Shown one piece after another: positions 1 through 64,000 of a stretch of DNA of 64,000 nucleotides (position 1 is its first letter; each line of letters opens with the position of its first letter). The translations under genes were made by a program, and so were the position numbers. The DNA comes from Spirochaetia bacterium (GTDB lineage Bacteria > Spirochaetota > Spirochaetia > Sphaerochaetales > Sphaerochaetaceae): assembly GCA_022482625.1 (NCBI GenBank), contig JAKVOU010000001.1:62001-126000 (forward strand). The letters run 5' to 3'. The notes under the pieces were generated by a model that was not told the DNA's origin, ran no database searches, and saw only the letters and a program-made list of their open reading frames with translations.

Positions 1-107
1 GGGAAAAGACAGCAGAAAAATAATAACAGCTTATCATTGCTACTATACATTTCTGAAGTATTACGATAAAATACCTTCCGCTGTAGAAGCGAATAGGAGT
101 CAAGAGC

Positions 108-326
108 GTGAATAAAATTCCATTGGACAAACTCATCGATTACAAGGGGAACATCTATGAAACCACTTGTGTGGCAATCAAGGAAGCTGAAATCCTCAGC
201 AATCCCGGTTGCGGCGGAAAGGAAATCGAGGAAGCCAACGGCAAGATAGTGACCGAAGTTCTGGACCGGGCTTTGGAAGGTGAAATCAAATACACCAAGC
301 TTGATGACGAACGGAAAGCTGAATAG
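108..326 (+). CDS. rpoZ: RNA polymerase omega subunit (RpoZ-like)
   Basis: A 72-residue protein whose ends match the small omega subunit that assists assembly of RNA polymerase. The N-terminal part reads PLDKLIDYKGNIYETTCVA, like the omega start (a Leu-rich stretch, then N-x-Y-x-x-x-x-x-A-x-x-A). The C-terminal part, KIVTEVLDRALEGEIKY, matches the family's xAlxEIaeGKIxY. The start is GTG, preceded by the Shine-Dalgarno-like GGAG near 94-97. The 3' end overlaps the start region of miaA, so the two are probably co-transcribed and translationally coupled. The assignment rests on a short alignment by eye. Confidence 0.7.
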   Translation: MNKIPLDKLIDYKGNIYETTCVAIKEAEILSNPGCGGKEIEEANGKIVTEVLDRALEGEIKYTKLDDERKAE

Positions 327-1245
327 CCGATCCTTTTCCAAGCTGATCTTTCTCTTCGGTCCTACCGGAGTCGGGAAGACAGCCCTTTTGACAGAACTCT
401 GCAAAGATTGTTTTTCGGTAATAAATGCCGATTCGATACAAGTATACAAAGGCTTGGACATCGGATCGGCGAAGGTGTCTCCAGAGGTCATTGAAAGAGT
501 GCCTCATTATTTGGTGGATATCCTTCAGCCGTGGCAGCAGTTTACTGTTGCGAAGTTCATTGAACTGGCCGATCTGGCAGTGGAGGATATAGTTGCAAAG
601 GGAAGGATTCCGATTGTCAGCGGAGGTACTGCATACTATTTCAAACACTTTCTCTATGGCCTGAGCAATGCCCCCCAATCTACTGCAGGAACCCGACAGC
701 AAGTTGCCGCATGGATTGAGAAAAACGGCATTGCGGAGGCTAGGAAGAAACTGCTTGAGGTCGATCCTGTTTCATATGGGAAAATCGCTGCCAACGATGT
801 ATATCGGCTCAGCAGGGCTTTGGAAGTCTATGAAGACAGCGGGAAACCTTTGTCGTCTTTTGAAGTTCCCACAACTTTCCGATATGGCATGGAGCCTTTG
901 GTCATAGGTCTTTATAGATCGAAGGAAGAAATGGACCAGAGGATGCGTCTTCGTTTTTCCATGATGATGGAAGCCGGGCTCCTTGAGGAGATCGGACGGC
1001 TGAGAAGGGAAGGTGCCGATCCCCGATGGCCTGGCATGCAGGGAATCGGCTACCGTGAATTCTTTTCGGCGATGGAAAGCGGAGAGTATTCCATTTCCCA
1101 GATCGGTGATGAGATCGTCAGGGACAGCCGCCTGTATGCCAAACGTCAACTGACATTCTTTCGTTCTTTCTGTGATACGGAATGGGTCCATGCTGATGAT
1201 ATGGGTCGGGTACTTTCCTTAGTAAAAACATATCTTTCAACTTGA
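304..1245 (+). CDS. miaA: tRNA dimethylallyltransferase
   Basis: Transfers a dimethylallyl group from DMAPP to N6 of A37 in tRNAs that read U-starting codons. Visible signatures are the P-loop GPTGVGKT close to the N-terminus, the catalytic-Asp motif NADSIQVYKGLDIGSAK, HYLVDI, SGGTAYYFKHFLYGL and the C-terminal QGIGYREF. From the ATG at 304 it has 313 residues, normal for the family. GTG at 280 and TTG at 301 are in frame and also possible. None has a well-placed ribosome-binding site, which fits coupling to rpoZ, whose stop lies 23 nt inside this gene. A gene with its own promoter follows. Confidence 0.93.
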   Translation: MTNGKLNSRSFSKLIFLFGPTGVGKTALLTELCKDCFSVINADSIQVYKGLDIGSAKVSPEVIERVPHYLVDILQPWQQFTVAKFIELADLAVEDIVAKGRIPIVSGGTAYYFKHFLYGLSNAPQSTAGTRQQVAAWIEKNGIAEARKKLLEVDPVSYGKIAANDVYRLSRALEVYEDSGKPLSSFEVPTTFRYGMEPLVIGLYRSKEEMDQRMRLRFSMMMEAGLLEEIGRLRREGADPRWPGMQGIGYREFFSAMESGEYSISQIGDEIVRDSRLYAKRQLTFFRSFCDTEWVHADDMGRVLSLVKTYLST

Positions 1246-1252
1246 ATATCTT

Positions 1253-1277
1253 AATTCCTTTTATTACACTAGGAATT
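1253..1277. promoter_or_regulatory. Inverted repeat before the Rrf2 gene, candidate autoregulatory operator
   Basis: The arms AATTCCT (1253-1259) and AGGAATT (1271-1277) form a perfect 7-bp dyad with an 11-bp AT-rich centre. It ends one base before the GGAGG ribosome-binding site of the Rrf2 gene. The TTAATTCCT half is repeated before cysK (about 3409-3417), where a second TCCTA/TAGGA dyad also lies. Rrf2 regulators bind such dyads and often repress themselves; assigning this site to the adjacent regulator is inference. Confidence 0.45.
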
Positions 1278-1288
1278 GGAGGCCCATT

Positions 1289-1741
1289 ATGATGATTTCT
1301 ACCAAGGGCAGATATGCCCTGCGTGTCCTTGTTGACATGACCCGCCATGATGGCGAAGGTTTTGTATCCCTGTCCTTGCTTTCAAAGAGGGCCGGTGTAT
1401 CACTTAAGTATCTTGAACTGATTGTTTCCGTCCTTAACAAGGGAGGCCTGTTGCTTAGCAAGAGAGGCAAGGAAGGTGGCTACAAACTTTCCCGCCGCGC
1501 TTCGCAGATCAGTGTGGGAGAAATCCTTAGGCTTACGGAGGGAACACTGGCTCCTGTGGAGTGTCTTTCAAAAGATGAGGACTGTCCACGTTCAGAACAG
1601 TGTCCGACACTTCCTCTTTGGCATAGGCTAGACCGTTTGATAGAAAATTACCTTGACGGTATCTCATTGCTCGACCTGAGTGAAGGGAAGTTCGATGATA
1701 CTTCAGTGCAGGTACAGCCTTCTGTGTCTTTCCAAGGTTGA
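1289..1741 (+). CDS. Rrf2-family transcriptional regulator, IscR-like
   Basis: A 150-residue winged-helix regulator. The N-terminus MISTKGRYALRVLVDM is the standard Rrf2 start, followed by the recognition-helix region around residues 30-60 and the wing KRGKEGGYKLSR. Three cysteines at residues 92, 99 and 105, followed by His112, lie where E. coli IscR has its [2Fe-2S] ligands (Cys92, Cys98, Cys104, His107), with one extra residue between the first two. It could therefore sense Fe-S status. The neighbouring cysK, with similar dyads in its promoter, would also fit a CymR-like cysteine-metabolism role. The start at 1289 has GGAGG six bases upstream; an adjacent in-frame ATG (1292) is possible. 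Confidence 0.88.
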   Translation: MMISTKGRYALRVLVDMTRHDGEGFVSLSLLSKRAGVSLKYLELIVSVLNKGGLLLSKRGKEGGYKLSRRASQISVGEILRLTEGTLAPVECLSKDEDCPRSEQCPTLPLWHRLDRLIENYLDGISLLDLSEGKFDDTSVQVQPSVSFQG

Positions 1742-1744
1742 GAT

Positions 1745-1773
1745 TTCAGTTACATGAAAGCTGAACTTTTTTT
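1745..1773 (+). terminator. Rho-independent terminator after the Rrf2 gene
   Basis: A short stem TTCAG (1745-1749)/CTGAA (1761-1765) is followed at once by C and seven Ts. It sits four bases after the Rrf2 stop codon. Confidence 0.5.
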
Positions 1774-1784
1774 AATCTTACGTT

Positions 1785-2498
1785 TCAGTTGAACTGCATT
1801 GGCCTGGCGTGTTCGATTGCATAGGCAATGCTTTTCAATAAGGGGTATTTTTTTATCTGTGCATTAAGTTCGGCAAGATATTCCTGCCAATCATAAGCAA
1901 CATGCCGAAATTCGACTTTTTTTCCATCCAATATGGCATATGAGGCCCTTCGGTCTCCATCAAAGGCATAACCGATTGCCCCTGGGTTGATGATTCTCTT
2001 TCCCATCGTGCTGAAATCGCAGGAATGGTGGGTATGTCCGGCAAGGATGATATGTGCCTGTTCCTTTGATAATTTTTGTTTCAGTTCGTGGCTGAGGCTT
2101 CCTTTATCAGACAGGCTTTCCTTGAATGAGTAGGGGCTTCCATGGCAACAGAGGAAATCCTGCAGGGGACGGGCAATCGGCCACGAAGCAATTGTTTCCT
2201 TTGCAAGAGAAGTAAGTCTGTCATCGCAGAACAGGATCAGATCGAGCAGTTCCTGCTCAAATTCGGAAGATGGAGTGAAAGTTTTTACTTCCTCAAGGTT
2301 CCCGTCGGTATTTCCTTTTATACAGATGATGGGGTTGAGTTGTTCCAGTGCATCAAAGCATTCTTGGGGATACAGGCCGAGAAAGACCAGATCACCTAAA
2401 AAGATGACACCATCGATATCTTGCAGGGATAAGTCCTTGATAACCGCAGTAAATGCCGGCAGGTTTCCGTGTATGTCACTGATACAGGCGTAACGCAT
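1785..2498 (-). CDS. Metallophosphoesterase (calcineurin-like, YfcE/MJ0936 type)
   Basis: A 237-residue cytoplasmic dimetal phosphoesterase. All the metal-binding motifs are present in order: D-x-H in CISDIHGN (residues 6-13), GDLVFLG (about 35), GNTDGN (about 62), CCHGSP (about 118) and AGHTHHS (about 153). The start has GGAGGG five bases upstream. Family members hydrolyse phosphodiesters or small phosphomonoesters; the substrate cannot be read from the sequence. It stands alone, divergent from the DUF434 gene. Confidence 0.85.
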   Translation of the reverse strand: MRYACISDIHGNLPAFTAVIKDLSLQDIDGVIFLGDLVFLGLYPQECFDALEQLNPIICIKGNTDGNLEEVKTFTPSSEFEQELLDLILFCDDRLTSLAKETIASWPIARPLQDFLCCHGSPYSFKESLSDKGSLSHELKQKLSKEQAHIILAGHTHHSCDFSTMGKRIINPGAIGYAFDGDRRASYAILDGKKVEFRHVAYDWQEYLAELNAQIKKYPLLKSIAYAIEHARPMQFN

Positions 2499-2626
2499 AT
2501 TTTCCCTCCGATATGCAAAAGCAGATGCATCTTTGCAAGATTATTCTCACTATAGACTTATGAACTTTCAATGTCGATAAGGCGTGCTTGGAATTGAGTT
2601 TTTTTGTTTTGCGCAACTGTCTTCGG

Positions 2627-2655
2627 TTGTGTTCTGTGTAAGCCCACGGTACAAT
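2627..2655 (+). promoter_or_regulatory. Candidate sigma-70 promoter giving a leaderless DUF434 mRNA
   Basis: TTGTGT (2627-2632), a 17-bp spacer and TACAAT (2650-2655). Six bases then precede the ATG at 2662, so transcription would begin at or next to the A of the start codon. No Shine-Dalgarno sequence precedes that ATG. Confidence 0.5.
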
Positions 2656-2661
2656 CGGGCT

Positions 2662-3390
2662 ATGAATGATGAAATTGCCGGCAATGAGCCAAGACATGTA
2701 CGGAGGGGGTATTGTCCTTCGGACGAACAGCAGTTTACAGGAGAATCTCGATTACGCTTGGAATCGGGAGCAGAAGATATCATATATCTTCTTGACCGTG
2801 GCTATAGTATGGACAGTGCAATTTCCTTTGTCGGTAACCATAGGAGGCTTACTGCTCGTCAGCGGCTTGCCTTGATGCGGCTTTCTGCTTCAACGCAACA
2901 AATTGAAGGACGTAGTGCCCGTTGTCTTCCTTCTGTTGCCTTACAGGAAAGCGATGTCTATATTGACGGATTCAATATCATCATTACTTTGGAAACGGCA
3001 CTTTCACATTCACTGCTTCTGTCGGGACGTGATAGAGTGGTAAGGGACCTTGCTGGAGTGCGGGGAACCTACAGGATCATCGATGTCACGGAATCTGCCA
3101 TACGTCTGCTTTTTTCTTTTCTTGCTTCACTTTCTGTCCGTAAGGCAACGATATTGCTTGATGCTCCGGTATCCAATTCTGGAAGGCTTTCATGGTTGCT
3201 TGAGCAGCTTGCTGGTATGTATCCGTTGCAAGTAGACTCCATGGCCGTACCAGATGCAGACCGGATCTTGGGCAAACAGGAATGTGTCATGACCGGAGAC
3301 AGTGTTATTTTGGATCGCTGTTCCCATTGGTATAACCTTGTCCGAAACATGTTGCCGCTCCTGGGAGATTACTGGCTTTTTGATTTATGA
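2662..3390 (+). CDS. DUF434/DUF5616 domain protein
   Basis: A 242-residue protein of unknown function. Residues about 35-75 (RLRLESGAEDIIYLLDRGY and following) match the DUF434 helix-rich segment. From about residue 100, VYIDGFNIIITLETALS and RDLAGVRGTYR match the DUF5616 part that normally accompanies it. The family is widespread in anaerobes and archaea and looks cytoplasmic. I chose the ATG at 2662 because the domain begins soon after it and a promoter ends six bases upstream; an in-frame TTG at 2584 would add 26 residues unlike the family. Confidence 0.75.
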   Translation: MNDEIAGNEPRHVRRGYCPSDEQQFTGESRLRLESGAEDIIYLLDRGYSMDSAISFVGNHRRLTARQRLALMRLSASTQQIEGRSARCLPSVALQESDVYIDGFNIIITLETALSHSLLLSGRDRVVRDLAGVRGTYRIIDVTESAIRLLFSFLASLSVRKATILLDAPVSNSGRLSWLLEQLAGMYPLQVDSMAVPDADRILGKQECVMTGDSVILDRCSHWYNLVRNMLPLLGDYWLFDL

Positions 3391-3444
3391 AATCCTTGGA
3401 AACGGATTAATTCCTAGTATTTTAGTATAAAATTACGCAGAACA

Positions 3445-3473
3445 CTTGACAACAGGGATTTCATTGTATAAAA
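3445..3473 (+). promoter_or_regulatory. cysK promoter
   Basis: TTGACA (3445-3450), a 17-bp spacer and TAAAAT (3468-3473). TATAAA at 3466-3471 is an alternative -10. The dyad at 3473-3492 begins on the last base of the -10 and covers the likely transcription start. Confidence 0.6.
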
Positions 3474-3492
3474 TCCTATTAAAATAATAGGA
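3473..3492. promoter_or_regulatory. Perfect inverted repeat at the cysK transcription start, candidate operator
   Basis: TCCTATTA (3473-3480), AAAA, TAATAGGA (3485-3492): perfect 8-bp arms spanning the expected start of the cysK mRNA. A further TATAGGA follows at 3495-3501. The TAGGA/TCCTA core is shared with the dyad upstream of the Rrf2 gene 2.2 kb away. A repressor bound here would block initiation. Confidence 0.5.
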
Positions 3493-3510
3493 ATATAGGA
3501 AGGACAGTAT

Positions 3511-4434
3511 ATGCAGACAGCAAAAAGCATTGTAGATTTAATCGGCAACACGCCGTTGGTAGAACTGAAGCTATCGACCGATAGAATTTCCGACGTCAGA
3601 TTGCTGGCGAAACTTGAGCAGGCCAATGCAACAGGTAGTGTCAAGGCAAGGATTGCAAAGGCAATGATCGAGGGGGCGGAAGAAAGAGGAGAGCTCAAGC
3701 CTGGATCGGTAATTATCGAGGCCACAAGCGGAAATACCGGAGTGGCTTTGAGCGCCATAGGAGTAAGCAAGGGTTACAGGACCATCATTGTCATGCCTTC
3801 GTCTATGAGCGAGGAAAGACGTCAGTTGATTGCAGCCTATGGGGCGGAACTGGTACTGACTGATGGTAGTCTCGGCATGAAAGGTGCGATAGAAAAGGCT
3901 CAGGCACTTTCCCAGGAGATTCCTGGAAGTTTCATACCATCCCAGTTTACCAATGCAGACAATCCGAAAGTCCACTACCGGACTACGGGACCTGAAATCT
4001 GGAAAGCTACCGAGGGCAAGGTTGATGTTCTCGTTGCCGGTGTAGGAACAGGCGGGACTTTGACCGGTGTTGCTACCTATCTCAAGGAACAGAATAAGGA
4101 TATCAAGGTCATTGCGGTTGAGCCTGCAGGGTCTCCCGTACTTTCGGAAGGACATGCAGGCAAGCACAAGATACAAGGAATCGGCGCTGGTTTTGTACCG
4201 GAGGTCCTTAGGACTGAGCTGATTGATGAAGTCCTTACGGTCAGTGACGAAGAAGCCGCAGCAGGAGCAAAGGAACTTGCAAAATCCCAGCAGATCCTAG
4301 CCGGTATATCTTCCGGTGCCGCCTTTGCAGCAAGTCGAAAAGTAGTTGGAAGACAAGAGAGTCAAGGCAAGGTAATCGTCGTAATCTTCCCTGATGGCGG
4401 CGAAAGATATCTTTCTACAGGTCTCTTTGGCTAA
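3511..4434 (+). CDS. cysK: Cysteine synthase A (O-acetylserine sulfhydrylase)
   Basis: PLP enzyme making cysteine from O-acetylserine and sulfide. The 307-residue length is normal. Visible are LIGNTPLVELK, the PLP lysine Lys45 in GSVKARIAKAMI, the substrate loop TSGNTG (residues 72-77), GTGGTLTGVATYLKE, and the C-terminal GISSGAAFAASR and FPDGGERYLSTGLF. The residue after the lysine is Ala where most CysK have Asp (KDR); the second copy at 51048 keeps KDR. It has its own promoter and dyad, and a GGAAGGA ribosome-binding site. It ends three bases from the stop of the convergent gene. Confidence 0.93.
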   Translation: MQTAKSIVDLIGNTPLVELKLSTDRISDVRLLAKLEQANATGSVKARIAKAMIEGAEERGELKPGSVIIEATSGNTGVALSAIGVSKGYRTIIVMPSSMSEERRQLIAAYGAELVLTDGSLGMKGAIEKAQALSQEIPGSFIPSQFTNADNPKVHYRTTGPEIWKATEGKVDVLVAGVGTGGTLTGVATYLKEQNKDIKVIAVEPAGSPVLSEGHAGKHKIQGIGAGFVPEVLRTELIDEVLTVSDEEAAAGAKELAKSQQILAGISSGAAFAASRKVVGRQESQGKVIVVIFPDGGERYLSTGLFG

Positions 4435-4437
4435 AAC

Positions 4438-6054
4438 TCATTTTTCATCCAATAAATGTTCTGAATTGGCTTCAAGTTTCTTGTCGTGGATTATTTCCAC
4501 TTGCTTTGCTGAAGCTGCTTCCTTTGCATCTGCTGCTTGGGAAGCAGCGCCGGCGGCAAGCTGGCCCAGAGCCTTTGTCTTGGTATAGGTCGGAATCTTG
4601 AGGGTATAAAGGTACGATACTTTGTCCTGGGAAATCGAATCAATGAGGTACCAGCCGTGCTTGCTCATGGTCAGGTGGAACGTCTGCTGCTGTTGGTAAC
4701 AATAGCAGTACGTATAGCCTTCCGGCTCTGTTACATCCTCATCTTCGTCAGAAGAGGAAAGATAGTCACTCGGTGAATAGAGCGTTGCTGTTGCCCTGTA
4801 GTATCCCTTTCCGAGATCTTGGATGGAAATGTCAGTCACACCGTAGATGTTGGTAGTGGCAGCAAGTGCTGGTTTGCCTTCGTCAATCCAAGTCTTGGGA
4901 GCGATGAAGGCTGGAACATTTTCGTATGCCATCCGGGTTTGCCTGGTGACAAACAATGTCGTTACTTCCGTTTCAACAGGGCTCTTCGTGCCACGTGAGA
5001 GGCTCGCATCAAGTTTTGTGACATCCAGGTCGTTCTGTGCCTGATAATAAGCCTGTATGACTTGTTCAGGTGCCATGTCAGCGGTGTAGGGAGGGGCAAG
5101 GGCTTCTTTGATCCTTGAAGCGGTAAAAGCGCCCACGATGATTATCGCTGCCGCTATGATTGTAATCTTTACGCCCTTATGCCGCCAGAATTTCTTTCTT
5201 TCGGCTTTTTTTGACTTTGCGACAAGAAATTCGTTCAATTTTTTATTTTTGTGCATTGTCTCTTCTGGATCCGGCAGCACTTCAAGGTTTTCAAGGTCCC
5301 AGCTTACATCCTTGAACCTTTCGATGAACCATTCCAAGGCAACCTGGGGATTCATGTTCCCGCTCAGCTCCCGTTGCTTGCCTAAGGGAAGCGTGAGGAT
5401 ACCGTCCAGGCGGCTGGCAAGCTTGGCGTCAAGTGACGGGGCAAAGACAGGGCCGCACAGCTTGAGCGGAATGATGCTGAATCCGGTTTCCCTCACATCT
5501 TCCCTTCCGAACGGCTTGAATCCTGTGATAGCATAGTAGTAGAACTGGGCCATCTGGTCGATCAGTGAGAAAGGCCTGTGCAGTTCGGCATGGATCCAGC
5601 CGGTACTGTTGTCAAAGCGGGCTTCGTTGGACACGCTTGAGGCAAAGATATCAGCAATATCGTGAGGAAGCAGCAGGACATCGCCTTCATCGGTGAAGAA
5701 TATTCTCCACGCGCTCATTATGCCTCCATCCAAGTCAAGGAACGCATTGGTACAGAGCCTGAGCGCCTGTGCGAGGGCAGTGATAAGCTGTGGAGCCCTG
5801 TGCCTTAGGCCAAGTGCCAGCTCCGACATCGGATGGATATTCATCTTTTCGAAATAGACACAACGTTTTTCACCGATGACATTGAAGCCGCTCCAGAACC
5901 AAGGCCTGAGATTACCGTCGGTAAACAAGTAACCGGGTTGTTTTTCACCTTGAAGAAGGTAGCTTGGAATTTCCATGTCCTTGTTGCCGAACATGATCGC
6001 CGTGTATGTCTTTCCCTCGACTTCGATTGTCGTTATGTCTTTCTCAGTGAACAC
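4438..6054 (-). CDS. Uncharacterised single-span membrane protein, pseudokinase-like N-terminal region
   Basis: A 538-residue protein I do not recognise. The N-terminal ~290 residues look cytoplasmic. Around residues 88-135 the run QLITALAQALRLC, FLDLDGGIMSAWRIFF, GDVLLLPHDIADIF is spaced like the catalytic-loop and DFG region of protein kinases but lacks the catalytic residues, which suggests a pseudokinase fold (inference only). A Lys/Arg-rich stretch (KSKKAERKKFWRHKG) precedes one membrane span (TIIAAAIIIVGAFTA, about residues 300-315). The remaining ~220 residues would be outside. The end is Ala/Lys-rich. It overlaps the Memo-like gene by 11 bp and is last in the folC-rqcH operon. Confidence 0.6.
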   Translation of the reverse strand: MFTEKDITTIEVEGKTYTAIMFGNKDMEIPSYLLQGEKQPGYLFTDGNLRPWFWSGFNVIGEKRCVYFEKMNIHPMSELALGLRHRAPQLITALAQALRLCTNAFLDLDGGIMSAWRIFFTDEGDVLLLPHDIADIFASSVSNEARFDNSTGWIHAELHRPFSLIDQMAQFYYYAITGFKPFGREDVRETGFSIIPLKLCGPVFAPSLDAKLASRLDGILTLPLGKQRELSGNMNPQVALEWFIERFKDVSWDLENLEVLPDPEETMHKNKKLNEFLVAKSKKAERKKFWRHKGVKITIIAAAIIIVGAFTASRIKEALAPPYTADMAPEQVIQAYYQAQNDLDVTKLDASLSRGTKSPVETEVTTLFVTRQTRMAYENVPAFIAPKTWIDEGKPALAATTNIYGVTDISIQDLGKGYYRATATLYSPSDYLSSSDEDEDVTEPEGYTYCYCYQQQQTFHLTMSKHGWYLIDSISQDKVSYLYTLKIPTYTKTKALGQLAAGAASQAADAKEAASAKQVEIIHDKKLEANSEHLLDEK

Positions 6055-6883
6055 CGTTGCCCTCCTGGTTTGTCATCTTTGCGCACATGTGATAGACCGT
6101 CTTTCCTGTTGCAGTGATTTCGTCAATTGTCTTGCCTCTTTTCCCTTTTGCTTCTGTTCCCAGTATCTGCCAGATACCTTGGGGAAAGGCTCTCTGGATG
6201 GCTTCAATGATGGAAGCGCCGCAGGCAGAGATTTCCTTTTTCCGCAACGGTAGGAGCAGCGGTGTCTTGTTGACCAAGAGCTTGGCAAAAGCCGTTGCCT
6301 GAGTGGTGCAGGAAAGTGGATCAGCAGCTGCATTGCAGTTGCTGCTGACTATGGTCAATGTTCTTCCATTTTGCGTAATTCTTCCTATGAGGCCTGCCAG
6401 TTTCTTTACTTGGTCGGCCTTTTCAGCCATACAGCAGATAGGAAGGACCGTTGCCTTCGGAAGCATCGTCTGGATGAATGGCAGATTCAGCTCAAGGGCA
6501 CATTCTTCCTCAAGATAACTGTTTCCTGATGATATGAAGGAGAATTCCTTGCAAAGTCGGTCTGCTGTCTGTTTTTCGAACTGTACCGTTCCCAGCGGTG
6601 TTTCTATTGATTCATCGGCAGGAACAGACAGGAATGCGTTGCCTTCGCTTTCCAACTTACCTTGGTGGCTGGGGTAAAGGAACAGCACACGGTCAAAAAG
6701 GGAGGCATCGATTGTGGCATAGGCAAGGACAAGCAGGTCTGCAATGTAATCATAGGCTGCATGCGGAGTCAGAAGTACCATCATATCGGCATCACTGTCT
6801 TTTCTTTCTGATGCGGCTACGGTATAGGAGTGCAATTGTCTTTGGTCACTCGGATAGAATATATCCTGATGATAGGTATGCAT
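6044..6883 (-). CDS. Memo-like protein (AmmeMemoRadiSam system B family)
   Basis: A 279-residue member of the Memo family (related to ring-opening dioxygenases). Family motifs are present in altered form: TPHAAYDYIADL for PHAGYxYSG, LYPSHQGK for GPSH, CALELNLPFIQTMLP for HSLEVQLPFL, VSSNCNAA for SSDLSHY, and the C-terminal ISACGASIIEAI for the TCGxxPI segment. The two N-terminal histidines of the metal site remain, while the SH of the SSDLSHY loop is lost. The start at 6883 has GGAGG six bases upstream and lies one base after the rqcH stop. The partner genes of the AmmeMemoRadiSam set are not in the window. Confidence 0.68.
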   Translation of the reverse strand: MHTYHQDIFYPSDQRQLHSYTVAASERKDSDADMMVLLTPHAAYDYIADLLVLAYATIDASLFDRVLFLYPSHQGKLESEGNAFLSVPADESIETPLGTVQFEKQTADRLCKEFSFISSGNSYLEEECALELNLPFIQTMLPKATVLPICCMAEKADQVKKLAGLIGRITQNGRTLTIVSSNCNAAADPLSCTTQATAFAKLLVNKTPLLLPLRKKEISACGASIIEAIQRAFPQGIWQILGTEAKGKRGKTIDEITATGKTVYHMCAKMTNQEGNGVH

Positions 6884-6884
6884 G

Positions 6885-8312
6885 TCAGGCCTCCTTTTCA
6901 GAAAATAATCGTTCAAGACGCTTTTCGTCTATCTCAGCGACGATGTTTTTTTCATGAGTCGGCAATACGAGCCCCAACGGACCGTCCTTGGCCCTTCTCA
7001 GATACTTGACTTGTGTAAAATAAAGGTCTGCCTTTCCACTGTTCTTTGCTCTTGAATAGGTTATGGCAAGGTTTGCGGCATCCAGGATGACGTCCAAGGG
7101 GATGCTCTTGTCTTTTTGAGCCTTGATGAATACATAGCCTCCCGGATAATCCCGGGTATGCATCCACCAATCATTGCCTCTGGTATATCGGCGTAGCAAC
7201 TGATCGTTTTCCTTTGCATTCCTGCCTACGAGCAGAGTAAAGGAACCACTGTGCAATACCAATCCTACAGTCGGTACTGCCTTTGGTTTGTCTGCAGTCT
7301 GTTCACCCAAGGCTTTCTTGAATCGTCTTATATCGCTCTCATCATCTGTATGGGAAAGCAGGTGCTCATAGTAGGCCTGTTGCTTCCTGTAGTTTTCAAG
7401 AGCCTGTCTGTATTCTTCCTGGGCGTTCTGGAACGTACCTTTTTTCTTTTGGTACTTCTGATAGTACAGCTCGATGTTCTGTTTGGAACTGAGTTTCGGG
7501 TCCAGTATAAGCAGCCGTTTTCCACCATTGAACCAGTCGTCGACCTCAAGCTGGTGCTGGTCTGCTTTCAAGAGGTACAAGTTGGAAGCAAGAAGATCTC
7601 CGTTCTGCTTGTCATGTTCGAAATTTTCATTTGCATGTTGCCTTGCAAGCAATGCCTTGACACTTCCTTCCAGTTCCCTGAGCTTCCTGTCCCGTTGCTG
7701 TTCGATACGTTGCCTCAGCTGGGCAGCAGTTTCATCAGTACTTTTTCGTCCATATGCAAGTTCTATCTGGCGGTTGAATGATAGGCCTTCTTCCCGAGGA
7801 CGGATAGGGAACCTGCCGTCATCTTCTTTTGGTTCGGGCAGAGGGAAGGGCTTTCCTGCGGTTTCATCCCGCCCCGGCCGTCTGTAGAGTAGCTCACTGA
7901 TGACAAGCTTGTCATCAGTAATGATGATGTTTGCGCCGGCACCGGAATAGAGCCTGAAGAAAACATGCAGATGTCCTGTGGTGTCTTCCATGTGGAGATG
8001 CAGTATCCTGTCTCCTGGTATCGTTGATGCCTCCACGATCCTGCATCCTTCCAAGTGTGCCCTGCAGTACTGGATGAACCGTTGCAGCTTGCTTGTCTTT
8101 CCCGTCTGGGTCGGTGCAGTTTTTTCTGTTTCCCTGTGGATCCTGGCATTTGGGGTACCGATTTCCGTATACAAGGTCCATCGGCCCTCATCGGGATGAT
8201 GGAATGACCATGACAGGCTATGGAAATCGTGCTGTACAACTGACTGCAGCCTGCTTTCTTTCAAAGGCAATTCACTGCAGATGAGCTGAAGTTCACGCCA
8301 GTTCAAAGACAT
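6885..8312 (-). CDS. rqcH: NFACT-family protein RqcH (ribosome quality control)
   Basis: A 475-residue bacterial homologue of Rqc2/NEMF, which binds stalled 50S-peptidyl-tRNA complexes and adds C-terminal alanine tails. The domain order is an N-terminal NFACT-N region, a central charged coiled coil (RQRIEQQRDRKLRELE and following) and a C-terminal NFACT-R domain (DUF814) with NDWWMHTRDYPGGYVFIKA, the family's DxWxHxxxxxGxHVxI signature. It is shorter than Bacillus RqcH (about 570 residues). The start at 8312 is inside the end of folC, with GGGAGG just upstream; an in-frame start 84 nt further up has no support. Confidence 0.88.
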   Translation of the reverse strand: MSLNWRELQLICSELPLKESRLQSVVQHDFHSLSWSFHHPDEGRWTLYTEIGTPNARIHRETEKTAPTQTGKTSKLQRFIQYCRAHLEGCRIVEASTIPGDRILHLHMEDTTGHLHVFFRLYSGAGANIIITDDKLVISELLYRRPGRDETAGKPFPLPEPKEDDGRFPIRPREEGLSFNRQIELAYGRKSTDETAAQLRQRIEQQRDRKLRELEGSVKALLARQHANENFEHDKQNGDLLASNLYLLKADQHQLEVDDWFNGGKRLLILDPKLSSKQNIELYYQKYQKKKGTFQNAQEEYRQALENYRKQQAYYEHLLSHTDDESDIRRFKKALGEQTADKPKAVPTVGLVLHSGSFTLLVGRNAKENDQLLRRYTRGNDWWMHTRDYPGGYVFIKAQKDKSIPLDVILDAANLAITYSRAKNSGKADLYFTQVKYLRRAKDGPLGLVLPTHEKNIVAEIDEKRLERLFSEKEA

Positions 8313-9718
8313 GATGCCTCCCTTTTCCATTCTTCTGCAATTTCTCCGGCAAGATAGAATGAGCCGCAGACGAGGATGGCTCCTTCGGCTGGGCATCGTT
8401 GCCTTGCTTCCTTCAATGCTGCATCTGCCCCTATTTCAAGCAGTATGTCATGTGTATTGTCCGTATCCTGTTGCATGAACAGTTCGTACAAGGACTGCAT
8501 GTCACTTTTCTTATAGGTCCCTGGCCTGCAGAGTATGATGGTCTTGTAGCTGTGGAGCAGCAGGTGCGCCATATGCAGATGATCTTTGCCTTGGATGGCT
8601 CCGAAAATGACGATTGTCTTTTCAGGGGCATAGAGCTGTTCCATCGAATCAATGAGAGCCTTGAGGCTGTGGTCTGTATGGGCACCGTCGATGTAAATCG
8701 GCGGATCATCGGAAATCTTTTCGAATCTTCCAGGTAGCGTACAGCTTTCCATGGCAACTTTTGAAGCTGGGGCATAGAGCTTGAGGATCCTCAGGCAGAG
8801 GAGGGCAAGTGCGCAGTTGGCGGCCATGACCCGTCCTTTCATGGCTAGGGTAAAGTGTTCTTCGAACACAGGTCTATCGTGCCATGTTGTTTCCTTCAGG
8901 TGCCATTTGGCGGTATCTTCGGTAATTTTCCATCGATAGGTTGCGATTTCTCCATCTGTAGTCGTCTTGCTCTCCATATCAAGCAACAGGTCTGAAAGCA
9001 ACCACTGGGGACTATGGACATCCTTTGCCTGAGAGGCCATGACATTTCTGGCTTCAGGCAGCAAGGCTGCGACAAAGGAAGGGATTCCTTCCTTTATTAT
9101 TTTGCTTTTTTCCGTGGCAATGGCATGGATGGTCTTGCCAAGTATCTGTGTGTGTTCGAGTTCAATCGGACAGAGGACGGAAGCTATGGGCGTGATTGTG
9201 TTCGTAGCATCCAGCCTTCCTCCCAAACCTGTTTCAATGACGGCATACTTGCAACCCCATGCGGAAAAGAGCATGAAGGCATACAGCGTATACAGCTCAA
9301 AGGTGGTGACTGAAGTTTCTCCCCATTCATCGCTGAAGCAAAAACCTTCCAGTCCTTCCCTGAGTCTGTTGCCGACTTTGACAAGAAATTGATCGGGAAA
9401 GAAAGTACCGCAGAGCGAAAAACGTTCCCTGTAATCGATCAAGTGGGGAGAAGCATACAGACCGGTCTTGAAACCTTGGGCCTGGATGGCCGAGGCGAGA
9501 AACATGGCAGTACTTCCCTTGCCTTTGCTTCCTGCTACATGTATGGCTTGGAAATCTTTTTCCGGATGAGCAAAATGGTCAAGCAGTGCACGCATCCTGT
9601 CCAGCCTATAGACTCTGGTAGTGTAATGGTCTGTCTGCTTTTCAAGGTTTGTGAAACTTTCCATATAGGAAATGATATCGTCAAAAGTTTCGAAACAATG
9701 TTTCGGCGTATTATTCAT
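8303..9718 (-). CDS. folC: Bifunctional folylpolyglutamate/dihydrofolate synthase
   Basis: ATP-dependent Mur-ligase-type enzyme that joins glutamate to (dihydro)pteroate or folates. It has 471 residues. Visible are the P-loop HVAGSKGKGSTAMFLAS (about residues 60-76), ASPHLIDYRERF, the FELYTLYAF and VIETGLGGRLDATN segment, IELEHTQILG, LPGRFE, and DGAHTDHSLKAL in the C-terminal domain. It heads the minus-strand operon folC-rqcH-memo-4438. Its last 10 bases overlap rqcH. Confidence 0.93.
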   Translation of the reverse strand: MNNTPKHCFETFDDIISYMESFTNLEKQTDHYTTRVYRLDRMRALLDHFAHPEKDFQAIHVAGSKGKGSTAMFLASAIQAQGFKTGLYASPHLIDYRERFSLCGTFFPDQFLVKVGNRLREGLEGFCFSDEWGETSVTTFELYTLYAFMLFSAWGCKYAVIETGLGGRLDATNTITPIASVLCPIELEHTQILGKTIHAIATEKSKIIKEGIPSFVAALLPEARNVMASQAKDVHSPQWLLSDLLLDMESKTTTDGEIATYRWKITEDTAKWHLKETTWHDRPVFEEHFTLAMKGRVMAANCALALLCLRILKLYAPASKVAMESCTLPGRFEKISDDPPIYIDGAHTDHSLKALIDSMEQLYAPEKTIVIFGAIQGKDHLHMAHLLLHSYKTIILCRPGTYKKSDMQSLYELFMQQDTDNTHDILLEIGADAALKEARQRCPAEGAILVCGSFYLAGEIAEEWKREASCL

Positions 9719-9941
9719 AGCAAGACTGTACCCTCAAATTTCTTTTTTGTGAACTACCGGCAGGCTTCCTGCAGAGGGAAGGAATTGCCATTGTCTTTAC
9801 CCCAATTTAGATGTTTTGTGTAACAATACCCCTAGTAGTTGACAGATTTAAAAAAAATGTAATATTAACGGCTTGATTTTCTGAAAAGAGCTGAATTATC
9901 ATTGTAACGTCATTAAGAGATCGTTGTTTGGAGGAGAGCTG

Positions 9942-11672
9942 ATGAAGAGACAGGATGACCGCCCGTGGAGGACTCTGGATCCGTTCAGAGGGAAAATGTT
10001 CACTGGAGAATGGCCGACACTTGTCGAACTGTTTGATATAACCTGCAAACGGTTTCCGCACAGACCTTGCTTCAGGCAGTTTATTCCAGAGGACTGGACC
10101 CTTGATTTTACCCAGGCGCATGACCATATCATCGGCATTGCCAACTATATCCTTGCACAGGGAACCAAGAAGGGTGACAAGATAGCAGTCAGTGGCAAGA
10201 ACAGCTGTGAATGGGCCCTTGCCTATTTAGGTGCGATTTATGCAGGATGTGTCATTGTTCCTTTGGATGCGGCCCTGAAACTGCCGGAAATGGAACATTT
10301 CATGGAATTTGCAGGCGTCAAGGGAGCTTTTCTCGACAATGACAAGCTGCAGAAGCTTTCTGCTGAAGGGGGAAGCAGACTTTCCTTTGCCTTGGGCCTT
10401 GATAAAGTTTCCGGCGATGCTTATCTGCTTGACCATGAGATTGCGGGGCCACTGTCCGAAGATGCCCCGAAAGCTATCTCTGGCGACGTGGCGGCTATTC
10501 TCTTTACCAGTGGTACGACCGGAATTCCGAAGGGCGTACAGCTGACCCATGAGAATATAGTGTCTGATACATTCCTGGCTGAATGTTATATGCCGGTCGA
10601 TGCCTATGACGTATGGTATGCGATTCTCCCTATCCATCATGCTTATACGATGGTGGCTGTCTTTATGGAAGGAATAGCAACCGGCGCAGAAGTCGTCTTT
10701 GGCAAGCGCCTGGCAATCAACCAGCTTTTCAAGGAACTGAGGGACGGAAAGGTTACCATGTTCCTTGCCGTGCCGATGCTGTTCAACAAACTGTTGTCCG
10801 GGCTTATGGAAGGCATAAAGAAGAAATCCATCATAGCCTATGGCCTGATCCGGTTCGGAATGGGATTTTCCGGTTTTGTAAAGAAGCTTACGGGCAAGAA
10901 CATAGGCAGAAAACTGTTCGGCGGGTTGCTTCGCAACATTGCCCTTGAAAGCAACAGGATCTGTATCTGCGGCGGCGGTCCTCTTCCTGCATCAACTTTC
11001 AAAATGTACAACCAGTTGGGAATTGATTTCGTGCAGGGATATGGCTTGACGGAAGCAAGTCCCATTACGCACCTCAATCCTGTCGATGCCTATAAGGAAA
11101 CATCGGTAGGCAAGTTGTTCCCGACACTTGAACAGAAGATCGTGGATCCTGACGAAGACGGCAATGGCTTGCTGTATATCAAGGGATCTGTAGTCATGAA
11201 GGGCTATTATAACAATCCTGAAGCGACTGCTGAGGTACTGGCTGAAGATGGTTGGCTGAATACCGGTGATGTGGGACACTTGGATGATGAGGGATACCTT
11301 TACTTGACCGGACGCAAGAGAAACATCATCGTGACTGAGGGAGGCAAGAATGTCTTTCCTGAGGAAGTCGAGGATCATTTCCAGCTATACAATGAAATTG
11401 AACAGATCTGTGTCTGCAGCTACGTGAAGGACAAGGATATGAAGATCGAGGGTATACGTGCGATAGTCTATCCGTCTGAAGCATTGCGGAACAAATATGC
11501 TGAAGGAAAAGTATTGCAGACAAAAGTCCAGACAGTCATTGACCAGGTGAACAAGGGACTGCCTTCCTATGAAAAGATTGAGAAGTTGGTCATATCCATG
11601 CAGCCGTTGCCGGAGACGAGTACCAAGAAAGTAAAGCGTTTTGAGGTTGCAAAAATCTTTGAAGATCAATAG
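9942..11672 (+). CDS. AMP-forming acyl-CoA/acyl-ACP synthetase
   Basis: A 576-residue ANL-superfamily ligase that activates a carboxylate, probably a long-chain fatty acid, as the acyl-AMP and transfers it to a thiol. Visible are the P-loop ILFTSGTTGIPKGVQLTHEN, the GYGLTEASPITHLNP motif, WLNTGDVGHLDDEGYLYLTGRKRNII, and the terminal lysine region PETSTKKVKRFEV. The start at 9942 follows GGAGGAGAGCTG. TTGACA at 9839-9844 with TAATAT at 9860-9865 (15-bp spacer) may be its promoter. One of three such synthetases in the window. yhbY follows after 9 bases. Confidence 0.85.
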   Translation: MKRQDDRPWRTLDPFRGKMFTGEWPTLVELFDITCKRFPHRPCFRQFIPEDWTLDFTQAHDHIIGIANYILAQGTKKGDKIAVSGKNSCEWALAYLGAIYAGCVIVPLDAALKLPEMEHFMEFAGVKGAFLDNDKLQKLSAEGGSRLSFALGLDKVSGDAYLLDHEIAGPLSEDAPKAISGDVAAILFTSGTTGIPKGVQLTHENIVSDTFLAECYMPVDAYDVWYAILPIHHAYTMVAVFMEGIATGAEVVFGKRLAINQLFKELRDGKVTMFLAVPMLFNKLLSGLMEGIKKKSIIAYGLIRFGMGFSGFVKKLTGKNIGRKLFGGLLRNIALESNRICICGGGPLPASTFKMYNQLGIDFVQGYGLTEASPITHLNPVDAYKETSVGKLFPTLEQKIVDPDEDGNGLLYIKGSVVMKGYYNNPEATAEVLAEDGWLNTGDVGHLDDEGYLYLTGRKRNIIVTEGGKNVFPEEVEDHFQLYNEIEQICVCSYVKDKDMKIEGIRAIVYPSEALRNKYAEGKVLQTKVQTVIDQVNKGLPSYEKIEKLVISMQPLPETSTKKVKRFEVAKIFEDQ

Positions 11673-11681
11673 TATGCAGCT

Positions 11682-11978
11682 ATGAACAGCAGTGTAAGGA
11701 ATTTTCTCCGTGCGCAAGCGCACGATGTACATCCGATAGTAATGGTCGGCAAGGGTGGCTATGATGAAATGGTGGCAAAGGCCTTGGACGAGGCTTTGCT
11801 TCATCATGAACTGGTAAAAGTCAAGTTTCAGGCCAACAGGGACCAGATGGAACAGATTGCCTCTCAGTTGGCGGTGGCCACAAACTCCGAACTGGTCGGT
11901 AAGATCGGCTTCATCTCCATTTTCTATAGGGAAAGTGAGGAACATCTTATCACGATGCCAAGGGCCCTATTCAAATAG
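11682..11978 (+). CDS. yhbY: YhbY/CRS1-type RNA-binding protein
   Basis: A 98-residue CRM-domain protein that associates with the 50S ribosome precursor. The length and pattern are typical: LRAQAHDVHPIVMVGKGGYDEMV holds the GKGG RNA-binding loop, followed by ALDEALLHHELVKVKF, and the end GKIGFISIFYR matches the usual vGxxxvLYR. It is in an operon with the upstream acyl-CoA synthetase. Confidence 0.9.
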   Translation: MNSSVRNFLRAQAHDVHPIVMVGKGGYDEMVAKALDEALLHHELVKVKFQANRDQMEQIASQLAVATNSELVGKIGFISIFYRESEEHLITMPRALFK

Positions 11979-12062
11979 CAGGAAGGAACCGATGAAAAGA
12001 CTCCAGCGGTCCTTTCTTCTATTGAAAGACTGGTGTCGGTTTTGGCCGTAGGGAGAAGTATA

Positions 12063-12176
12063 AGGCAGGGTGTTTCCTGCCTGAGTCTGTATGTATATGT
12101 TTTTCAAATAATTTTCTCTTTTGCCATCCGAAACTTTCATTTGAACGGTTCAGTCATCTGTCTCCGTTCATTTTTT
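12063..12176 (+). terminator. Tandem hairpins ending the yhbY transcript
   Basis: The first stem is AGGCAGG (12063-12069)/CCTGCCT (12076-12082) with a 6-nt loop and no clear T-run. The second is TGAACGG (12142-12148)/CCGTTCA (12164-12170) followed directly by six Ts (12171-12176), a good intrinsic terminator. Between yhbY and lemA (11979-12371) I see nothing else that can be supported; a 61-codon open frame here runs across both hairpins and has no ribosome-binding site. Confidence 0.65.
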
Positions 12177-12371
12177 GTCTGTACATGGCATGAGTTGGCA
12201 GATTTAAGGATTTACTAGTCAAGTTGCTAATCATAAAGCAAATACAAAGCCCGGCCAAATCTTCAATCAATATGTATAGAACTTGGCGAACTGTCAGCAA
12301 GGGGCAGGTGTAGGGGCCTTGCAATTGATATGGTACCGTACAATCGGTAGAATGAAGCCAAGGAGTTGACT

Positions 12372-12917
12372 ATGGTCTATATCATTCTGGCGATTGTCGT
12401 TGTCTTGCTGCTCATCTATATCTCACTGTACAACAGCTTGGTACGTCTGAGAAACCGGAGCGAAGAAGCAGAAGCACAGATCGGCGCTCATGAAAAACAG
12501 CGGTACGATCTTATTCCGAATCTTGTTGAAACTGTCAAAGGGTATGCAGCCCATGAGAAAGGTACCCTTGAAGCTGTCGTAGCGGCACGGAACAAAGCTA
12601 TTTCTTCTACGGGTATAAGTGAATCGGATGCAAGCAACAAGGAACTGAGCAATGCCTTAGGTAAATTGTTTGCCTTGGCAGAAGCCTATCCGCAGCTCAA
12701 GGCCAATGAAAATTTCATGAACTTGCAGCAGACTCTCAGTGCCGTGGAAGAGAAGATTCTCAATGCAAGAAAGTATTACAATGCCGTCGTGAGGGAATTC
12801 AATACCCGTTGTGAGACATTTCCTTCAAATCTAGCTGCAAGCATGGGACACTTTTCCAAGAAGCCATATCTTGAGATCGAAGAGGCTGCAAAGCAGAACG
12901 TCAAGGTCAGTTTCTAA
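12372..12917 (+). CDS. lemA: LemA family protein
   Basis: A 181-residue protein with one N-terminal membrane span (VYIILAIVVVLLLIYI) and a cytoplasmic or periplasmic helical domain. The family signature is clear: YNSLVRLRNRSEEAEAQIG, RYDLIPNLVETVKGYAAHEKGTLEAV, YPQLKANENFMNLQQTLSAVEEKI, ARKYYNAVVREFNT. The cellular role of LemA is not settled. The start at 12372 follows AGGAG by six bases. Its stop overlaps the stop of the convergent flippase remnant. Confidence 0.9.
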   Translation: MVYIILAIVVVLLLIYISLYNSLVRLRNRSEEAEAQIGAHEKQRYDLIPNLVETVKGYAAHEKGTLEAVVAARNKAISSTGISESDASNKELSNALGKLFALAEAYPQLKANENFMNLQQTLSAVEEKILNARKYYNAVVREFNTRCETFPSNLAASMGHFSKKPYLEIEEAAKQNVKVSF

Positions 12918-14483
12918 TCCATATCGGGTGTGAACAGGTTCTTGATTTTCTTTTTATGTCCTGTGCGTTTCAATAACCATCGGGTAACTTCCCTGCCATT
13001 GGCGGGGAAGAATATCCACATTGCAATGTAGTAATCAAGTGAACAAAGTCCGAACGCTGCACAGAAATAGGGCAATGCCGGCAGATTGATTTTGGAGAGA
13101 AGCCAATCTGTTGCCAGAGCCGTGCACATCAGCATGCTGAAATTCTTGGCAAAATCAATCATGTAAGGTTTCATGCTTTTGTGAAAACCATATTTGTGCA
13201 CCATGTATGGTTCTATCCAGCTGCTGGTAAGAAGTTCACTGATGACGATTCCTAAAAAAATACCTGCTGCTTTGTAATACAAGCCGAATATATAGGAAAG
13301 CAGGACACTGAGGACAGTCTGGAGAACCGGCTTGTAGCGGTCTTGGTAAAATATGCCGTAGCTGCTCTCATAGATAGTTGCGATCAACCTTTTGTAAAGC
13401 AGGTATTGGGTCATGGAAATCAGGAACTACCGTTTTCGTAGAGAAGGTCGCTGCCTGTGGGTAAACCAGATGGAAAAACGGGTTGAAGCACGCAATGAGG
13501 ATGATGGCAAGGTAGCCGATGCTGAGAGAATAGATATGGTTGATTTTTACGAACCATTGGTAGCAATACTCGGGGCTTTCCATCGTACAGAGGTTGCCTA
13601 TGCTTGATTCTATGGATTTCTGCATCATGGCAATGCCTGTGGCAAGTCCCAATATGACCAACTGATAGTTTGCAAAACACCCAAGGGTAGAAGCTCCGAG
13701 CATCGCTGAAAGCAGTACGCATTCAATTGTCATCGTGATACTGAAGCCCATCCGATGGAAAATAAGTGCCCGTGTGCTCTTCCCGATATCCTGGACCGTC
13801 TTTTCAGGCAATGGAGCAATTGTCTTTTCCCGTAGATAGGGAAACATCCTGAATGACTTGTATCTTGCGATGACATACCGGAGCGTATTTGACAAAGCGT
13901 AGGCAAGGGCATATAGATAGAAATTCCTGGTAAGCAGCAGGATTGCTACCTGCACGACAAGCTGGAGCATCTGTGCAACAGAGATGATGGTAGTGGTGAT
14001 ATACTGCTTCTGGTCTGCCTGGATGATGATGGCATGCCAGCTGTTGAGCAATGACCCTACCGTTCCCAGCAGATAGATGAGGAAATAGATCCGTATCTGG
14101 TATGGTGCAATATGCGTAGTATTCGCTACATTAGGAATGAACGGAAGAAATGCCAGTCCGAACAACAGTACTCCATAGGTAATCCTATGATAGATTTTTC
14201 TGATATAGTGATTGAGGGATTTGATCTTTTCCTTGTTCGCTTCGACAAGCGGTGCATACAGATAAAAAGCAAGCGAGCTGCTTATGCCGAATTCCGTAAT
14301 GGACAATACCATCAGGATGCTGGTGATCAATCCCTTTAAGCCTAAGTATTCTGCTGAAAGGCACTTTATGAAGAATGAACGCTCTACAAAGCCAAGCAAA
14401 CCCGAAGAAAGCTGGAATATTGTAGCAAACTTGATGTTTCTCTTGGAATTGTCGATTCTTGTCTTGTCGTTGTTTTCTACCAT
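12914..14483 (-). pseudogene. Wzx-like polysaccharide flippase, frameshifted
   Basis: Two adjacent frames together make one ~520-residue multi-span lipid-linked oligosaccharide transporter of the kind found in capsule and O-antigen loci. The first frame (14483 to about 13430) carries the family N-terminus (RNIKFATIFQLSSGLLGFVER, LGLKGLITSILMVLSI) and most spans, and ends in a short nonsense tail. The second continues with MTQYLLYKRLIATIYESSYG and FLGIVISELLTSSWIEPY, the usual C-terminal third. The shift is needed within GTAGTT (plus-strand 13425-13430), because the second frame has a TAG there. GGAG precedes the start at 14483. No glycosyltransferases are adjacent. A sequencing error cannot be excluded. 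Confidence 0.8.
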
Positions 14484-14558
14484 GAATTCTCCGTCAGCTA
14501 GTAGCACAAATTTATAAGGGAAAATTTACAAGAAAGTGTGAAAAAAATCATATTTTTT

Positions 14559-15227
14559 TTACAAATTCTTTGAATTCATAGCTTCAAAGGCATTTACAGC
14601 GTTATTATCACCGCTGACTACCAAGATGTCACCTGCTTTCAGCATCGTAGATGGGGCTATGTACCCGTTTGCCTTGTCATCCCTGACGATGGCAACGATA
14701 TTGATATGAAACTTTTCTCTGAAATTGACTTCCCTTACCGTCTTGTCAGCATACTTGTCATTCATGACCAATTCGATGATGGAAAAATCCTCTCCGATAG
14801 GCAACACATCCAGCGTCAGCTTGGCTGTGAGTGTCTTGGCAAGCTTCGCTCCCATTTCAACTTCAGGATTGACTATTTCAGCTCCAATCCTTCTCAGTAG
14901 CCTTCCGTGTTCTTCGTTGAGGGCTTTTGCTATTACCCTGGGAACGCCCAATTCTATGGCATTCATCGTGGCCAGAAGATTGGCCTCGATATTCTTGCCG
15001 ATGCAGACAATGACCGTTGCACAGTTCTCTATGCCGGCAGATTTGAGTTCTTCTATGGTGAGGCGTTCCATTACCATGAGGTCATTGACTTGGTTCCTCA
15101 AGGGCTCAAGGCTGGCTTGATCCTTGTCAATTGCAATGACAGTCTTGCCTTCTTCCAGCAGTCCCCTAGCCAGGGACAATCCGAATCTCCCGATACCGAT
15201 TACTCCAAATAGATTGTTATCTGACAT
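14559..15227 (-). CDS. ktrA: Potassium uptake regulatory subunit (KtrA/TrkA)
   Basis: A 222-residue cytoplasmic RCK protein that binds nucleotide and gates the KtrB channel. The Rossmann-like RCK_N domain starts FGVIGIGRFGLSLARGLLEEG and has AIDKD at the end of strand 2, followed by CIGKN. The RCK_C domain (about 140-222) ends in ILVVSGDNNAV. It lies 16 bases after ktrB in the same operon, with AAGGAG before its ATG. Confidence 0.9.
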   Translation of the reverse strand: MSDNNLFGVIGIGRFGLSLARGLLEEGKTVIAIDKDQASLEPLRNQVNDLMVMERLTIEELKSAGIENCATVIVCIGKNIEANLLATMNAIELGVPRVIAKALNEEHGRLLRRIGAEIVNPEVEMGAKLAKTLTAKLTLDVLPIGEDFSIIELVMNDKYADKTVREVNFREKFHINIVAIVRDDKANGYIAPSTMLKAGDILVVSGDNNAVNAFEAMNSKNL

Positions 15228-15243
15228 ATATCTGCTCCTTTTC

Positions 15244-16542
15244 TTATCCGATCAATATATCTTCCGTGAGGTAGTTCACGTTTTTCCTGGCTCTATGCCA
15301 GCTGCAGGTGATGGTCAACGGGCCAAGCCTTCCGATGAACATCAGCAGAATTAAGGTTAATTTACTGCAGATTCCCAGTCTCGTCGTTATGCCCATGGAA
15401 AGTCCTACCGTACCAAATGCACTTATGCATTCGAAGAGAACTTCCAGAAAGTTGAACCGTGGTCCCTCGACTGAAAAAACAATGGCTGTTGCAAGCAACG
15501 TAAAGAGGATGCCAAGGACCGTTACCATAAAAGCCCGAAGGATTGAGTCATCGTCAATAGTACGGTGGAAAGCTGAGATTTTCGAATGTGTTTCGATTTT
15601 TCTAATGGAAAGCAATACGGTAAACAGTGTCGTCGTCTTGATGCCGCCGCCGGTCGAACCAGGCGAGGCTCCTACGAACATCAGTAACATGGTCAGCATT
15701 GAACTGGTATTTGTAAGCTGTGAGATGTCGATGGTACTGAAACCAGCTGTCCTGGTAGTCGTACTCTGGAAAAAGGCCTCCATCCATGGAATATGCTGTG
15801 AAAAGTGGAAGCCGATAGTACCCAGTACCAGCAGCCAGAAGGTCATGGTCAGCACGATCTTTGAATGCATCTTCAACCTGTGGTTCTTCCTGTAGGCAAA
15901 GATGTCGTTGATGACATAAAAACCTAAACCACCGATGATGATGAGTGTTGTCGTCGTTATGTTGAGCAGGACACTGTGCCTGTAGGGAATCAAGCCGGTG
16001 AAGTTGCCAAGCAAATCGAAACCTGCATTGTTGAAGGCGGAAATGGCATGGAATATAGATATGCCCAGAGCTTTCATCGGCAGATAATCCTTGCTGAATA
16101 CCTGATAGCTGAGCAATGCTCCGATTGACTCACAGACCAAGCTGGTTGCAATGACCGTACGCACGATTGAATTGATATCAAAACCGGGTTTTGAGTTCAG
16201 TGCTTCCCGTGCAAGCTGGATGTTTGAGTAACTTCTGTTACCTCCGATCAGCATGAGAAAAAAAAGGGCAAAAGACGCAAAGCCGATGCCTCCCAGCTGA
16301 ATCAAGGTTCCCAATACAAAATCTCCGAAGAAAGAGAGCGTGTTTCCTACATCAATCGTAGAAAGTCCTGTTACACAGACGGCGCTGGTCGAAGTGAAAA
16401 AGGAATCTATCAACGAAATTTCCTTTCCTGGCTGATGGCTTATCGGAAGCCAGAGCAGGAAAGTACCCATGACGATGATTGAGGCAAAACCTAAGATAAG
16501 ACGCTTGCCTGGCGTCAATCGTCTACGAAATGAAGATTTCAT
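15244..16542 (-). CDS. ktrB: Potassium uptake membrane subunit (KtrB/TrkH)
   Basis: A 432-residue K+ translocating protein with four M1-P-M2 repeats. Selectivity-filter segments are visible: FTSTSAVCVTGLS in the first, AISAFNNAGFDLLGNF in the second, TTTRTAGFSTIDIS in the third and CISAFGTVGLSMG in the fourth. It is first gene of ktrBA. The ATG at 16542 has no Shine-Dalgarno sequence but is placed seven bases after a -10 box, so the mRNA may be leaderless. An in-frame TTG at 16578 would lie inside the -35 box and is unlikely. Confidence 0.9.
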   Translation of the reverse strand: MKSSFRRRLTPGKRLILGFASIIVMGTFLLWLPISHQPGKEISLIDSFFTSTSAVCVTGLSTIDVGNTLSFFGDFVLGTLIQLGGIGFASFALFFLMLIGGNRSYSNIQLAREALNSKPGFDINSIVRTVIATSLVCESIGALLSYQVFSKDYLPMKALGISIFHAISAFNNAGFDLLGNFTGLIPYRHSVLLNITTTTLIIIGGLGFYVINDIFAYRKNHRLKMHSKIVLTMTFWLLVLGTIGFHFSQHIPWMEAFFQSTTTRTAGFSTIDISQLTNTSSMLTMLLMFVGASPGSTGGGIKTTTLFTVLLSIRKIETHSKISAFHRTIDDDSILRAFMVTVLGILFTLLATAIVFSVEGPRFNFLEVLFECISAFGTVGLSMGITTRLGICSKLTLILLMFIGRLGPLTITCSWHRARKNVNYLTEDILIG

Positions 16543-16549
16543 AAGGAAA

Positions 16550-16578
16550 AGTATACTGTTGCATGAAGAAGATTTCAA
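16550..16578 (-). promoter_or_regulatory. ktrBA promoter, apparently leaderless
   Basis: On the minus strand, TTGAAA (16578-16573), a 17-bp spacer and TATACT (16555-16550), then TTTCCTT and the ATG. The transcription start expected from the -10 falls on or next to the start codon. Confidence 0.6.
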
Positions 16579-16728
16579 CCTATGTCGTAACTGTATGACC
16601 TACAGTAATTAACGTAAGTCATATTTGCTGTTGCCATTGAATATTTCCACTGGTTTTGTGTGGAAAATGGCGATGTGTGGCGAACATCCTTTCCTGACAT
16701 TCCCGATGCTCTTTGGTGATATGCTCTG

Positions 16729-18078
16729 CTACTGTTCTTCGATTATTGACAGGCTCTTTACCTCATGTACCTGCAGAGCTTTCAGCAGGCAGTTTCCCTT
16801 GAATTCAAGAGTTTCTAAATTTTGGATGGCTTCATTGGTCCTTGTGGCACAATACCTTCCACCGTCAATGAAGATTTCCATGACGCTATGGTCGATCAAA
16901 AGATCTATTTCGGTTGCGTTCTGCCTTGTGGATGGTATGTGGATACTGTCAAAGACGATTTCTTCAGGAGCAATACTGATTTTGCAGATTTCACGTGTTC
17001 CGGCTTTCAACAGCACTTCCATTTCTGCTGTTGCTTCGGATCTGATGACTGTACATGTAATACGGCATTGGAGCAGGGCAGGATCAGAAATCTGCATGGC
17101 GCCGTTGAGCATGATATCTGCCTTGTCCTTGCCGCCGCTAAGCAAGCTTTTCCCTTGCAACGTGTCAAATTCACTGATCGGCAACTGTACAAGTTCCCTG
17201 TTATCGGTAAGCGACAGTGTCCTTGGTATTGAAATGACATTATTCCAACCCTGTCCACTGCTGAAACCGTTGATGAATGCAACCAAGATGGTTCGGTTCC
17301 TGTTATCCCTGAAGGTATTGGTTGCATAGAATTGGGAACTGTGGTCGATCAGGCCGGCTTCTTCTGTTTTGAATTCCAGTTTTTCCGTATTAAAGGTACC
17401 CGTTTGATATTGTACCTGCCCATAAGGGGAGCCGAGAAGCACCCATTTGCCTTGCAAAGGGAAAAAGTTTGGACATTCCATCAGCTCGATTATCGGTTTG
17501 AATGTCTGAAGTACTTTCAGGTATTTCCAATTGACAAGACTGCCGTCTGGACTTTCAAAAAGAAGGATTGAAGGAACCTGTGAAGAACCTACAGCGGCTC
17601 CCAGGACAAGGAAGAACCTTCCGTCCGCATTGAACATGTAAGGATCTCTCCAGTCATGTCGTATTTCCGAAGGCAGACCTTCCATATCTACGGTAATCGC
17701 GTTGATCCGCTCATCTGACAGAGTTTTCATGTCCTTGTCCAGTAGGACGGCTTTCTGAATATTGGGATTGTGCTTCTCATCGTATTGTACACTTGTATAC
17801 ATGAGCACCGGATTACCATTGCTGTTGATGCCTATGCATCCTGAAAAGCAATGATGTTCTCCTTTCTCATGCTGAGGGCAGAGCATATCCTTCATGACCT
17901 CATAATGTATGAAATCCTTTGTACGGGTATGTCCCCAATGCAGATTACCCCATTTGTCCGAAGCAGGGTTATACTGGTAAAAGAGATGATAGCTGCCGTT
18001 GAAGTAGATGGTACCGTTCGGGTCGTTGATCCAATTATATGCTGGCCTGAAATGAAAACGTGGGTAATTCTTGTCCAT
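16729..18078 (-). CDS. Glycoside hydrolase family 32 (sucrose/fructan hydrolase)
   Basis: Cytoplasmic beta-fructofuranosidase, about 449 residues from the ATG at 18078. The nucleophile motif is WINDPNG (Asp19), the transition-state motif is RDP (144-146) and the acid/base motif is EC (Glu201). HCFSGC and FSSGQGW are also present, and a C-terminal beta-sandwich follows residue ~310. There is no signal peptide, so the substrate is probably imported sucrose, sucrose-6-phosphate or a short fructan. No sugar transporter is adjacent; the nearest sugar importer is at 32 kb. The start is uncertain: the ATG lacks a ribosome-binding site, and an AGGAG lies about 55 nt upstream. Confidence 0.88.
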   Translation of the reverse strand: MDKNYPRFHFRPAYNWINDPNGTIYFNGSYHLFYQYNPASDKWGNLHWGHTRTKDFIHYEVMKDMLCPQHEKGEHHCFSGCIGINSNGNPVLMYTSVQYDEKHNPNIQKAVLLDKDMKTLSDERINAITVDMEGLPSEIRHDWRDPYMFNADGRFFLVLGAAVGSSQVPSILLFESPDGSLVNWKYLKVLQTFKPIIELMECPNFFPLQGKWVLLGSPYGQVQYQTGTFNTEKLEFKTEEAGLIDHSSQFYATNTFRDNRNRTILVAFINGFSSGQGWNNVISIPRTLSLTDNRELVQLPISEFDTLQGKSLLSGGKDKADIMLNGAMQISDPALLQCRITCTVIRSEATAEMEVLLKAGTREICKISIAPEEIVFDSIHIPSTRQNATEIDLLIDHSVMEIFIDGGRYCATRTNEAIQNLETLEFKGNCLLKALQVHEVKSLSIIEEQ

Positions 18079-18148
18079 TTTTGTCTGATGGTGAGGAAGC
18101 AAGCTTATCAAAACGACGCTTCCGCCTTTCTCCTGTTGAAAGATACGT

Positions 18149-18216
18149 GGAATTCTTCCTGATAGAATTCCTTGCTGTAGTGGCAACAGAATAGGAAAGA
18201 CTGCAGGAAAAGTCAA
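18149..18216 (-). promoter_or_regulatory. GH32 promoter with leader inverted repeat
   Basis: On the minus strand, TTGACT (18216-18211), a 17-bp spacer and TATTCT (18193-18188). Downstream, in the ~105-nt leader, GGAATTC (18171-18165 on the minus strand) and GAATTCC (18155-18149) form a 7-bp dyad with a 9-nt centre, a possible operator or leader hairpin. Confidence 0.5.
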
Positions 18217-18250
18217 CAAAATGACTTTTGGCAGTTTCAGAAAACTTTTG

Positions 18251-18742
18251 TCAGAACTGTAAATCCTTAGCCCATCGCAAAGCTTTTGCTTCGTTGTTTT
18301 CCGTAGTGTTGATCGATTGGTCCAGGAAGTCCTGTCCACTGACACAGGTATTGCCGGAAAGTTCTTTTTTCAGTTGTATGAAGCATTTTTGTGCCGCATT
18401 TTCCTCTTTGCTTGCGTGGCATGCAAACAGAGCTATTTTTTTGCCTTCAATTTTATTTTGTTTAATAAAGGTATGAATGGGTGAAGCATAGGAACCTGCC
18501 CAGATTAGTGTGCCGATGATGATGTTTTGGTAAGAGTTTAAATCAACAGCAGAATTGACAAGTTTTGGTTTCATCTTGAAAATTGTACTTGCTCCGCCCA
18601 GAAAGAATCGCATGAAGCCTTTCGGTGGCAATTTCTTTTTTGGTTTTATCGCGAGCAAATCTGCCTGCAGTTGCTTGGCTATTATTTCCGCGATATATTT
18701 GGTGTTGTTTGTAGATGAATAGAATACGACTAAAGTTTTCAT
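18251..18742 (-). CDS. Flavodoxin-family protein
   Basis: A 163-residue FMN-binding electron carrier or reductase. The FMN phosphate loop is at the N-terminus (FYSSTNNTKYIAEIIA). IIIGTLIWAGSYASPIHTFI is the typical second FMN loop, and ALFACHA is the strand after it. This pattern is nearest the flavodoxin_4/ menaquinone-dependent protoporphyrinogen oxidase-like group. The start at 18742 fits the beginning of the fold; upstream is the AT-rich island. Confidence 0.8.
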   Translation of the reverse strand: MKTLVVFYSSTNNTKYIAEIIAKQLQADLLAIKPKKKLPPKGFMRFFLGGASTIFKMKPKLVNSAVDLNSYQNIIIGTLIWAGSYASPIHTFIKQNKIEGKKIALFACHASKEENAAQKCFIQLKKELSGNTCVSGQDFLDQSINTTENNEAKALRWAKDLQF

Positions 18743-18975
18743 TTGATTTATCTTCTTTTTTAATATCAGATTAAAAGTATTTGCCATAGGCCTGGTTTTA
18801 TCTCAAAGCCGATAAAAACATTTTAGGACCAGAATCTTCTGCATGTTTACACTTATACTCTTGCAGGTTCTATTAGTACTCAACAGCATCCAAGTATTGT
18901 ATGCTAAGTATATAATATTTGTTCTGAAAATTCTCTCAATATTTATAATATGAGAAGAACTATTTTATAAAAGAT

Positions 18976-18998
18976 AACCTTACTAAGAGGTTTTTTTT
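18976..18998 (+). terminator. Orphan plus-strand terminator-like hairpin
   Basis: AACCT (18976-18980), a 7-nt loop, AGGTT (18988-18992), with eight Ts from 18991. It points along the plus strand, yet both flanking genes are on the minus strand. The surrounding stretch 18743-19032 is AT-rich with no other supported feature. It may end an unannotated plus-strand RNA or be a chance structure. Confidence 0.3.
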
Positions 18999-19032
18999 CT
19001 ATGCTTTCAGTGTGATGGAATTGATTGGGAAC

Positions 19033-19512
19033 TTACACTTTCTTGCTTTTATCAATGTCATCAACAAGATTTTTTACATTGATTAAAGGAAAAATAATAG
19101 CGCCAAAACCAGCTGTAGCAAATGTAGTTGTAATTGTTGCACGTAAATATGGAAATAAAATAGCTGGCATCGTATATTTTTCAAAATATGTTCCATTTTG
19201 AGTATGTTCTATTTCTTTTTTGATTCGGAAAAGTCCTGTTATACAGAATTCTCCTTCAGCTAATTGATTTTCATATTTTTCTGAGGCGAACGCTTTCAAT
19301 TTAATTCCAAATTTACAAATAAGTATTTTATATTCATTGTTTGTGTCGTTGATAGATTCAAATGGAGGAATTCCAAAACTAAATCTAAAATTTGATAATG
19401 GCGCTTTATATTGTAGAACATCAGTATTATTTTTTACGTTGAAGTCAATTTTGTCTACTTTGTATGATAAAAATTCCAAATCAGCTAAGCAACCAGGCTT
19501 ATCTTCTTGCAT
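19033..19512 (-). CDS. SecB-like chaperone
   Basis: A 159-residue protein whose C-terminal part, MPAILFPYLRATITTTFATAGF followed by PLINVKNL, follows the SecB pattern P-x-L-F-P-Y-x-R-x-x-I...G-F...P-x-N-F-x-x-L. The N-terminal half is a run of beta-strands, also SecB-like (KVDKIDFNV, FRFSFGI, ILICKFGIKLKAFA, EGEFCITGLFRI). Solitary SecB-like proteins of this kind often act as chaperones in toxin-antitoxin-chaperone loci rather than in export. It is last in an AT-rich three-gene cassette, overlapping the previous gene by 28 bp; GAGAGGAA precedes the ATG. The partner role is inference. Confidence 0.65.
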   Translation of the reverse strand: MQEDKPGCLADLEFLSYKVDKIDFNVKNNTDVLQYKAPLSNFRFSFGIPPFESINDTNNEYKILICKFGIKLKAFASEKYENQLAEGEFCITGLFRIKKEIEHTQNGTYFEKYTMPAILFPYLRATITTTFATAGFGAIIFPLINVKNLVDDIDKSKKV

Positions 19513-19967
19513 TCATTTCCTCTCTTTATATTAGCTGGGTTACATAAGTTGCTTTCAGATGTATACATGATTTTTTCTTTTGAACAAAATCTATCATTTA
19601 TGTAACTTTCTGTATATTCTATGCTATATAACTCATTGCATGTTTGTACATGTAAGAAGCTTCCTGGTTCAAAGAAATACTTTTGAGGTTTGGTTTCTTT
19701 ATGAATTTCAATAATATTTTGTGGTTTGCCCGCTTGAATTTCAAATGTAAACATTGGCCTGGAATTAAACAGTAAACTCATATCAAGTGTATTATTCTTT
19801 ACATTTTCTATTTCTTGCTTAGTTACAGAGACGCAAATATATTTGAATAACATTCCATTGTCATCAGTAAAAGAACATAAAAACCACTTGCCAGAATTTT
19901 CTTCTTGTGCTGAAAACAATATCGGAAAATCATAATAATCTAGCATTTCTATTAATTGAATTTTCAT
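19485..19967 (-). CDS. DUF6575-like protein
   Basis: A 160-residue protein of unknown function. The start MKIQLIEMLDYYDFPILFSA, then KWFLCSFTDD, YICVSVTKQEIENVKNNTLDMSLLF, resembles DUF6575 proteins (YYDxPLLFxA...YLxVPVSxxxLxxLxxGxIDLRxLF). The rest shows no motif I know. The start at 19967 has GAGGAT at the correct spacing and lies 7 bases after the preceding stop; an in-frame ATG 87 nt upstream would overlap the preceding gene. GC is well below that of the core genes, suggesting acquisition. Confidence 0.5.
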   Translation of the reverse strand: MKIQLIEMLDYYDFPILFSAQEENSGKWFLCSFTDDNGMLFKYICVSVTKQEIENVKNNTLDMSLLFNSRPMFTFEIQAGKPQNIIEIHKETKPQKYFFEPGSFLHVQTCNELYSIEYTESYINDRFCSKEKIMYTSESNLCNPANIKRGNECKKISLVA

Positions 19968-19974
19968 AATATCC

Positions 19975-20280
19975 TCACTGAACCAATTTCCAACTTGTTG
20001 ATATCCACCATGAAATGTGTTCTTCCTTTTGGAGAACCATTCCGTCATTTTCATGTAAAGTCAACATATAAATTTGCTGTTTTCGAAACTTGAGTACTCG
20101 CTTTTGTCTGTCTTTTGCAGCTTCCTTAGACTCAAATAAAGAACAAGCTCTTGCAATACATTCTAATTTTTCATTTTTCTGTGGAGGTTTACCGAAAAGA
20201 AAGACTGGCGTGTTTGAGGACTTTTCAGTTGATTCATATATTTTTCGTTGCGACCAAAAATCCGTTTCTGTAGGTGGCAA
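19975..20280 (-). CDS. Unknown protein with damaged or unusual 5' end
   Basis: The open frame gives 101 residues from a TTG at 20280, but coding-like sequence continues upstream in the same frame (TCPPKEAIYPCNKKAFRFVRK before KLPPTETDFWSQ) to a TAA near 20390 without any ATG, GTG or TTG. An ATG at 20404-20402 in another frame would join this frame if two bases (for example GA in the AAAGAGAAAAA run near 20384-20390) were restored. The conserved-looking parts are PPTETDFWS, a central basic helix (SKEAAKDRQKR) and LHENDGMVLQKEEHISWW. It is therefore either a recent frameshift mutant or a gene with a non-standard start. First gene of the SecB-like cassette. Confidence 0.45.
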   Translation of the reverse strand: MPPTETDFWSQRKIYESTEKSSNTPVFLFGKPPQKNEKLECIARACSLFESKEAAKDRQKRVLKFRKQQIYMLTLHENDGMVLQKEEHISWWISTSWKLVQ

Positions 20281-20652
20281 TTTCCTTACAAATCTAAAAG
20301 CTTTCTTATTGCAAGGATAAATAGCCTCTTTGGGCGGGCAGGTTTCGCGTATATCGTCTAGTTTTTCAGTGAACTCAAATTTTTCTCTTTATTGAAACTA
20401 ACATATAATTTTAAATATGTCAATTTTATTTTTTACCTAAGCTGTATACGGAAACAAAAAAATATATTTATATGTGAAATAGAAGGAAATCTATGAAAAT
20501 CCGTATTTGCAAGCAAGTACCATTTCTGATTAGTGCCGTAACTGTCTTGGACGTAATAGAAAGCTGTTGAATCTGGTTATGAAGTTCTATTTGTAGTGTA
20601 GTATTCCTTTGCGGGATTAACGCCAAATTTTTCAAGAAACCATGTAGGACGC

Positions 20653-20709
20653 CCAGGGATTGTCTGGGAAATCTGGAACCATCCCAGATTTAACCCAGAC
20701 GAACCCTGG
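20653..20709. repeat. Long imperfect hairpin
   Basis: CCAGGG, GTCTGGG and ATCTGG in the left arm (20653-20676) pair in order with CCAGAT, CCCAGAC and CCCTGG in the right arm (20683-20709), with only small internal loops. It lies between the SecB-like cassette and a transposase remnant. The sequence 20405-20750 holds no gene I can support. Confidence 0.45.
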
Positions 20710-20739
20710 ACAAGAACACCATGATGACATCCAAGGGCT

Positions 20740-20935
20740 GACTTGAGAACGTGTTACTGCTTGTTCCCGAGTTCCAGAAATCGATAATAATCGAAGGAAC
20801 AATGTTCATTGATGAGATGTTCTATGCTATTGTGATTTATGAAATTATTACTATTGAAGACAAGGAGCTCAGGGGTATTTCAAGGAACCAGAGGTGTATA
20901 GATATTGTATGTGACGAGCCCCAGCCTGTGTGACT
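20740..20935 (+). pseudogene. IS1595-type (ISXO2-like DDE) transposase remnant
   Basis: The frame contains IIIEGTMFIDEMFY, then EIITIEDKELRGISRNQRCID, the pattern around the first catalytic Asp of ISXO2-like transposases (xxxVEIDETYVPV...GKKLRGISRNQ). Stops bracket it on both sides and the catalytic core is incomplete, so it is a decayed insertion sequence. Faint transposase-like sequence may continue to about 21060. No clear terminal repeats were found. A CCTCCC/GGGAGG hairpin lies at about 21100-21150. Confidence 0.5.
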
Positions 20936-21248
20936 GGTTCCTGAGTCGATTCCTTAAGAGGTTTATGCAGCATTCTGTGACCATATACAGCCGGGGTTTG
21001 CGTTGTGTCACGATAGGGAAAATACATTCTGCGATTGAAGTACTTTGATTGGCTCTTCAAACGTAGTTGAATTTTTTACCGTTTTTGACATAAAAAATGT
21101 CCTCCCTGGGTCACATCGTTGAGAGGTGCGGGAGGTCCTGTTACTTATTACATAGTACAAGATGCGAAGTTTTGCAAGTTTTTCTATTGATGATATCTTA
21201 GAATCTTTCAAAATAAAAAAGAGATTTTATAAATTACAGGGGAATAAA

Positions 21249-21821
21249 ATGGTTGATAGACCGTATCTGGATAATCAATTGGATGGAAAAACATTTCGTA
21301 GTTTTTATTACTTGAAAGAAGAATTGGTTGGTTTCTGCAGAAAGAATGGTCTGTCGACTTCTGGCGGGAAATCAGAGATTACTGACAGAATTGCTCATTT
21401 TCTTGATTTCGGTGAAGTGATGCCTGCAGTCCACAAAAACAAAGTGGTAAGACAAATCGGGATAATTACGGAAGATACCAAAATAGAATCCGATTTTGTA
21501 TGTTCTGAAAAACACCGTGCCTACTTCAAGCAAAAGATTGGCAAGAACTTTTCTTTTAATGTCACTTTCCAGAAATGGTTAAAATGTAATACCGGTAAAA
21601 CATATGGAGAAGCAATTCAGGCTTATTACCAAATACTTGATGACAGGAAAAAAGAAAAATCAACGATTGGCAAACAGTTTGAATATAACACATATATCAG
21701 GGATTTCTTTGCTGAAAACAGAGATAAAACATTGGACCAAGCAATAAAATGTTGGAAATATAAAAAAAGCAAGGAAGGTCATAACCGCTATGAAAAAACT
21801 GATCTTGCGGCATTGACATGA
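21249..21821 (+). CDS. SAP domain and DUF6434 protein
   Basis: A 190-residue protein. Residues about 10-55 (SFYYLKEELVGFCRKNGLSTSG, GKSEITDRIAHFL) are a SAP motif, a helix-extended-helix nucleic-acid-binding module. From about 95, AYFKQKIGKNFSFNVTFQKWLK and GKTYGEAIQAYYQI match DUF6434. A third, short helical block near the C-terminus (YIRDFFAENRDKTLDQAIKCWKYKK) repeats the same FFxEN...GKTLxxAIxxW theme. The start at 21249 follows AGGGGAATAAA. It is AT-rich and next to IS debris, so probably part of the acquired island. Role unknown. Confidence 0.75.
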   Translation: MVDRPYLDNQLDGKTFRSFYYLKEELVGFCRKNGLSTSGGKSEITDRIAHFLDFGEVMPAVHKNKVVRQIGIITEDTKIESDFVCSEKHRAYFKQKIGKNFSFNVTFQKWLKCNTGKTYGEAIQAYYQILDDRKKEKSTIGKQFEYNTYIRDFFAENRDKTLDQAIKCWKYKKSKEGHNRYEKTDLAALT

Positions 21822-21990
21822 CTTGATTGGTTTTCGATTCAAAGTGATTTGGTTGACTATTGCTATAACTTCCGGAAACTATTATCGATCAACTTTATGA
21901 TGTGAAGGAGCTCAAGATGTTCTTTGTTGACCTTGCTAATCCAATTAGCTAATTTATTACTATAAATAACAAAGAAGTTGGAGAATACCT

Positions 21991-22557
21991 ATGCATGTTA
22001 CAAAGGCAGCAGTAATTCAGGTGGCATCTGAGATTGCCGACAAAGATGGGCTCAAGGGAGTGTCACTGAAAAATGTTGCAGAGAAGCTGCATATCCGTAC
22101 ACCGTCTTTGTATAACCACATACAAGGGTTGGATGATTTGCTGAGGCAAGTTGCCCATACCGGAATGAAAACTATGAATGAACGGATGGCAAAGGCTGCA
22201 ATAGGTACGGCCGGGGATGCGGCGATACAATCCGTAGGCGTTGCATATCTGCAGTTTATGATTGAACATCCGGGAGTATACGAAACTATCCAGTGGGCTA
22301 CATGGAACGGGGACAAAGAAACTGCTCAGATTTTTGACACCTACACTTCACTGCTTACTACGTTGATCCTTTCCTGTGGTTTTACGAAACAGAATATTGA
22401 GGAAATCTTACATTTGCTGATGGGAGTTCTGCATGGGTATACGACGCTTCGGCTTGGTTTTGCCCTTGCAGAGCCGGAGGTGGCGAAGACGGATCTATGC
22501 AATGCAATCGATACCGTCTTGCTCGGTATACATCAGAAATATCAAACAAGGAACTGA
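21991..22557 (+). CDS. TetR/AcrR-family regulator with WHG-type ligand domain
   Basis: A 188-residue repressor. The N-terminal HTH is clear: VIQVASEIADKDGLKGVSLKNVAEKLHIRTPSLYNHI (residues 8-44). The C-terminal part, with MIEHPGVYETIQWATW and LLMGVLHGYTTLRLGFAL, is the WHG domain. GGAG precedes the ATG. Its target is unknown; the convergent neighbour is a broken AraC gene. Confidence 0.85.
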   Translation: MHVTKAAVIQVASEIADKDGLKGVSLKNVAEKLHIRTPSLYNHIQGLDDLLRQVAHTGMKTMNERMAKAAIGTAGDAAIQSVGVAYLQFMIEHPGVYETIQWATWNGDKETAQIFDTYTSLLTTLILSCGFTKQNIEEILHLLMGVLHGYTTLRLGFALAEPEVAKTDLCNAIDTVLLGIHQKYQTRN

Positions 22558-22564
22558 AGGGAGA

Positions 22565-23455
22565 CTATCTGCACATTATCTCTTTCTTTTCGACGGCAAC
22601 CCATATTTCACAAGTATACTGAGGATTGTTTACATCTGCTGATGGATATGCTTCAAAATCAGTGCCATCGCATGGCCGGTATGCACTTGCAGGGAAGAAT
22701 TCGCTGTAGATTTGCTGATAGAGCCTGTCAAAAGCTTCTGGCATTGCTCCGACACAAGTAAATACCGCATAGGTATGTGATGGAATCCTTTCTATTGTAA
22801 GACCATTTTTCTCTGTCGTTTCTCCACTATAATGGACACCGATGGCATAGGGGTAGTTTGTATCTGAAGTATCCTTGCCAAGACTCGCGCCGACAATACT
22901 GTCACCGAATAGGTTGCCTTTTGGAATGTACCTACACAGTGATGAAATCGTTCCATCTGTTCGGCATAGTTTCCAGAAATCCGAGATTTCGGCAGGAGTC
23001 AGTTCTTTTCCGCAGGGTTTATGCAGTTTCTTACAGATGATGGAGAATTCGTTTTTCGTTTCGATCCTATAGTTCGTCAAAGTACCACCGGCCAAAGTCA
23101 ATTTCACGGATAGACGGGAAAACGATTTGAGATTTGCACCGTTTCGGGCCTGTGTCGGCGATACTCCATGGAAACGGGTGAAAGCCCGGCTGAAACTCTC
23201 CTGTGTTTCGTAGCCATACTTCAAGGCGATATCCAATATCCGTGCATCAGAAGATGCCAGTTCGCTTCCAGCAAGGGAGAGACGTCACATACGGATATAA
23301 TCTCCGAGCGTAAAACCGCAGAGGATACTGAATATTCGCTGGAAGTGAAAGCTCGATGAATATGCTTGTCTTGCAATTTCACAGAAATCAAGTTTTTCCG
23401 TGATATGAGTCTCTATATAGTCAATGGCTTGCTGTATGCTACTGATCCAATCCAT
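22565..23455 (-). pseudogene. AraC-family regulator with GyrI-like domain, interrupted by TGA
   Basis: Read from the ATG at 23455 (GAGGT upstream), the frame gives an AraC double HTH: ITEKLDFCEIARQAYSSSFHFQRIF, then GDYIRM, a TGA at 23287-23285, and RLSLAGSELASSDARILDIALKYGYETQESFSRAF in the same frame. The TGA sits where family members have Arg (YIRxRRL), so a CGA-to-TGA change is the simplest cause. The rest is a GyrI-like small-molecule-binding domain (NYRIETKNEFSIICK, IPSHTYAVFTCVG, CEIWVAVEK). Apart from the stop, the ~296-codon frame is intact, so the lesion is probably recent. Confidence 0.8.
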
Positions 23456-23517
23456 GGCCTATACCTCTTTGTCCATGATAGGACAGAATCGACAATGAAA
23501 CCAGTCAGATAACATTG

Positions 23518-24501
23518 CTATCCGAACAATGGGACGATATGTCCTGTAATCAGCGCGAGTACCTGTTCAATCTGTGCCTTTGAACTGATTGTAAAGCGGG
23601 AAGCGATTGCGACTGCCATGTCTTTTCGCGGATTGACAAAGATTATGTTTCCTCCGTCACCTATGGCAGCATAGCAGTGATTTCCATTGCAGTCGATAAT
23701 CCACCAGAGATAACCGTAAGGGAATTTCTCCCATTGGCTTTTTTCACTTGTACTTTCTTCAATCCAGTTTGAAGAAAGAATTTGTCTGTCTCCATATAGA
23801 CCTCCGTTTGCATAGAGCTGGCCGAACTTTGCCATATCACGGGGTGTCAGACAAAGCCCCCAACCGGCAGTATGCACACCTTTCGGATCGACTACCCAAC
23901 CACTGGCATGCCTACGATTCAGAAAAGCGATGTGTTCCTCTTTGCTATGGATTACCGTATTGTGGGGTGCCTTGATATCTAATGGTGCAAACAGGTATGC
24001 AGTGGCAAAATCGATTACAGGTTTGCCTGTTGCATTTGTAAGGATTCCTGATAGGATCTGGGTACCGATGGTGGAATACCTGAATTTGCCGGTGATACCA
24101 GATTTTCCTCCGAGCAGGTCAAGTGCTGCTTTTGTCCAGTCTGTGCTTGCATATACCTTTGTATATGGTTCTGATCTGTATTTATATGGTGCGGTCATTG
24201 TCAGCATATGCCGGATGGTCACATCCTGTATTGTTCTCTCTCCTCGTTTAGGCTTGTACCCAGGGAAGAAATCTATGACCTTCTGATCTACGCTTTCTAT
24301 GTAGCCTTTGTCGATGGCAATACCGACCAAAGCTGATACTATGCTCTTTGTCACTGACATCACGTGGACGGTGTCAGTGGTATTGAACCCGTCAAAATAA
24401 CTTTCATAGATTCTTTTTCCGTTTTTATGTACGACGATACCGACGATATCGGCATACTCTGTCCTGATCAGCTGTTCCAATTCCATGATCTGTCTTCCCA
24501 T
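23518..24501 (-). CDS. Beta-lactamase-fold serine hydrolase (class C/esterase type)
   Basis: A 327-residue member of the beta-lactamase/penicillin-binding-protein family, usually an esterase or peptidase. The nucleophile motif is SVTK (SxxK), preceded by VHVM. The tyrosine motif is YST in GKFRYSTIGTQILSGIL. GDGGNIIFVNP near the end is the HxG/KTG-equivalent strand. There is no signal peptide, so it is cytoplasmic. The start at 24501 has GGAGAAGG upstream; an in-frame start 42 nt earlier is less well placed. Substrate unknown. Confidence 0.82.
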   Translation of the reverse strand: MGRQIMELEQLIRTEYADIVGIVVHKNGKRIYESYFDGFNTTDTVHVMSVTKSIVSALVGIAIDKGYIESVDQKVIDFFPGYKPKRGERTIQDVTIRHMLTMTAPYKYRSEPYTKVYASTDWTKAALDLLGGKSGITGKFRYSTIGTQILSGILTNATGKPVIDFATAYLFAPLDIKAPHNTVIHSKEEHIAFLNRRHASGWVVDPKGVHTAGWGLCLTPRDMAKFGQLYANGGLYGDRQILSSNWIEESTSEKSQWEKFPYGYLWWIIDCNGNHCYAAIGDGGNIIFVNPRKDMAVAIASRFTISSKAQIEQVLALITGHIVPLFG

Positions 24502-24738
24502 TTCCTTCTCCACCGAAATAACGTTCCGTATGTCCTGCAACACTATCTATTATATGAAGGAAGGAAAGCTTGCCGCTTGACATTTTGTGCGGAGCACTGT
24601 CAGGTAATGAAACGATGATGACAGATTGCCAAGATGTCTTGTGGTACATTTGATTTCTTCAAGTCTGCATGTCTTCCTGTGCTGTGGACCTTGTTTGGGA
24701 AGAAGCATATCATGTGAAGAAAGAGGGGAAGATGTGCC

Positions 24739-25575
24739 ATGGCATGGAATTCAGAGATATGGCTTGCTGATTATGAGAATGCCGTACGGGAAAAAGATTG
24801 GCAAAGCAAGGCAAAATTGCTCAAGGCTGTCTTTGCATCGACGCTTGTTGCTATAAGAGAAGGGAATATGCTTCCCGCTTCTCCTAGCCTGATGATAAAA
24901 GGGCCGTTGAAATTGCCTTTTTCTGAGGAACACAAAACAAAAATCCATGTTGTCAGGGAAGATTGTCTGGCTGCGGCAAGGAAACTGAGAAATCGGTATA
25001 CCCATGTTGCCGTACTCAACATGGCAAGTCCCGTCCATGCCGGAGGTGGTGTCAAAGAGGGGAGCGGAGCTCAGGAAGAATATCTATGCAGATGCAGCAA
25101 CTACTATCCCAGCCTTATAGAATTGCAAGACCAGTATCCGCTTGATGCACGGTACGGTGGCATATTTACCGGAAATGTTACCGTGTTCCGTGATACGCAG
25201 GCACATGGCTACAGGATGCTTGATACACCGTTTTCCATCGATATCATTGCTGTGGCTGCAATGGACCATCCGCTTCTTTTACCGGATGGCAGATATGCTC
25301 CTGATGCCCAGGTCCTTACCGAACGGAAGATCAGGACTATTTTTGATATCGCCCTATCCCATGGCGAGCAGGCACTTGTCCTTGAGGCCTTCGGATGCGG
25401 TGTATTCGCCAATCCTCCATATGCCATGGCCAGGGCTTTTGGAAATGTCCTGAAGGAAAAACCATATCATACTGCCTTTGAGGAGATTGTCTTTGCAATC
25501 TTGGAAGATGCCAACAGTCCTGCCGGTGGCAATTTCCTGCCGTTTGAGGAAATCCTAGGCCGGACATTTTCCTGA
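24739..25575 (+). CDS. TIGR02452/DUF2263 macrodomain protein, microbial PARG-like
   Basis: A 278-residue protein with the poly(ADP-ribose) glycohydrolase signature: GGG (102-104) followed by GSGAQEEYLCR, with the catalytic-type Glu pair at 113-114. The adenosine/ribose loop LEAFGCGVFANPP lies near residue 220. LNMASPVHAGGG before the signature is also typical. Bacterial members can remove ADP-ribose from proteins or nucleic acids. It stands alone behind its own ribosome-binding site. No ADP-ribosyltransferase is visible within the window. Confidence 0.85.
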   Translation: MAWNSEIWLADYENAVREKDWQSKAKLLKAVFASTLVAIREGNMLPASPSLMIKGPLKLPFSEEHKTKIHVVREDCLAAARKLRNRYTHVAVLNMASPVHAGGGVKEGSGAQEEYLCRCSNYYPSLIELQDQYPLDARYGGIFTGNVTVFRDTQAHGYRMLDTPFSIDIIAVAAMDHPLLLPDGRYAPDAQVLTERKIRTIFDIALSHGEQALVLEAFGCGVFANPPYAMARAFGNVLKEKPYHTAFEEIVFAILEDANSPAGGNFLPFEEILGRTFS

Positions 25576-25607
25576 TGCAGACAGGAAGTCAGAAAAAAGC
25601 TAAAAGG

Positions 25608-25640
25608 TAAAAAATCAGGCAGGAAAGGCTCCTGCCTGAT
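25608..25640 (-). terminator. Terminator of pfp
   Basis: Perfect 11-bp stem ATCAGGCAGGA (25614-25624)/TCCTGCCTGAT (25630-25640). Read on the minus strand it is followed by five Ts and a second T-rich run. It is 18 bases past the pfp stop. Confidence 0.85.
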
Positions 25641-25658
25641 GTATGGGATTCTGAAAAC

Positions 25659-27317
25659 TTATTTGTTGTGTTCCAAGGCCAATGTTCTGGTGGTGAGGTC
25701 ACATACCTCTGCCGGGCCATAGTACTGGATGGCACCTGGATAGGTGAAAGAGGTCTCGATTGCCCATGTGTCACGAAGTCCGGCAAAGTAGGTGAACGGT
25801 TTGCCGTCCAGTTCTACCAAGGCTTTCTTGATGACAGGCTTCATTTCTCCATGGCGTTGTTCCATGTTCATCATCATCGTGATAGGAATCCCCCCTGCCT
25901 GCCACTGTTCTGCAGGAGCTGCAAGGTTCCTGATGCTTGATAGGTAACCTGTAAAGCCGCTTGCAATCAGCATGAAGGCATTGTAGCCCAGACTGTAGCA
26001 ATAGTCTGCATCGAAATTCGAGGGGAACGCACAGCGGCCTTCATAGCCGAAGAAGTGGTGCTGGCTGCTGAACTTGCCTACATATTTGCCTTCTTTTTTC
26101 ATTTCAGCGAGCTTGTTGCCGACCATCTCGATCAACAGCTTGTCGGTTTCAATGCGTGAAACCTGTACATTTCCGTGCGGGTCGCGGTCCATCAGCAACT
26201 GCTGGCGGATACCGGTCGGCAGGATTGAAAAGACTTTTGCACTCGGCTTGGTCAGATGTGCCGTGATGAAGGCAAACTGGGCGTCAGTACCTTCGCAGGC
26301 AGCATAGGCTTTTGCATCCTTTGCAAGCAGGTCATTTATTTCCTCAATCAAGGTCTTGACTTCAGGGATGAATTCAACGAGGCCTTCGGGAATCAGGATG
26401 ACACCGAAATTCATGCCTTTTTCTGCCCTTTTGGCAATAATGGAAGCAATGTTGTCTACTACACCGGCAAGACTGGTGCCGTGCTTTTCGATTTCTTCGG
26501 AGATAAGGCAGATGTTCGGTTGGGTTTCCAAAGCACATTCGAGTGCGATATGGGAGGCACTGCGCCCCATCAGCTTGATGAAATGCCAGTATTTCTTTGC
26601 AGAGTTTGCGTCACGTTCAATATTGCCGATCAACTCCGAATATGTCTTTGTTGCCGTATCGAATCCAAAAGAGACTTCTATGCTGTCATTTTTGAGGTCA
26701 CCGTCAATTGTCTTGGGGCACCCGATGACTTGTATGCCTGCCTTCTTGTTGAGAAAGTACTCGGCAAGGACTGCAGCATTGGTATTTGAATCATCGCCAC
26801 CGATGATGACTACAGCGCTGACGCCCCATTTGTGGCAGGAAGCTTCGGCTTTTTCGAACTGTTCTTCTGTTTCAAGCTTTGTGCGGCCTGATCCGATGAT
26901 GTCAAACCCTCCTGTGTTGCGGTATGCTGCCAGATAATCTGCTGTGATTTCAATTGCATCGTTTTCAATGATACCGCTGGGACCGCCTTTGAAACCGATG
27001 AGTTTGTTGTTCGGGTTTGCTTTTTTCAAGGCGTCATATAGGCCGCTGATGACATTGTGTCCACCCGGTGCCTGTCCGCCGGAAAGAATGACTCCGACAT
27101 TGGTCGGTTTCCCGATGGTCGGGTGTTTGCCTTTTGAGAATGAGACGGTTTCCATACCACAGGTATTGGGAAACAGTTTCTTGATCTGTGCTGCATCATT
27201 TGCCGGGGTTGTCCTGTCGCCGAGTACAGGAACGATGGTATCAATGGGTTCGCGCAGGATGGCCGGTAGTTTCGGCTGATACGCGTACCGTGCTTTTTGA
27301 AGAGGTGAAAGATTCAT
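25659..27317 (-). CDS. pfp: Diphosphate-dependent fructose-6-phosphate 1-phosphotransferase
   Basis: A 552-residue long-form PPi-PFK that reversibly phosphorylates fructose-6-phosphate with pyrophosphate, saving ATP in glycolysis. Visible are [15 protein letters not shown], the phosphoryl-donor motif [10 protein letters not shown] (the second Asp, in place of Gly in ATP enzymes, marks PPi use), [11 protein letters not shown] (the TIDGD catalytic motif), [11 protein letters not shown] and [14 protein letters not shown]. The long N-terminal extension and ~550 length match the plant-beta/spirochaete type. The start at 27317 has GGAG seven bases upstream. Confidence 0.93.
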
Positions 27318-27442
27318 GAGTGACTCCATTTATAATTTTTTCTTAATCGGATTGAAAAATACGTTCCGATACGATAAAGATAATGTAAAGCAAGGCTGCT
27401 ATGCAAGTAGAATGCGGCCGACGAAAGACTTGGAGATTGAAT

Positions 27443-27979
27443 GTGAAAATACTTGTCGATGCAGATTCCGTACCCTGCCAGATCAGGGCCATCATACTCA
27501 AGGCTGCGAGAAAAAGACGGCTGACCATACTGTTTGTTGCGGATAGACATCTGAAAGATGTGGACTTGGCGTATCAAGAAGATACTGCGGAGCTCAGGAA
27601 AGAGGCAAGGGAAAAGAATGGTGAGATGAACAGCCGTTCCCTACGGGCAATCCGCAGCAAGATCCGTTGGGAAACCGTAGTGACAGGAGAGAACAGCGCT
27701 GACGACAGGTTGGTTGAATCGGCAGAAGCAGGGGATCTTGCCATTACACATGATATTCCCCTGGCTGCCCGATTGGCTGACAAGGGGTGTACTGTGCTCG
27801 ATGACAGGGGCGGTACCTATGATAAGGATACGATTGCCCGAAGACTTTCTGAAAGGAACCTGATGACTGAGCTGCGTAGCTATGGCATCCAGTCGGAAAA
27901 GACAAAAAGCTATGGGGAACGGGAAGTCAGGCTGTTTTCACAAGCGTTTGTTACCCAATTGGATAGGATGCAGCAGTAA
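27443..27979 (+). CDS. yaiI: YaiI/YqxD family protein (DUF188)
   Basis: A 178-residue PIN-like fold protein of unknown function. The N-terminus KILVDADSVPCQIRAIILKAA and the C-terminal DLAITHDIPLAARLADKG, VLDDRG, YDKDTIARRLSERN are diagnostic. Asp residues in VDAD and DIPLA form the putative metal site. Translation probably begins at the GTG at 27443, which has GGAG seven bases upstream; an in-frame ATG 42 nt earlier would add an unrelated Arg-rich tail. Confidence 0.88.
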   Translation: MKILVDADSVPCQIRAIILKAARKRRLTILFVADRHLKDVDLAYQEDTAELRKEAREKNGEMNSRSLRAIRSKIRWETVVTGENSADDRLVESAEAGDLAITHDIPLAARLADKGCTVLDDRGGTYDKDTIARRLSERNLMTELRSYGIQSEKTKSYGEREVRLFSQAFVTQLDRMQQ

Positions 27980-28247
27980 GGAAGCTAATCTTTGTCACCG
28001 GACCTTTGCCGCTGTTGGCATGAAGGTCTGTTCTTCTGTGTACAATTTTGATAAATTGAACCAATACGTAAAAAATGATAAATATTTTACATGATACCTC
28101 AATTTATAATAATTTAATATATAATAAATAATTAATATACAATATTGAATATTTTCTGTATATTATTTGCATATATATACTAGTCATGCATAAAGAAAAA
28201 TAGTAAGGTGCTATCAAAAATAGTCACATATCTAGGAGATAAGAATT
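27980..28247. other. AT-rich region upstream of cstA
   Basis: From about 28030 to 28210 the sequence is almost entirely A/T, with repeated TTTATAATAA and ATATATAC-like runs. TATACT-like hexamers near 28170 could serve as a -10, but no -35 is convincing. No gene or stable hairpin was seen. The composition suggests a curved or UP-element-rich promoter region. Confidence 0.35.
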
Positions 28248-29924
28248 ATGAATGGAGTCATTATTCTTGTGATTGGTTGTGTCGCCTTGTTGAGCGGCTA
28301 CCTTTACTATGGGCGTCGTCTTGCCAAGAAATGGGGTGTGGATCCTTCACGCAAGACACCTGCTTACGAATTCGAAGATGGTGTGGACTATGTTCCGACC
28401 GATTCAAACATTCTGTTCGGGCATCAGTTTGCATCTATTGCCGGAGCTGCTCCGATTATCGGACCTATTGCGGCTTCTGGTTTCGGATGGTTGCCCGTAT
28501 TGCTATGGTGCTTGATTGGCGGTGTGTTTTTCGGAGGTGTCCAGGATTTCGGTGCAATGGTAGCCTCTGTAAAGAATGAAGGGCATTCCTTGGGATTCAT
28601 CATTGAGAAATATCTGGGAAAAACGGGAAAGAACCTTTTCCTGCTTTTCTGCTGGCTGTTCTGTATCCTTGTCATTGCTGCCTTTGCAAACATCGTTGCC
28701 GTTTCTTTCGGCTCAGTAGCTGGAAATGAAGCTCTGACCAGCAGCAACGGAAGCACTGCAATGACATCCTGCCTGTTCATCGGTTTTGCCGTTGCATTCG
28801 GTTTCTTTGCCAGAAAAGTACATCCGGGCACGGTCATGCAGACAATCATTGCAATCGTGCTGCTAGTCGTTGCCATTACAATCGGCTTGCTTGTACCTAT
28901 TACCAGCCTGACGGTCGGTCAGTGGACTTATATTATATTTGCCTATATTCTGGTTGCTTCTGTAGTACCTGTATGGGCTTTGCTCCAGCCGAGGGATTAT
29001 CTGAACAGTTTCCTCTTGATTTTCATGATTGCAGCAGCAGTGCTGGGTATCTTTGTAGCCCATCCTTCGATGAAGCTTCCCGCTGTTACAACATATGTTG
29101 TCGGCGGACAGAGCATGTTCCCGTTCCTGTTCGTTACCATTGCCTGCGGTGCTGTTTCAGGTTTCCATGCCTTGGTAAGTTCCAATACTTCCAGCAAGCA
29201 GATCAAGAGTGAAAAGGACATGCTCAAGGTCAGCTATGGTGCCATGCTTGTCGAGTCGTTGCTTGCTGTCATCGCTTTGGTCTGTGTCGGTTCATTGGGC
29301 GGTATGCCCAAGGGGATTTCTGCTCAGCAGACATTTGCCATGGCAATTGCAAACTTCCTTGATGTGTTCCATGTCAAGCACAGTCTCAGCCTGACATTGA
29401 TCAATCTTGCAATCAGTGCCTTTGCATTGACTTCACTTGATTCTGTTGCCCGTATTGCCCGTCTATCCTTCCAGGAATTGTTTACGGAAGACGGACAGGA
29501 TCCTGCGACCATCAAGCCCGTACAGAAACTTTGCCAGAACTCGGTTTTTGCAACCGTACTTACCTTGATTCTTGGTTATGTACTTTCAAAGGGTGGCTAC
29601 CTTAAGATCTGGGCTTTGTTCGGAAGTTCAAACCAGATGTTGTCAGCCTTGGCACTCAGTGCTGTCGCTGTATATCTGAAAAAAGCAGGAAAAGACAGCA
29701 AGAATGTCTGGATTCCGATGATTGTCATGATGGCTGTTACCTTTACTGCCCTGATGATGCTGAACATCAGCAACATCAAGTCTATCGGCACTCCTGCCTT
29801 TGAATTTGAGAAACAGGGTATGCAGTTGATTTTTGGTATCTTTATCCTGATACTTGGCATACTCATTTCCGTCAATTCAATACGGACATTGTTCTTCTCT
29901 AAGGATGATAAAGCCAAGGCTTGA
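28248..29924 (+). CDS. cstA: CstA-family pyruvate/peptide transporter
   Basis: A 558-residue inner-membrane protein with about 14-16 predicted spans. Family signatures include SNILFGHQFASIAGAAPIIGP near residue 60, FGAMVASVKNEGHSLGFII and GFHALVSSNTSSKQI. CstA-type transporters import pyruvate or peptides, often under carbon limitation. It is shorter than E. coli CstA (~700), like the compact anaerobe form. AGGAGAT precedes the ATG and a strong terminator follows, so it is monocistronic. Confidence 0.9.
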   Translation: MNGVIILVIGCVALLSGYLYYGRRLAKKWGVDPSRKTPAYEFEDGVDYVPTDSNILFGHQFASIAGAAPIIGPIAASGFGWLPVLLWCLIGGVFFGGVQDFGAMVASVKNEGHSLGFIIEKYLGKTGKNLFLLFCWLFCILVIAAFANIVAVSFGSVAGNEALTSSNGSTAMTSCLFIGFAVAFGFFARKVHPGTVMQTIIAIVLLVVAITIGLLVPITSLTVGQWTYIIFAYILVASVVPVWALLQPRDYLNSFLLIFMIAAAVLGIFVAHPSMKLPAVTTYVVGGQSMFPFLFVTIACGAVSGFHALVSSNTSSKQIKSEKDMLKVSYGAMLVESLLAVIALVCVGSLGGMPKGISAQQTFAMAIANFLDVFHVKHSLSLTLINLAISAFALTSLDSVARIARLSFQELFTEDGQDPATIKPVQKLCQNSVFATVLTLILGYVLSKGGYLKIWALFGSSNQMLSALALSAVAVYLKKAGKDSKNVWIPMIVMMAVTFTALMMLNISNIKSIGTPAFEFEKQGMQLIFGIFILILGILISVNSIRTLFFSKDDKAKA

Positions 29925-29990
29925 GTCTAGTAACTGAAAGGTGTCGATTGCAACTCAGGAGTTGTGATTGATATGGTCAGGTGTAAATGC

Positions 29991-30024
29991 AGCGGCGCCC
30001 TAAAAAAAGGTGCCGCTGTTTGTT
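29991..30024 (+). terminator. Terminator of cstA
   Basis: AGCGGCGCC (29991-29999)/GGTGCCGCT (30009-30017), a 9-bp stem with one G-T pair, followed by GTTTGTTTTG. Confidence 0.8.
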
Positions 30025-30081
30025 TTGCTGTATGGTATTAATGTCTTGCTTTGTCTTTGCCGTATGGAGGAGGATTGTACT

Positions 30082-30810
30082 ATGGATGCCATGGAAAGGA
30101 TTTCCATGCTGTTTGCAGGGTGGAATGATACCTTGGTGAAATCTTGCCTGCAGGGGTGCATGGGGGAAGCCGTTGCTGCAACTGATTTTTCTGCTGCCAG
30201 GATTACCGTAGGTGATTTCTGTTTCTTTGCAGGACAGCCTTCCGTTGATTTGGTAAGGGAGGCTCCTGCTCCGATATTGGTTCCCCATGATGATGCATGG
30301 GCAGCTGCAATTGAATCGGTATGGCAGGACCAGGTGAAAAAGGACCTGCGCTATGCCATACGCCAGGAACCGGCAGATATCTTTGACTGTGAAAAACTTG
30401 CGGGTTACGCAGCAGATCTGCCGGCAGGTTATTACCTGAAGTTGTTTGACCGCGCCTGCTATCATCAGTCGATGGCTCAGGTCTGGTCACAGGACTTCTG
30501 TGCCTTGTTTGCAGGTCCTGAGGATTATCTTGCCAGGGGAATCGGGGTGGGTGCATACAAGGATGACCTGCTTGTTGCAGGAGCTTCGTCATATGCCGTG
30601 TACGAAGGCGGTATTGAAATAGAGATAGATACCGAACCTGAATTTCAGGGAAAAGGCCTTGCCTCGGCATGTGGGGCACAGCTTATTCTTGCCTGTCTTG
30701 CGAGGAACCTGACGCCTACATGGGATGCCTGTGACCTGCGTTCAGTCCATCTTGCAGAGAAGCTTGGATATCATATGAAAGGGCCTTATATGGTTTATTT
30801 TCTCCGATGA
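30082..30810 (+). CDS. GNAT-family acetyltransferase (ZmaR-like)
   Basis: A 242-residue N-acetyltransferase. The acetyl-CoA motif is in the C-terminal third: IEIEIDTEPEFQGKGLASACGAQLI (motif A with Q-x-K-G-L-A), then NLTPTWDACDLRSVHLAEKLGY. The N-terminal domain (GDFCFFAGQP) matches the two-domain PF12746 group, which includes zwittermicin resistance protein ZmaR; the substrate is unknown. The start at 30082 follows AGGAGG by eight bases. Confidence 0.82.
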   Translation: MDAMERISMLFAGWNDTLVKSCLQGCMGEAVAATDFSAARITVGDFCFFAGQPSVDLVREAPAPILVPHDDAWAAAIESVWQDQVKKDLRYAIRQEPADIFDCEKLAGYAADLPAGYYLKLFDRACYHQSMAQVWSQDFCALFAGPEDYLARGIGVGAYKDDLLVAGASSYAVYEGGIEIEIDTEPEFQGKGLASACGAQLILACLARNLTPTWDACDLRSVHLAEKLGYHMKGPYMVYFLR

Positions 30811-30823
30811 TGTCCGATGCAAC

Positions 30824-31684
30824 CTATGTAGCAATGGCTTTTCTTTGCATCTTGAACATGGCCAATCCTGCTGCAATCATCACACCATAGCCGATAAAGC
30901 TGAGAGAACTGGGAAATTCACCGAAAACGCATATCGAAAAAATGGTTGCAAAGAGCATTTCGGAATAGTCATAGACGGATATCTGTGCACCAGGTGCGTA
31001 GGTATAGGCTCCTGTCAATGCAAATTGTCCGCAGGTCCCTGAGAGACCAACGAATAGCAGTATGAGTAGTTGAGCCGTTGAAGGCATCTTGAAAACAGGA
31101 AGTGACGCGAGCAGGCAAGTGATCGTGGAAAAAGTTGAAAAACAGAAGATGACGAGATTTGCATCGACATGGAGAAGCCGTACCTTCCTGAGCCCCGTCT
31201 GGGCCAGTCCCATGTTGACTGCTCCTATCAGTGCGATGATATAACCGAGCCGGCTGCTATTGCATGCCGGTCTGGCAACAAGGGCTACGCCAGCAAAGGC
31301 AAGGACAAGGCATGCAAGCTGTCCTTTCGTAGGCTTTTCGCCTATGAATAGATATGAGAAAAGCAATACAAAAAACGGTGATACCCTGCCGATGGTAGAA
31401 GCATCACTTAGGATCAGGTGGGAAAAAGCATAATAATTGCAGAGAATGGCAATGGTACCCGAACCTACCCGTAGCAACATGTACAGGGACTGTTCCCTGT
31501 CCATCCTGAATGAAATCCTTTGGCGGATGATGGGAACAGCCGTGATAAGCATTCCCAGGAAATTACGGAAGAAGGCCTTTTCTGCGGAAGGCAGATCACC
31601 TGCAAGTTTGACGAACATGCTCATCAGACTGAAGAAGAAGGCACTGACAAGCATGAGGGTGATGCCTTTTTGATTTTTTGTCAC
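30824..31684 (-). CDS. EamA-family (DMT) transporter
   Basis: A 286-residue inner-membrane protein with ten predicted spans in two EamA repeats. The first starts KGITLMLVSAFFFSLMSMFVK, the second near GYIIALIGAVNMGLAQ. Conserved KAFFRN and LLFSYLFIGEKPTKGQ and FATIFSICVFGEFPSSL (the E-x-P turns ending each repeat) are present. Probably a metabolite exporter; the substrate is unknown. GTG start with AGGAG upstream. The upstream stretch 31685-31980 is AT-rich with nothing else I can support. Confidence 0.85.
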   Translation of the reverse strand: MTKNQKGITLMLVSAFFFSLMSMFVKLAGDLPSAEKAFFRNFLGMLITAVPIIRQRISFRMDREQSLYMLLRVGSGTIAILCNYYAFSHLILSDASTIGRVSPFFVLLFSYLFIGEKPTKGQLACLVLAFAGVALVARPACNSSRLGYIIALIGAVNMGLAQTGLRKVRLLHVDANLVIFCFSTFSTITCLLASLPVFKMPSTAQLLILLFVGLSGTCGQFALTGAYTYAPGAQISVYDYSEMLFATIFSICVFGEFPSSLSFIGYGVMIAAGLAMFKMQRKAIAT

Positions 31685-31986
31685 GTCATGGGCTCCTGAA
31701 AAAATATACAGGTATTATCTTCTTTTCGGTAAAACCTATCCAGTAGTTTTTTGAAAAACATGGCAGAAAGGAGTGCTGTTTACTGGTTGTTTTTGTTTTT
31801 TTCTTTGCCATTGGTCTTCCATGTGCTTGAAACGGTAAAATGACAATCGATGAATATATTTATTCAAAATTATCTAGAATATAATTGATATAACCTTAGA
31901 ATAACTATAGAGTCCATAAAACAATAAGTATATAAGTACTATATTTATAGAAATTAAATAAATTTGTATGTGTAAAAAACGATATA

Positions 31987-32022
31987 TCAAACGATTGACA
32001 TATTTTTGGATTGTGCTATACT
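31987..32022 (+). promoter_or_regulatory. Sugar ABC operon promoter with overlapping LacI-type operator
   Basis: TTGACA (31995-32000), a 16-bp spacer, and TATACT (32017-32022) with an upstream TGC that makes it an extended -10. The operator TCAAACGATTGA (31987-31998), a dyad with the central CG typical of LacI-family sites, overlaps the first four bases of the -35. The same arrangement is found at the lacI promoter (36258-36269). Confidence 0.75.
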
Positions 32023-32053
32023 GATTACATCAAAAAATCATTAGGAGGAAAAA

Positions 32054-33355
32054 ATGAAAAAAAACATAGCATTTCTGCTTGTCGCTGCACTGGCGATTAC
32101 AAGTGCCTTCGCCAACGGCAAATCAGAAGAAACTGCTTCTTCAGCGAAAGAACCGGCTGCTTCCATTACGTTTCTGAACAGTAAAGGAGAGGTGCAGGTT
32201 GCCTTGGAGGACCTTGCCAAAGCTTATGAAAAGCAGACAGGCAACCACGTTGAGATCATTGCCTGCGGAACAGGTGAAGTACCATACACCAAGGTCACCA
32301 CCATGTATAATTCCGGCAATGCGCCGACTATTTCCATGCTTGACCAGACTGATGTCTACTCCTTGTACAAGGACTATGCTGTTGATCTCTCGAATGAGAA
32401 ATGGGTAGCACAGACCAATGGTTCGGCTTTGACGATTGATGGCAAAGTCTATGGTTTTCCTTTCTGCATAGAAGGCAGGGGCATCATCTACAATGGTGCG
32501 GCAATTGACAAGACCTTGAAACATCATGTGGACCTTGGCACGATCAACTCATATAGTTCTTTCAAATCCCTGCTTGAACAGCTGCGTGCCGCAGGTATGA
32601 AGAACCCTGTGTTCCTTGCAAAGGAAGACTGGTCCTTGGGCGCCCATCAGCTGGGATTCATCTATGACACCTATGACGGCACGACGGCTGGTTCTGCAAA
32701 GATCATCAACCAGCTTGAGAACGGATTGGATCCGCTTACCTATGATCGTTTCAACGAGTTCATCAAGACTTTTGATCTGCTGAGCCAATACAACTACTAT
32801 CAGGCTGATCCTCTTGGGGCTGATTATGATGAAGGTGCCATGTTGCTTGCAGATGGAACGGTTGCTTTCTGGCCGAATGGCAGCTGGGCTTGGCCAAATC
32901 TCGCGGAAGGCGGTGCAACTACGGACCAGGATTTCGGATTCATTCCGTTCTTCCTTGGCGATGATACTTCTGATTTTGCCAACACCGGGATCGAAGCTGC
33001 CGCTACGAAAGTCCTGATGCTGGACAAGGTCCAGGCCAGTGCCGGACAACAGCAGGCTGCAAAGGATTTCCTCAATTGGCTCGTGTTTGATCCGACTGCA
33101 CAGAAGCTGCTTGTAACGGATGCAAACATCATTCCTGCGGCAAAGAACAATCCTAACAAGCCGCTTGATCCTCTTGGGCAGAATATCGTTACGCGTATGG
33201 CAGAAGGAAAGACTTATCCTTCATGTTTCATTGCTCCTTCAGACCATTGGAGTGTCATCGGAGCTGCCATGCAGAAATACCTGGCAGGAAAGTCATCCAA
33301 GGATGATCTTGCCAAGTCCCTTTCTGCCTACTGGGTTGCACAGAAAACCAAGTAG
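32054..33355 (+). CDS. Sugar ABC transporter substrate-binding protein
   Basis: A 433-residue periplasmic binding protein of the extracellular solute-binding family 1. The signal peptide KKNIAFLLVAALAITSAFA ends before NGKSEE, a mature start common in spirochaetes; no lipobox cysteine is present. Family features include ITFLNSKGEVQVALEDLAKAYE, APTISMLDQTDVYSLY, GKVYGFPFCIEGRGIIYN and AAKDFLNWLVF. First gene of the operon with two permeases. The sugar cannot be read; the LacI regulator is likely to sense it. Confidence 0.9.
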   Translation: MKKNIAFLLVAALAITSAFANGKSEETASSAKEPAASITFLNSKGEVQVALEDLAKAYEKQTGNHVEIIACGTGEVPYTKVTTMYNSGNAPTISMLDQTDVYSLYKDYAVDLSNEKWVAQTNGSALTIDGKVYGFPFCIEGRGIIYNGAAIDKTLKHHVDLGTINSYSSFKSLLEQLRAAGMKNPVFLAKEDWSLGAHQLGFIYDTYDGTTAGSAKIINQLENGLDPLTYDRFNEFIKTFDLLSQYNYYQADPLGADYDEGAMLLADGTVAFWPNGSWAWPNLAEGGATTDQDFGFIPFFLGDDTSDFANTGIEAAATKVLMLDKVQASAGQQQAAKDFLNWLVFDPTAQKLLVTDANIIPAAKNNPNKPLDPLGQNIVTRMAEGKTYPSCFIAPSDHWSVIGAAMQKYLAGKSSKDDLAKSLSAYWVAQKTK

Positions 33356-33370
33356 TACGGTGTTACGGTA

Positions 33371-33394
33371 CGGGAGAAGCACGTGCTTCTCCCG
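33371..33394 (+). promoter_or_regulatory. Intercistronic hairpin between binding protein and permeases
   Basis: A perfect 24-nt palindrome, CGGGAGAAGCAC and its complement GTGCTTCTCCCG. A weak T-rich stretch (ATTATTTTG) follows. Such elements protect the upstream mRNA and partially terminate, which would give more binding protein than permease. Confidence 0.7.
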
Positions 33395-33422
33395 GATTAT
33401 TTTGTCAACAAAAGGATAAGAC

Positions 33423-34301
33423 ATGATTAAATCTAGACATGATGATATCAAGGCCGGATTTATGTTTGCCCTTCCCGGCCTGGTTTTCTTTGTGTGTGTT
33501 GTAGTAGTACCGTTCTTCTATGGTTTCTATCTTACGCTGACCGACTGGAACGGCATGAACCCTGTCAAGACGTTCGTAGGGTTTTCAAACTACGTCGTAA
33601 CGCTTCATGATGCTGCTTTCTGGTCTTCGATGTGGTTGACTATAAAGTATGTCTTTTTTTCCGTATTGCTGATCAACGTACTTGCTTTCCTTCTGGCGTA
33701 TCTGCTGACCAACGGTATGAAGGGACAGAATGTTTTCAGGGGCGGTTTCTTTACGCCGAATCTTATCGGTGGTGTCGTGCTTGGTTTCATATGGGAATTC
33801 ATATTCTCCAGGGTTCTGGTTTCCTTCGGCAAGGGTACCGGAATTGCATTGTTTACCTCATCTTGGCTTTCAGATCCTACCAAGGCTTTCTGGGCGTTGG
33901 TAATCGTGACTGTATGGCAGCTGACCGGCTATATGATGCTTATCTACATAGCGGGATTTACAAGCATGAGCCATGATGTCCTTGAGGCAGCTTCCATCGA
34001 CGGAGCTACCGGATGGAAACGCATGAGGGACATCATCATGCCGTTGATGGTTCCTTCGATTGTCATCTGTACGTTCTTTTCATTGAGCCGGGCATTCATG
34101 GTCTATGATATCAACCTGACATTGACGAAAGGCGGCCCGTATGATACGACCCGGTTGGTTGCCATGTATGTCTATGACATGGCGTTCAAATCGAGAAAGT
34201 ATGGTGTGGGGCAGGCCGAAGCTCTGTTCCTGTTCCTGCTTGTTGCTGTGGTGAGTATCATCCAGGTACAGCTAGGCAGGTCAAGGGAGGTGGAAGCATA
34301 A
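33423..34301 (+). CDS. Sugar ABC transporter permease (MalF/UgpA type)
   Basis: A 292-residue inner-membrane protein with six spans. The N-terminal span follows AGFMFALPGLVFFV. The EAA loop, DVLEAASIDGATGWKRMRDIIMPLMVP (about residues 185-210), contacts the ATPase. FFTPNLIGGVVLGFIWEFIF is typical. Its stop overlaps the start of the next permease by one base. Confidence 0.92.
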   Translation: MIKSRHDDIKAGFMFALPGLVFFVCVVVVPFFYGFYLTLTDWNGMNPVKTFVGFSNYVVTLHDAAFWSSMWLTIKYVFFSVLLINVLAFLLAYLLTNGMKGQNVFRGGFFTPNLIGGVVLGFIWEFIFSRVLVSFGKGTGIALFTSSWLSDPTKAFWALVIVTVWQLTGYMMLIYIAGFTSMSHDVLEAASIDGATGWKRMRDIIMPLMVPSIVICTFFSLSRAFMVYDINLTLTKGGPYDTTRLVAMYVYDMAFKSRKYGVGQAEALFLFLLVAVVSIIQVQLGRSREVEA

Positions 34302-35161
34302 TGGCAAAAACCAACCAAGTACGCGGTACAAGAGAGAAAGTCATTGCAACCATTGAATGGATACTTGTGCTTCTCCTTTTCCTGCTTGTGCTTTTTCCGT
34401 TTGTCATGGTGGCAATCAATTCATTGAAGGTGAAGAGGGATATCATCATGAATCCCTTCAGCATCATCACAGCCAGGGGACTTACCTTCAACAACTATGT
34501 CGAAGCATTCGTGAAGATGCATTTCATCCGCAGTTTCTTCAATTCCCTGATGGTGACCGGACTTGCAACCTGCCTGTCCATACTGACTTCCAGTATGCTT
34601 GCTTACTATCTTGTCCGTTATGTGAACAAGTTCACGGCTATAGTGTCTGCTATTCTCATAGCCTCCATGATCATTCCTTTCCAGGCACTGATGATTCCGC
34701 TTGTTTCAATCTATGGAGCTGGGCTGGGCGTCCTCAACCATAGGCTTACCCTGGTGTTCATGCATACGGGATTTGCCTTGGCCATGAGTACGTTCATTTA
34801 CCAAGGATTCATCAAATCTGGGATTCCTCTTGCACTTGAAGAGGCTGCCTTGATCGATGGCTGTTCGAAGTATGGTATCTTTTTCAGGGTCGTGTTCCCG
34901 TTGCTGGGGCCTACGACTGCGACACTGGTCATCCTGAACGTACTTGCTTTCTGGAATGATTATCTGTTGCCTTCCTTGGTCCTGAGCCTGAAGGAATTGC
35001 TGACACTGCCGCTGACGACTTATACCTTCTATGGTACGTACAGTGCGAACTATGGGGTAATTATGGCAGCTCTTGTCCTTACGGTCCTGCCGATTCTCAT
35101 ACTTTATTTTGCACTGCAGTCCAAGATCATTGAGGGTGTCGTATCCGGGGCTGTGAAATAG
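34301..35161 (+). CDS. Sugar ABC transporter permease (MalG/UgpE type)
   Basis: A 286-residue partner permease with six spans. The EAA loop is LALEEAALIDGCSKYGIFFRVVFPLLGP (about residues 175-205). FPFVMVAINSLKVKRDI near the N-terminus and ANYGVIMAALVLTVLPILI at the end are typical. No ATPase gene follows; a shared MsmK/MalK-type ATPase encoded elsewhere is the usual solution. Confidence 0.92.
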   Translation: MAKTNQVRGTREKVIATIEWILVLLLFLLVLFPFVMVAINSLKVKRDIIMNPFSIITARGLTFNNYVEAFVKMHFIRSFFNSLMVTGLATCLSILTSSMLAYYLVRYVNKFTAIVSAILIASMIIPFQALMIPLVSIYGAGLGVLNHRLTLVFMHTGFALAMSTFIYQGFIKSGIPLALEEAALIDGCSKYGIFFRVVFPLLGPTTATLVILNVLAFWNDYLLPSLVLSLKELLTLPLTTYTFYGTYSANYGVIMAALVLTVLPILILYFALQSKIIEGVVSGAVK

Positions 35162-35188
35162 AGCGATTTCCTGTAAGGATTTGTTTTT

Positions 35189-35227
35189 AAAAAGGGTTTC
35201 CGTCCGCAAGGATCAGGAGCCCTTTTT
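35189..35227 (+). terminator. Terminator of the sugar ABC operon
   Basis: AAAAAGGG (35189-35196) pairs with CCCTTTTT (35220-35227), with further weaker pairing inside (TTTCC/GGAG). T-rich tail, 27 bases past the stop; probably works in both directions between the converging operon and lacI. Confidence 0.65.
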
Positions 35228-35248
35228 GTTGATTATACAAAACGGTGG

Positions 35249-36226
35249 TTATGTTGAGCCTCGTTGGATGAGTTTGACCGGCAGTTTGATGTATTTCGGT
35301 GCTACGTTGCCTTCCGTGACACAGCGCAGGCAATAGAAGGTATTGGTTGCCATTTCTTTCAATGGCTGTTGGATCGTCGTGATCGTCGGGGTAATCCAGT
35401 CACAGATGGCAGTATCATCAAAACCGATTACCTTGAGGTCCTCTGGTATGTTCCGTCCCATGAGCCTTGCCGTATCAATTGTCTGGAGTGCCGGGAGATC
35501 CCCTGAAGTGAATATGCCGTCGGTAGTAGGATAGGCTACCAAAGCTTCACGGATTGTCTGCTGATAAGCCCCTGAGTAAAATTGGCTGACGCCCAGTCTT
35601 ATATTATGGCAGGATATGCCTTCTTGTGTGGCAACATCCATGAAACCTTTTGTCCTGTCGTCAGCCGGCATCGGAACGTTTCCGTCTCCGTTGAGGATCA
35701 TCAGTTCCCTGCATTCCCGTTCGATGAGATGATGTGCTGCCATGGCACCGCCGGCATAGTTGTCGCAGACGATGCTGACGGTGCTGCCGTCCAAGGTCCT
35801 TTCTATTGAAATGACGGGAATATCGTTGGATGTAATGCGAGAAAGCGATACGCCGCCGCTGCAGAGAATAATTGCTGCAACACGGTTTTTCCTGCACTGT
35901 TGGATCTGCTCCTCTTCAATGTCGGCAAACTCATTGGAAATCATGACAAGCGTCTGGTAACCTTCCTGATGTGCCTGTTCCTGGAGTAGGGAAACAAGCT
36001 TGGAGAAGTAAGGATGCTGTAGGATAGGGACGATGATACCGACCAGGTTGCTTCGTTTCCTCAGCAGGCCCCGAGCCATTTCATTGGGTTGGTAGTCCAG
36101 TTCCTTGATGGCTTCATTGACTTTTTTCCGTGACTTGTCGCTTATGTAGCCACGGTTGTTCATGATCCTTGAAACCGTGCCGATTGCAAGCCCGCTTTTT
36201 TCTGCTATATCCTTGATTGTTGCCAT
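35249..36226 (-). CDS. LacI-family transcriptional regulator
   Basis: A 325-residue repressor. The N-terminal HTH and hinge are canonical: MATIKDIAEKSGLAIGTVSRIMNNRGYISDKSR (residues 1-33), NEMARGLL at the hinge. The periplasmic-binding-protein-like core contains VGIIVPILQHPYFSKL, AIILCSGG, GFMDVATQEG and VIGFDDTAICDWITPTITTIQQP. It is convergent with the sugar ABC operon and almost certainly controls it. Its ATG lies six bases after its own -10 box, with no Shine-Dalgarno. Confidence 0.93.
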   Translation of the reverse strand: MATIKDIAEKSGLAIGTVSRIMNNRGYISDKSRKKVNEAIKELDYQPNEMARGLLRKRSNLVGIIVPILQHPYFSKLVSLLQEQAHQEGYQTLVMISNEFADIEEEQIQQCRKNRVAAIILCSGGVSLSRITSNDIPVISIERTLDGSTVSIVCDNYAGGAMAAHHLIERECRELMILNGDGNVPMPADDRTKGFMDVATQEGISCHNIRLGVSQFYSGAYQQTIREALVAYPTTDGIFTSGDLPALQTIDTARLMGRNIPEDLKVIGFDDTAICDWITPTITTIQQPLKEMATNTFYCLRCVTEGNVAPKYIKLPVKLIQRGST

Positions 36227-36232
36227 GGATTA

Positions 36233-36269
36233 AGTATAGGCCAATCATTTTGATATGTCAAACGTTTAA
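36233..36269 (-). promoter_or_regulatory. lacI promoter with LacI-type operator, leaderless
   Basis: On the minus strand, TTGACA (36261-36256), an exact 17-bp spacer and TATACT (36238-36233), then six bases and the ATG (36226). The operator read on the minus strand is TTAAACGTTTGA (36269-36258), which overlaps the start of the -35 exactly as in the ABC operon promoter. Autorepression and a leaderless mRNA follow from the geometry. Confidence 0.78.
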
Positions 36270-36398
36270 TATTTTTTATTTTTTCATACATCAGCAATTG
36301 TGTTTGTTTGACAGTATGATATGGTCCTGTATGTTTATGTGAAACTATACAACTTCTAGGCAACTGCTCCAGGCTGAAGACCAGCAATGGAAAGAGAA

Positions 36399-37505
36399 TC
36401 ATTCGGCAACGGAAAAACCTATTGAGACGTATCGTGTCCGTTGGTAGAAGAAGTTGAGCAAGGGGAATCTTCCGTCGTGGTAGAATACTTCAAGACGGGC
36501 AGAAAGGCCTGTAGGACCGGAAGGAAAGACAAGGGCTCCACCGACCGTATAGTCTGTCTCCCATGGATTGTCTGCGTCATATGAAGGAGAACTTGTGAAC
36601 ATATCCTCAATTTGTCCATCTTGGTAGAACTTCATGTCTGCGGCAAGTGTCAAAGACCCGACAGTCGGGATCGGGATAGCATATTCGATGCCTCCCTGCA
36701 TGATCCAATCCTTATAGGACTGGTCATAGTCATTATAACCGTAGAGTACGCCGGAGGAAGGTTTCCTTACCCATGATGGAACAACGATATGTGGACTTAT
36801 CCAAGAACTTTCCTTGGGTAGGCTGGCTGTTGCATATAGCCTCAGTGGTTTTAGTGGTGTCAGGCTCATGCCGATGGCAACATCATTGTCCCTGCAGTAG
36901 TCGACCAGGCTGCCGTCAGCCAGAAGTGTGTCATCATGGTCATATGCATTTTCAATTGTTTCATCACCGTAGTGTCCTGAATAATGCTGCAGTCCTGCCC
37001 TGAAGGTTACCATATCGAACAGTCTGGCATTTGCTCCGATAAAGAAGATTCCGTCATACCCCAGGTTGTCGGCTCCGCCGAAGCCTTGGAATACTGAGTT
37101 GAGGCCGCCTTGCAGGGTCAGTTCACTTTGTATCTTGTTGTCAAAGAGCGAAACCCTGAAGAATCCGATGTTGACTCCGGTCTTGAGCTGCAGATAGAGG
37201 TTTTTGTCCGTGTATGAACCTTCGCCATAGAGATTTTCCTTAGTGAAGGAACCGTCACTTTTTTCCTTATACAGGTACCGTGGTGTTCCTTCTTTTACCT
37301 GAAGGACTTTCAGGCTTGAGGAAGCAGCAAAGGGATCTGCTATAGCCGTAGGAAAGAGGGCATTTGAGGCGACCCAATCGAATCTGAAGTTCCCGTCGAA
37401 CAGGGAGTATGCAGAGGCATTGGCTGCAGACATACCCAGCATGCAGAGCAGGCAGCACAGGGCAAGACGATGTTCCTTGATGTTGTACAGTGATTTCTTT
37501 TTCAT
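36399..37505 (-). CDS. Outer-membrane beta-barrel protein (DUF1207-like), second of a tandem pair
   Basis: A 368-residue exported protein. The signal peptide (LALCCLLCMLGMSAANASA) is followed by a barrel-like pattern of alternating strands. The N-terminal LFPTAIADPFAASSSLKVL and the central FRAGLQHYSGHYGDE resemble DUF1207 proteins (ADPRxPxxS..., HxSSHxGDE). It ends RYVSIGFSVAE, a strand-like C-terminus. It shares the whole layout with the upstream paralogue: IGFFR, FQGFGGADNLGYDGIFFIGA, NPWETDYTVGG, FYHDGRFPLLNFFYQRTRYVS. GAGG precedes the start, 8 bases after the paralogue's stop. Function unknown. Confidence 0.65.
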   Translation of the reverse strand: MKKKSLYNIKEHRLALCCLLCMLGMSAANASAYSLFDGNFRFDWVASNALFPTAIADPFAASSSLKVLQVKEGTPRYLYKEKSDGSFTKENLYGEGSYTDKNLYLQLKTGVNIGFFRVSLFDNKIQSELTLQGGLNSVFQGFGGADNLGYDGIFFIGANARLFDMVTFRAGLQHYSGHYGDETIENAYDHDDTLLADGSLVDYCRDNDVAIGMSLTPLKPLRLYATASLPKESSWISPHIVVPSWVRKPSSGVLYGYNDYDQSYKDWIMQGGIEYAIPIPTVGSLTLAADMKFYQDGQIEDMFTSSPSYDADNPWETDYTVGGALVFPSGPTGLSARLEVFYHDGRFPLLNFFYQRTRYVSIGFSVAE

Positions 37506-37513
37506 AGGTTCCT

Positions 37514-38617
37514 CTATCCATTTATGGCAATGCCGAATACGATGTATCGGCTTCGTTGGAAGAAATAGTTGAGAAGGGGAAAGCGACCGTCATGGTAGTA
37601 TGCTTCAAGGCGGACTTTCCTGCCTAGCTGTGTCTGGTTGAATTCAAAGCCACCGCCGATGGTATATTCCTGTTCCCATGGATTGCCCGGGCTGTAGCTG
37701 CCGCCTGTCGTTGCCTGGGTCTGCCCATCCTGATGGAACTTGACGTCACAGGCCAGAAAGACGGATCCCAGGGACGAAACCGGGAAACGCTGCTCTGCTC
37801 CAAGTTCAATGATCCAAGCCCTGTATGAGCTGTCATAGGGAATTGCACTCAAGCCTTCTCCTTCTGTGATATTTGTGAACTGTGACTCAAAATTGCCTGG
37901 CTTGAGCACATAGGATGGGACGAAAAGGCCGGGGCGTATCCATGAGTGCTGCATCGGAAGATCTGCCATTGCATAGAACCTGGTCCACATGGTCGGTTCA
38001 AATGACACGGCTGCCTGCAAAGTATTTCCTCTGGTATATTCCAATAACTTGTCATAGGTAGCATCGGGATTATATGTTTCCAGATCCTCAAGGATCTCAT
38101 CGCCCCAATGTCCCGAAAAATGATGGAACCCAGCACGGAAGGCCAGTTTTCTGTACAACTTTACGGTAATGCCTGCTCCATACATGCCGTCAAATCCCAT
38201 GCAGTCTACTGAGCCAAAGCCTTCGAAGACCGTGTTGATGCCGCCGCGTAGGTAACCTTCCATCTGGAATGGGCCGGAAGTAAAACGGAGAAATCCGATG
38301 TTGACGGCGCTTTTCATCTGCCAATATGCAGTATGGTCCGGATCATCATCTTCAAAGGCAATCCTTTCATATGAACCATCGTTGGAAACAAATACATCCC
38401 GTGGTGCACTTGTATCGTCTGTGACGACAAGACGTCTGAAACTTGATGAATCGGAAAAAGGGTCCGCCAACGGTTCTCGGAAGAGTGGATTTACAGGAAC
38501 CGGTTCGAATATGACATTTCCACCGAAAAGCTTATATGAAGCCGAGGCAGATACCGACTGCATGGCTATGCAGAAAAATGTGATAGCAATAAGTAGTCGC
38601 ATCTGAAATTGTTTCAT
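37514..38617 (-). CDS. Outer-membrane beta-barrel protein (DUF1207-like), first of a tandem pair
   Basis: Paralogue of the gene at 36399 with the same order of segments: signal peptide (MRLLIAITFFCIAMQSVSASA), LFREPLADPFSDSSSF, IGFLRF, FEGFGSVDCMGFDGMYGAG, FRAGFHHFSGHWGDE, NPWEQEYTIGGGFEF, AYYHDGRFPLLNYFFQRSRYI. Length is 367 from the ATG at 38617; an in-frame ATG at 38632 abuts a GAAGG too closely to be a good start. First gene of a two-gene operon, possibly controlled through the inverted repeat at 38675-38704. Confidence 0.65.
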   Translation of the reverse strand: MKQFQMRLLIAITFFCIAMQSVSASASYKLFGGNVIFEPVPVNPLFREPLADPFSDSSSFRRLVVTDDTSAPRDVFVSNDGSYERIAFEDDDPDHTAYWQMKSAVNIGFLRFTSGPFQMEGYLRGGINTVFEGFGSVDCMGFDGMYGAGITVKLYRKLAFRAGFHHFSGHWGDEILEDLETYNPDATYDKLLEYTRGNTLQAAVSFEPTMWTRFYAMADLPMQHSWIRPGLFVPSYVLKPGNFESQFTNITEGEGLSAIPYDSSYRAWIIELGAEQRFPVSSLGSVFLACDVKFHQDGQTQATTGGSYSPGNPWEQEYTIGGGFEFNQTQLGRKVRLEAYYHDGRFPLLNYFFQRSRYIVFGIAING

Positions 38618-38674
38618 CTTATTGTTGTGCATCCTTCTAATAGAATATCTTTATATTATACTTTGTCAATATAA

Positions 38675-38704
38675 AACTATAGTACCTATATCGGTACTAT
38701 AGTT
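38675..38704. promoter_or_regulatory. 30-bp inverted repeat upstream of the outer-membrane pair, candidate operator
   Basis: AACTATAGTACC (38675-38686) and GGTACTATAGTT (38693-38704) are perfect 12-bp arms around TATATC. On the minus strand it sits just upstream of TTGACA (38668-38663), 43-72 bases before the likely start of the first outer-membrane gene. A site of this size would suit a dimeric repressor or activator. Confidence 0.6.
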
Positions 38705-38987
38705 TGGACACAAACAATAGATTTCGATAAAAGGATTTTGTTTTCATTGTTGCAGAATTTGAATTAGCTGAAATATGACTGTGACTCATCTGCCTTGCCA
38801 AAGCTTAGATCTTTTGCTTTTGAGTCGGATTCCTATAATCGGGTAAAAGATGGGGTAGAAACCTATGGCAATCAGATAGATCCCGTCTGTTGAAGGCCAT
38901 ATATGTTTTTGTGACAAGTATAACTTGCATTAGCCTGATACTGTCTGAAGTGAAGTGTCCGATGAGGTGTCATGTGAATTCAGACTT

Positions 38988-39025
38988 GTTTTAGAAAAGT
39001 GGTCATTTTGCCACTTTTCTAAAAC
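38988..39025. repeat. Perfect 15-bp hairpin in an otherwise empty 500-bp gap
   Basis: GTTTTAGAAAAGTGG (38988-39002), loop TCATTTTG, CCACTTTTCTAAAAC (39011-39025). No T-run follows on either strand, so it is not a standard terminator. Apart from the inverted repeat at 38675, the gap 38633-39138 shows no gene or other supported element. Confidence 0.6.
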
Positions 39026-39138
39026 AGAGTGATTGCGTCAATATTAACCGATACATGAAACATGTCATAACGAGCAAAGGCAATGACACATAGCATATCA
39101 GTGATGCCAACTATCCCTGGACACTGTCTGACTGTTGT

Positions 39139-40098
39139 TCAAGCTTTCCCGACATGTTCAATGCAGGTCTTTATTGAGTTCTCTACCATATCGCTGATTG
39201 CCTGGTCCGTATGGAATGCCGTATGGGGCGTGATGATGACATTCGGATAAGAATGCAAGGTCGCAAATTCCCGGTCAGGAATTGGTTTGAAGCGCAGGTC
39301 ATTATAATACAGTGCTTTTTCACCCTGTACGACGTCGAGGGCTGCAGCTCCGATCTTTCCGCTTTCCACTGCATCCATGAGAGCCTGTTGGTCAATGAGC
39401 GAGCCCCGTGCCGTATTGATCAGGACCGCACCGTCTTTCATGCCTGCGAATTCATTTTTGCCCAACAGGTGATTTCCATCAGGCGAAGCAGGTACATGCA
39501 GGGTGATGACGTCACAGCTGGACAACAATGTCTGAAGCGGCACGTAAGTAATTGTTTTCTGAAGTTCAGGATTAGGGTAGGGGTCAGTTGCCATGATCTT
39601 GCAGCCGAAACCTTGCAGGATGCTGATGACCGTGCGGCCTATTTTTCCTGTTCCCACGACACCGACCGTCTGGTTATGCAGTTGCCTGCCTGTGGTTGCC
39701 ACAAGAGAGTAGTCCTGTATTTTTTCTTTTGCAAAGATTGTCTTGACCTTTCTGAGGGACATCAGCATGAGCATTACTGCATATTCTGCTACGGCATAGG
39801 GAGAATAGGCTACGTTTCCATAAGGGATTCCAAGACTGTCAGCCGCAATCCCATCAATGTGTTCGAAACCCACGGTACGCGTTGAAAGGTACTGGATACC
39901 CAGTTCCTTGAAGCGTCTGAGCAGGGTGGCATCCACGGGTGTCGTGATGATGCTTATGGCTTCATGTCCTGCAGCCATGTCTGCTGTTTCAAGATTCGGT
40001 GCTCTGTCTGTCGTATCGACGACAACATCATATTTTTTTGAAAACCTATGGAAAAGCCCGATTTCATCAGGCCTGACTGAGTATGCAAATATCTTCAT
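39139..40098 (-). CDS. ldhA: D-lactate dehydrogenase (2-hydroxyacid dehydrogenase family, VanH-like)
   Basis: A 319-residue NADH-dependent enzyme reducing pyruvate to D-lactate. The cofactor loop is VGVVGTGKIGRTVISIL, followed by a CKIMATDPYPN acidic end. Catalytic residues fall in LINTARGSLID (Arg), ALDVVQGEKALYYND (Glu) and VIITPHTAFHT (His). YLSTRTVGFEHID is the usual substrate segment. It stands alone and supports a fermentative lifestyle. Confidence 0.85.
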   Translation of the reverse strand: MKIFAYSVRPDEIGLFHRFSKKYDVVVDTTDRAPNLETADMAAGHEAISIITTPVDATLLRRFKELGIQYLSTRTVGFEHIDGIAADSLGIPYGNVAYSPYAVAEYAVMLMLMSLRKVKTIFAKEKIQDYSLVATTGRQLHNQTVGVVGTGKIGRTVISILQGFGCKIMATDPYPNPELQKTITYVPLQTLLSSCDVITLHVPASPDGNHLLGKNEFAGMKDGAVLINTARGSLIDQQALMDAVESGKIGAAALDVVQGEKALYYNDLRFKPIPDREFATLHSYPNVIITPHTAFHTDQAISDMVENSIKTCIEHVGKA

Positions 40099-40210
40099 TC
40101 GTTGTTACCTTCGGCTACTTTTCTTGTGGAACAGACTAGCGACTACCAAGAGAAAAATCAAGTTCAGGGAGAAAAAGTACATCCGACTGGAAGAAGCCGG
40201 ATGCCGTTGT

Positions 40211-41125
40211 TTACTTGAGGAAGCCCTGGATAATCCAATTTTCGGCTTCACTTTCAGTCAAGCCCAGTGTCTGTAGTTTCTGGATCTGTTCTCCGCTGAT
40301 CCTTCCGATTGCAGCTTCGTGTACCAGGCTGGCATCGGGACAATGAGAAATAACTATAGGCGATGAAGAAACCGTTGCATCACCCGTAAGTATGGAATCA
40401 CATTCACTATGTCCCTTGCTCAACGTATAGCCGTCAATCCTACTTACAATGGTCTGGTTGGAATGGTCCTTTGCCACAGACCGGGAGACAAGGTCCACTG
40501 AGGAGCCTTTTCCTTTCAGGTCAACGGAAAAGGTCGTATCAGCTTTCTGTGTCCCTGTAGTGAGCAACCTTTCCTTCAGTTCAAGGGAAGCTCCGTCTGC
40601 AAGGGTCGCACGGGTAATCCTTTCCGTCTTGTCGACACCCTCGATCTGTATTGCCTCAAAGTAGAAATGTGAATCTTCATCCTGTCTGATGTCAGTGACC
40701 GTATCTATGAGATGTCCGGCACCTGCTCCGGTGCCAAGATGGTTTTCTTTGTAGGTAACATCTGCATGCTTGCCGATGACGAAAAGATGCATTCCTTTAT
40801 GGTAGGATTGTCCATGCTCGCTGTGGACTGCACAGCCGGCATCGATGGTAACCTTTGCACCGTCTTCGACGATAAGGTCCGTATATGCCATGTCGTTGAC
40901 ACCGCTATGGGTAATACATGCAGGAATGAAGACTTTTTCTCCGTTGCATGAGGATTTGACGGTGACCGTGATACCTCCGCCTTCTTTCTTTCTTTCTTCG
41001 ATAGTAACGTTCTCGCTGCTGCTCCTGGCTGCACAGAGACCGTCTTCACGGACATTTACTGCCTGGCTGTCTGCATAATCAGAACCAAACAGCTTGGTAA
41101 GGAAATTCTTGGTTACTGCATTCAT
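40211..41125 (-). CDS. sufB: SufB/SufD-family Fe-S scaffold, short (SmsB-like)
   Basis: A 304-residue SufB/D beta-helix protein. The core motif SKGHSECDSILTGDA carries the Cys/His region used for cluster assembly in SufB, and the end SLVHEAAIGRISGEQIQKL, LTESEAENWIIQGFL is diagnostic. It lacks the long N-terminal domain of full SufB (~480 residues). Together with sufC it resembles the minimal two-gene SMS arrangement of some anaerobes and archaea. It overlaps sufC by 4 bp (ATGA). Confidence 0.9.
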   Translation of the reverse strand: MNAVTKNFLTKLFGSDYADSQAVNVREDGLCAARSSSENVTIEERKKEGGGITVTVKSSCNGEKVFIPACITHSGVNDMAYTDLIVEDGAKVTIDAGCAVHSEHGQSYHKGMHLFVIGKHADVTYKENHLGTGAGAGHLIDTVTDIRQDEDSHFYFEAIQIEGVDKTERITRATLADGASLELKERLLTTGTQKADTTFSVDLKGKGSSVDLVSRSVAKDHSNQTIVSRIDGYTLSKGHSECDSILTGDATVSSSPIVISHCPDASLVHEAAIGRISGEQIQKLQTLGLTESEAENWIIQGFLK

Positions 41126-41862
41126 GAAAATACCCCCTGTACCATGCAGACGTCGCAGAGCTGTGGATCCTCGGGTTTTTGCCGGTGTTCCATGAGCTGA
41201 GGAAGAAGCTTTTCACGTGACCCTGCTTGCTGTACTTCGCCTTTTGCCATGACGATGATCCTGTCTGCCTGTTCAAGGATACGTTCCTGGTGGCTTATGA
41301 CGATAACGATCTTGTTGTCTTGTCTCAGTTGTCCGAATACTTCCAGCAGACCGGAAAAACTCCAGATGTCAATACCGGCTTCCGGTTCATCCATGATCAA
41401 TACGTCTGCCTGTTTCCTGGCTAGGACACTGGCAATTTCTATTCTTTTTATTTCTCCGCCTGACAAGGAACCATCAACACCTCTGTCGAGATATTCCTTG
41501 GCACAGAGTCCGACTTTTGCCAACAGTTTTCCCAACTCCTGGTCAGTACAGTCAGAACCGGCTGCAAGGGTAAGCAGGTCACGGACCTTTAGTCCCTTGA
41601 AGCGGACCGGCACCTGGAAACCATAGGCAATGCCGGCCTTTGCCCTTTCTGTTATACCTAATTTCGTAATATCCTTTCCATCCAGGATGATGTTTCCTGA
41701 TGTCTGCGGTGCGGTTCCTGCAAGTACCTTTGCAAGGGAAGTCTTTCCTCCTCCGTTAGGTCCTGTTATGGCATAGATCATACCAGGACTGAAAGAGAGG
41801 TTGATGTCCTTCAGTATCTTGATGTCACCTACGGTGTAGGTAAGGTGTTTGGTTTCAAGCAT
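41122..41862 (-). CDS. sufC: SufC ATPase of Fe-S cluster assembly
   Basis: A 246-residue ABC-type ATPase. Walker A is GPNGGGKTSLAKVLAG (Gly for the usual Ala). The signature is LSGGEIKRIEIA, Walker B VLIMDEPEAGID with the D-loop, and the switch His in VISHQERIL. GFQVPVRFKGLKVRDLL is the SufC Q-loop region. The start at 41862 has GAGGAA eight bases upstream. No sufS or sufU is adjacent. Confidence 0.93.
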   Translation of the reverse strand: MLETKHLTYTVGDIKILKDINLSFSPGMIYAITGPNGGGKTSLAKVLAGTAPQTSGNIILDGKDITKLGITERAKAGIAYGFQVPVRFKGLKVRDLLTLAAGSDCTDQELGKLLAKVGLCAKEYLDRGVDGSLSGGEIKRIEIASVLARKQADVLIMDEPEAGIDIWSFSGLLEVFGQLRQDNKIVIVISHQERILEQADRIIVMAKGEVQQAGSREKLLPQLMEHRQKPEDPQLCDVCMVQGVFS

Positions 41863-41964
41863 ATTATTTTCCTCGATGTTTCTTAGCAAAAACTACTCAA
41901 TTGTCTGCCGTTCGCCTAGTGTAAGGACGGTATAATCGGCAAAAACTGGGTATCGGACACAGAC

Positions 41965-42005
41965 AAAAAGGCCCTTTCCTTGTTTGACCAAAGGAAAGGT
42001 GCCTT
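41965..42005 (-). terminator. Terminator of asnS
   Basis: The arms AGGCCCTTTCCTT and AAGGAAAGGTGCCT (plus strand 41969-42004) form a long stem with one bulge. Read on the minus strand it ends in TTTTTG. It is 21 bases past the asnS stop. Confidence 0.75.
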
Positions 42006-42025
42006 CCCTATAGGTGGGTATACTC

Positions 42026-43414
42026 CTAGAACTCGGCGTTTCCTGCTGTCCGTGGATAAGGAATTACGTCCCTGATGTTGGAAACTCCGGTAACGTACTG
42101 GACAACCCGTTCGAAGCCCAAGCCGAATCCGGCATGAGGTACAGAACCATATTTGCGCAGGTCCATGTACCACCAGTAATTCTTTTCATCAAGGTCAAGT
42201 TCTGCCATCCTTGTCCTGAGCGTCTCAAGGTTTGCTTCCCTTTCTGATCCTCCGATGATCTCGCCCAGCCTTGGCACAAGCACATCCATGCCACGTACGG
42301 TCTTTCCGTCTTCGTTGAGCTTCATGTAGAAAGCCTTGATTTCCTTCGGATAGTCCGTGACGATGACCGGAGACTTGCAGACTGTTTCGGTAAGATAGCG
42401 TTCATGTTCCGTCTGCAGGTCAGATCCCCAGTGGACGGGATATTCAAACTTGTCATTTACCTTTTCCAGTTCAGTTATGGCATCGGTATAGGTCATATGG
42501 GCAAAAGGCGTGTCAATGACGTGCTGAAGAGTTTCCCTGACGCCCTTTTCCACGAACTTTGAGAAGAATTCCATATCTTCGCTGCAGTCGTTGAGCACTT
42601 TGCTGAAAAGGAATTTCAGGAAGGCTTCCGCAACTTTCATGTTGCCATCCAATTCCATGAATGCCATTTCAGGTTCTATCATCCAGAATTCTGCCAGATG
42701 ACGCTTCGTATTGGAATTTTCAGCCCTGAAAGTCGGCCCGAAGGTATAGATGTTCTTGAAAGCCATGGCGTAGGTTTCCCCTTCGAGCTGTCCGCTGACG
42801 GTAAGGTTTGCCTGCTTGCCGAAGAAATCCTTGCTGTAGTCGACTTTTCCTTCTGCGGTCTTCGGCACATTCGCAAGGTCAAGCGTCGTAACCTGGAACA
42901 TTTCGCCGGCTCCTTCTGCGTCACTAGTGCTGATCAAAGGAGTATTGACATAGATGAATCCATTGTCCTGGAAAAATTCATGGATACCGTAGGCAAGTGT
43001 GTTCCTTACCCGCATCACTGCACCGAACAGGTTTGTCCTAGGGCGAAGATGTGCTATTTCCCGCAGGTATTCCTCCGAGTGCCGTTTCTTCTGCAGCGGG
43101 TAATCGGCAGGTGAAGGACCTACGACCGTGAGGTTCCTGCAGGACATTTCAACAGCTTGGTTTCCACCCTCGCTCTTGACTATCGGTCCTTCGCAAACCA
43201 ACGCTGCCCCTGTGTTTATCTGTGGCAGCAAGTCTGCCAGGTTTGCCAGTTTTTCCTTGTCGATGACAATCTGCAGACCTTTGAGGCAGGAGCCGTCATT
43301 AAGTTCAAGAAAACATACATTCTTGCTTTCTCTCTTTGTCCGTACCCACCCCTCGGCCGTAAGGAGCTCTGGCCCTGGTTCTTTCTTCAGCAACTGGGAA
43401 ATTCTGTCTTTCAT
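42026..43414 (-). CDS. asnS: Asparaginyl-tRNA synthetase
   Basis: A 462-residue class IIb synthetase. The OB-fold anticodon-binding domain holds TAEGWVRTKRESKNVCFLELNDGS. Motif 2 is in the FGPTFRAENSNTKRHLAEFWMIEPE region, and motif 3 is GFGLGFERVVQYVTG. HMTYTDAI and the insert before motif 3 fit AsnS rather than AspS. The start is MKDRISQLL at 43414, which has no Shine-Dalgarno of its own and follows an 8-codon mini-ORF. Confidence 0.93.
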   Translation of the reverse strand: MKDRISQLLKKEPGPELLTAEGWVRTKRESKNVCFLELNDGSCLKGLQIVIDKEKLANLADLLPQINTGAALVCEGPIVKSEGGNQAVEMSCRNLTVVGPSPADYPLQKKRHSEEYLREIAHLRPRTNLFGAVMRVRNTLAYGIHEFFQDNGFIYVNTPLISTSDAEGAGEMFQVTTLDLANVPKTAEGKVDYSKDFFGKQANLTVSGQLEGETYAMAFKNIYTFGPTFRAENSNTKRHLAEFWMIEPEMAFMELDGNMKVAEAFLKFLFSKVLNDCSEDMEFFSKFVEKGVRETLQHVIDTPFAHMTYTDAITELEKVNDKFEYPVHWGSDLQTEHERYLTETVCKSPVIVTDYPKEIKAFYMKLNEDGKTVRGMDVLVPRLGEIIGGSEREANLETLRTRMAELDLDEKNYWWYMDLRKYGSVPHAGFGLGFERVVQYVTGVSNIRDVIPYPRTAGNAEF

Positions 43415-43425
43415 TGCTACGTAAG

Positions 43426-43452
43426 CTACATGGCCGCGTCTGAACGGTCCAT
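43426..43452 (-). CDS. Eight-codon upstream ORF before asnS
   Basis: On the minus strand a perfect AGGAGG (43466-43461), eight bases from ATG, starts M-D-R-S-D-A-A-M-stop (43452-43426). Its stop is 11 bases before the asnS ATG. It is out of frame with asnS. It contains no Asn codons, so it is not a classic attenuation peptide; translational coupling or re-initiation is the likely use. Confidence 0.4.
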   Translation of the reverse strand: MDRSDAAM

Positions 43453-43694
43453 GGAACTTTCCTCCTATCAAATTCAATTGTTGTCGTATACCTGTACGAT
43501 TCCACTGCGAAATTGAAAAAAAAGCAACCTACCGTCTGCAGGTGTTTTTATTTTTCCAGTATATGTTGGAAATCATGTAATTATCAATGTTTTTTCCCTT
43601 GGCCGTCAAGTCATCGGGGAAAAAAAACGATGGACAGATAATTTTTTAATTCGGATTGCCTTTGCCGGGATAGAGGACAGTCAGATATTTATAC

Positions 43695-43720
43695 TTGACA
43701 TTATTTGCCATAAATGTCAA
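43695..43720. promoter_or_regulatory. Inverted repeat upstream of an acyl-CoA synthetase, candidate operator
   Basis: TTGACATT (43695-43702) and AATGTCAA (43713-43720) are perfect 8-bp arms with a 10-bp centre. TTGACA could also be a -35, but no -10 at normal spacing is convincing. Related TGTCA/TAGACA words follow at 43722-43756. The rest of 43453-43785 is AT-rich without a gene. Confidence 0.45.
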
Positions 43721-43785
43721 AATAGACAAAAATATATAAAAGTGTCAGAATAAAAACAATGGCCATGACTGGCAAGGAGACAAAT

Positions 43786-45669
43786 ATGCAGACCATAGCA
43801 CAGATGTTCCATGCAAACGTACAGCGATATCCTGATCTGGATGTCATCTGGGAAAGAAAATCCGGCAAAGGTGCTTTTGTGCCGGTTACTTACCTTGCTT
43901 TTGAAAAAAAGGTGCTGGCTTTGGCGACAGGACTTAGGCAGTTGGGTATCAGAAGAGGTGACATGGTTGCTATCCTTGCTGACAACAGTTCAAAATGGTT
44001 GCTCAGTGACCTTGCGCTCCAGTATTTGGGAGCAACGGATGTACCTCGGGGTACGGATGCGACGGACCAGGAAATCCTGCAGATACTTTCGACCTGTGAG
44101 GCTCACACCTGTTTCGCTGCTGACCAGGCAATGCTTGCAAGGCTGGAAAAACTCAAGGAACAGCTTCCTGCCTTGCAGAGGGTCATCATACTTCAGCAGA
44201 AAGATACTTCAGTTCCTTGTAATTCTTTTGAAGTGATTGACTTCAACAGCTTGCTTGTCGGTATTCCGTCCAGCTCTTCAGAGACAGAAATCTTGGCTGG
44301 ACTGGCTGATGGGCAAGGCGAGGATATCGCTACGGTCATCTTTACCAGCGGTACGACAGGACTGTGCAAGGGAGTCATGCTGACCCATGGCAATTTCATG
44401 TACCAGTTCAGGCATCTTCAGCAGATTGTCGACGGGGCATTCCAACCGGGACAGCGTTGGCTGTCCGTACTGCCCATCTGGCATATCTTTGAGCGTATGG
44501 CAACCTATGTTGCCTTGTCCTATGGGCAGTGCATTGCTTACTCCAAGCCGCTGGGTAGCCGGCTTATGCTTGATTTCAAGCAGGTAGAACCTCATTGGTT
44601 TGCATCGGTGCCAAGAATATGGGAGATGATTTACAAGGGTGTCTGGAATAAAGTCGAACGTAGCAATGAGGTTGAGAAGGCTATCGGCAGGTTTTCTTTC
44701 GCAGTGGGTACTGCCTATCGCGATAATCTCAACATTTTCAATGATAGTTTTCCTGATTTTGGTTCAGGTCGGAAGAAAAGCCGTACCAAGGCCGCAGTGA
44801 AGGTTGCTTTGCTTTTTCCTTTTGCAAAGTTCGCTGATGCTGCTGTATTTTCCAAGTTGAGGAAAAATTTCGGTCCCAATCTGATCGCAGGGGTTTCCGG
44901 AGGCGGTTCCCTTCCTGCCATGATCGACCGGTTCTTTGATGCCTGTGGCATCAGGCTGCTGGATGGCTATGGGATGACCGAGACCGGTCCGATTATTTCC
45001 GTACGCAGGCTCCATGGGGGCAGGCTCGGTGCCATGTCGGTTCTTGACGGTACCCGGGTAAGGATACTGAAAGACGATGGCAGCGAAGCTTCCATCGGGG
45101 AGAAGGGCGTGCTGTGGGTCAATGGACCTCAGGTGATGAAAGGCTATTTCAAGATGGAAGGCGAAACGAAGAAGGTCTTCGATAAAGAAGGATTCCTCAA
45201 TACCGGGGACCTGGTACGGAAGACTGTCAGCGGTGAGATTGTCATAGCAGGACGTGCAAAGGATACCATCGTGCTTGCCGGTGGAGAAAACCTTGAACCT
45301 GTGCCGATAGAAGCAAAGATACTCGAAGATGATGTGTTTGCCAATGCTGTGGTAATCGGGCAGGACAGGAAATTCCTTTCGGCCCTTGTTGTCCTGGATC
45401 CTGCGAATATAAAAGAGTATCTGGCTTCTGCCAATCTGCCGACCATAGGGACTCCGAATTATTTCCAGGAGCTACGGTCCCTGATACTCAGAAGGATAGA
45501 AGACAAGGTCAACATCCGTGCTGGATTCAAGAAATATGAGCAGATTGCCAAGGTGTATATATTGGATAAGCCATTTGAAGTCGGAAAAGAACTGAGCGCA
45601 AAACATGAACTCAAGCGCTTTGCCATTGAAAAACTATATCAGAAGGAGATCAATGCACTCTATACATAA
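43786..45669 (+). CDS. Long-chain acyl-CoA synthetase (FACL type)
   Basis: A 627-residue AMP-forming ligase, the long eukaryote-like form. Visible are VIFTSGTTGLCKGVMLTHGN, LPIWHIFERMATYVALSYG, WFASVPRIWEMIYKGV, GYGMTETGPIIS, FLNTGDLV and AGRAKDTIVLAGGENLEP, with the conserved Lys region near ELSAKHELKRFAI. The start at 43786 has AAGGAG six bases upstream. First gene of a plus-strand run that ends with DAHP synthase and DJ-1. Confidence 0.9.
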   Translation: MQTIAQMFHANVQRYPDLDVIWERKSGKGAFVPVTYLAFEKKVLALATGLRQLGIRRGDMVAILADNSSKWLLSDLALQYLGATDVPRGTDATDQEILQILSTCEAHTCFAADQAMLARLEKLKEQLPALQRVIILQQKDTSVPCNSFEVIDFNSLLVGIPSSSSETEILAGLADGQGEDIATVIFTSGTTGLCKGVMLTHGNFMYQFRHLQQIVDGAFQPGQRWLSVLPIWHIFERMATYVALSYGQCIAYSKPLGSRLMLDFKQVEPHWFASVPRIWEMIYKGVWNKVERSNEVEKAIGRFSFAVGTAYRDNLNIFNDSFPDFGSGRKKSRTKAAVKVALLFPFAKFADAAVFSKLRKNFGPNLIAGVSGGGSLPAMIDRFFDACGIRLLDGYGMTETGPIISVRRLHGGRLGAMSVLDGTRVRILKDDGSEASIGEKGVLWVNGPQVMKGYFKMEGETKKVFDKEGFLNTGDLVRKTVSGEIVIAGRAKDTIVLAGGENLEPVPIEAKILEDDVFANAVVIGQDRKFLSALVVLDPANIKEYLASANLPTIGTPNYFQELRSLILRRIEDKVNIRAGFKKYEQIAKVYILDKPFEVGKELSAKHELKRFAIEKLYQKEINALYT

Positions 45670-45725
45670 ACCTGCTGTTGTCATTTTTCTCTTGGTTTCG
45701 TATCATAGGCGCCAGGGAGCACTAT

Positions 45726-46061
45726 ATGTTGCAGATCATCGGATGGAGAAACTGCCGGCAGACGCAGAAGGCTATGAGAAATTGCCGTGAATCCCGTGTG
45801 GACTTCCAGTTCGTCGACCTAGGGAAAAGGGAACTTTCCGCAGGGGAATGGGAACATATTTTTACTGCTGTTGATGCAGAAGACTTGCTTGACAAGGATA
45901 GCAGCTATTACAAAAAGAATGGCTATGAGTACAGGACTTATGATGTCAGGGAAGAATTGATTGAACATCCCCAGCTGATGAAGACCCCGATACTTCGCAG
46001 CAAAGGACGTGTAGCCGTTGGCTTTGACCGGGCAACGTTGGGAACATGGGGGATAGTATAA
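45726..46061 (+). CDS. ArsC/Spx-family thioredoxin-fold protein
   Basis: A 111-residue protein of the arsenate-reductase/Spx/YffB superfamily. The single active-site Cys is in GWRNCRQTQKAMRNC, followed by FQFVDLGKREL. The C-terminal LIEHPQLMKTPILRSKGRVAVGFD is the family's xxPxLIKRPIVxxxxxxxxGF. Lacking the CxxC of Spx, it is most like YffB/ArsC thiol reductases. GGGAG lies six bases before the ATG. It sits between acyl-CoA synthetase and MBL genes. Confidence 0.8.
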   Translation: MLQIIGWRNCRQTQKAMRNCRESRVDFQFVDLGKRELSAGEWEHIFTAVDAEDLLDKDSSYYKKNGYEYRTYDVREELIEHPQLMKTPILRSKGRVAVGFDRATLGTWGIV

Positions 46062-46063
46062 AT

Positions 46064-46840
46064 ATGTTCCACGCAGTATTAGGGTCAGGTTCCTGTGGAA
46101 ATGGCTATGTATTCTATGACGGCAAGGATGCCGTGCTGATCGATGATGGTTTTTCCCTTGCCGAATTGAAACGTCGTCTGGTACAGTTTGATGTCCCTCT
46201 TGATGCAGTCCGGTGTGTTTTCCTGACTCATTTCCATCCTGACCATCATCGGGGTCTTGGCGTATTCGCCAGGAAACTCGGTCTTCCTGTGTACATGAAC
46301 AGGGAAGGTGTGGAAGGTGAGCGTACCAAATTTGCCAAGTTGGGTTTGCCGGAAGAAACGGTAAGGCTTACTGAGCCGTCTGTACCTGTTGCTGTCGGAA
46401 ACTTCTGCCTCAGCAGTTTCAAGACAAGCCATGACAGCAAGGGGAGCGTCGGTTACTTCATTTCCCGTGGCAGTGAGCATGTGACTCTTATTACCGATAC
46501 AGGTACTACCAGCTCTGAAATGGCAGGATATGCCTATGCGAGTGACATGCTGTATCTGGAAGCGAATTATGATCCTCAGATGCTGCAGGAAGGTGCCTAT
46601 CCGGCTTTTCTCAAGCAACGTATAAGCGGCAAGTGGGGACATTTGTCAAATACTCAGGCTTTCCAGTTCATTAAGGATAGCGGTTTTCATGGAAATGCTG
46701 TATTCTTTATACATCTGTCCCGTAATAACAATACGGTTGATTTGGTCAATGCAGGAGCCCAAAGTTGTAATTTTCCTTTCTTTACTTTTGCATGTCCACG
46801 GGGCGAAGCAGTGAATCCGGCGGAGGTGCTTCATGGCTAG
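46064..46840 (+). CDS. Metallo-beta-lactamase-fold hydrolase (YycJ/WalJ-like)
   Basis: A 258-residue MBL protein. The N-terminus VLGSGSCGNGYVFYDG and DDGFSLAELKRRL are typical of YycJ-type exonuclease-like proteins. Metal ligands appear in LTHFHPDHHRGL (HxHxDH), SHDSKGSVGYFIS, LITDTG and, near the C-terminus, GKWGHLSN and IHLSRNNN. WalJ proteins have been linked to DNA processing in firmicutes. The start at 46064 follows the previous stop by two bases. Confidence 0.82.
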   Translation: MFHAVLGSGSCGNGYVFYDGKDAVLIDDGFSLAELKRRLVQFDVPLDAVRCVFLTHFHPDHHRGLGVFARKLGLPVYMNREGVEGERTKFAKLGLPEETVRLTEPSVPVAVGNFCLSSFKTSHDSKGSVGYFISRGSEHVTLITDTGTTSSEMAGYAYASDMLYLEANYDPQMLQEGAYPAFLKQRISGKWGHLSNTQAFQFIKDSGFHGNAVFFIHLSRNNNTVDLVNAGAQSCNFPFFTFACPRGEAVNPAEVLHG

Positions 46841-48683
46841 CAGGAAAGTTGTCAAGGGAAAGATGCCCAGACATATGGAAGTCATGACCTATAAAAAGTG
46901 TTTGGCTATAAAAAGGCCCGATGGGATCCGGATGCGGAGCCTGGACAAGTTTACTATGCCGGCACTCCTTCGTTGTACGGTATCAAGGAATTTCAAGCGT
47001 CCTTATCTTGCTACATACGGCGACGAAGAATATATCACCTATGGCAAATTCAATGTAATGGTCCAGAATGCCATGGCCTTTATGGTCGAAAAGGGTATGC
47101 ATCCGCAACAGAGGATTGCATTGGTCGGTGAATCTTGCCCGAATTGGATGATTGCCTATTTTGCGACGACCTGCATGGATTGCATTGCCGTACCTATACT
47201 TCCTGATTTCTCTGCCAAGGAAATGAATATGATCCTTGATCATTGCGGCGCAGAGGCTGTGGTAGTCAATTGCAAGCAGGTCGAAAAGGTGCTTCCTTAT
47301 CTGAAGCAGCATCCTGATGTCCCGCTTGTCCGTCTCGATGACCTGTTCTACATTCCCAAGAATGTCCGTGGGGAGATCATGGGACGGAAGGATTTCTGTG
47401 AATCACCAGGAATAGATCTCAGCCGTTTCAAGCATAGTAGGAAACTTGATGAACAGATTTCGGCGCTGCAGGTTGAGGAAGAGGACCTTGCGTCGATCAT
47501 CTATACCAGCGGTACCACAGGAACCAGCAAAGGCGTCATGCTTACCCACAGGAACCTGCTGTCAAATGCTGATGAGGGCAGTTATAAATTTGTCAAGATC
47601 CATCCGGGTTATACCTTGTTGTCCATTCTTCCTGTCAGCCATGTCTATGAGTTTACCATCGGACAGCTGGTGCTGATGATGAACGGGGGAAAAGTCTGTT
47701 TCCTTGGCAAGCCGCCGGCCCCTAGCATCCTGATGCCTGCCTTGGCTAAGATCAGGCCACGGATCATACTTTCGGTTCCTTTGCTGATGGAGAAGGTCTA
47801 TCGTTCGGCAGTATTGCCTGCCATACAGGGCAACAAGCTGCTGGCAATGCTGATGAGACATAGGTTGACTCGCAGGACGGTATCGAAGGTCATCGGCCGT
47901 AAGCTGATGATTACATTCGGAGGAAGGGTGAAATTCTTTGGTTTGGGAGGTGCTCCTCTTGATCCTGAGGTTGAAAAGTTCCTATACGATGCAAGGTTCC
48001 CCTATGCACTTGGATATGGCATGACTGAAACCAGTCCTCTCATAGCCGGTTGCAAGCCAAAGCACTCTGATCATAAATTGGGAACGATCGGCAAGTTGGT
48101 GACATACGTCAGTGTCAAGTTTGATCAAGTTGACCCAAAGACCGGCATAGGCGAAATCATGGTAAAAGGTCCGAACCTGATGAAAGGCTACTACAAGAGG
48201 GATGATCTCAATGCCGAGGTGTTTACAGAAAACGGTTATTTCCGTACTGGTGATTTGGGTATCATGAAAGGCAACCGGCTTTGCCTGAGGGGAAGGTCAA
48301 AGACGATGATTTTAGGCGCAGGGGGAGAGAACATCTATCCTGAGTCAATTGAGAACCTGCTCAACAACATGGAGTTCGTGCAGGAATCCCTTGTCGTACC
48401 GGATGGCGCAGGGCTGATGGCATTGATCAAGCTTGATCTGGAAGCTTATGCTGCCATAAAAAAACTTTCATACAATGATGCCAAGGTTGCCGCAGCAGAA
48501 TATGTGAACAAGCTGAAACGAGACGTGAACAAGGAATTGAATTCCTTCTCACGGCTCAATTCTGCCAAGGTGCAGGAAGAGCCGTTCCAGCGGACACCGA
48601 CATTGAAGATCAAACGATTTCTCTATACCCATAAACAGGAAGAAAAAAATAAGGATGATGATAATGGACACACCAAGACATGA
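46833..48683 (+). CDS. AMP-forming long-chain acyl-CoA synthetase
   Basis: A 616-residue ligase, third in the window. Visible are SIIYTSGTTGTSKGVMLTHRN, LPVSHVYEFTIGQLVLMM, PRIILSVPLLMEKVYR, GYGMTETSPLIAGC, YFRTGDLGIMKG and RGRSKTMILGAGGENIYPE. A basic N-terminal extension (ASRKVVKGKMPRHMEVMTYKK) precedes the fold. It overlaps the MBL gene by 8 bp, with GGAGG upstream. Confidence 0.87.
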   Translation: MASRKVVKGKMPRHMEVMTYKKCLAIKRPDGIRMRSLDKFTMPALLRCTVSRNFKRPYLATYGDEEYITYGKFNVMVQNAMAFMVEKGMHPQQRIALVGESCPNWMIAYFATTCMDCIAVPILPDFSAKEMNMILDHCGAEAVVVNCKQVEKVLPYLKQHPDVPLVRLDDLFYIPKNVRGEIMGRKDFCESPGIDLSRFKHSRKLDEQISALQVEEEDLASIIYTSGTTGTSKGVMLTHRNLLSNADEGSYKFVKIHPGYTLLSILPVSHVYEFTIGQLVLMMNGGKVCFLGKPPAPSILMPALAKIRPRIILSVPLLMEKVYRSAVLPAIQGNKLLAMLMRHRLTRRTVSKVIGRKLMITFGGRVKFFGLGGAPLDPEVEKFLYDARFPYALGYGMTETSPLIAGCKPKHSDHKLGTIGKLVTYVSVKFDQVDPKTGIGEIMVKGPNLMKGYYKRDDLNAEVFTENGYFRTGDLGIMKGNRLCLRGRSKTMILGAGGENIYPESIENLLNNMEFVQESLVVPDGAGLMALIKLDLEAYAAIKKLSYNDAKVAAAEYVNKLKRDVNKELNSFSRLNSAKVQEEPFQRTPTLKIKRFLYTHKQEEKNKDDDNGHTKT

Positions 48684-48704
48684 GAAAAAAGTGCGAGGGG
48701 TAGC

Positions 48705-49784
48705 ATGAGTACAGGCAATATAGATATCAGGATCAAAAGCTATGAACCGTTGATTACTCCTGCACAGCTCAATAAGAAATTTCCTCTTACCAAGGAACTT
48801 GAGGCAAAGATCAGGGAGAGCAGGGCGACGGTAAATGCAATTCTGAAGGGTGAAGACAAGCGTCTGCTTGCCATAGTCGGCCCTTGTTCGATACATGATC
48901 CGAAAGCTGCCCGTGAGTATGCTTCCAAGCTGAAAGTACTCAGCGACAGCCTGCAGGATGAAATTTTCATTGTCATGAGAACATACTTTGAAAAACCTAG
49001 GACGGTCGGCGGCTGGAAAGGTCTGATCGTAGATCCTGATATGGACCATTCCTACAAGATCGGCAAGGGACTGGAAGTAGCCAGGCATCTGTTGCTTGAA
49101 ATTACGGAGATCGGCCTTCCTGTCGGCTGTGAGGTGCTTGATCCTGTCGTTCCCCAGTACATTGACGAACTGATGAGTTGGTCGGCCATAGGCGCGAGAA
49201 CTACGGAAAGCCAGACACACCGGAACATTGCTTCCGGTCTGTCGGTTGCCGTAGGCTTCAAGAACAGTACCAACGGATGTGTTACCAATGCTATCAATGC
49301 CATAAAGTCATGCAATATTCCTGCGGCTTTCATCGGTATTGACCGCAATGGCAGCGATGTGGTGATACGGACTACCGGCAATGACCTTGGGCACCTGATC
49401 CTTCGCGGTGGTGACAGAGGCCCTAATTACTATGAGGACGAGGTTGAATTGGCAAAGCAGCGGATGGTAGAAGCCGGTCTCCAACCTCGGATTATCATTG
49501 ACTGTTCCCATGCAAATTCCCGCAAGAGATTTTCTCTGCAGTCACGGGTACTGCGTGCTGTCATTGATGAGGTCTGCTGGGGAGAACATGCAATCAGGGG
49601 CTTTATGCTTGAAAGCAACCTGTATGAAGGTTCCCAATGCCTTGATGATGATGTCAAGCTTAAGTATGGAGTATCAGTTACGGATGGCTGCATCGGTTTT
49701 GACGAGACGCAGAGAATCCTGACGGGAGCCTGTCAGCTGCTCCGTAGGGCAAAGTATGATGAGACATTGTCCCGCCCTCTGTAG
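48705..49784 (+). CDS. aroF: 3-deoxy-7-phosphoheptulonate synthase (DAHP synthase)
   Basis: A 359-residue type I DAHP synthase, first step of the shikimate pathway (PEP plus erythrose-4-phosphate). LLAIVGPCSIHDPKAA, MRTYFEKPRTVGGWKGL, GLPVGCEVLDP, SAIGARTTESQTHRNIASGLS, GFKNSTNG, LILRGGDRGPNY and IIDCSHANSRK are all conserved. The AroF/G/H type is feedback-regulated by aromatic amino acids; which one is not clear here. No other aro genes are adjacent. 21 bases after the acyl-CoA synthetase. Confidence 0.95.
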   Translation: MSTGNIDIRIKSYEPLITPAQLNKKFPLTKELEAKIRESRATVNAILKGEDKRLLAIVGPCSIHDPKAAREYASKLKVLSDSLQDEIFIVMRTYFEKPRTVGGWKGLIVDPDMDHSYKIGKGLEVARHLLLEITEIGLPVGCEVLDPVVPQYIDELMSWSAIGARTTESQTHRNIASGLSVAVGFKNSTNGCVTNAINAIKSCNIPAAFIGIDRNGSDVVIRTTGNDLGHLILRGGDRGPNYYEDEVELAKQRMVEAGLQPRIIIDCSHANSRKRFSLQSRVLRAVIDEVCWGEHAIRGFMLESNLYEGSQCLDDDVKLKYGVSVTDGCIGFDETQRILTGACQLLRRAKYDETLSRPL

Positions 49785-49820
49785 GTCGGGATGGCGACAA
49801 GCTGGCAAGGAGAAAAGATT

Positions 49821-50363
49821 ATGAATGCATTGGTATTGTTTGCAGATGGCAGCGAAGAAGCGGAAACAATCCTTCCCATTGACGTATTGCGTCGGGCCGG
49901 GGTCGAGGTTACCGTTGCAGGTGTCGGAGGCAAACATATTGTCGGCGCACATAAGGTAGCCGTCGAGACAGACAAGGATGTCGCCGACTGTGACAAGGTC
50001 TATGATATGATTGTCATTCCCGGTGGCATTCCCGGTGCTGTCAACATTGCAGAATCATATGAGGCCATGGAACGGATCATCAACACGGCTCAGAAAGGAA
50101 TCGTGGGTTGTATCTGTGCTTCGCCTGCTGTCGTGCTGGGCAAGACTGGAATTCTGGAAGGCCATGAAGCGACTTGTTATCCGGGAATGGAAAAGAGTTG
50201 TCCGTCTTTCAAGTTCTCAAAGAAACGTCTGGTAGTCGATGACCGTCTCATTACAGCCCAGGGACCGGCTGTTGCAATGGATTTTGCCTTTGCCTTGGTC
50301 GAGAAATTGCTTGGAAAGGCAAAGCGTGACGAAGTTGCCGAAGGCTTCCTCTACCTGCAGTAA
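49821..50363 (+). CDS. DJ-1/PfpI (ThiJ) family protein
   Basis: A 180-residue cytoplasmic flavodoxin-like protein. LFADGSEEAETILPIDVLRRAG is the DJ-1/YajL N-terminus with the conserved Glu. The nucleophilic Cys is in GCICASPAVVLG, with MIVIPGGIPGAVNI and ITAQGPAVAMDFAFALVE conserved. It is the DJ-1/YajL subgroup, linked to redox or glyoxal damage repair, though the substrate is disputed. The start at 49821 has AAGGAG eight bases upstream. Confidence 0.9.
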   Translation: MNALVLFADGSEEAETILPIDVLRRAGVEVTVAGVGGKHIVGAHKVAVETDKDVADCDKVYDMIVIPGGIPGAVNIAESYEAMERIINTAQKGIVGCICASPAVVLGKTGILEGHEATCYPGMEKSCPSFKFSKKRLVVDDRLITAQGPAVAMDFAFALVEKLLGKAKRDEVAEGFLYLQ

Positions 50364-50414
50364 TAAAAGTCAGGAAAGGCCAGCCTCCTTCCTAGGGGGC
50401 TGTACGATCCTGAT

Positions 50415-50828
50415 TCAACACCTGTGATGCTGCAGCATATGGACCAGAAGTCTTCCTCTTCTGTTGTCCCCATATGCCGTACAATATTCCTCAGCAGCTT
50501 CTTCTGCTGTTATGCTTGGGCGTTTCAACCTTTCGAAATACAGGTGGTCCACAAGCTCAAAATAAAGTTTCGATTTTTCTTTCTTTGGAAATGAAACATC
50601 GAATTCCCAACTGCAGACCAGTTTCATCAAAGGCCTGAATATAGTCTTGAAATAGCTTTCAGCGGCTTCTTCCCATGAAGGGGACGTGTGGGTGTCCAGT
50701 CCAAGGAAATACTTATGGCCGTCAATCTGTTCTTCTATTTCAAGGCAAGCCTTCTTGTCAAACGTATTGAACGTTTCTGCGGTAATGGCCCGCTCAAGCT
50801 TTGCTGTCGTTTCCCTATCCAGCGTCAT
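50415..50828 (-). CDS. Uncharacterised 137-residue protein
   Basis: I do not recognise this. It is soluble, mixed alpha/beta, rich in Glu, with no signal or membrane segment. Features are KKACLEIEEQIDGHKYFLGLDTH, an aromatic-rich centre (PSWEEAAESYFKTIFRP) and YCTAYGDNRRGRLLVHMLQ near the end. It is convergent with the DJ-1 gene; a CAGCCTCC/GGGGGCTG hairpin lies at 50382-50403 between them. A conserved hypothetical is most likely. No promoter is clear in the 219-bp gap to cysK2. Confidence 0.6.
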   Translation of the reverse strand: MTLDRETTAKLERAITAETFNTFDKKACLEIEEQIDGHKYFLGLDTHTSPSWEEAAESYFKTIFRPLMKLVCSWEFDVSFPKKEKSKLYFELVDHLYFERLKRPSITAEEAAEEYCTAYGDNRRGRLLVHMLQHHRC

Positions 50829-51047
50829 ATAATTATGCTCCTTGAATATTCATGGTAGGATTCCAATCCTTTGCCGGGTGTAAATATAATGCGAATATCT
50901 GCAAGTGAAAAGGGGGGTCTTGCCCGACAGAACGAAGAAAACCGGTAAATTGCCGTTTCTTTTCCTTGTGTACCGTGGAAAAGCATGTTCCGTTCTCATT
51001 GACTAAAGAAAACCTTTGAAGTAGTTTCTGTACAAGAGGTAGCCAAT

Positions 51048-51956
51048 ATGTTGATTCCAGATATTACAAAGGCAATCGGCAATACACCGTTGGTTCACAT
51101 CCGGCATTTGGCCGGGAAGGACCGTTTCCTGTATGCAAAGGTCGAAGGAATGAATCCGCTTTCCAGTGCCAAGGACAGGGTTGCGCTTGTGATGATCGAA
51201 GAAGCGGAGAAAAAAGGCTTGCTTCACAGCAGCTCAGTCATAGTAGAACCTACCAGCGGTAATACCGGCATAGGTCTTGCCTTCGTGGCCGCAGTAAAGG
51301 GATATCATTGTATCCTTGTAATGCCTGAGACGATGAGCATCGAAAGAAGAAAGCTCGTGAAAGCTTTAGGAGCCGAGCTCATCCTGACTCCTGGTGAAAA
51401 AGGAATGCAGGGAGCAATAGATAAGGCAAAGCAACTTGCTGTCCAGGATGCCAAGTACTTCATTCCTTCCCAGTTTGACAATCCTGACAATCCTCTGGCG
51501 CATTACAGGACTACAGGTCCTGAAATATACAGGGATATGGATGGCAAGATAGATTTCTTCATTGCAACGGTAGGTACCGGTGGTACGCTCTGCGGCAGTG
51601 CAAGATATCTTAAGGAGCAGGCTCCCCATGTGCAGGTCATTGCGGTGGAACCATCGGCTTCAGCTGTCCTTGAAGGCGGAAAACCTGGCCCTCATGGCAT
51701 CCAGGGTATCGGTGCAGGCTTCATACCCGGCAACTATGATGCCTCTTTGGTCGACAAGGTCATTGGAGTGGATGATGAGGCTGCCATGGCATATGCCCGC
51801 CGTGCGGCAAAGGAAGAGGGACTGCTTGTCGGAATTTCATCAGGTGCTGCCCTTGCTGCCGCCGTTGAGGTAAGCAATGCCCATCCTCGGAGCCGGATTG
51901 CCGTTATACTTCCTGACAGCGGTGAACGTTATCTTTCTACAGCGCTTTTCAGCTAG
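51048..51956 (+). CDS. cysK: Cysteine synthase, second copy
   Basis: A 302-residue O-acetylserine sulfhydrylase. PLP lysine Lys42 is in SSAKDRVALVMI, with the canonical KDR that the first copy lacks. PTSGNTG (68-74), FIPSQFDNPDNPLAHYRTTGPEI, TVGTGGTLCGSARYLKEQ, GISSGAALAAAVE and LPDSGERYLSTALF are conserved. It lacks the TCCTA/TAGGA dyad of the first copy, so regulation probably differs. Start of an operon with the glycosylase and hemA. Confidence 0.92.
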   Translation: MLIPDITKAIGNTPLVHIRHLAGKDRFLYAKVEGMNPLSSAKDRVALVMIEEAEKKGLLHSSSVIVEPTSGNTGIGLAFVAAVKGYHCILVMPETMSIERRKLVKALGAELILTPGEKGMQGAIDKAKQLAVQDAKYFIPSQFDNPDNPLAHYRTTGPEIYRDMDGKIDFFIATVGTGGTLCGSARYLKEQAPHVQVIAVEPSASAVLEGGKPGPHGIQGIGAGFIPGNYDASLVDKVIGVDDEAAMAYARRAAKEEGLLVGISSGAALAAAVEVSNAHPRSRIAVILPDSGERYLSTALFS

Positions 51957-51957
51957 T

Positions 51958-52701
51958 ATGGATTTTCATCTGGAACATACCCTTTTCTGCGGACAATGTT
52001 TTTGCTGGCGAAAGGAAAGAAATGGTTGGTGTGCCGTATTGGAAGGAGAGCTCCGCCATATCTGCCAACATGATGAACCGGAAGAGGGTTCTTTTCTCTA
52101 TAGGTATCTTGATTTTGATTTTGACTATGTGAAGGCGCTTTCTGAGATTTCACAGATGGATCCTATTCTGAAAAAAGCTGTAGGACAACTTGGTGAGATC
52201 CATATCTTGCGACAGGACCTATGGGAAACCATAATCGGCTTCATTTTGAGCCAGAACAATAACATCAAGAGGATTGAAGGTCTCTATGACCGTCTGTCCT
52301 TTGCCTATGGGACTGATGTCGGTGAAGGCTTCCATGCCTTTCCCCGTCCTGAACAGATGTCCCATGTGAGTGAACATGAGCTACGGGAACTTGGTTTGGG
52401 ATTCCGTGCAGGCTACGTGCTGGATGCCGTGGATAGGAGCGACAAGTTGCTGGGAATTGCAGGTCTTGAAGCAGATGAGGTCGATGAAGTATTGCGCAAG
52501 ACCCGCGGGATAGGGCCGAAGGTAAGTGCTTGCATCAGGCTTTTCGGCTTGCATGACCTGTCGGCATTTCCCCGGGATGTGTGGATCAACAGGGTAATGG
52601 GCTGCTGGTTCCCTGACAGGGAAACATCTTGCTTTGCACCTTATCAAGGCCTTGTCCAGCAGTACCTCTTTGCATTTGCAAGGGCTGGGGGATTACCATG
52701 A
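51958..52701 (+). CDS. OGG1-like 8-oxoguanine DNA glycosylase
   Basis: A 247-residue HhH-GPD glycosylase. An N-terminal OGG-type domain (FCGQCFCWRKERNGWCAVL) is followed by IIGFILSQNNNIKRIEGLY. The hairpin-helix-hairpin is LRKTRGIGPKVSACIRLFG, with the catalytic Lys, and the Asp follows in LSAFPRDVWINRVM. It removes 8-oxoG and related lesions with AP-lyase activity. It starts one base after the cysK stop with no ribosome-binding site, suggesting coupled translation. Its end overlaps hemA by 4 bp. Confidence 0.88.
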   Translation: MDFHLEHTLFCGQCFCWRKERNGWCAVLEGELRHICQHDEPEEGSFLYRYLDFDFDYVKALSEISQMDPILKKAVGQLGEIHILRQDLWETIIGFILSQNNNIKRIEGLYDRLSFAYGTDVGEGFHAFPRPEQMSHVSEHELRELGLGFRAGYVLDAVDRSDKLLGIAGLEADEVDEVLRKTRGIGPKVSACIRLFGLHDLSAFPRDVWINRVMGCWFPDRETSCFAPYQGLVQQYLFAFARAGGLP

Positions 52702-53834
52702 AATTTTCAATCATCAGCCTTGATTTCCGTGATGACAATGCATTGCGGAAACTGCTGGAGGGGAAACTTGCTGAGAAGGCTAGACTGCTCTGCCTGTTCA
52801 AGTCCCGTCTCCAGCTTGAAGGCGTATTGTTGCTTCATACCTGTAACCGTCTTGAATTGTGGGCTGTCGGTGCAGAAGGGGATTTCATCGAAACATTGCT
52901 CAGGGTCTTGTCTCTTCCTATCCTTGCATACAAGCCGTACTGTAATCTCATCGAAGGAGAAACTGCCTGTATCGAACACATCTTTGAATTGGCCTGCGGC
53001 TTGGATTCGGCATTGTTCGGAGAACAGCTGATCATGCATCAGATGACCCGTGACCTAGAACAAAGCAGGATATGCGGCTGTAGTTGCAGCTATCTTGAAG
53101 TCTTGGTTAGGAAAGCTGTGGAAACAGGTCGGAAAGTGGCTTCATCTGTCAATTTGCAGATACCCGATCCATCTGTTCCACAGGCAATAATAGAAGACCT
53201 TGTACGCAGGCATAGGGATGTTGACGATTTGCTGGTAGTAGGTTCCAATGGACAGGCCCGGCTTTGTGCCAGGAAGTTTGCTGAACATGGCATCCATGTG
53301 ACGATGACTTTGCGGGATATTGAGAAGAAGGACCTGCTTGTTCCTGACGGCATTGCCGCCGTAGGTTATGCCCAGCGTTTTGCAAAGGCAAGGGATGCCC
53401 AGGCCGTTGTCTGTTCTACCAGCGGTTTGGATTTTGCTTTTCCCCATGGCAGTCTTCCTGAGCGGTGTCTGGTCTATGACCTTGCTTCTCCCCATGATGT
53501 CGAAGACGATGATCGGATTGTCCTTGTGAGGCCAGACAGACTTCATATACGCTTTGCTGCCCGTACAACTGAAATTGATAAGGCACGGAAGCTGATTGCG
53601 GAAGGACAAGGGGCATTCTTCTCATGGTCGGAAGCAAGTCTGCAAAGCCCTGCTGTCGCTGATTTGGCCCATGATGCATCGATGGAACTTGTCTATAGGA
53701 TGAGGTCCGCTGTTTCTGCCCTTGGACTTGGAAGTGAAGGCGAGGAAAAATTCAGAATGGTACTCGGAGAGTCGGCACGGAAGGCTTTTTCTCATCAGTT
53801 GTACCGTTTTTTTCAGCATGAAACAAAAAAATAA
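52698..53834 (+). CDS. hemA: Glutamyl-tRNA reductase
   Basis: A 378-residue NADPH-dependent enzyme making glutamate-1-semialdehyde for tetrapyrroles. The catalytic Cys is in LLLHTCNRLELWAV (HTCNRxE). LACGLDSALFGEQLIMHQ corresponds to the SGLDSxVLGExQI segment. The NADPH domain has LLVVGSNGQARLCARKF and AVVCSTSG. The protein is shorter and more divergent than typical HemA (~420), notably at the C-terminal dimerisation part. No other heme or cobalamin genes are adjacent. ATGA overlap with the glycosylase. Confidence 0.85.
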   Translation: MKFSIISLDFRDDNALRKLLEGKLAEKARLLCLFKSRLQLEGVLLLHTCNRLELWAVGAEGDFIETLLRVLSLPILAYKPYCNLIEGETACIEHIFELACGLDSALFGEQLIMHQMTRDLEQSRICGCSCSYLEVLVRKAVETGRKVASSVNLQIPDPSVPQAIIEDLVRRHRDVDDLLVVGSNGQARLCARKFAEHGIHVTMTLRDIEKKDLLVPDGIAAVGYAQRFAKARDAQAVVCSTSGLDFAFPHGSLPERCLVYDLASPHDVEDDDRIVLVRPDRLHIRFAARTTEIDKARKLIAEGQGAFFSWSEASLQSPAVADLAHDASMELVYRMRSAVSALGLGSEGEEKFRMVLGESARKAFSHQLYRFFQHETKK

Positions 53835-53875
53835 ATATTTTTTTGATGAAGTGTCTCCCTTTGAAATTGTTTTTG

Positions 53876-53905
53876 TTTACGCAGGGTATCTCTCAGTGCT
53901 ATAAT
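53876..53905 (+). promoter_or_regulatory. Promoter of the cytidylate-kinase-like gene
   Basis: Extended -10 TGCTATAAT with the consensus TATAAT at 53900-53905. The -35 (TTTACG, 53876-53881) is weak at 18-bp spacing. Confidence 0.55.
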
Positions 53906-53931
53906 CAAGTTATGGTTTGGGAGGTGCATAT

Positions 53932-54588
53932 ATGGCATTTGATACGATTTTTACGATCGGCAGGCAGTTCGGAAGCGCCGGACGCAGAGTGGGAAGCGAA
54001 ATTGCAAAGAAACTGAATATACCTTTTTATGACAAGGAGCTTATCTCCCTTGTTGCAAAGGACAGTGGCCTGAATGAAGCAATCATAGAAAACGCAGATG
54101 AAAAGGCGGCGAATTCCTTTTTCCAGTCTTTGCTGGTCGGGACAAATCCCTTCGGAGCTTTTCCTCTGGCAACTTCAAACCTAGGCATGTCAGAATTGCC
54201 TTTGAATGAAAGGGTCTTCCTTATCCAATGTGATACCATCAGGAAAATAGCTGACAAGGGGGCCTGTGTCATCGTCGGCAGATGTGCTGATTATGTGTTG
54301 CGTGAGAACAGGGACAGGTTGTTGTCTGCATTTATCACCGCACCTCTTGATGACAGGATGGAACGAGCTATCAACCTATATCAGATTCCTGAAAAGAAAG
54401 CGACGAATGAAGTCCTGAAGAATGACAAGATAAGGGCTCACTACTACAACTATTTTACCGACAAGAAATGGGGTGCATGTGAAAATTATGATATTTCAAT
54501 TGACTCTTCCTTGTTGGGCATAGAAGGAACTGCCCAGTTCCTTATAGATTTTGACAAGCTGAGAAGGGAAAAAGCTTCGTCAAAATGA
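53932..54588 (+). CDS. Cytidylate-kinase-like family protein
   Basis: A 218-residue P-loop kinase-like protein of the cytidylate kinase 2 group. The N-terminal IFTIGRQFGSAGRRVGSEIAKKL replaces the classic Walker A with GRQFGSAGRRVG, typical of this group, then FYDKELISLVA, CVIVGRCADYVL and DKKWGACENYDISIDSSLLG. The nucleotide substrate of these proteins is not established. The start at 53932 has GGGAGG seven bases upstream. Confidence 0.85.
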   Translation: MAFDTIFTIGRQFGSAGRRVGSEIAKKLNIPFYDKELISLVAKDSGLNEAIIENADEKAANSFFQSLLVGTNPFGAFPLATSNLGMSELPLNERVFLIQCDTIRKIADKGACVIVGRCADYVLRENRDRLLSAFITAPLDDRMERAINLYQIPEKKATNEVLKNDKIRAHYYNYFTDKKWGACENYDISIDSSLLGIEGTAQFLIDFDKLRREKASSK

Positions 54589-54634
54589 TGTAGTATGTTT
54601 CAAGACTATCGGTGTGATTACTATGCACTGCAAC

Positions 54635-54673
54635 AAAAAAACTGGCAGATGCCCTGAGGCCTGCCAGCTTTTT
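54635..54673. terminator. Bidirectional terminator
   Basis: CTGGCAG (54642-54648)/CTGCCAG (54661-54667) flanked by AACAAAAAAA on the left and CTTTTTGTT on the right, so the stem extends and both strands end in T-runs. It serves the plus-strand kinase-like gene and the converging BASS gene. Confidence 0.85.
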
Positions 54674-54696
54674 GTTGCCATGCAATCTGATTTTGC

Positions 54697-55677
54697 TCAG
54701 ATAGTTGCGGTATCATCCGCCATGGCAGGAGCCTTTTCCTTGTCCTTGATGTTGGAAAAGATATTTGCAAGGATTGCGCCGCTGATGTTATGCCAGACGC
54801 TGAAGATAGCTCCTGGAACCATTGCCATGGGTTCTGTGGGGAATGTCGTCTTTGCCAGACTGGTAGCCAATCCGCTGTTCTGCATGCCGACTTCAATGGC
54901 AAGAGCCTTGCTCTTTGCAATGTTCAGATGCAATGCCCGTGCAACGAGGAAGCCTGCCAGATAACCAAAACAGTTGTGCAGGATGACGACTGCAAAGACT
55001 ATTGCTGCGCTGGAAAGGATCTTGGCAGCACTTACCGATACGACGGCAGCTACGATCAATACGATTGCCGTGACTGAAACCAAGGGCAGCACAGATACTG
55101 CCTGCTGGGTCTGCTTTTCAAAGAAGTGGTTGATGACGAATCCCAGTCCGATCGGAATCAAGACGACCTTTACGATTGAAAGGATCATGCTGGCGACGGG
55201 TACGGCAACGGTGGTACGGAGCAGTAGGTACGTAATTATGGGCGTAAGCAACGGAGCAAAGATCGTTGAAACGCAGGTCATACCCACTGAGAGAGGGACA
55301 TCTCCGTCTGCGAGATACGTCATGACATTTGATGACGTACCGCCGGGACAGGTACCTACCAAGACGACCCCGACCAGCAAAGCATCAGGCAGGTGAAATG
55401 CCTTACCTAAGCCAAAAGCCAGCAACGGCATTATGGTAAACTGGGTAATGAAACCGATGATGACATCCCGAGGACGTTTGAATACGACAGCAAAATCTGC
55501 CGGCTTGATGGTAAGTCCCATACCGAACATGACCACCATCAACAAAGGAACAACCCATGAGGTAGTAAGCCAACCGGTGAATGTCTGTGGCACGAAAAGA
55601 GCCAACGCTGCAATGACGAGCACGATGTACGCCATGTACTTTCCGACAAAATTACTCAATTTCTGAAGAAATTTCAT
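54697..55677 (-). CDS. BASS-family sodium-coupled transporter
   Basis: A 326-residue inner-membrane protein with about ten spans (bile acid:sodium symporter family, bacterial YocS/PanS-like). FGMGLTIKPADFAVVFKRP, GTCPGGTSSNVMTYLADGDVPLSV (the crossing-helix motif with Gly and Pro) and KALAIEVGMQNSGLATSLA are the diagnostic motifs. Substrates in bacteria include pantoate and keto acids; not determinable here. The start at 55677 has AGAGGG upstream. Confidence 0.9.
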   Translation of the reverse strand: MKFLQKLSNFVGKYMAYIVLVIAALALFVPQTFTGWLTTSWVVPLLMVVMFGMGLTIKPADFAVVFKRPRDVIIGFITQFTIMPLLAFGLGKAFHLPDALLVGVVLVGTCPGGTSSNVMTYLADGDVPLSVGMTCVSTIFAPLLTPIITYLLLRTTVAVPVASMILSIVKVVLIPIGLGFVINHFFEKQTQQAVSVLPLVSVTAIVLIVAAVVSVSAAKILSSAAIVFAVVILHNCFGYLAGFLVARALHLNIAKSKALAIEVGMQNSGLATSLAKTTFPTEPMAMVPGAIFSVWHNISGAILANIFSNIKDKEKAPAMADDTATI

Positions 55678-55934
55678 AAAACCCTCTGTATATTTATTCA
55701 ATAAATTTACAAAATTTTGTATATGATAATAGAGCTTTTATCACACAATGTAAACAGTATTTGCAAAGAAAATCACAACTTCGGCAAATAATGGATATTT
55801 TTGATATGTTTGACAATATTTTCTTTCAAAGGAAAAAATTATCCAAATTATCACAGATGGAAACATTTACCCCAGACATATAGGTAAGGTCAAGAATGTA
55901 CTCCCCTGTATATGCTTTCCAAAGGTATGAAAAA

Positions 55935-55963
55935 GCCGCAAAGCCTGGTTTAGGCTTTGCGGC
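55935..55963 (-). terminator. Terminator of the FKBP gene
   Basis: Perfect 12-bp stem GCCGCAAAGCCT (55935-55946)/AGGCTTTGCGGC (55952-55963); the minus-strand reading is followed by TTTTT. The remainder of 55678-55934 is AT-rich with no supported feature. Confidence 0.85.
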
Positions 55964-55992
55964 AAGCAATTTGCGATTTGGTGATTGTGCGT

Positions 55993-57318
55993 TTACTTTG
56001 CGGAAGCCGCAGCATCGGTACCTGCCGAGGCATTGGCTGTAGCATCAGTACTAGCCGGAGTAGTGGCTGCAGCAGCGGTATCAATGGAAATCAGCTGAAT
56101 CTTGAAGGTAAGCATCATGTTCGGTTCGATGCCCTGTGTTCCATTTTCCCCATAGCCAAGTGAAGGGTGGATCCAAGTGATGATGGTCGACCCCACATGC
56201 ATCTGTTCTACGGCTTCGGCAAAACCAGGTACTACCTGATTGAGGGCAAACTGCACGGGTTTGCTACCAAAGCTTGTCGAAATGACGTTTCCTTTAGGAT
56301 CTGAGAGTTCGTAGTTGAGGGTCACCGTATCGGTACTTGCCGGGATAGGGCCGTCTCCTGCCGTAAGGACCTTATACTCGATGCCATCAGCTGTGGTAGT
56401 AACATCGGCATTTGTCTTGTTGGTCTTGAGGAAGGTCTCTGCAGCGGCAAGATTTTCCTTGGCAAGCTTTGCAGCTTCCTGCTGGCGTTCTTCCGTATAC
56501 TGCTTCTGATAATCATTCATTGCCAGTTGCTGCTGGACGTCAGTGATCAACGGTGTATTGCTGAAGAGGTGATCAAGGATTCCTTGGGCAAGGTAATCTC
56601 CCTCGATGTCCAGTCCCTGTGAAAGCATCTGGGCTGAAAGCAGATAGCCATAGGCGTAGGAATATTCATTGTCTATATTGTCGCTTGATTCCAGTTGCTT
56701 GACCTGGTCCATGTCCATCTTCTCTCCGTTGTCCTTTGGCAGCTTGTTGTTTGCCATTATGTCGTTCTGGAAGGTTTTCAGGAAATCTGTAAGCTGATCC
56801 ATGGTATAGAGCGTATGCTCTGCCTGATTGACGCAATCAATGATGCCTCGTGCAAAATAGCCACCTTGAAGCGTGAGCTTGTTGTCGTTCATCGATTTAC
56901 CGATCAACTCACCATATGCATAGGAAAATGCCTGGGCCAAGTTGTCTGTGCCATAGTCAGTCGGAGGAACCGTAATCTGTACGGGGAACTCTTTGAACGG
57001 AACAATGCCGTTGATTACCAGCGGCGTGATGTAACGGATGGTATCGGTATCTGGGTTGACCGTAATATAATCACCGATTCTGTAGTTTGCCGGATTCATG
57101 ATACTTTTCGTTGAGGGATCGACATGGATGGTTGTCTCTGCGTTTTCGGTCACTACATCGAAATTCCATTCTCCTTCTCCGGTTTTCGTGATGTTGACGA
57201 CTTTTGCTACATCTGCCTCAGGAGCGACTTCTCTGGTTCCTTCTGCAAAAAGCATTGTTGAAGTCAACAGCAGGGAAACTGCAGCTATGATCAGCACGGA
57301 TTTTCTTTTGTTTTTCAT
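55993..57318 (-). CDS. FKBP-type peptidyl-prolyl isomerase, exported, with two FKBP_N repeats
   Basis: A 441-residue periplasmic isomerase. The signal peptide (VLIIAAVSLLLTSTMLFA) is followed by EGTREVAPEA. Two helical FKBP_N-type dimerisation repeats are visible: AQAFSYAYGELIGKSM... and DNEYSYAYGYLLSAQML... A long charged helix (EERQQEAAKLAKENLAAAE) leads to the FKBP domain (TVTLNYEL, FGSKPVQFALNQVVPGFAEAV, WIHPSLGYGENG, IEPNMMLTFKIQL). The end is an Ala/Thr/Ser-only tail. Mip/FkpA proteins normally have one FKBP_N. The start at 57318 has AAGGA about seven bases upstream. Confidence 0.85.
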   Translation of the reverse strand: MKNKRKSVLIIAAVSLLLTSTMLFAEGTREVAPEADVAKVVNITKTGEGEWNFDVVTENAETTIHVDPSTKSIMNPANYRIGDYITVNPDTDTIRYITPLVINGIVPFKEFPVQITVPPTDYGTDNLAQAFSYAYGELIGKSMNDNKLTLQGGYFARGIIDCVNQAEHTLYTMDQLTDFLKTFQNDIMANNKLPKDNGEKMDMDQVKQLESSDNIDNEYSYAYGYLLSAQMLSQGLDIEGDYLAQGILDHLFSNTPLITDVQQQLAMNDYQKQYTEERQQEAAKLAKENLAAAETFLKTNKTNADVTTTADGIEYKVLTAGDGPIPASTDTVTLNYELSDPKGNVISTSFGSKPVQFALNQVVPGFAEAVEQMHVGSTIITWIHPSLGYGENGTQGIEPNMMLTFKIQLISIDTAAAATTPASTDATANASAGTDAAASAK

Positions 57319-57539
57319 TTGCATTTCCTTATCTCACGCTTTACGTGGTAAATGACATTCTTTTTCACAAGAGTACGTCAACTTTTTGTTTTCGTCAAAC
57401 AGTACTTTGGCAACTGCCGTTGTTATGGCCCCTTATCTATATTGTGAACAATCAGATATTTTGTTTTGACAAATGTGTAGTTTGTGTGAGCCAAGGCAAT
57501 CCAAGCCAAAAATGACTGTCATTCCATCATATTATTTTC

Positions 57540-57568
57540 TTGCATTGCTCTTCCAATGCAGGTATGCT
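57540..57568 (+). promoter_or_regulatory. Candidate promoter of the MtnA-like/MtnP-like operon
   Basis: TTGCAT (57540-57545), a 17-bp spacer, TATGCT (57563-57568). It implies a very short leader before the ATG at 57589. The rest of 57319-57588 shows nothing else. Confidence 0.4.
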
Positions 57569-57588
57569 GTATGTATGCAGTGAGGATA

Positions 57589-58626
57589 ATGATTGTGCTT
57601 GATTTGCCTTATGTACTTCAGAAGGACCATATCTGCCATTATGCTGATGATATCTTCTATATAGGAGACCGGAGGAGTTTTCCTTTTGAGAGAAAGGATG
57701 TGGCCTGCCAGACCTTTGAAGAGGTTGCTTCCGCACTGAAATGTATGGTCACCCAGGGTGGAGGCCCCCTCCAGGTTGCACTGACCTGCTTGGAATTTGC
57801 TGCATCATTGATTGATGAGGGAAAACTGCCGCTTGGAAAAGATACCTTCAGTGATTGTCTTCGTCCTGTCCTCGGAAGCCGACCTACCAATACTACGATG
57901 AAAAGGGAAACTGAAAAGCTTATTTCCAAGATCAACATGCTTTATGACCAAGGTGAGCTTTCCAAGGGAAATGCCAGTATACAAGTCAGACGGCTGGTCG
58001 GGCAGAGGGAAGAAGAGTTGGATCAGCTCTATGACCGTATGGCAGAGTATGGGGCCTCGTTGCTTGAAGACGGGGATGTCGTGCTTACTACCTGTTTTGC
58101 AGAACATACGTTCCTGCTTTCTCTTTTCCATGCAACCAAACAGGGAAAGCACATCCGCGTGCTGGTGAATGAGACCCGGCCATACTTGCAGGGAGCCAGA
58201 CTCACTGCACCCAGCCTGCAGGAAATGGGAATAGACTGCAGGATCATTACTGACGGTATGGGAGCACATTTCATGAGAGAACACGAAATCACCAAGTATA
58301 TGACTGCTGCAGACCTGGTGACCATGGATGGCACTGTAGTCAACAAGACCGGAACCCTTGCCAATGCAATTGCTGCATGCCTGTATGGAATTCCTTACTA
58401 TGCATTTGCAATGTCCCCTGATAGTTCACGGCATGATGCCGGCGATATTGTCATGGAGATGCGAAATCCCCGGGAAGTTACCGTGGTTATGGGAAAACCG
58501 ACCACAGCGGAGGGAATAGAAGGGCTTTATCCTGCTTTTGATGTCATTGATCCGGATTTGGTCACTGCCGTTGTTACCGGCAAAGGTGTACTTACACCTG
58601 GACAGATACAAGGAGCATTCGTATGA
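57589..58626 (+). CDS. MtnA-like sugar-1-phosphate isomerase (eIF2B-related)
   Basis: About 345 residues, in the MtnA/eIF2B-alpha family. ETRPYLQGARLTAPSLQEMG, a conserved MtnA segment, is intact. The catalytic Cys is in LTTCFAE (MtnA has HCNTG), and the Asp in IITDGMGAHFM. LVTMDGTVVNKTGTLANAIA and GIPYYAFAM match NKxGTYxLA...GIPFYV. The N-terminal half is divergent (SRPTNTTM for ARPTAVN). It overlaps an MtnP-like gene by 4 bp, so it probably isomerises the ribose-1-phosphate derivative made by that enzyme. The start is uncertain (57556, 57589 or 57595). Confidence 0.78.
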   Translation: MIVLDLPYVLQKDHICHYADDIFYIGDRRSFPFERKDVACQTFEEVASALKCMVTQGGGPLQVALTCLEFAASLIDEGKLPLGKDTFSDCLRPVLGSRPTNTTMKRETEKLISKINMLYDQGELSKGNASIQVRRLVGQREEELDQLYDRMAEYGASLLEDGDVVLTTCFAEHTFLLSLFHATKQGKHIRVLVNETRPYLQGARLTAPSLQEMGIDCRIITDGMGAHFMREHEITKYMTAADLVTMDGTVVNKTGTLANAIAACLYGIPYYAFAMSPDSSRHDAGDIVMEMRNPREVTVVMGKPTTAEGIEGLYPAFDVIDPDLVTAVVTGKGVLTPGQIQGAFV

Positions 58627-59327
58627 AAGCAATAATCGGAGGTACAGGTCTTGATGAACTGTACAGGGAATGTGAACCTGTAGAAATCACGACTGAATAT
58701 GGCAAAGTGAAACTGTTTGAAAGGAACAACCTGGTCTTTTTGCCCCGTCATGGGTTCAAGCATTCCATACCACCGCATCTCATCAATTATCGTGCAAATG
58801 TCGCAGCCTTGAAGCAATTGGGTGTTGATGAGGCCGTAGGTATCTATTCTGTAGGAGCCATTACACGTCGCATTGCTCCTGGAGAAGTAACTTTGATATC
58901 GGATTTCATTGACTTCACGGGAGGCAATCGGGCCGGTACTTTTCAGGATAGTGAAGGAGCGGCTGTTGCACATGTATCTATGGAACAACCTTTTTCCCAT
59001 GCATTGCAGGAGAAACTTCTTTCTGTAGCCAGGAAATTGAAGTTTCCTCTTTCAGAAGGCGGTATCTATGTATGTACCAATGGCCCTAGGCTGGAAAGCC
59101 GTGCTGAAATACGGATGTTTTCCCATCTTGGTGGGGATTTTGTCGGCATGACGGGTTGCCCGGAAATTTTTCTCATGGCAGAAGCCGGCATCGCTTTTGC
59201 TGGTATTGCCTATTGCATCAACTGGGCCAGTGGCATCGCTGCCTCGGGAATCATGTTCCTTGATGACTTGACCATCGCAGAGATTTCCAAGGCATTGATT
59301 GCACTTTGCAAGGCTGCCCTGGCTTAG
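58623..59327 (+). CDS. MTAP/MTIP-like nucleoside phosphorylase
   Basis: A 234-residue PNP-family trimeric phosphorylase. IIGGTGLDELY is the phosphate loop, PRHGFKHSIPPHLINYRANVAALKQLGV and SVGAI are conserved, and MTGCPEIFLMAEAGIAFAGIA carries the methionine loop. The base-recognition segment reads YCINWASG where methylthioadenosine phosphorylases have TDYDC. Asn in place of Asp suggests a 6-oxopurine such as (methylthio)inosine rather than adenine. It overlaps the MtnA-like gene by 4 bp, and its stop overlaps the convergent putP stop. Confidence 0.83.
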   Translation: MKAIIGGTGLDELYRECEPVEITTEYGKVKLFERNNLVFLPRHGFKHSIPPHLINYRANVAALKQLGVDEAVGIYSVGAITRRIAPGEVTLISDFIDFTGGNRAGTFQDSEGAAVAHVSMEQPFSHALQEKLLSVARKLKFPLSEGGIYVCTNGPRLESRAEIRMFSHLGGDFVGMTGCPEIFLMAEAGIAFAGIAYCINWASGIAASGIMFLDDLTIAEISKALIALCKAALA

Positions 59328-60835
59328 GCGTCCTGATCACTGTCCTTGATGGCAAGGAATTCATCGAATTGTCCGGCTACCATGGGATCCTGTCTGTCCT
59401 GCCGTACCAAACCGATTACCAGCATTACCAGAAGAGCAATGATAAAACCAGGCAACAGTTCATATACATCGAATATACCGCCTGACAGCTGTTTCCAGAT
59501 GACAACGGTAACGAATCCTGAAATCATACCGGCTATAGCACCTTCCCTGGATGCCTTTTTCCAGAAGAGAGAGAGGAGGATCACAGGTCCGAAGGATGCT
59601 CCGAAACCTGCCCAGGCATAGGAGACGACATCGAAGATTGATGAAGTAGGATCCATGGCCAGCAATCCGGCAATCAAGGCAACGGTAAGTACGGTAATCC
59701 TGGATACCAGAAGGGTCTCCTTGTCGCTTGCATCCTTTCTGAGCAGTGCTTTGTACACATCCTTGCTGAAGGCTGAAGCTGCTACCAGCAGCTGTGAATC
59801 GGCAGTGGACATACTGGCGGCCAAGATTCCACAGAGGAAAATACCGGCAATGAAAGCAGGGAACAGCCTTTGCATGCTGATGATGAAGACTTTTTCCGCT
59901 TCGGCTTGGCTTGCAAAGGTGGTCGGAGCAAGGAATGCGTGTCCGATTACTCCCATGAGCAATGCTGCAATGAGGGCAATTACGACCCAGACCATGGCAA
60001 TTCTTCTTGAGGTTTTTATTTCCTTGTTGCTCCTGATTGCCATGAAGCGTACAAGGATATGAGGCATGCCGCAATAACCCAGTCCCCATGCCAGTGCCGA
60101 GACAATCTGCATGAACCCGAAGCTTGGTCCACTCTTTGCAAAGGGCGTGATGAATTCCTGTCCTATGGATGCAACTGCCGCATAGGTCTTGTCAAAACCA
60201 CCAAGGGCCGCTGTAGCAAAAAGCACGGTGGAAATCAAGGCTATGAACATCAGAATACCCTGTATGAAGTCAGTTGAGACGACTGCAAGGAAGCCTCCTA
60301 GGAGCGTGTATCCCAGAATGACTGCCACGCCGAGCAGAAGAGCTACGGGGTAGCTGAGCCCGAAGACACTGTTGAAGAGCTTTGCACAGGTAAGGAACCC
60401 GCTTGCTGTATAGACGGTAAAGAAAATAAGGATCAATATGGAAGCAATGGTTGAAAGTATATGCTTTTCATCATGGAACCGATTGGTCAGATATTCGGGA
60501 ATAGTGATGGAGTTCCCAGCATGTATGGAATATTTCCGAAGTCTTTTTGCAACGAAAAGCCAGTTGAGGTAAGTACCCACGCTGAGGCCCAGAGCAGTCC
60601 AGAAAGCTTCCTTGAGCCCTAGAAAACAAGCCAGTCCCGGTAGTCCCATGAGAAGCCATCCTGACATGTCTGATGCTTCGGCCGAAAGTGCCGTAAACCA
60701 AGGTCCTAGTTGTCTCCCCGCCAAAAAGTAATCGTCGGCATCGGAATTCTTGCCATAAGATTTTATGCCGATGACAATGAGGATGACTAGGTAGATTGCG
60801 AAAGCCAGGATTGTGGCTACCATGGATGATTTCAT
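59324..60835 (-). CDS. putP: Sodium/proline symporter
   Basis: A 503-residue SSS-family transporter with about 13 spans. AGRQLGPWFTALSAEASDMSGWLLMGLPG is the PutP N-terminal signature, and LSTIASILILIFFTVYTASGF and AAVASIGQEF are typical. AASMSTADSQLLVAASAFSKDVYK holds the Na+-site serines. The start at 60835 follows AAAGGAG. Proline uptake fits amino-acid use by the cell. Confidence 0.92.
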   Translation of the reverse strand: MKSSMVATILAFAIYLVILIVIGIKSYGKNSDADDYFLAGRQLGPWFTALSAEASDMSGWLLMGLPGLACFLGLKEAFWTALGLSVGTYLNWLFVAKRLRKYSIHAGNSITIPEYLTNRFHDEKHILSTIASILILIFFTVYTASGFLTCAKLFNSVFGLSYPVALLLGVAVILGYTLLGGFLAVVSTDFIQGILMFIALISTVLFATAALGGFDKTYAAVASIGQEFITPFAKSGPSFGFMQIVSALAWGLGYCGMPHILVRFMAIRSNKEIKTSRRIAMVWVVIALIAALLMGVIGHAFLAPTTFASQAEAEKVFIISMQRLFPAFIAGIFLCGILAASMSTADSQLLVAASAFSKDVYKALLRKDASDKETLLVSRITVLTVALIAGLLAMDPTSSIFDVVSYAWAGFGASFGPVILLSLFWKKASREGAIAGMISGFVTVVIWKQLSGGIFDVYELLPGFIIALLVMLVIGLVRQDRQDPMVAGQFDEFLAIKDSDQDA

Positions 60836-60864
60836 AACTTGCTCCTTTCCTGTATTGTCGAAAG

Positions 60865-60892
60865 AATATAAGGAAAAGACCTCTTTTTGCAA
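60865..60892 (-). promoter_or_regulatory. putP promoter
   Basis: On the minus strand, TTGCAA (60892-60887), a 16-bp spacer, TATATT (60870-60865), about 30 bases before the ATG. The plus-strand remainder (60893-61156) is AT-rich and holds only a small TGCCTCCTGAGGCA palindrome (61030-61043) followed by Ts. Confidence 0.55.
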
Positions 60893-61156
60893 GGGAAATT
60901 GAATTATTTATGCAAACTAATGTATAAATATACATGAAATTTCTTTGTTTTTTCTTTGCATATCTTTTGTTCCAAGTTAATTACATGTTGTGGGGAAAGT
61001 GTTGCAAATTCATGAAAAAGGCTATTGGTTGCCTCCTGAGGCATGTTTTTCTGTTTGGTTACATCCAAACTACATATTTCTTCATGTCATTGCCATTTAC
61101 TTTTGAAGGCTTAGGATTTATCGTTTTTATGATAACTGATAACAAGGAGCATCGAA

Positions 61157-61615
61157 ATGAAAAAGTGTGCAGTATGGACGTTGGTTTTCAGTGCCATTGC
61201 CCTGGTGCTGGGAATTGTCCTTGATGTAAATGCCTTCAGATTGGCTTCGACACCGATTACGATCCAACAGTATGCCGGTGGCTTCGCAATGGGGCCAGGG
61301 TTCGGTGGTGCCATCGGTATTGGTTTTTCCTCATTGTCCCTGATGCTGTTGATCTTAGGTAGCAGCCTGTTGGTATGTGCAGTCTGTCTGCTGGGAATTT
61401 CAGTCTATTGTTTCGCACATAGCACTGAGTCCTACGGAAAGAAGAGTCATGCTCCTCTTTTTCACAAGACAAACAAGAAGCAGACAAGGACATCGGTTGC
61501 TGAAACCAAGGCACAGCCTTCAGTCCCTCCTGTAAGCCAGCCAGTTCAGGCTCCTGCAGCGGCACAGCCGGTCCAGGAACCCTCTGCCATGACAGAGGAA
61601 CCACAAGACAAATAA
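61157..61615 (+). CDS. Small membrane protein with Pro/Gln-rich tail
   Basis: A 152-residue protein I do not recognise. Two hydrophobic spans (AVWTLVFSAIALVLGIVLDV and LMLLILGSSLLVCAVCLLGI) enclose a Gly-rich loop (GGFAMGPGFGGAIGIGF). The C-terminal third is polar and low-complexity (PPVSQPVQAPAAAQPVQEP). AAGGAG precedes the ATG. Monocistronic. Confidence 0.65.
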   Translation: MKKCAVWTLVFSAIALVLGIVLDVNAFRLASTPITIQQYAGGFAMGPGFGGAIGIGFSSLSLMLLILGSSLLVCAVCLLGISVYCFAHSTESYGKKSHAPLFHKTNKKQTRTSVAETKAQPSVPPVSQPVQAPAAAQPVQEPSAMTEEPQDK

Positions 61616-61636
61616 AGCCAACACCGTTTGTCATAC

Positions 61637-61680
61637 AAAAACAGGCCGGGATTGAACAGTTGATGTTCGTTCCCGGTCTG
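61637..61680 (-). terminator. Terminator of the nitrogenase-like/binding-protein operon
   Basis: CAGGCCGGGA (61642-61651)/TCCCGGTCTG (61671-61680), a 10-bp stem with one G-T pair; read on the minus strand it is followed by TTTTTG. It lies 35 bases beyond the binding-protein stop. Confidence 0.75.
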
Positions 61681-61715
61681 CTTTACTAACGGAAGCCTGC
61701 AATGCAATTGGTTGG

Positions 61716-62861
61716 TTACTGGGCTCTTACCTGATAGCCATTGGCTGCAGCCCTGTTTGCGTTGAACATTGTTGTAATCTGTTCATCGCTGAGGTTGATA
61801 CCGTAGATGTCATGGTAGTATTTCCTTGTTTCCTGAGGGATGTTGATATCTTCGAAAAGATCAGGATAAACTTTCTTTGCCATCCATAGCAGGGTAATCG
61901 GAGTATCGACGCCGGGAGTGTAGCTTCTGTAGCTGCCAAGTGGCATCTTGAAAACCTGCTTGTTTTCGACTGCTTTGATCTTGCTCCAGTCGTCACTTCC
62001 GATGGCATTGTTGTACAGATCTTCAGGCTCCGCAGAGGTGAAGTTCGTAATGAAGATGGCATCTGGGTTCCATGCGTAGACCTGCTCCATGGTAATTACC
62101 GCATTGGAATTACCCAGCTGTACGCCTTCTGCGATATTCTTGGCGCCGACTGCATTTGCCCACCATTGTCCGAAGAAGTGCTTGCCGGAGGTAATCATCT
62201 TCTTGTCGTTGTAGAGGAAGAGGAACAGTACTTGTTTCTTCTGGGTGTCGGTCAAGCCTGCTGTACGTTTCTCGATCATTGCCTTCGTATCCTTGCTGTA
62301 TTTGTCTACCTTCTCTGCGACATTCCCATGGTCGGGGTACAGCTTTCCCAGTATGTCAGTCCACTGTCTATAGGTTTCCAGTACGTCATAATCCCATTTT
62401 ATGGCAGAGACGCCCACAGCCTTGAAACCAGCCTGTCTGAGCTTTTCTCCCTGGGACTTTGACTCTGCATTGTACAGTACCACATCTGGATTGAGTTTCA
62501 TCAGCTCTTCAACGTTGAGATCTGCACCCTGCATGAAGCCTGTGGAAATGTTCAGGAAATCAGGATAAAGCTGTCCCAAGAGACCATTCTTTGCAGCACT
62601 CATGCTGGTCGGATGTATGCCGACGATCGTCTTGCTGCTGTTGAGGAATACGGTCATGACGGATGGAAGCGGATAGATATCAGTAATGGCTACCCGTTGA
62701 GGATTGAGCTTGACTGTGGTGACATCACCGTTGTTGTCTGTAATATCTACCATTTGCTGTGTAGCAGCTGCAGGGGCCTCCTGCTGTGCTTGCCCGAAAA
62801 GCGGTGTCATTAGGATTGCTGCTGTCAGCAGCAAGGTAATTGACTGTTTCTTCATGTTCAT
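61716..62861 (-). CDS. ABC transporter substrate-binding protein, siderophore/corrinoid type
   Basis: A 381-residue periplasmic protein of the BtuF/FhuD family. The signal peptide (SITLLLTAAILMTPLFGQA) has no lipobox. Family features: PQRVAITDIYPLPSVMTVFL, IVGIHPTSM, LNVEELMKLNPDVVLYNAE, GGKHFFGQWWANAVGAKNIAEG-like WWANAVGAKNIA, AWNPDAIFITNF and KAVENKQVFKMPLG. The ligand is probably a metal chelate, a corrinoid or another metallo-cofactor. It lies 12 bases after the nitrogenase-like gene in the same operon and AGGAG precedes its ATG; permease and ATPase genes are not in the window. Confidence 0.88.
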   Translation of the reverse strand: MNMKKQSITLLLTAAILMTPLFGQAQQEAPAAATQQMVDITDNNGDVTTVKLNPQRVAITDIYPLPSVMTVFLNSSKTIVGIHPTSMSAAKNGLLGQLYPDFLNISTGFMQGADLNVEELMKLNPDVVLYNAESKSQGEKLRQAGFKAVGVSAIKWDYDVLETYRQWTDILGKLYPDHGNVAEKVDKYSKDTKAMIEKRTAGLTDTQKKQVLFLFLYNDKKMITSGKHFFGQWWANAVGAKNIAEGVQLGNSNAVITMEQVYAWNPDAIFITNFTSAEPEDLYNNAIGSDDWSKIKAVENKQVFKMPLGSYRSYTPGVDTPITLLWMAKKVYPDLFEDINIPQETRKYYHDIYGINLSDEQITTMFNANRAAANGYQVRAQ

Positions 62862-62873
62862 CTTTTTTCTCTC

Positions 62874-64000
62874 CTATGTGTCCAACTGATTTGCCAATAG
62901 CCATGCATTGCCTTTCCCATCGGACAAAGACGGTACCTCATCGGTATACATCCTGCCTGAAAAAGCAAAGTGCGGGACTCTGACAAATCGTGTATGTGCA
63001 TTTGTGATGTACTTGAATGTCGGATCTCCGATGACAAGTTCCATATGTTCAAGTTCCCTCTGAAGTTCCTCTTCTCCCTCACCCAAGTAATCCTGTTTTG
63101 ACAGTACGTTGCCTTCATCCTCCAGGAGAGTACCTACCTTTGCCGGATAAGGAAGCAATGCCGCAAGGGCAAGGCTTTGTACCGGTTCTCCCAAGACGAT
63201 GGCTGTTGCCGTGCCCGGTTTTCTTTTTTCTGTGAGACGTTCTTTCCATATGGCACGTAGTTGCCGGTCATCTTCCCCGGACATTGCACGTTTGAGCAAC
63301 GAGACGAGTGCGTCTGCACCTTTCTTGCCGAAGGGAAGGGCTATGATGTAGGGAGTACCAAAGCGTTCTTTGAAATATTTTGCCACCTTGAGCCCGACGG
63401 AAGATATGACAAGATTACAGGCTGCGCTTCCTGCCTGTGCCATTTCCTCAGGACGGCTGCCCATGGCCCAGACGGACAGTACTTTCATGCCTCTTGCCTC
63501 AAGGCTTCTTTGTATGTCCGATACGATATCCTGACGGGCAAAATCAAGCGGAGTGGCTCCAAGGATATTGATCGTGCCCGGAAGTTTGTCTGCTGTATCA
63601 ACGACAAAGCGTTTTGCCCATTCAAGCAAAGCAACCGATGCTCCCTGGATGTAGCTTTGCATGCCATCGGTTGCAATACCGAAGGTAGGGATGCCCGTTT
63701 TATGTTCTATTATACCTGCCAAGGCCTTGATATCCTGTCCCATCATCATGGGAATGGGAGAAGGCGCAAGGGCGATGAAACGGGGATGTTGTTCCTTTGC
63801 CGTAGTGACACAGTCATCGATGAGCTTGCTTTCATTGCCAAGTATGGCGTCATATTCCATCAGGCCTGAAAGGTAGATCCTTGATGGCATAGTGTACCAT
63901 CTGGGTTCATCATGGGTATTATAGGTACTGTTGCATCCTGAAGGATCATGTATGACGCTCATGCCGTCCAGCTCATAAAGGGCGGAACAGACTCCCGAGG
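62874..64000 (-). CDS. Nitrogenase component-1-like protein, partial at window edge
   Basis: At least 375 residues; the frame is open to the window end, so the true start is outside. The visible N-terminal part runs SGVCSALYELDGMSVIHD, then PSGCNSTYNTHDEPRWY. The Cys in GVCSA and GCN are placed like the Fe-S cluster ligands of NifD/NifK, and a third Cys is in GSAACNLVISSVG. EYDAILGNESKLIDD, IALAPSPIPMMMGQDIKAL and GIPTFGIATDGMQSYIQG follow the component-1 fold. The NifD cofactor-site Cys/His pattern is not evident, so it is not a true nitrogenase. It is in an operon with a BtuF/FhuD-type binding protein; a NifH-like partner would be expected upstream. Function unknown. Confidence 0.8.
   Translation of the reverse strand, partial: SGVCSALYELDGMSVIHDPSGCNSTYNTHDEPRWYTMPSRIYLSGLMEYDAILGNESKLIDDCVTTAKEQHPRFIALAPSPIPMMMGQDIKALAGIIEHKTGIPTFGIATDGMQSYIQGASVALLEWAKRFVVDTADKLPGTINILGATPLDFARQDIVSDIQRSLEARGMKVLSVWAMGSRPEEMAQAGSAACNLVISSVGLKVAKYFKERFGTPYIIALPFGKKGADALVSLLKRAMSGEDDRQLRAIWKERLTEKRKPGTATAIVLGEPVQSLALAALLPYPAKVGTLLEDEGNVLSKQDYLGEGEEELQRELEHMELVIGDPTFKYITNAHTRFVRVPHFAFSGRMYTDEVPSLSDGKGNAWLLANQLDT

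Follow-up and report, generated by a model that had tools for sequence, protein, structure and literature searches.

The lacI Locus and the Adjacent Transporter Operon

The window analysed here is a stretch of 64,000 nucleotides from a Spirochaetia bacterium of the Sphaerochaetaceae, with positions counted from its first letter. It carries an ABC-transporter operon and, next to it on the opposite strand, the gene of a LacI-family repressor (lacI). The features are the following.

31982 to 32003: operator-like palindrome of the transporter operon, ATATATCAAACGATTGACATAT, 9 of 11 pairs, containing the operon's -35 (from the sequence)
31995 to 32022, plus strand: twin promoter of the transporter operon, TTGACA-16-TATACT (from the sequence)
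32029 to 32053, plus strand: predicted leader of 25 nt, in which AGGAGG occupies 32043-32048 (from the sequence, counted from a putative start point)
32054 to 33355, plus strand: sugar-type ABC solute-binding protein (SBP) gene (Pfam SBP_bac_8)
33423 to 34301, plus strand: ABC permease 1 (NCBIfam GlcT/UgpA/MalF-like, below curated cut-offs)
34301 to 35161, plus strand: ABC permease 2 (NCBIfam GlcU/MalG/UgpE-like, below curated cut-offs)
35249 to 36226, minus strand: lacI, LacI-family repressor gene, 325 aa, ATG start (Pfam domains; a TAA closes the frame two codons upstream)
36226, minus strand: predicted lacI transcription start on the A of the ATG (six bases after the -10; backed by a genome-wide peak at 6-7 bp)
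36233 to 36238, minus strand: lacI -10 hexamer TATACT, spacer 17 (from the sequence)
36256 to 36261, minus strand: lacI -35 hexamer TTGACA (from the sequence)
36253 to 36274: operator-like palindrome AAATATTAAACGTTTGACATAT (minus strand), 22 bp, 8 of 11 pairs, containing the lacI -35 (from the sequence)

A Pfam search of the lacI product returned PF00356 at residues 3-48 (62.7 bits, cut-off 27) and PF13377 at residues 164-325 (81.5 bits, cut-off 26.5), i.e., the LacI/GalR set of an N-terminal helix-turn-helix and a periplasmic-binding-protein-like domain. The ATG occupies 36226-36224 of the minus strand, and an in-frame TAA lies just 5' of it, at 36232-36230. The start codon is firm because the LacI domain begins at residue 3 and the TAA closes the frame, and a wrong start codon was ruled out on the same two grounds. 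The original prediction had called the LacI-family start unambiguous and the six-base gap to the ATG firm, and both statements hold; the six bases between TATACT and ATG are TAATCC. No Shine-Dalgarno (SD) match of three or more letters was found 18-4 nt upstream of lacI (row L059), and the first 50 nt of the message show no unusual folding (z 0.14).

Upstream of lacI on the minus strand lie two neighbouring genes, at 36399-37505 and 37514-38632, whose products are related to each other, with 38.6% identity across 378 positions. Both products have signal-peptide-like starts by eye, and neither Pfam nor NCBIfam yielded a match for them at E 0.001.

The lacI Promoter

The promoter had been described as TTGACA-N17-TATACT, one base off full consensus and six bases before the ATG. 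This is exact: 11 of the 12 consensus bases are present, the top score among the promoter-like sites found between 33 and 40 kb, which number 17 against a shuffle mean of 10.4 (sd 3.5). In the whole genome (3,467,518 bases), the pattern TTGACA-N16-18-TATA[AC]T occurs at 25 sites and its reversed control at three, by which pure chance was ruled out for the lacI promoter. These near-consensus promoters are as a rule leadered, and lacI's is the only one with the ATG of a frame of at least 60 codons at 6-7 bp. Other start codons at 6 bp among the 25 are a TTG (L089, with an SD-led ATG farther on) and a GTG (L100). Four sites combine the near-consensus pattern with an ATG at 4-9 bp, and a long gene was found from that ATG at lacI only.

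A -10 hexamer that ends six bases before an ATG would, by the general rules of promoters, place +1 on the A. A start point at the ATG, as first proposed, is the best-supported reading, given the class of genes in this genome, mostly devoid of SD, that have a -10 at 6-7 bp. Leaderless transcription of lacI is well supported by these sequence features, and we infer the exact 5' end from the position of the hexamer.

A Leaderless-Type Gene Class in the Genome

The sample, 464 kb in all, was made up of the window and 20 stretches of 20 kb each. Genes were called by codon usage, blind to upstream signals, and promoter-like sites with at least 9 of 12 consensus bases were plotted relative to the start codon. 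For 287 called genes, eight sites fall at 6 bp and five at 7 bp before the start, whereas the same sites average 0.75 per position at 15-110 bp. Promoters at 6-7 bp are found in 13 of 286 tested genes, whereas 200 dinucleotide shuffles averaged 0.86 and never exceeded 5; the spacer is 17 in 12 of these 13 genes, and the SD match is at most three letters long in 11, versus 72 of the 273 others (Fisher p 3e-5). Taken together, the excess over shuffles, the spacer, and the mostly absent SD show that leaderless-type genes form a genuine class in this genome, making up about 4.5% of the genes sampled. The highest scores among its strict members, 11 of 12, belong to lacI and a TetR-type gene. For Spirochaetes, leaderless genes have been reported in 6 of 18 genomes, averaging 3.9% and being commoner in transcription genes (PMC3160421).

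Two further strict leaderless-type genes lie in the window, one at 43759-45669 on the plus strand (TAGACA-17-CAGAAT at 7 bp) and one at 9718-8303 on the minus strand (TTCACA-17-TACAGT at 6 bp). They are perhaps the other two leaderless candidates of the original prediction.

Within the LacI family of this genome, 8 of 45 genes have a promoter of at least 9/12 located 6-7 bp before a plausible ATG, where about 0.57 would be expected from other positions; two of the genes compared, L049 and L050, are identical in their upstream sequence. The corresponding counts are 4 of 17 for TetR and 1 of 16 for GntR, two families picked after regulators had turned up in the sample list, and 0 of 30 for solute-binding proteins, taken as a leadered control (17 of 18 TetR hits and 30 of 45 SBP hits were used). 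Candidate starts followed different rules, namely the nearest ATG plus 6 codons upstream for LacI, and 25, 30, and 70 codons for GntR, TetR, and SBP, respectively. In approximate comparisons, the LacI proportion exceeds that of the sample (11 of 284, a denominator that drops two LacI/TetR hits only and not every LacI/TetR gene; one-sided p 0.0016) and that of the solute-binding proteins (p 0.019). The excess does not recur in six relatives, where 2 of 82 LacI genes have such a promoter at 6-7 bp and 1.3 would be expected. That set holds 85 analysed sequences, 82 of them with a usable start; it includes a sample of 5 of the 26 family hits from G003 and 5 of the 35 from G060, and a G001 hit that scored below the cut-off was dropped.

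L049 and L050 (C1:2709959 and C1:2812599) are LacI-family genes about 103 kb apart with 110 identical bases upstream and equal scores, which suggests a recent duplication. Two TetR-type genes, L250 and L253 (C1:1284679 and C1:1397326), combine leaderless-type promoters with near-perfect palindromes located between or over -35 and -10, the arms of which read, by eye, TATACCG/CGGTATA and CCGACCG/CGGTCGG. This looks like autoregulation in the style predicted for lacI.

Operator-Like Palindromes and the Twin Promoter

Both the lacI and the transporter -35 hexamers carry CG-centred palindromes, of 8 and 9 of 11 pairs, that are putative LacI binding sites, and the TTGACA of lacI is the right half of its own palindrome. 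Of the window's 2510 CG centres, 9 reach eight or more pairs. The 12-bp core of the operator, taken alone, is not enriched in the window (4 strand hits where chance predicts 5.6, and 5 where it predicts 6.1), and the operator argument therefore rests on position and conservation. Genome-wide, AAACGNTTGACA occurs five times, three of them at promoters, versus three times for the reversed pattern.

Since the palindrome covers the lacI -35, repression of lacI by its own product is predicted. A putative operator overlapping the repressor's own promoter, with a near-identical one on the target operon, is the arrangement of acuR-type control (see below), recognised here from sequence only. Neither this operator nor the twin promoter figured in the original prediction, which had called the lacI promoter strong. 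The promoter matches consensus at 11/12, but the TTGACA also belongs to an operator-like palindrome, so that the match is not purely a matter of promoter strength, and the strength would describe the derepressed state only.

The lacI and SBP-operon promoters, 4.2 kb apart and both counted among the genome's 25 strong promoters, share a near-identical operator/-35/-10 unit; a leader with AGGAGG is predicted for the SBP message and none for lacI. Their local alignment is the best of the 300 pairs among the 25 promoters, with a score of 22, the next pairs scoring 21. Against 5000 first-order resamples of one side (mean 9.7), the best resample scored 22 and the observed pair 21 in that run. A local duplication as the origin of the twins is not proven, because their score is barely above those of the next pairs and within the resample maximum.

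The closest LacI paralogue in the genome (L293:7034-8568, C1:1507034-1508568) is 38% identical to lacI. Two similar palindromes lie near it, one of them over a TTGACA-17-TATACT promoter, and the two regulators may therefore share operators.

Conservation in Relatives

In the congener G003, the SBP is 60% identical, the permeases 73% and 73%, and LacI 47%. Its genes are ordered binding protein-permease-permease-lacI on one strand, with lacI last and co-oriented; one copy of the palindrome precedes the binding-protein gene and another lies immediately beyond lacI. This co-oriented order recurs in the two Paenibacillus loci searched, with palindromes of 9-11 of 11 pairs. At the corresponding operon in G003 and Paenibacillus, a palindrome of up to 11 of 11 pairs holds TTGACA in its half-site, and TTGACATAT is the half-site in other genera. 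In two Lachnospiraceae loci, lacI comes first, in the orientation of the other genes; the palindromes are weaker there, three Lachnospiraceae sites having 6-8 of 11 pairs. The leaderless start is not conserved: the lacI genes of G003, Lachnospiraceae, and Paenibacillus, and the other related lacI genes inspected, are SD-led.

In the present genome, lacI holds the same place as in the G003 order, but in the opposite orientation. The simplest inference from these gene orders is that lacI was inverted, lost the message of the operon, and would now be driven by an operator-bearing promoter placed directly against its ATG.

Proposed Regulation and Alternatives

The features read directly in the DNA, i.e., the promoter spacing, the firm start, the lack of SD, the leaderless class, the twin promoter, and the conserved palindrome, point to the following model, which we consider probable. 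The 5' end of the lacI mRNA would coincide with the A of the ATG or fall no more than one or two bases from it, yielding a leaderless message. The repressor would bind the 22-bp palindrome over its own -35 and the near-identical palindrome over the -35 of the transporter operon, repressing both promoters by covering these hexamers. Upon binding of a sugar to the repressor, both promoters would open together. Transcription of repressor and transporter would thus be coupled, and the difference in protein output would be set mainly by translation, which would begin at a leaderless AUG for the repressor but follow an AGGAGG-bearing leader of 25 nt for the binding protein.

The translational part of this model is where a competing reading fares best. 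It is a distinct possibility, though short of an even one, that the mRNA starts at the lacI ATG but that its leaderless translation is not weak, the repressor level being set by autoregulation alone. Leaderless starts are also found on housekeeping-type genes (lysyl-tRNA synthetase-like and RNase H-like frames, named from their translations rather than by family search), and lineages rich in leaderless genes can translate them well. Against this stands acuR, whose translation amounts to ~7.5% of that of an SD-led partner gene in its operon (PMC3017554); the comparison is loose because the acuR host is a proteobacterium. By this precedent, it is plausible, as originally suggested, that inefficient translation of a leaderless message holds repressor levels down.

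The start point itself is less open to challenge. A second promoter-like site, TTCACA-16-TATCAT (36343-36316, 10 of 12), would leave lacI a leader of ~83 nt. The next gene upstream has the same orientation and its stop at 36399, and since the interval from there to lacI shows no terminator-like site, read-through may occur. It is nevertheless unlikely that the main transcription comes from either source, giving a leadered, SD-less message with the near-consensus site as a secondary start: the near-consensus site has the higher score, bears the operator, and agrees with the leaderless class of the genome, whereas a score such as that of the farther site is common in this AT-rich stretch, where 17 sites were found and shuffles give 10.4. 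It is highly improbable that the lacI TTGACA is an operator half-site only, with an accidental promoter, despite the half-site role of TTGACATAT in other genera, since TATACT stands at exactly 17 bp at lacI and at 16 bp in the twin, and two Paenibacillus SBP operons keep the TTGACA of the palindrome followed by TATGAT at 18 bp (spacing read by eye); a half-site that also serves as -35 makes a choice between operator and promoter unnecessary.

Beyond the leaderless, operator-coupled model, a wider proposal can be offered only tentatively, and it is doubtful in its full extent. The lineage might prefer leaderless initiation for small local repressors, the repressor gene copying the operator-promoter of its target without the leader. 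One sensor would then open both promoters, and the leader alone would set the repressor-to-transporter ratio. The flipping of lacI out of the operon with its operator-promoter kept would have created the leaderless gene.

Comparison with Known Systems

Leaderless repressors are already known, among them acuR, lambda cI, Tn1721 tetR, CvkR, and the LacI-GalR member malR. The closest precedent is acuR of the Rhodobacter sphaeroides acuR-acuI-dddL operon, for which a start at the AUG, an operator over the promoter, and the low translation quoted above have been described (PMC3017554). Like lacI, it is a local repressor with a message from the AUG (predicted for lacI), an operator overlapping the promoter, control common to repressor and target, and SD on the targets. 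In contrast with lacI, acuR belongs to the TetR family and shares one mRNA with its targets; moreover, its start point, operator, and low translation were established by experiment, whereas the features of lacI are predicted. The malR gene of Streptomyces coelicolor, listed as leaderless in Table 1 of PMC3160421, encodes a LacI-GalR sugar regulator, and hence matches lacI in family and in its predicted leaderless message, but it starts with GTG and belongs to an actinobacterium, where leaderless genes are common. Lambda cI and Tn1721 tetR also produce their repressors from leaderless mRNAs (PMC3017554, PMC9938897), as predicted for lacI, although they are phage and transposon genes of other families. 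Among spirochaetes, dRNA-seq of Leptospira interrogans has revealed leaderless mRNAs for 184 genes at 30 °C and 170 at 37 °C (PMC5243855). The likeness lies in the many messages beginning at the start codon, here predicted; Leptospira interrogans is of a different order, and E. coli-like promoters were not derivable there according to the same report.

In open-licence literature, a search for "leaderless" with "Sphaerochaeta" found nothing, and "leaderless" with "LacI family" gave nothing related by title or abstract among the matches listed. The best reading is that lacI is the LacI-family equivalent of Rhodobacter acuR, a clean case of a gene type already known and not a new mechanism, set in a matched pair with the SBP gene that is unusually clean; a caution is that a near-consensus -35 may owe its letters to an operator. 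If the reading is true, lacI and the SBP gene would form a natural matched pair, with nearly the same operator/-35/-10 unit followed by a leaderless start in one and an AGGAGG leader in the other. The cost of leaderless initiation would therefore be directly measurable within one genome, and acuR-type control would extend to LacI repressors in a spirochaete-like lineage.
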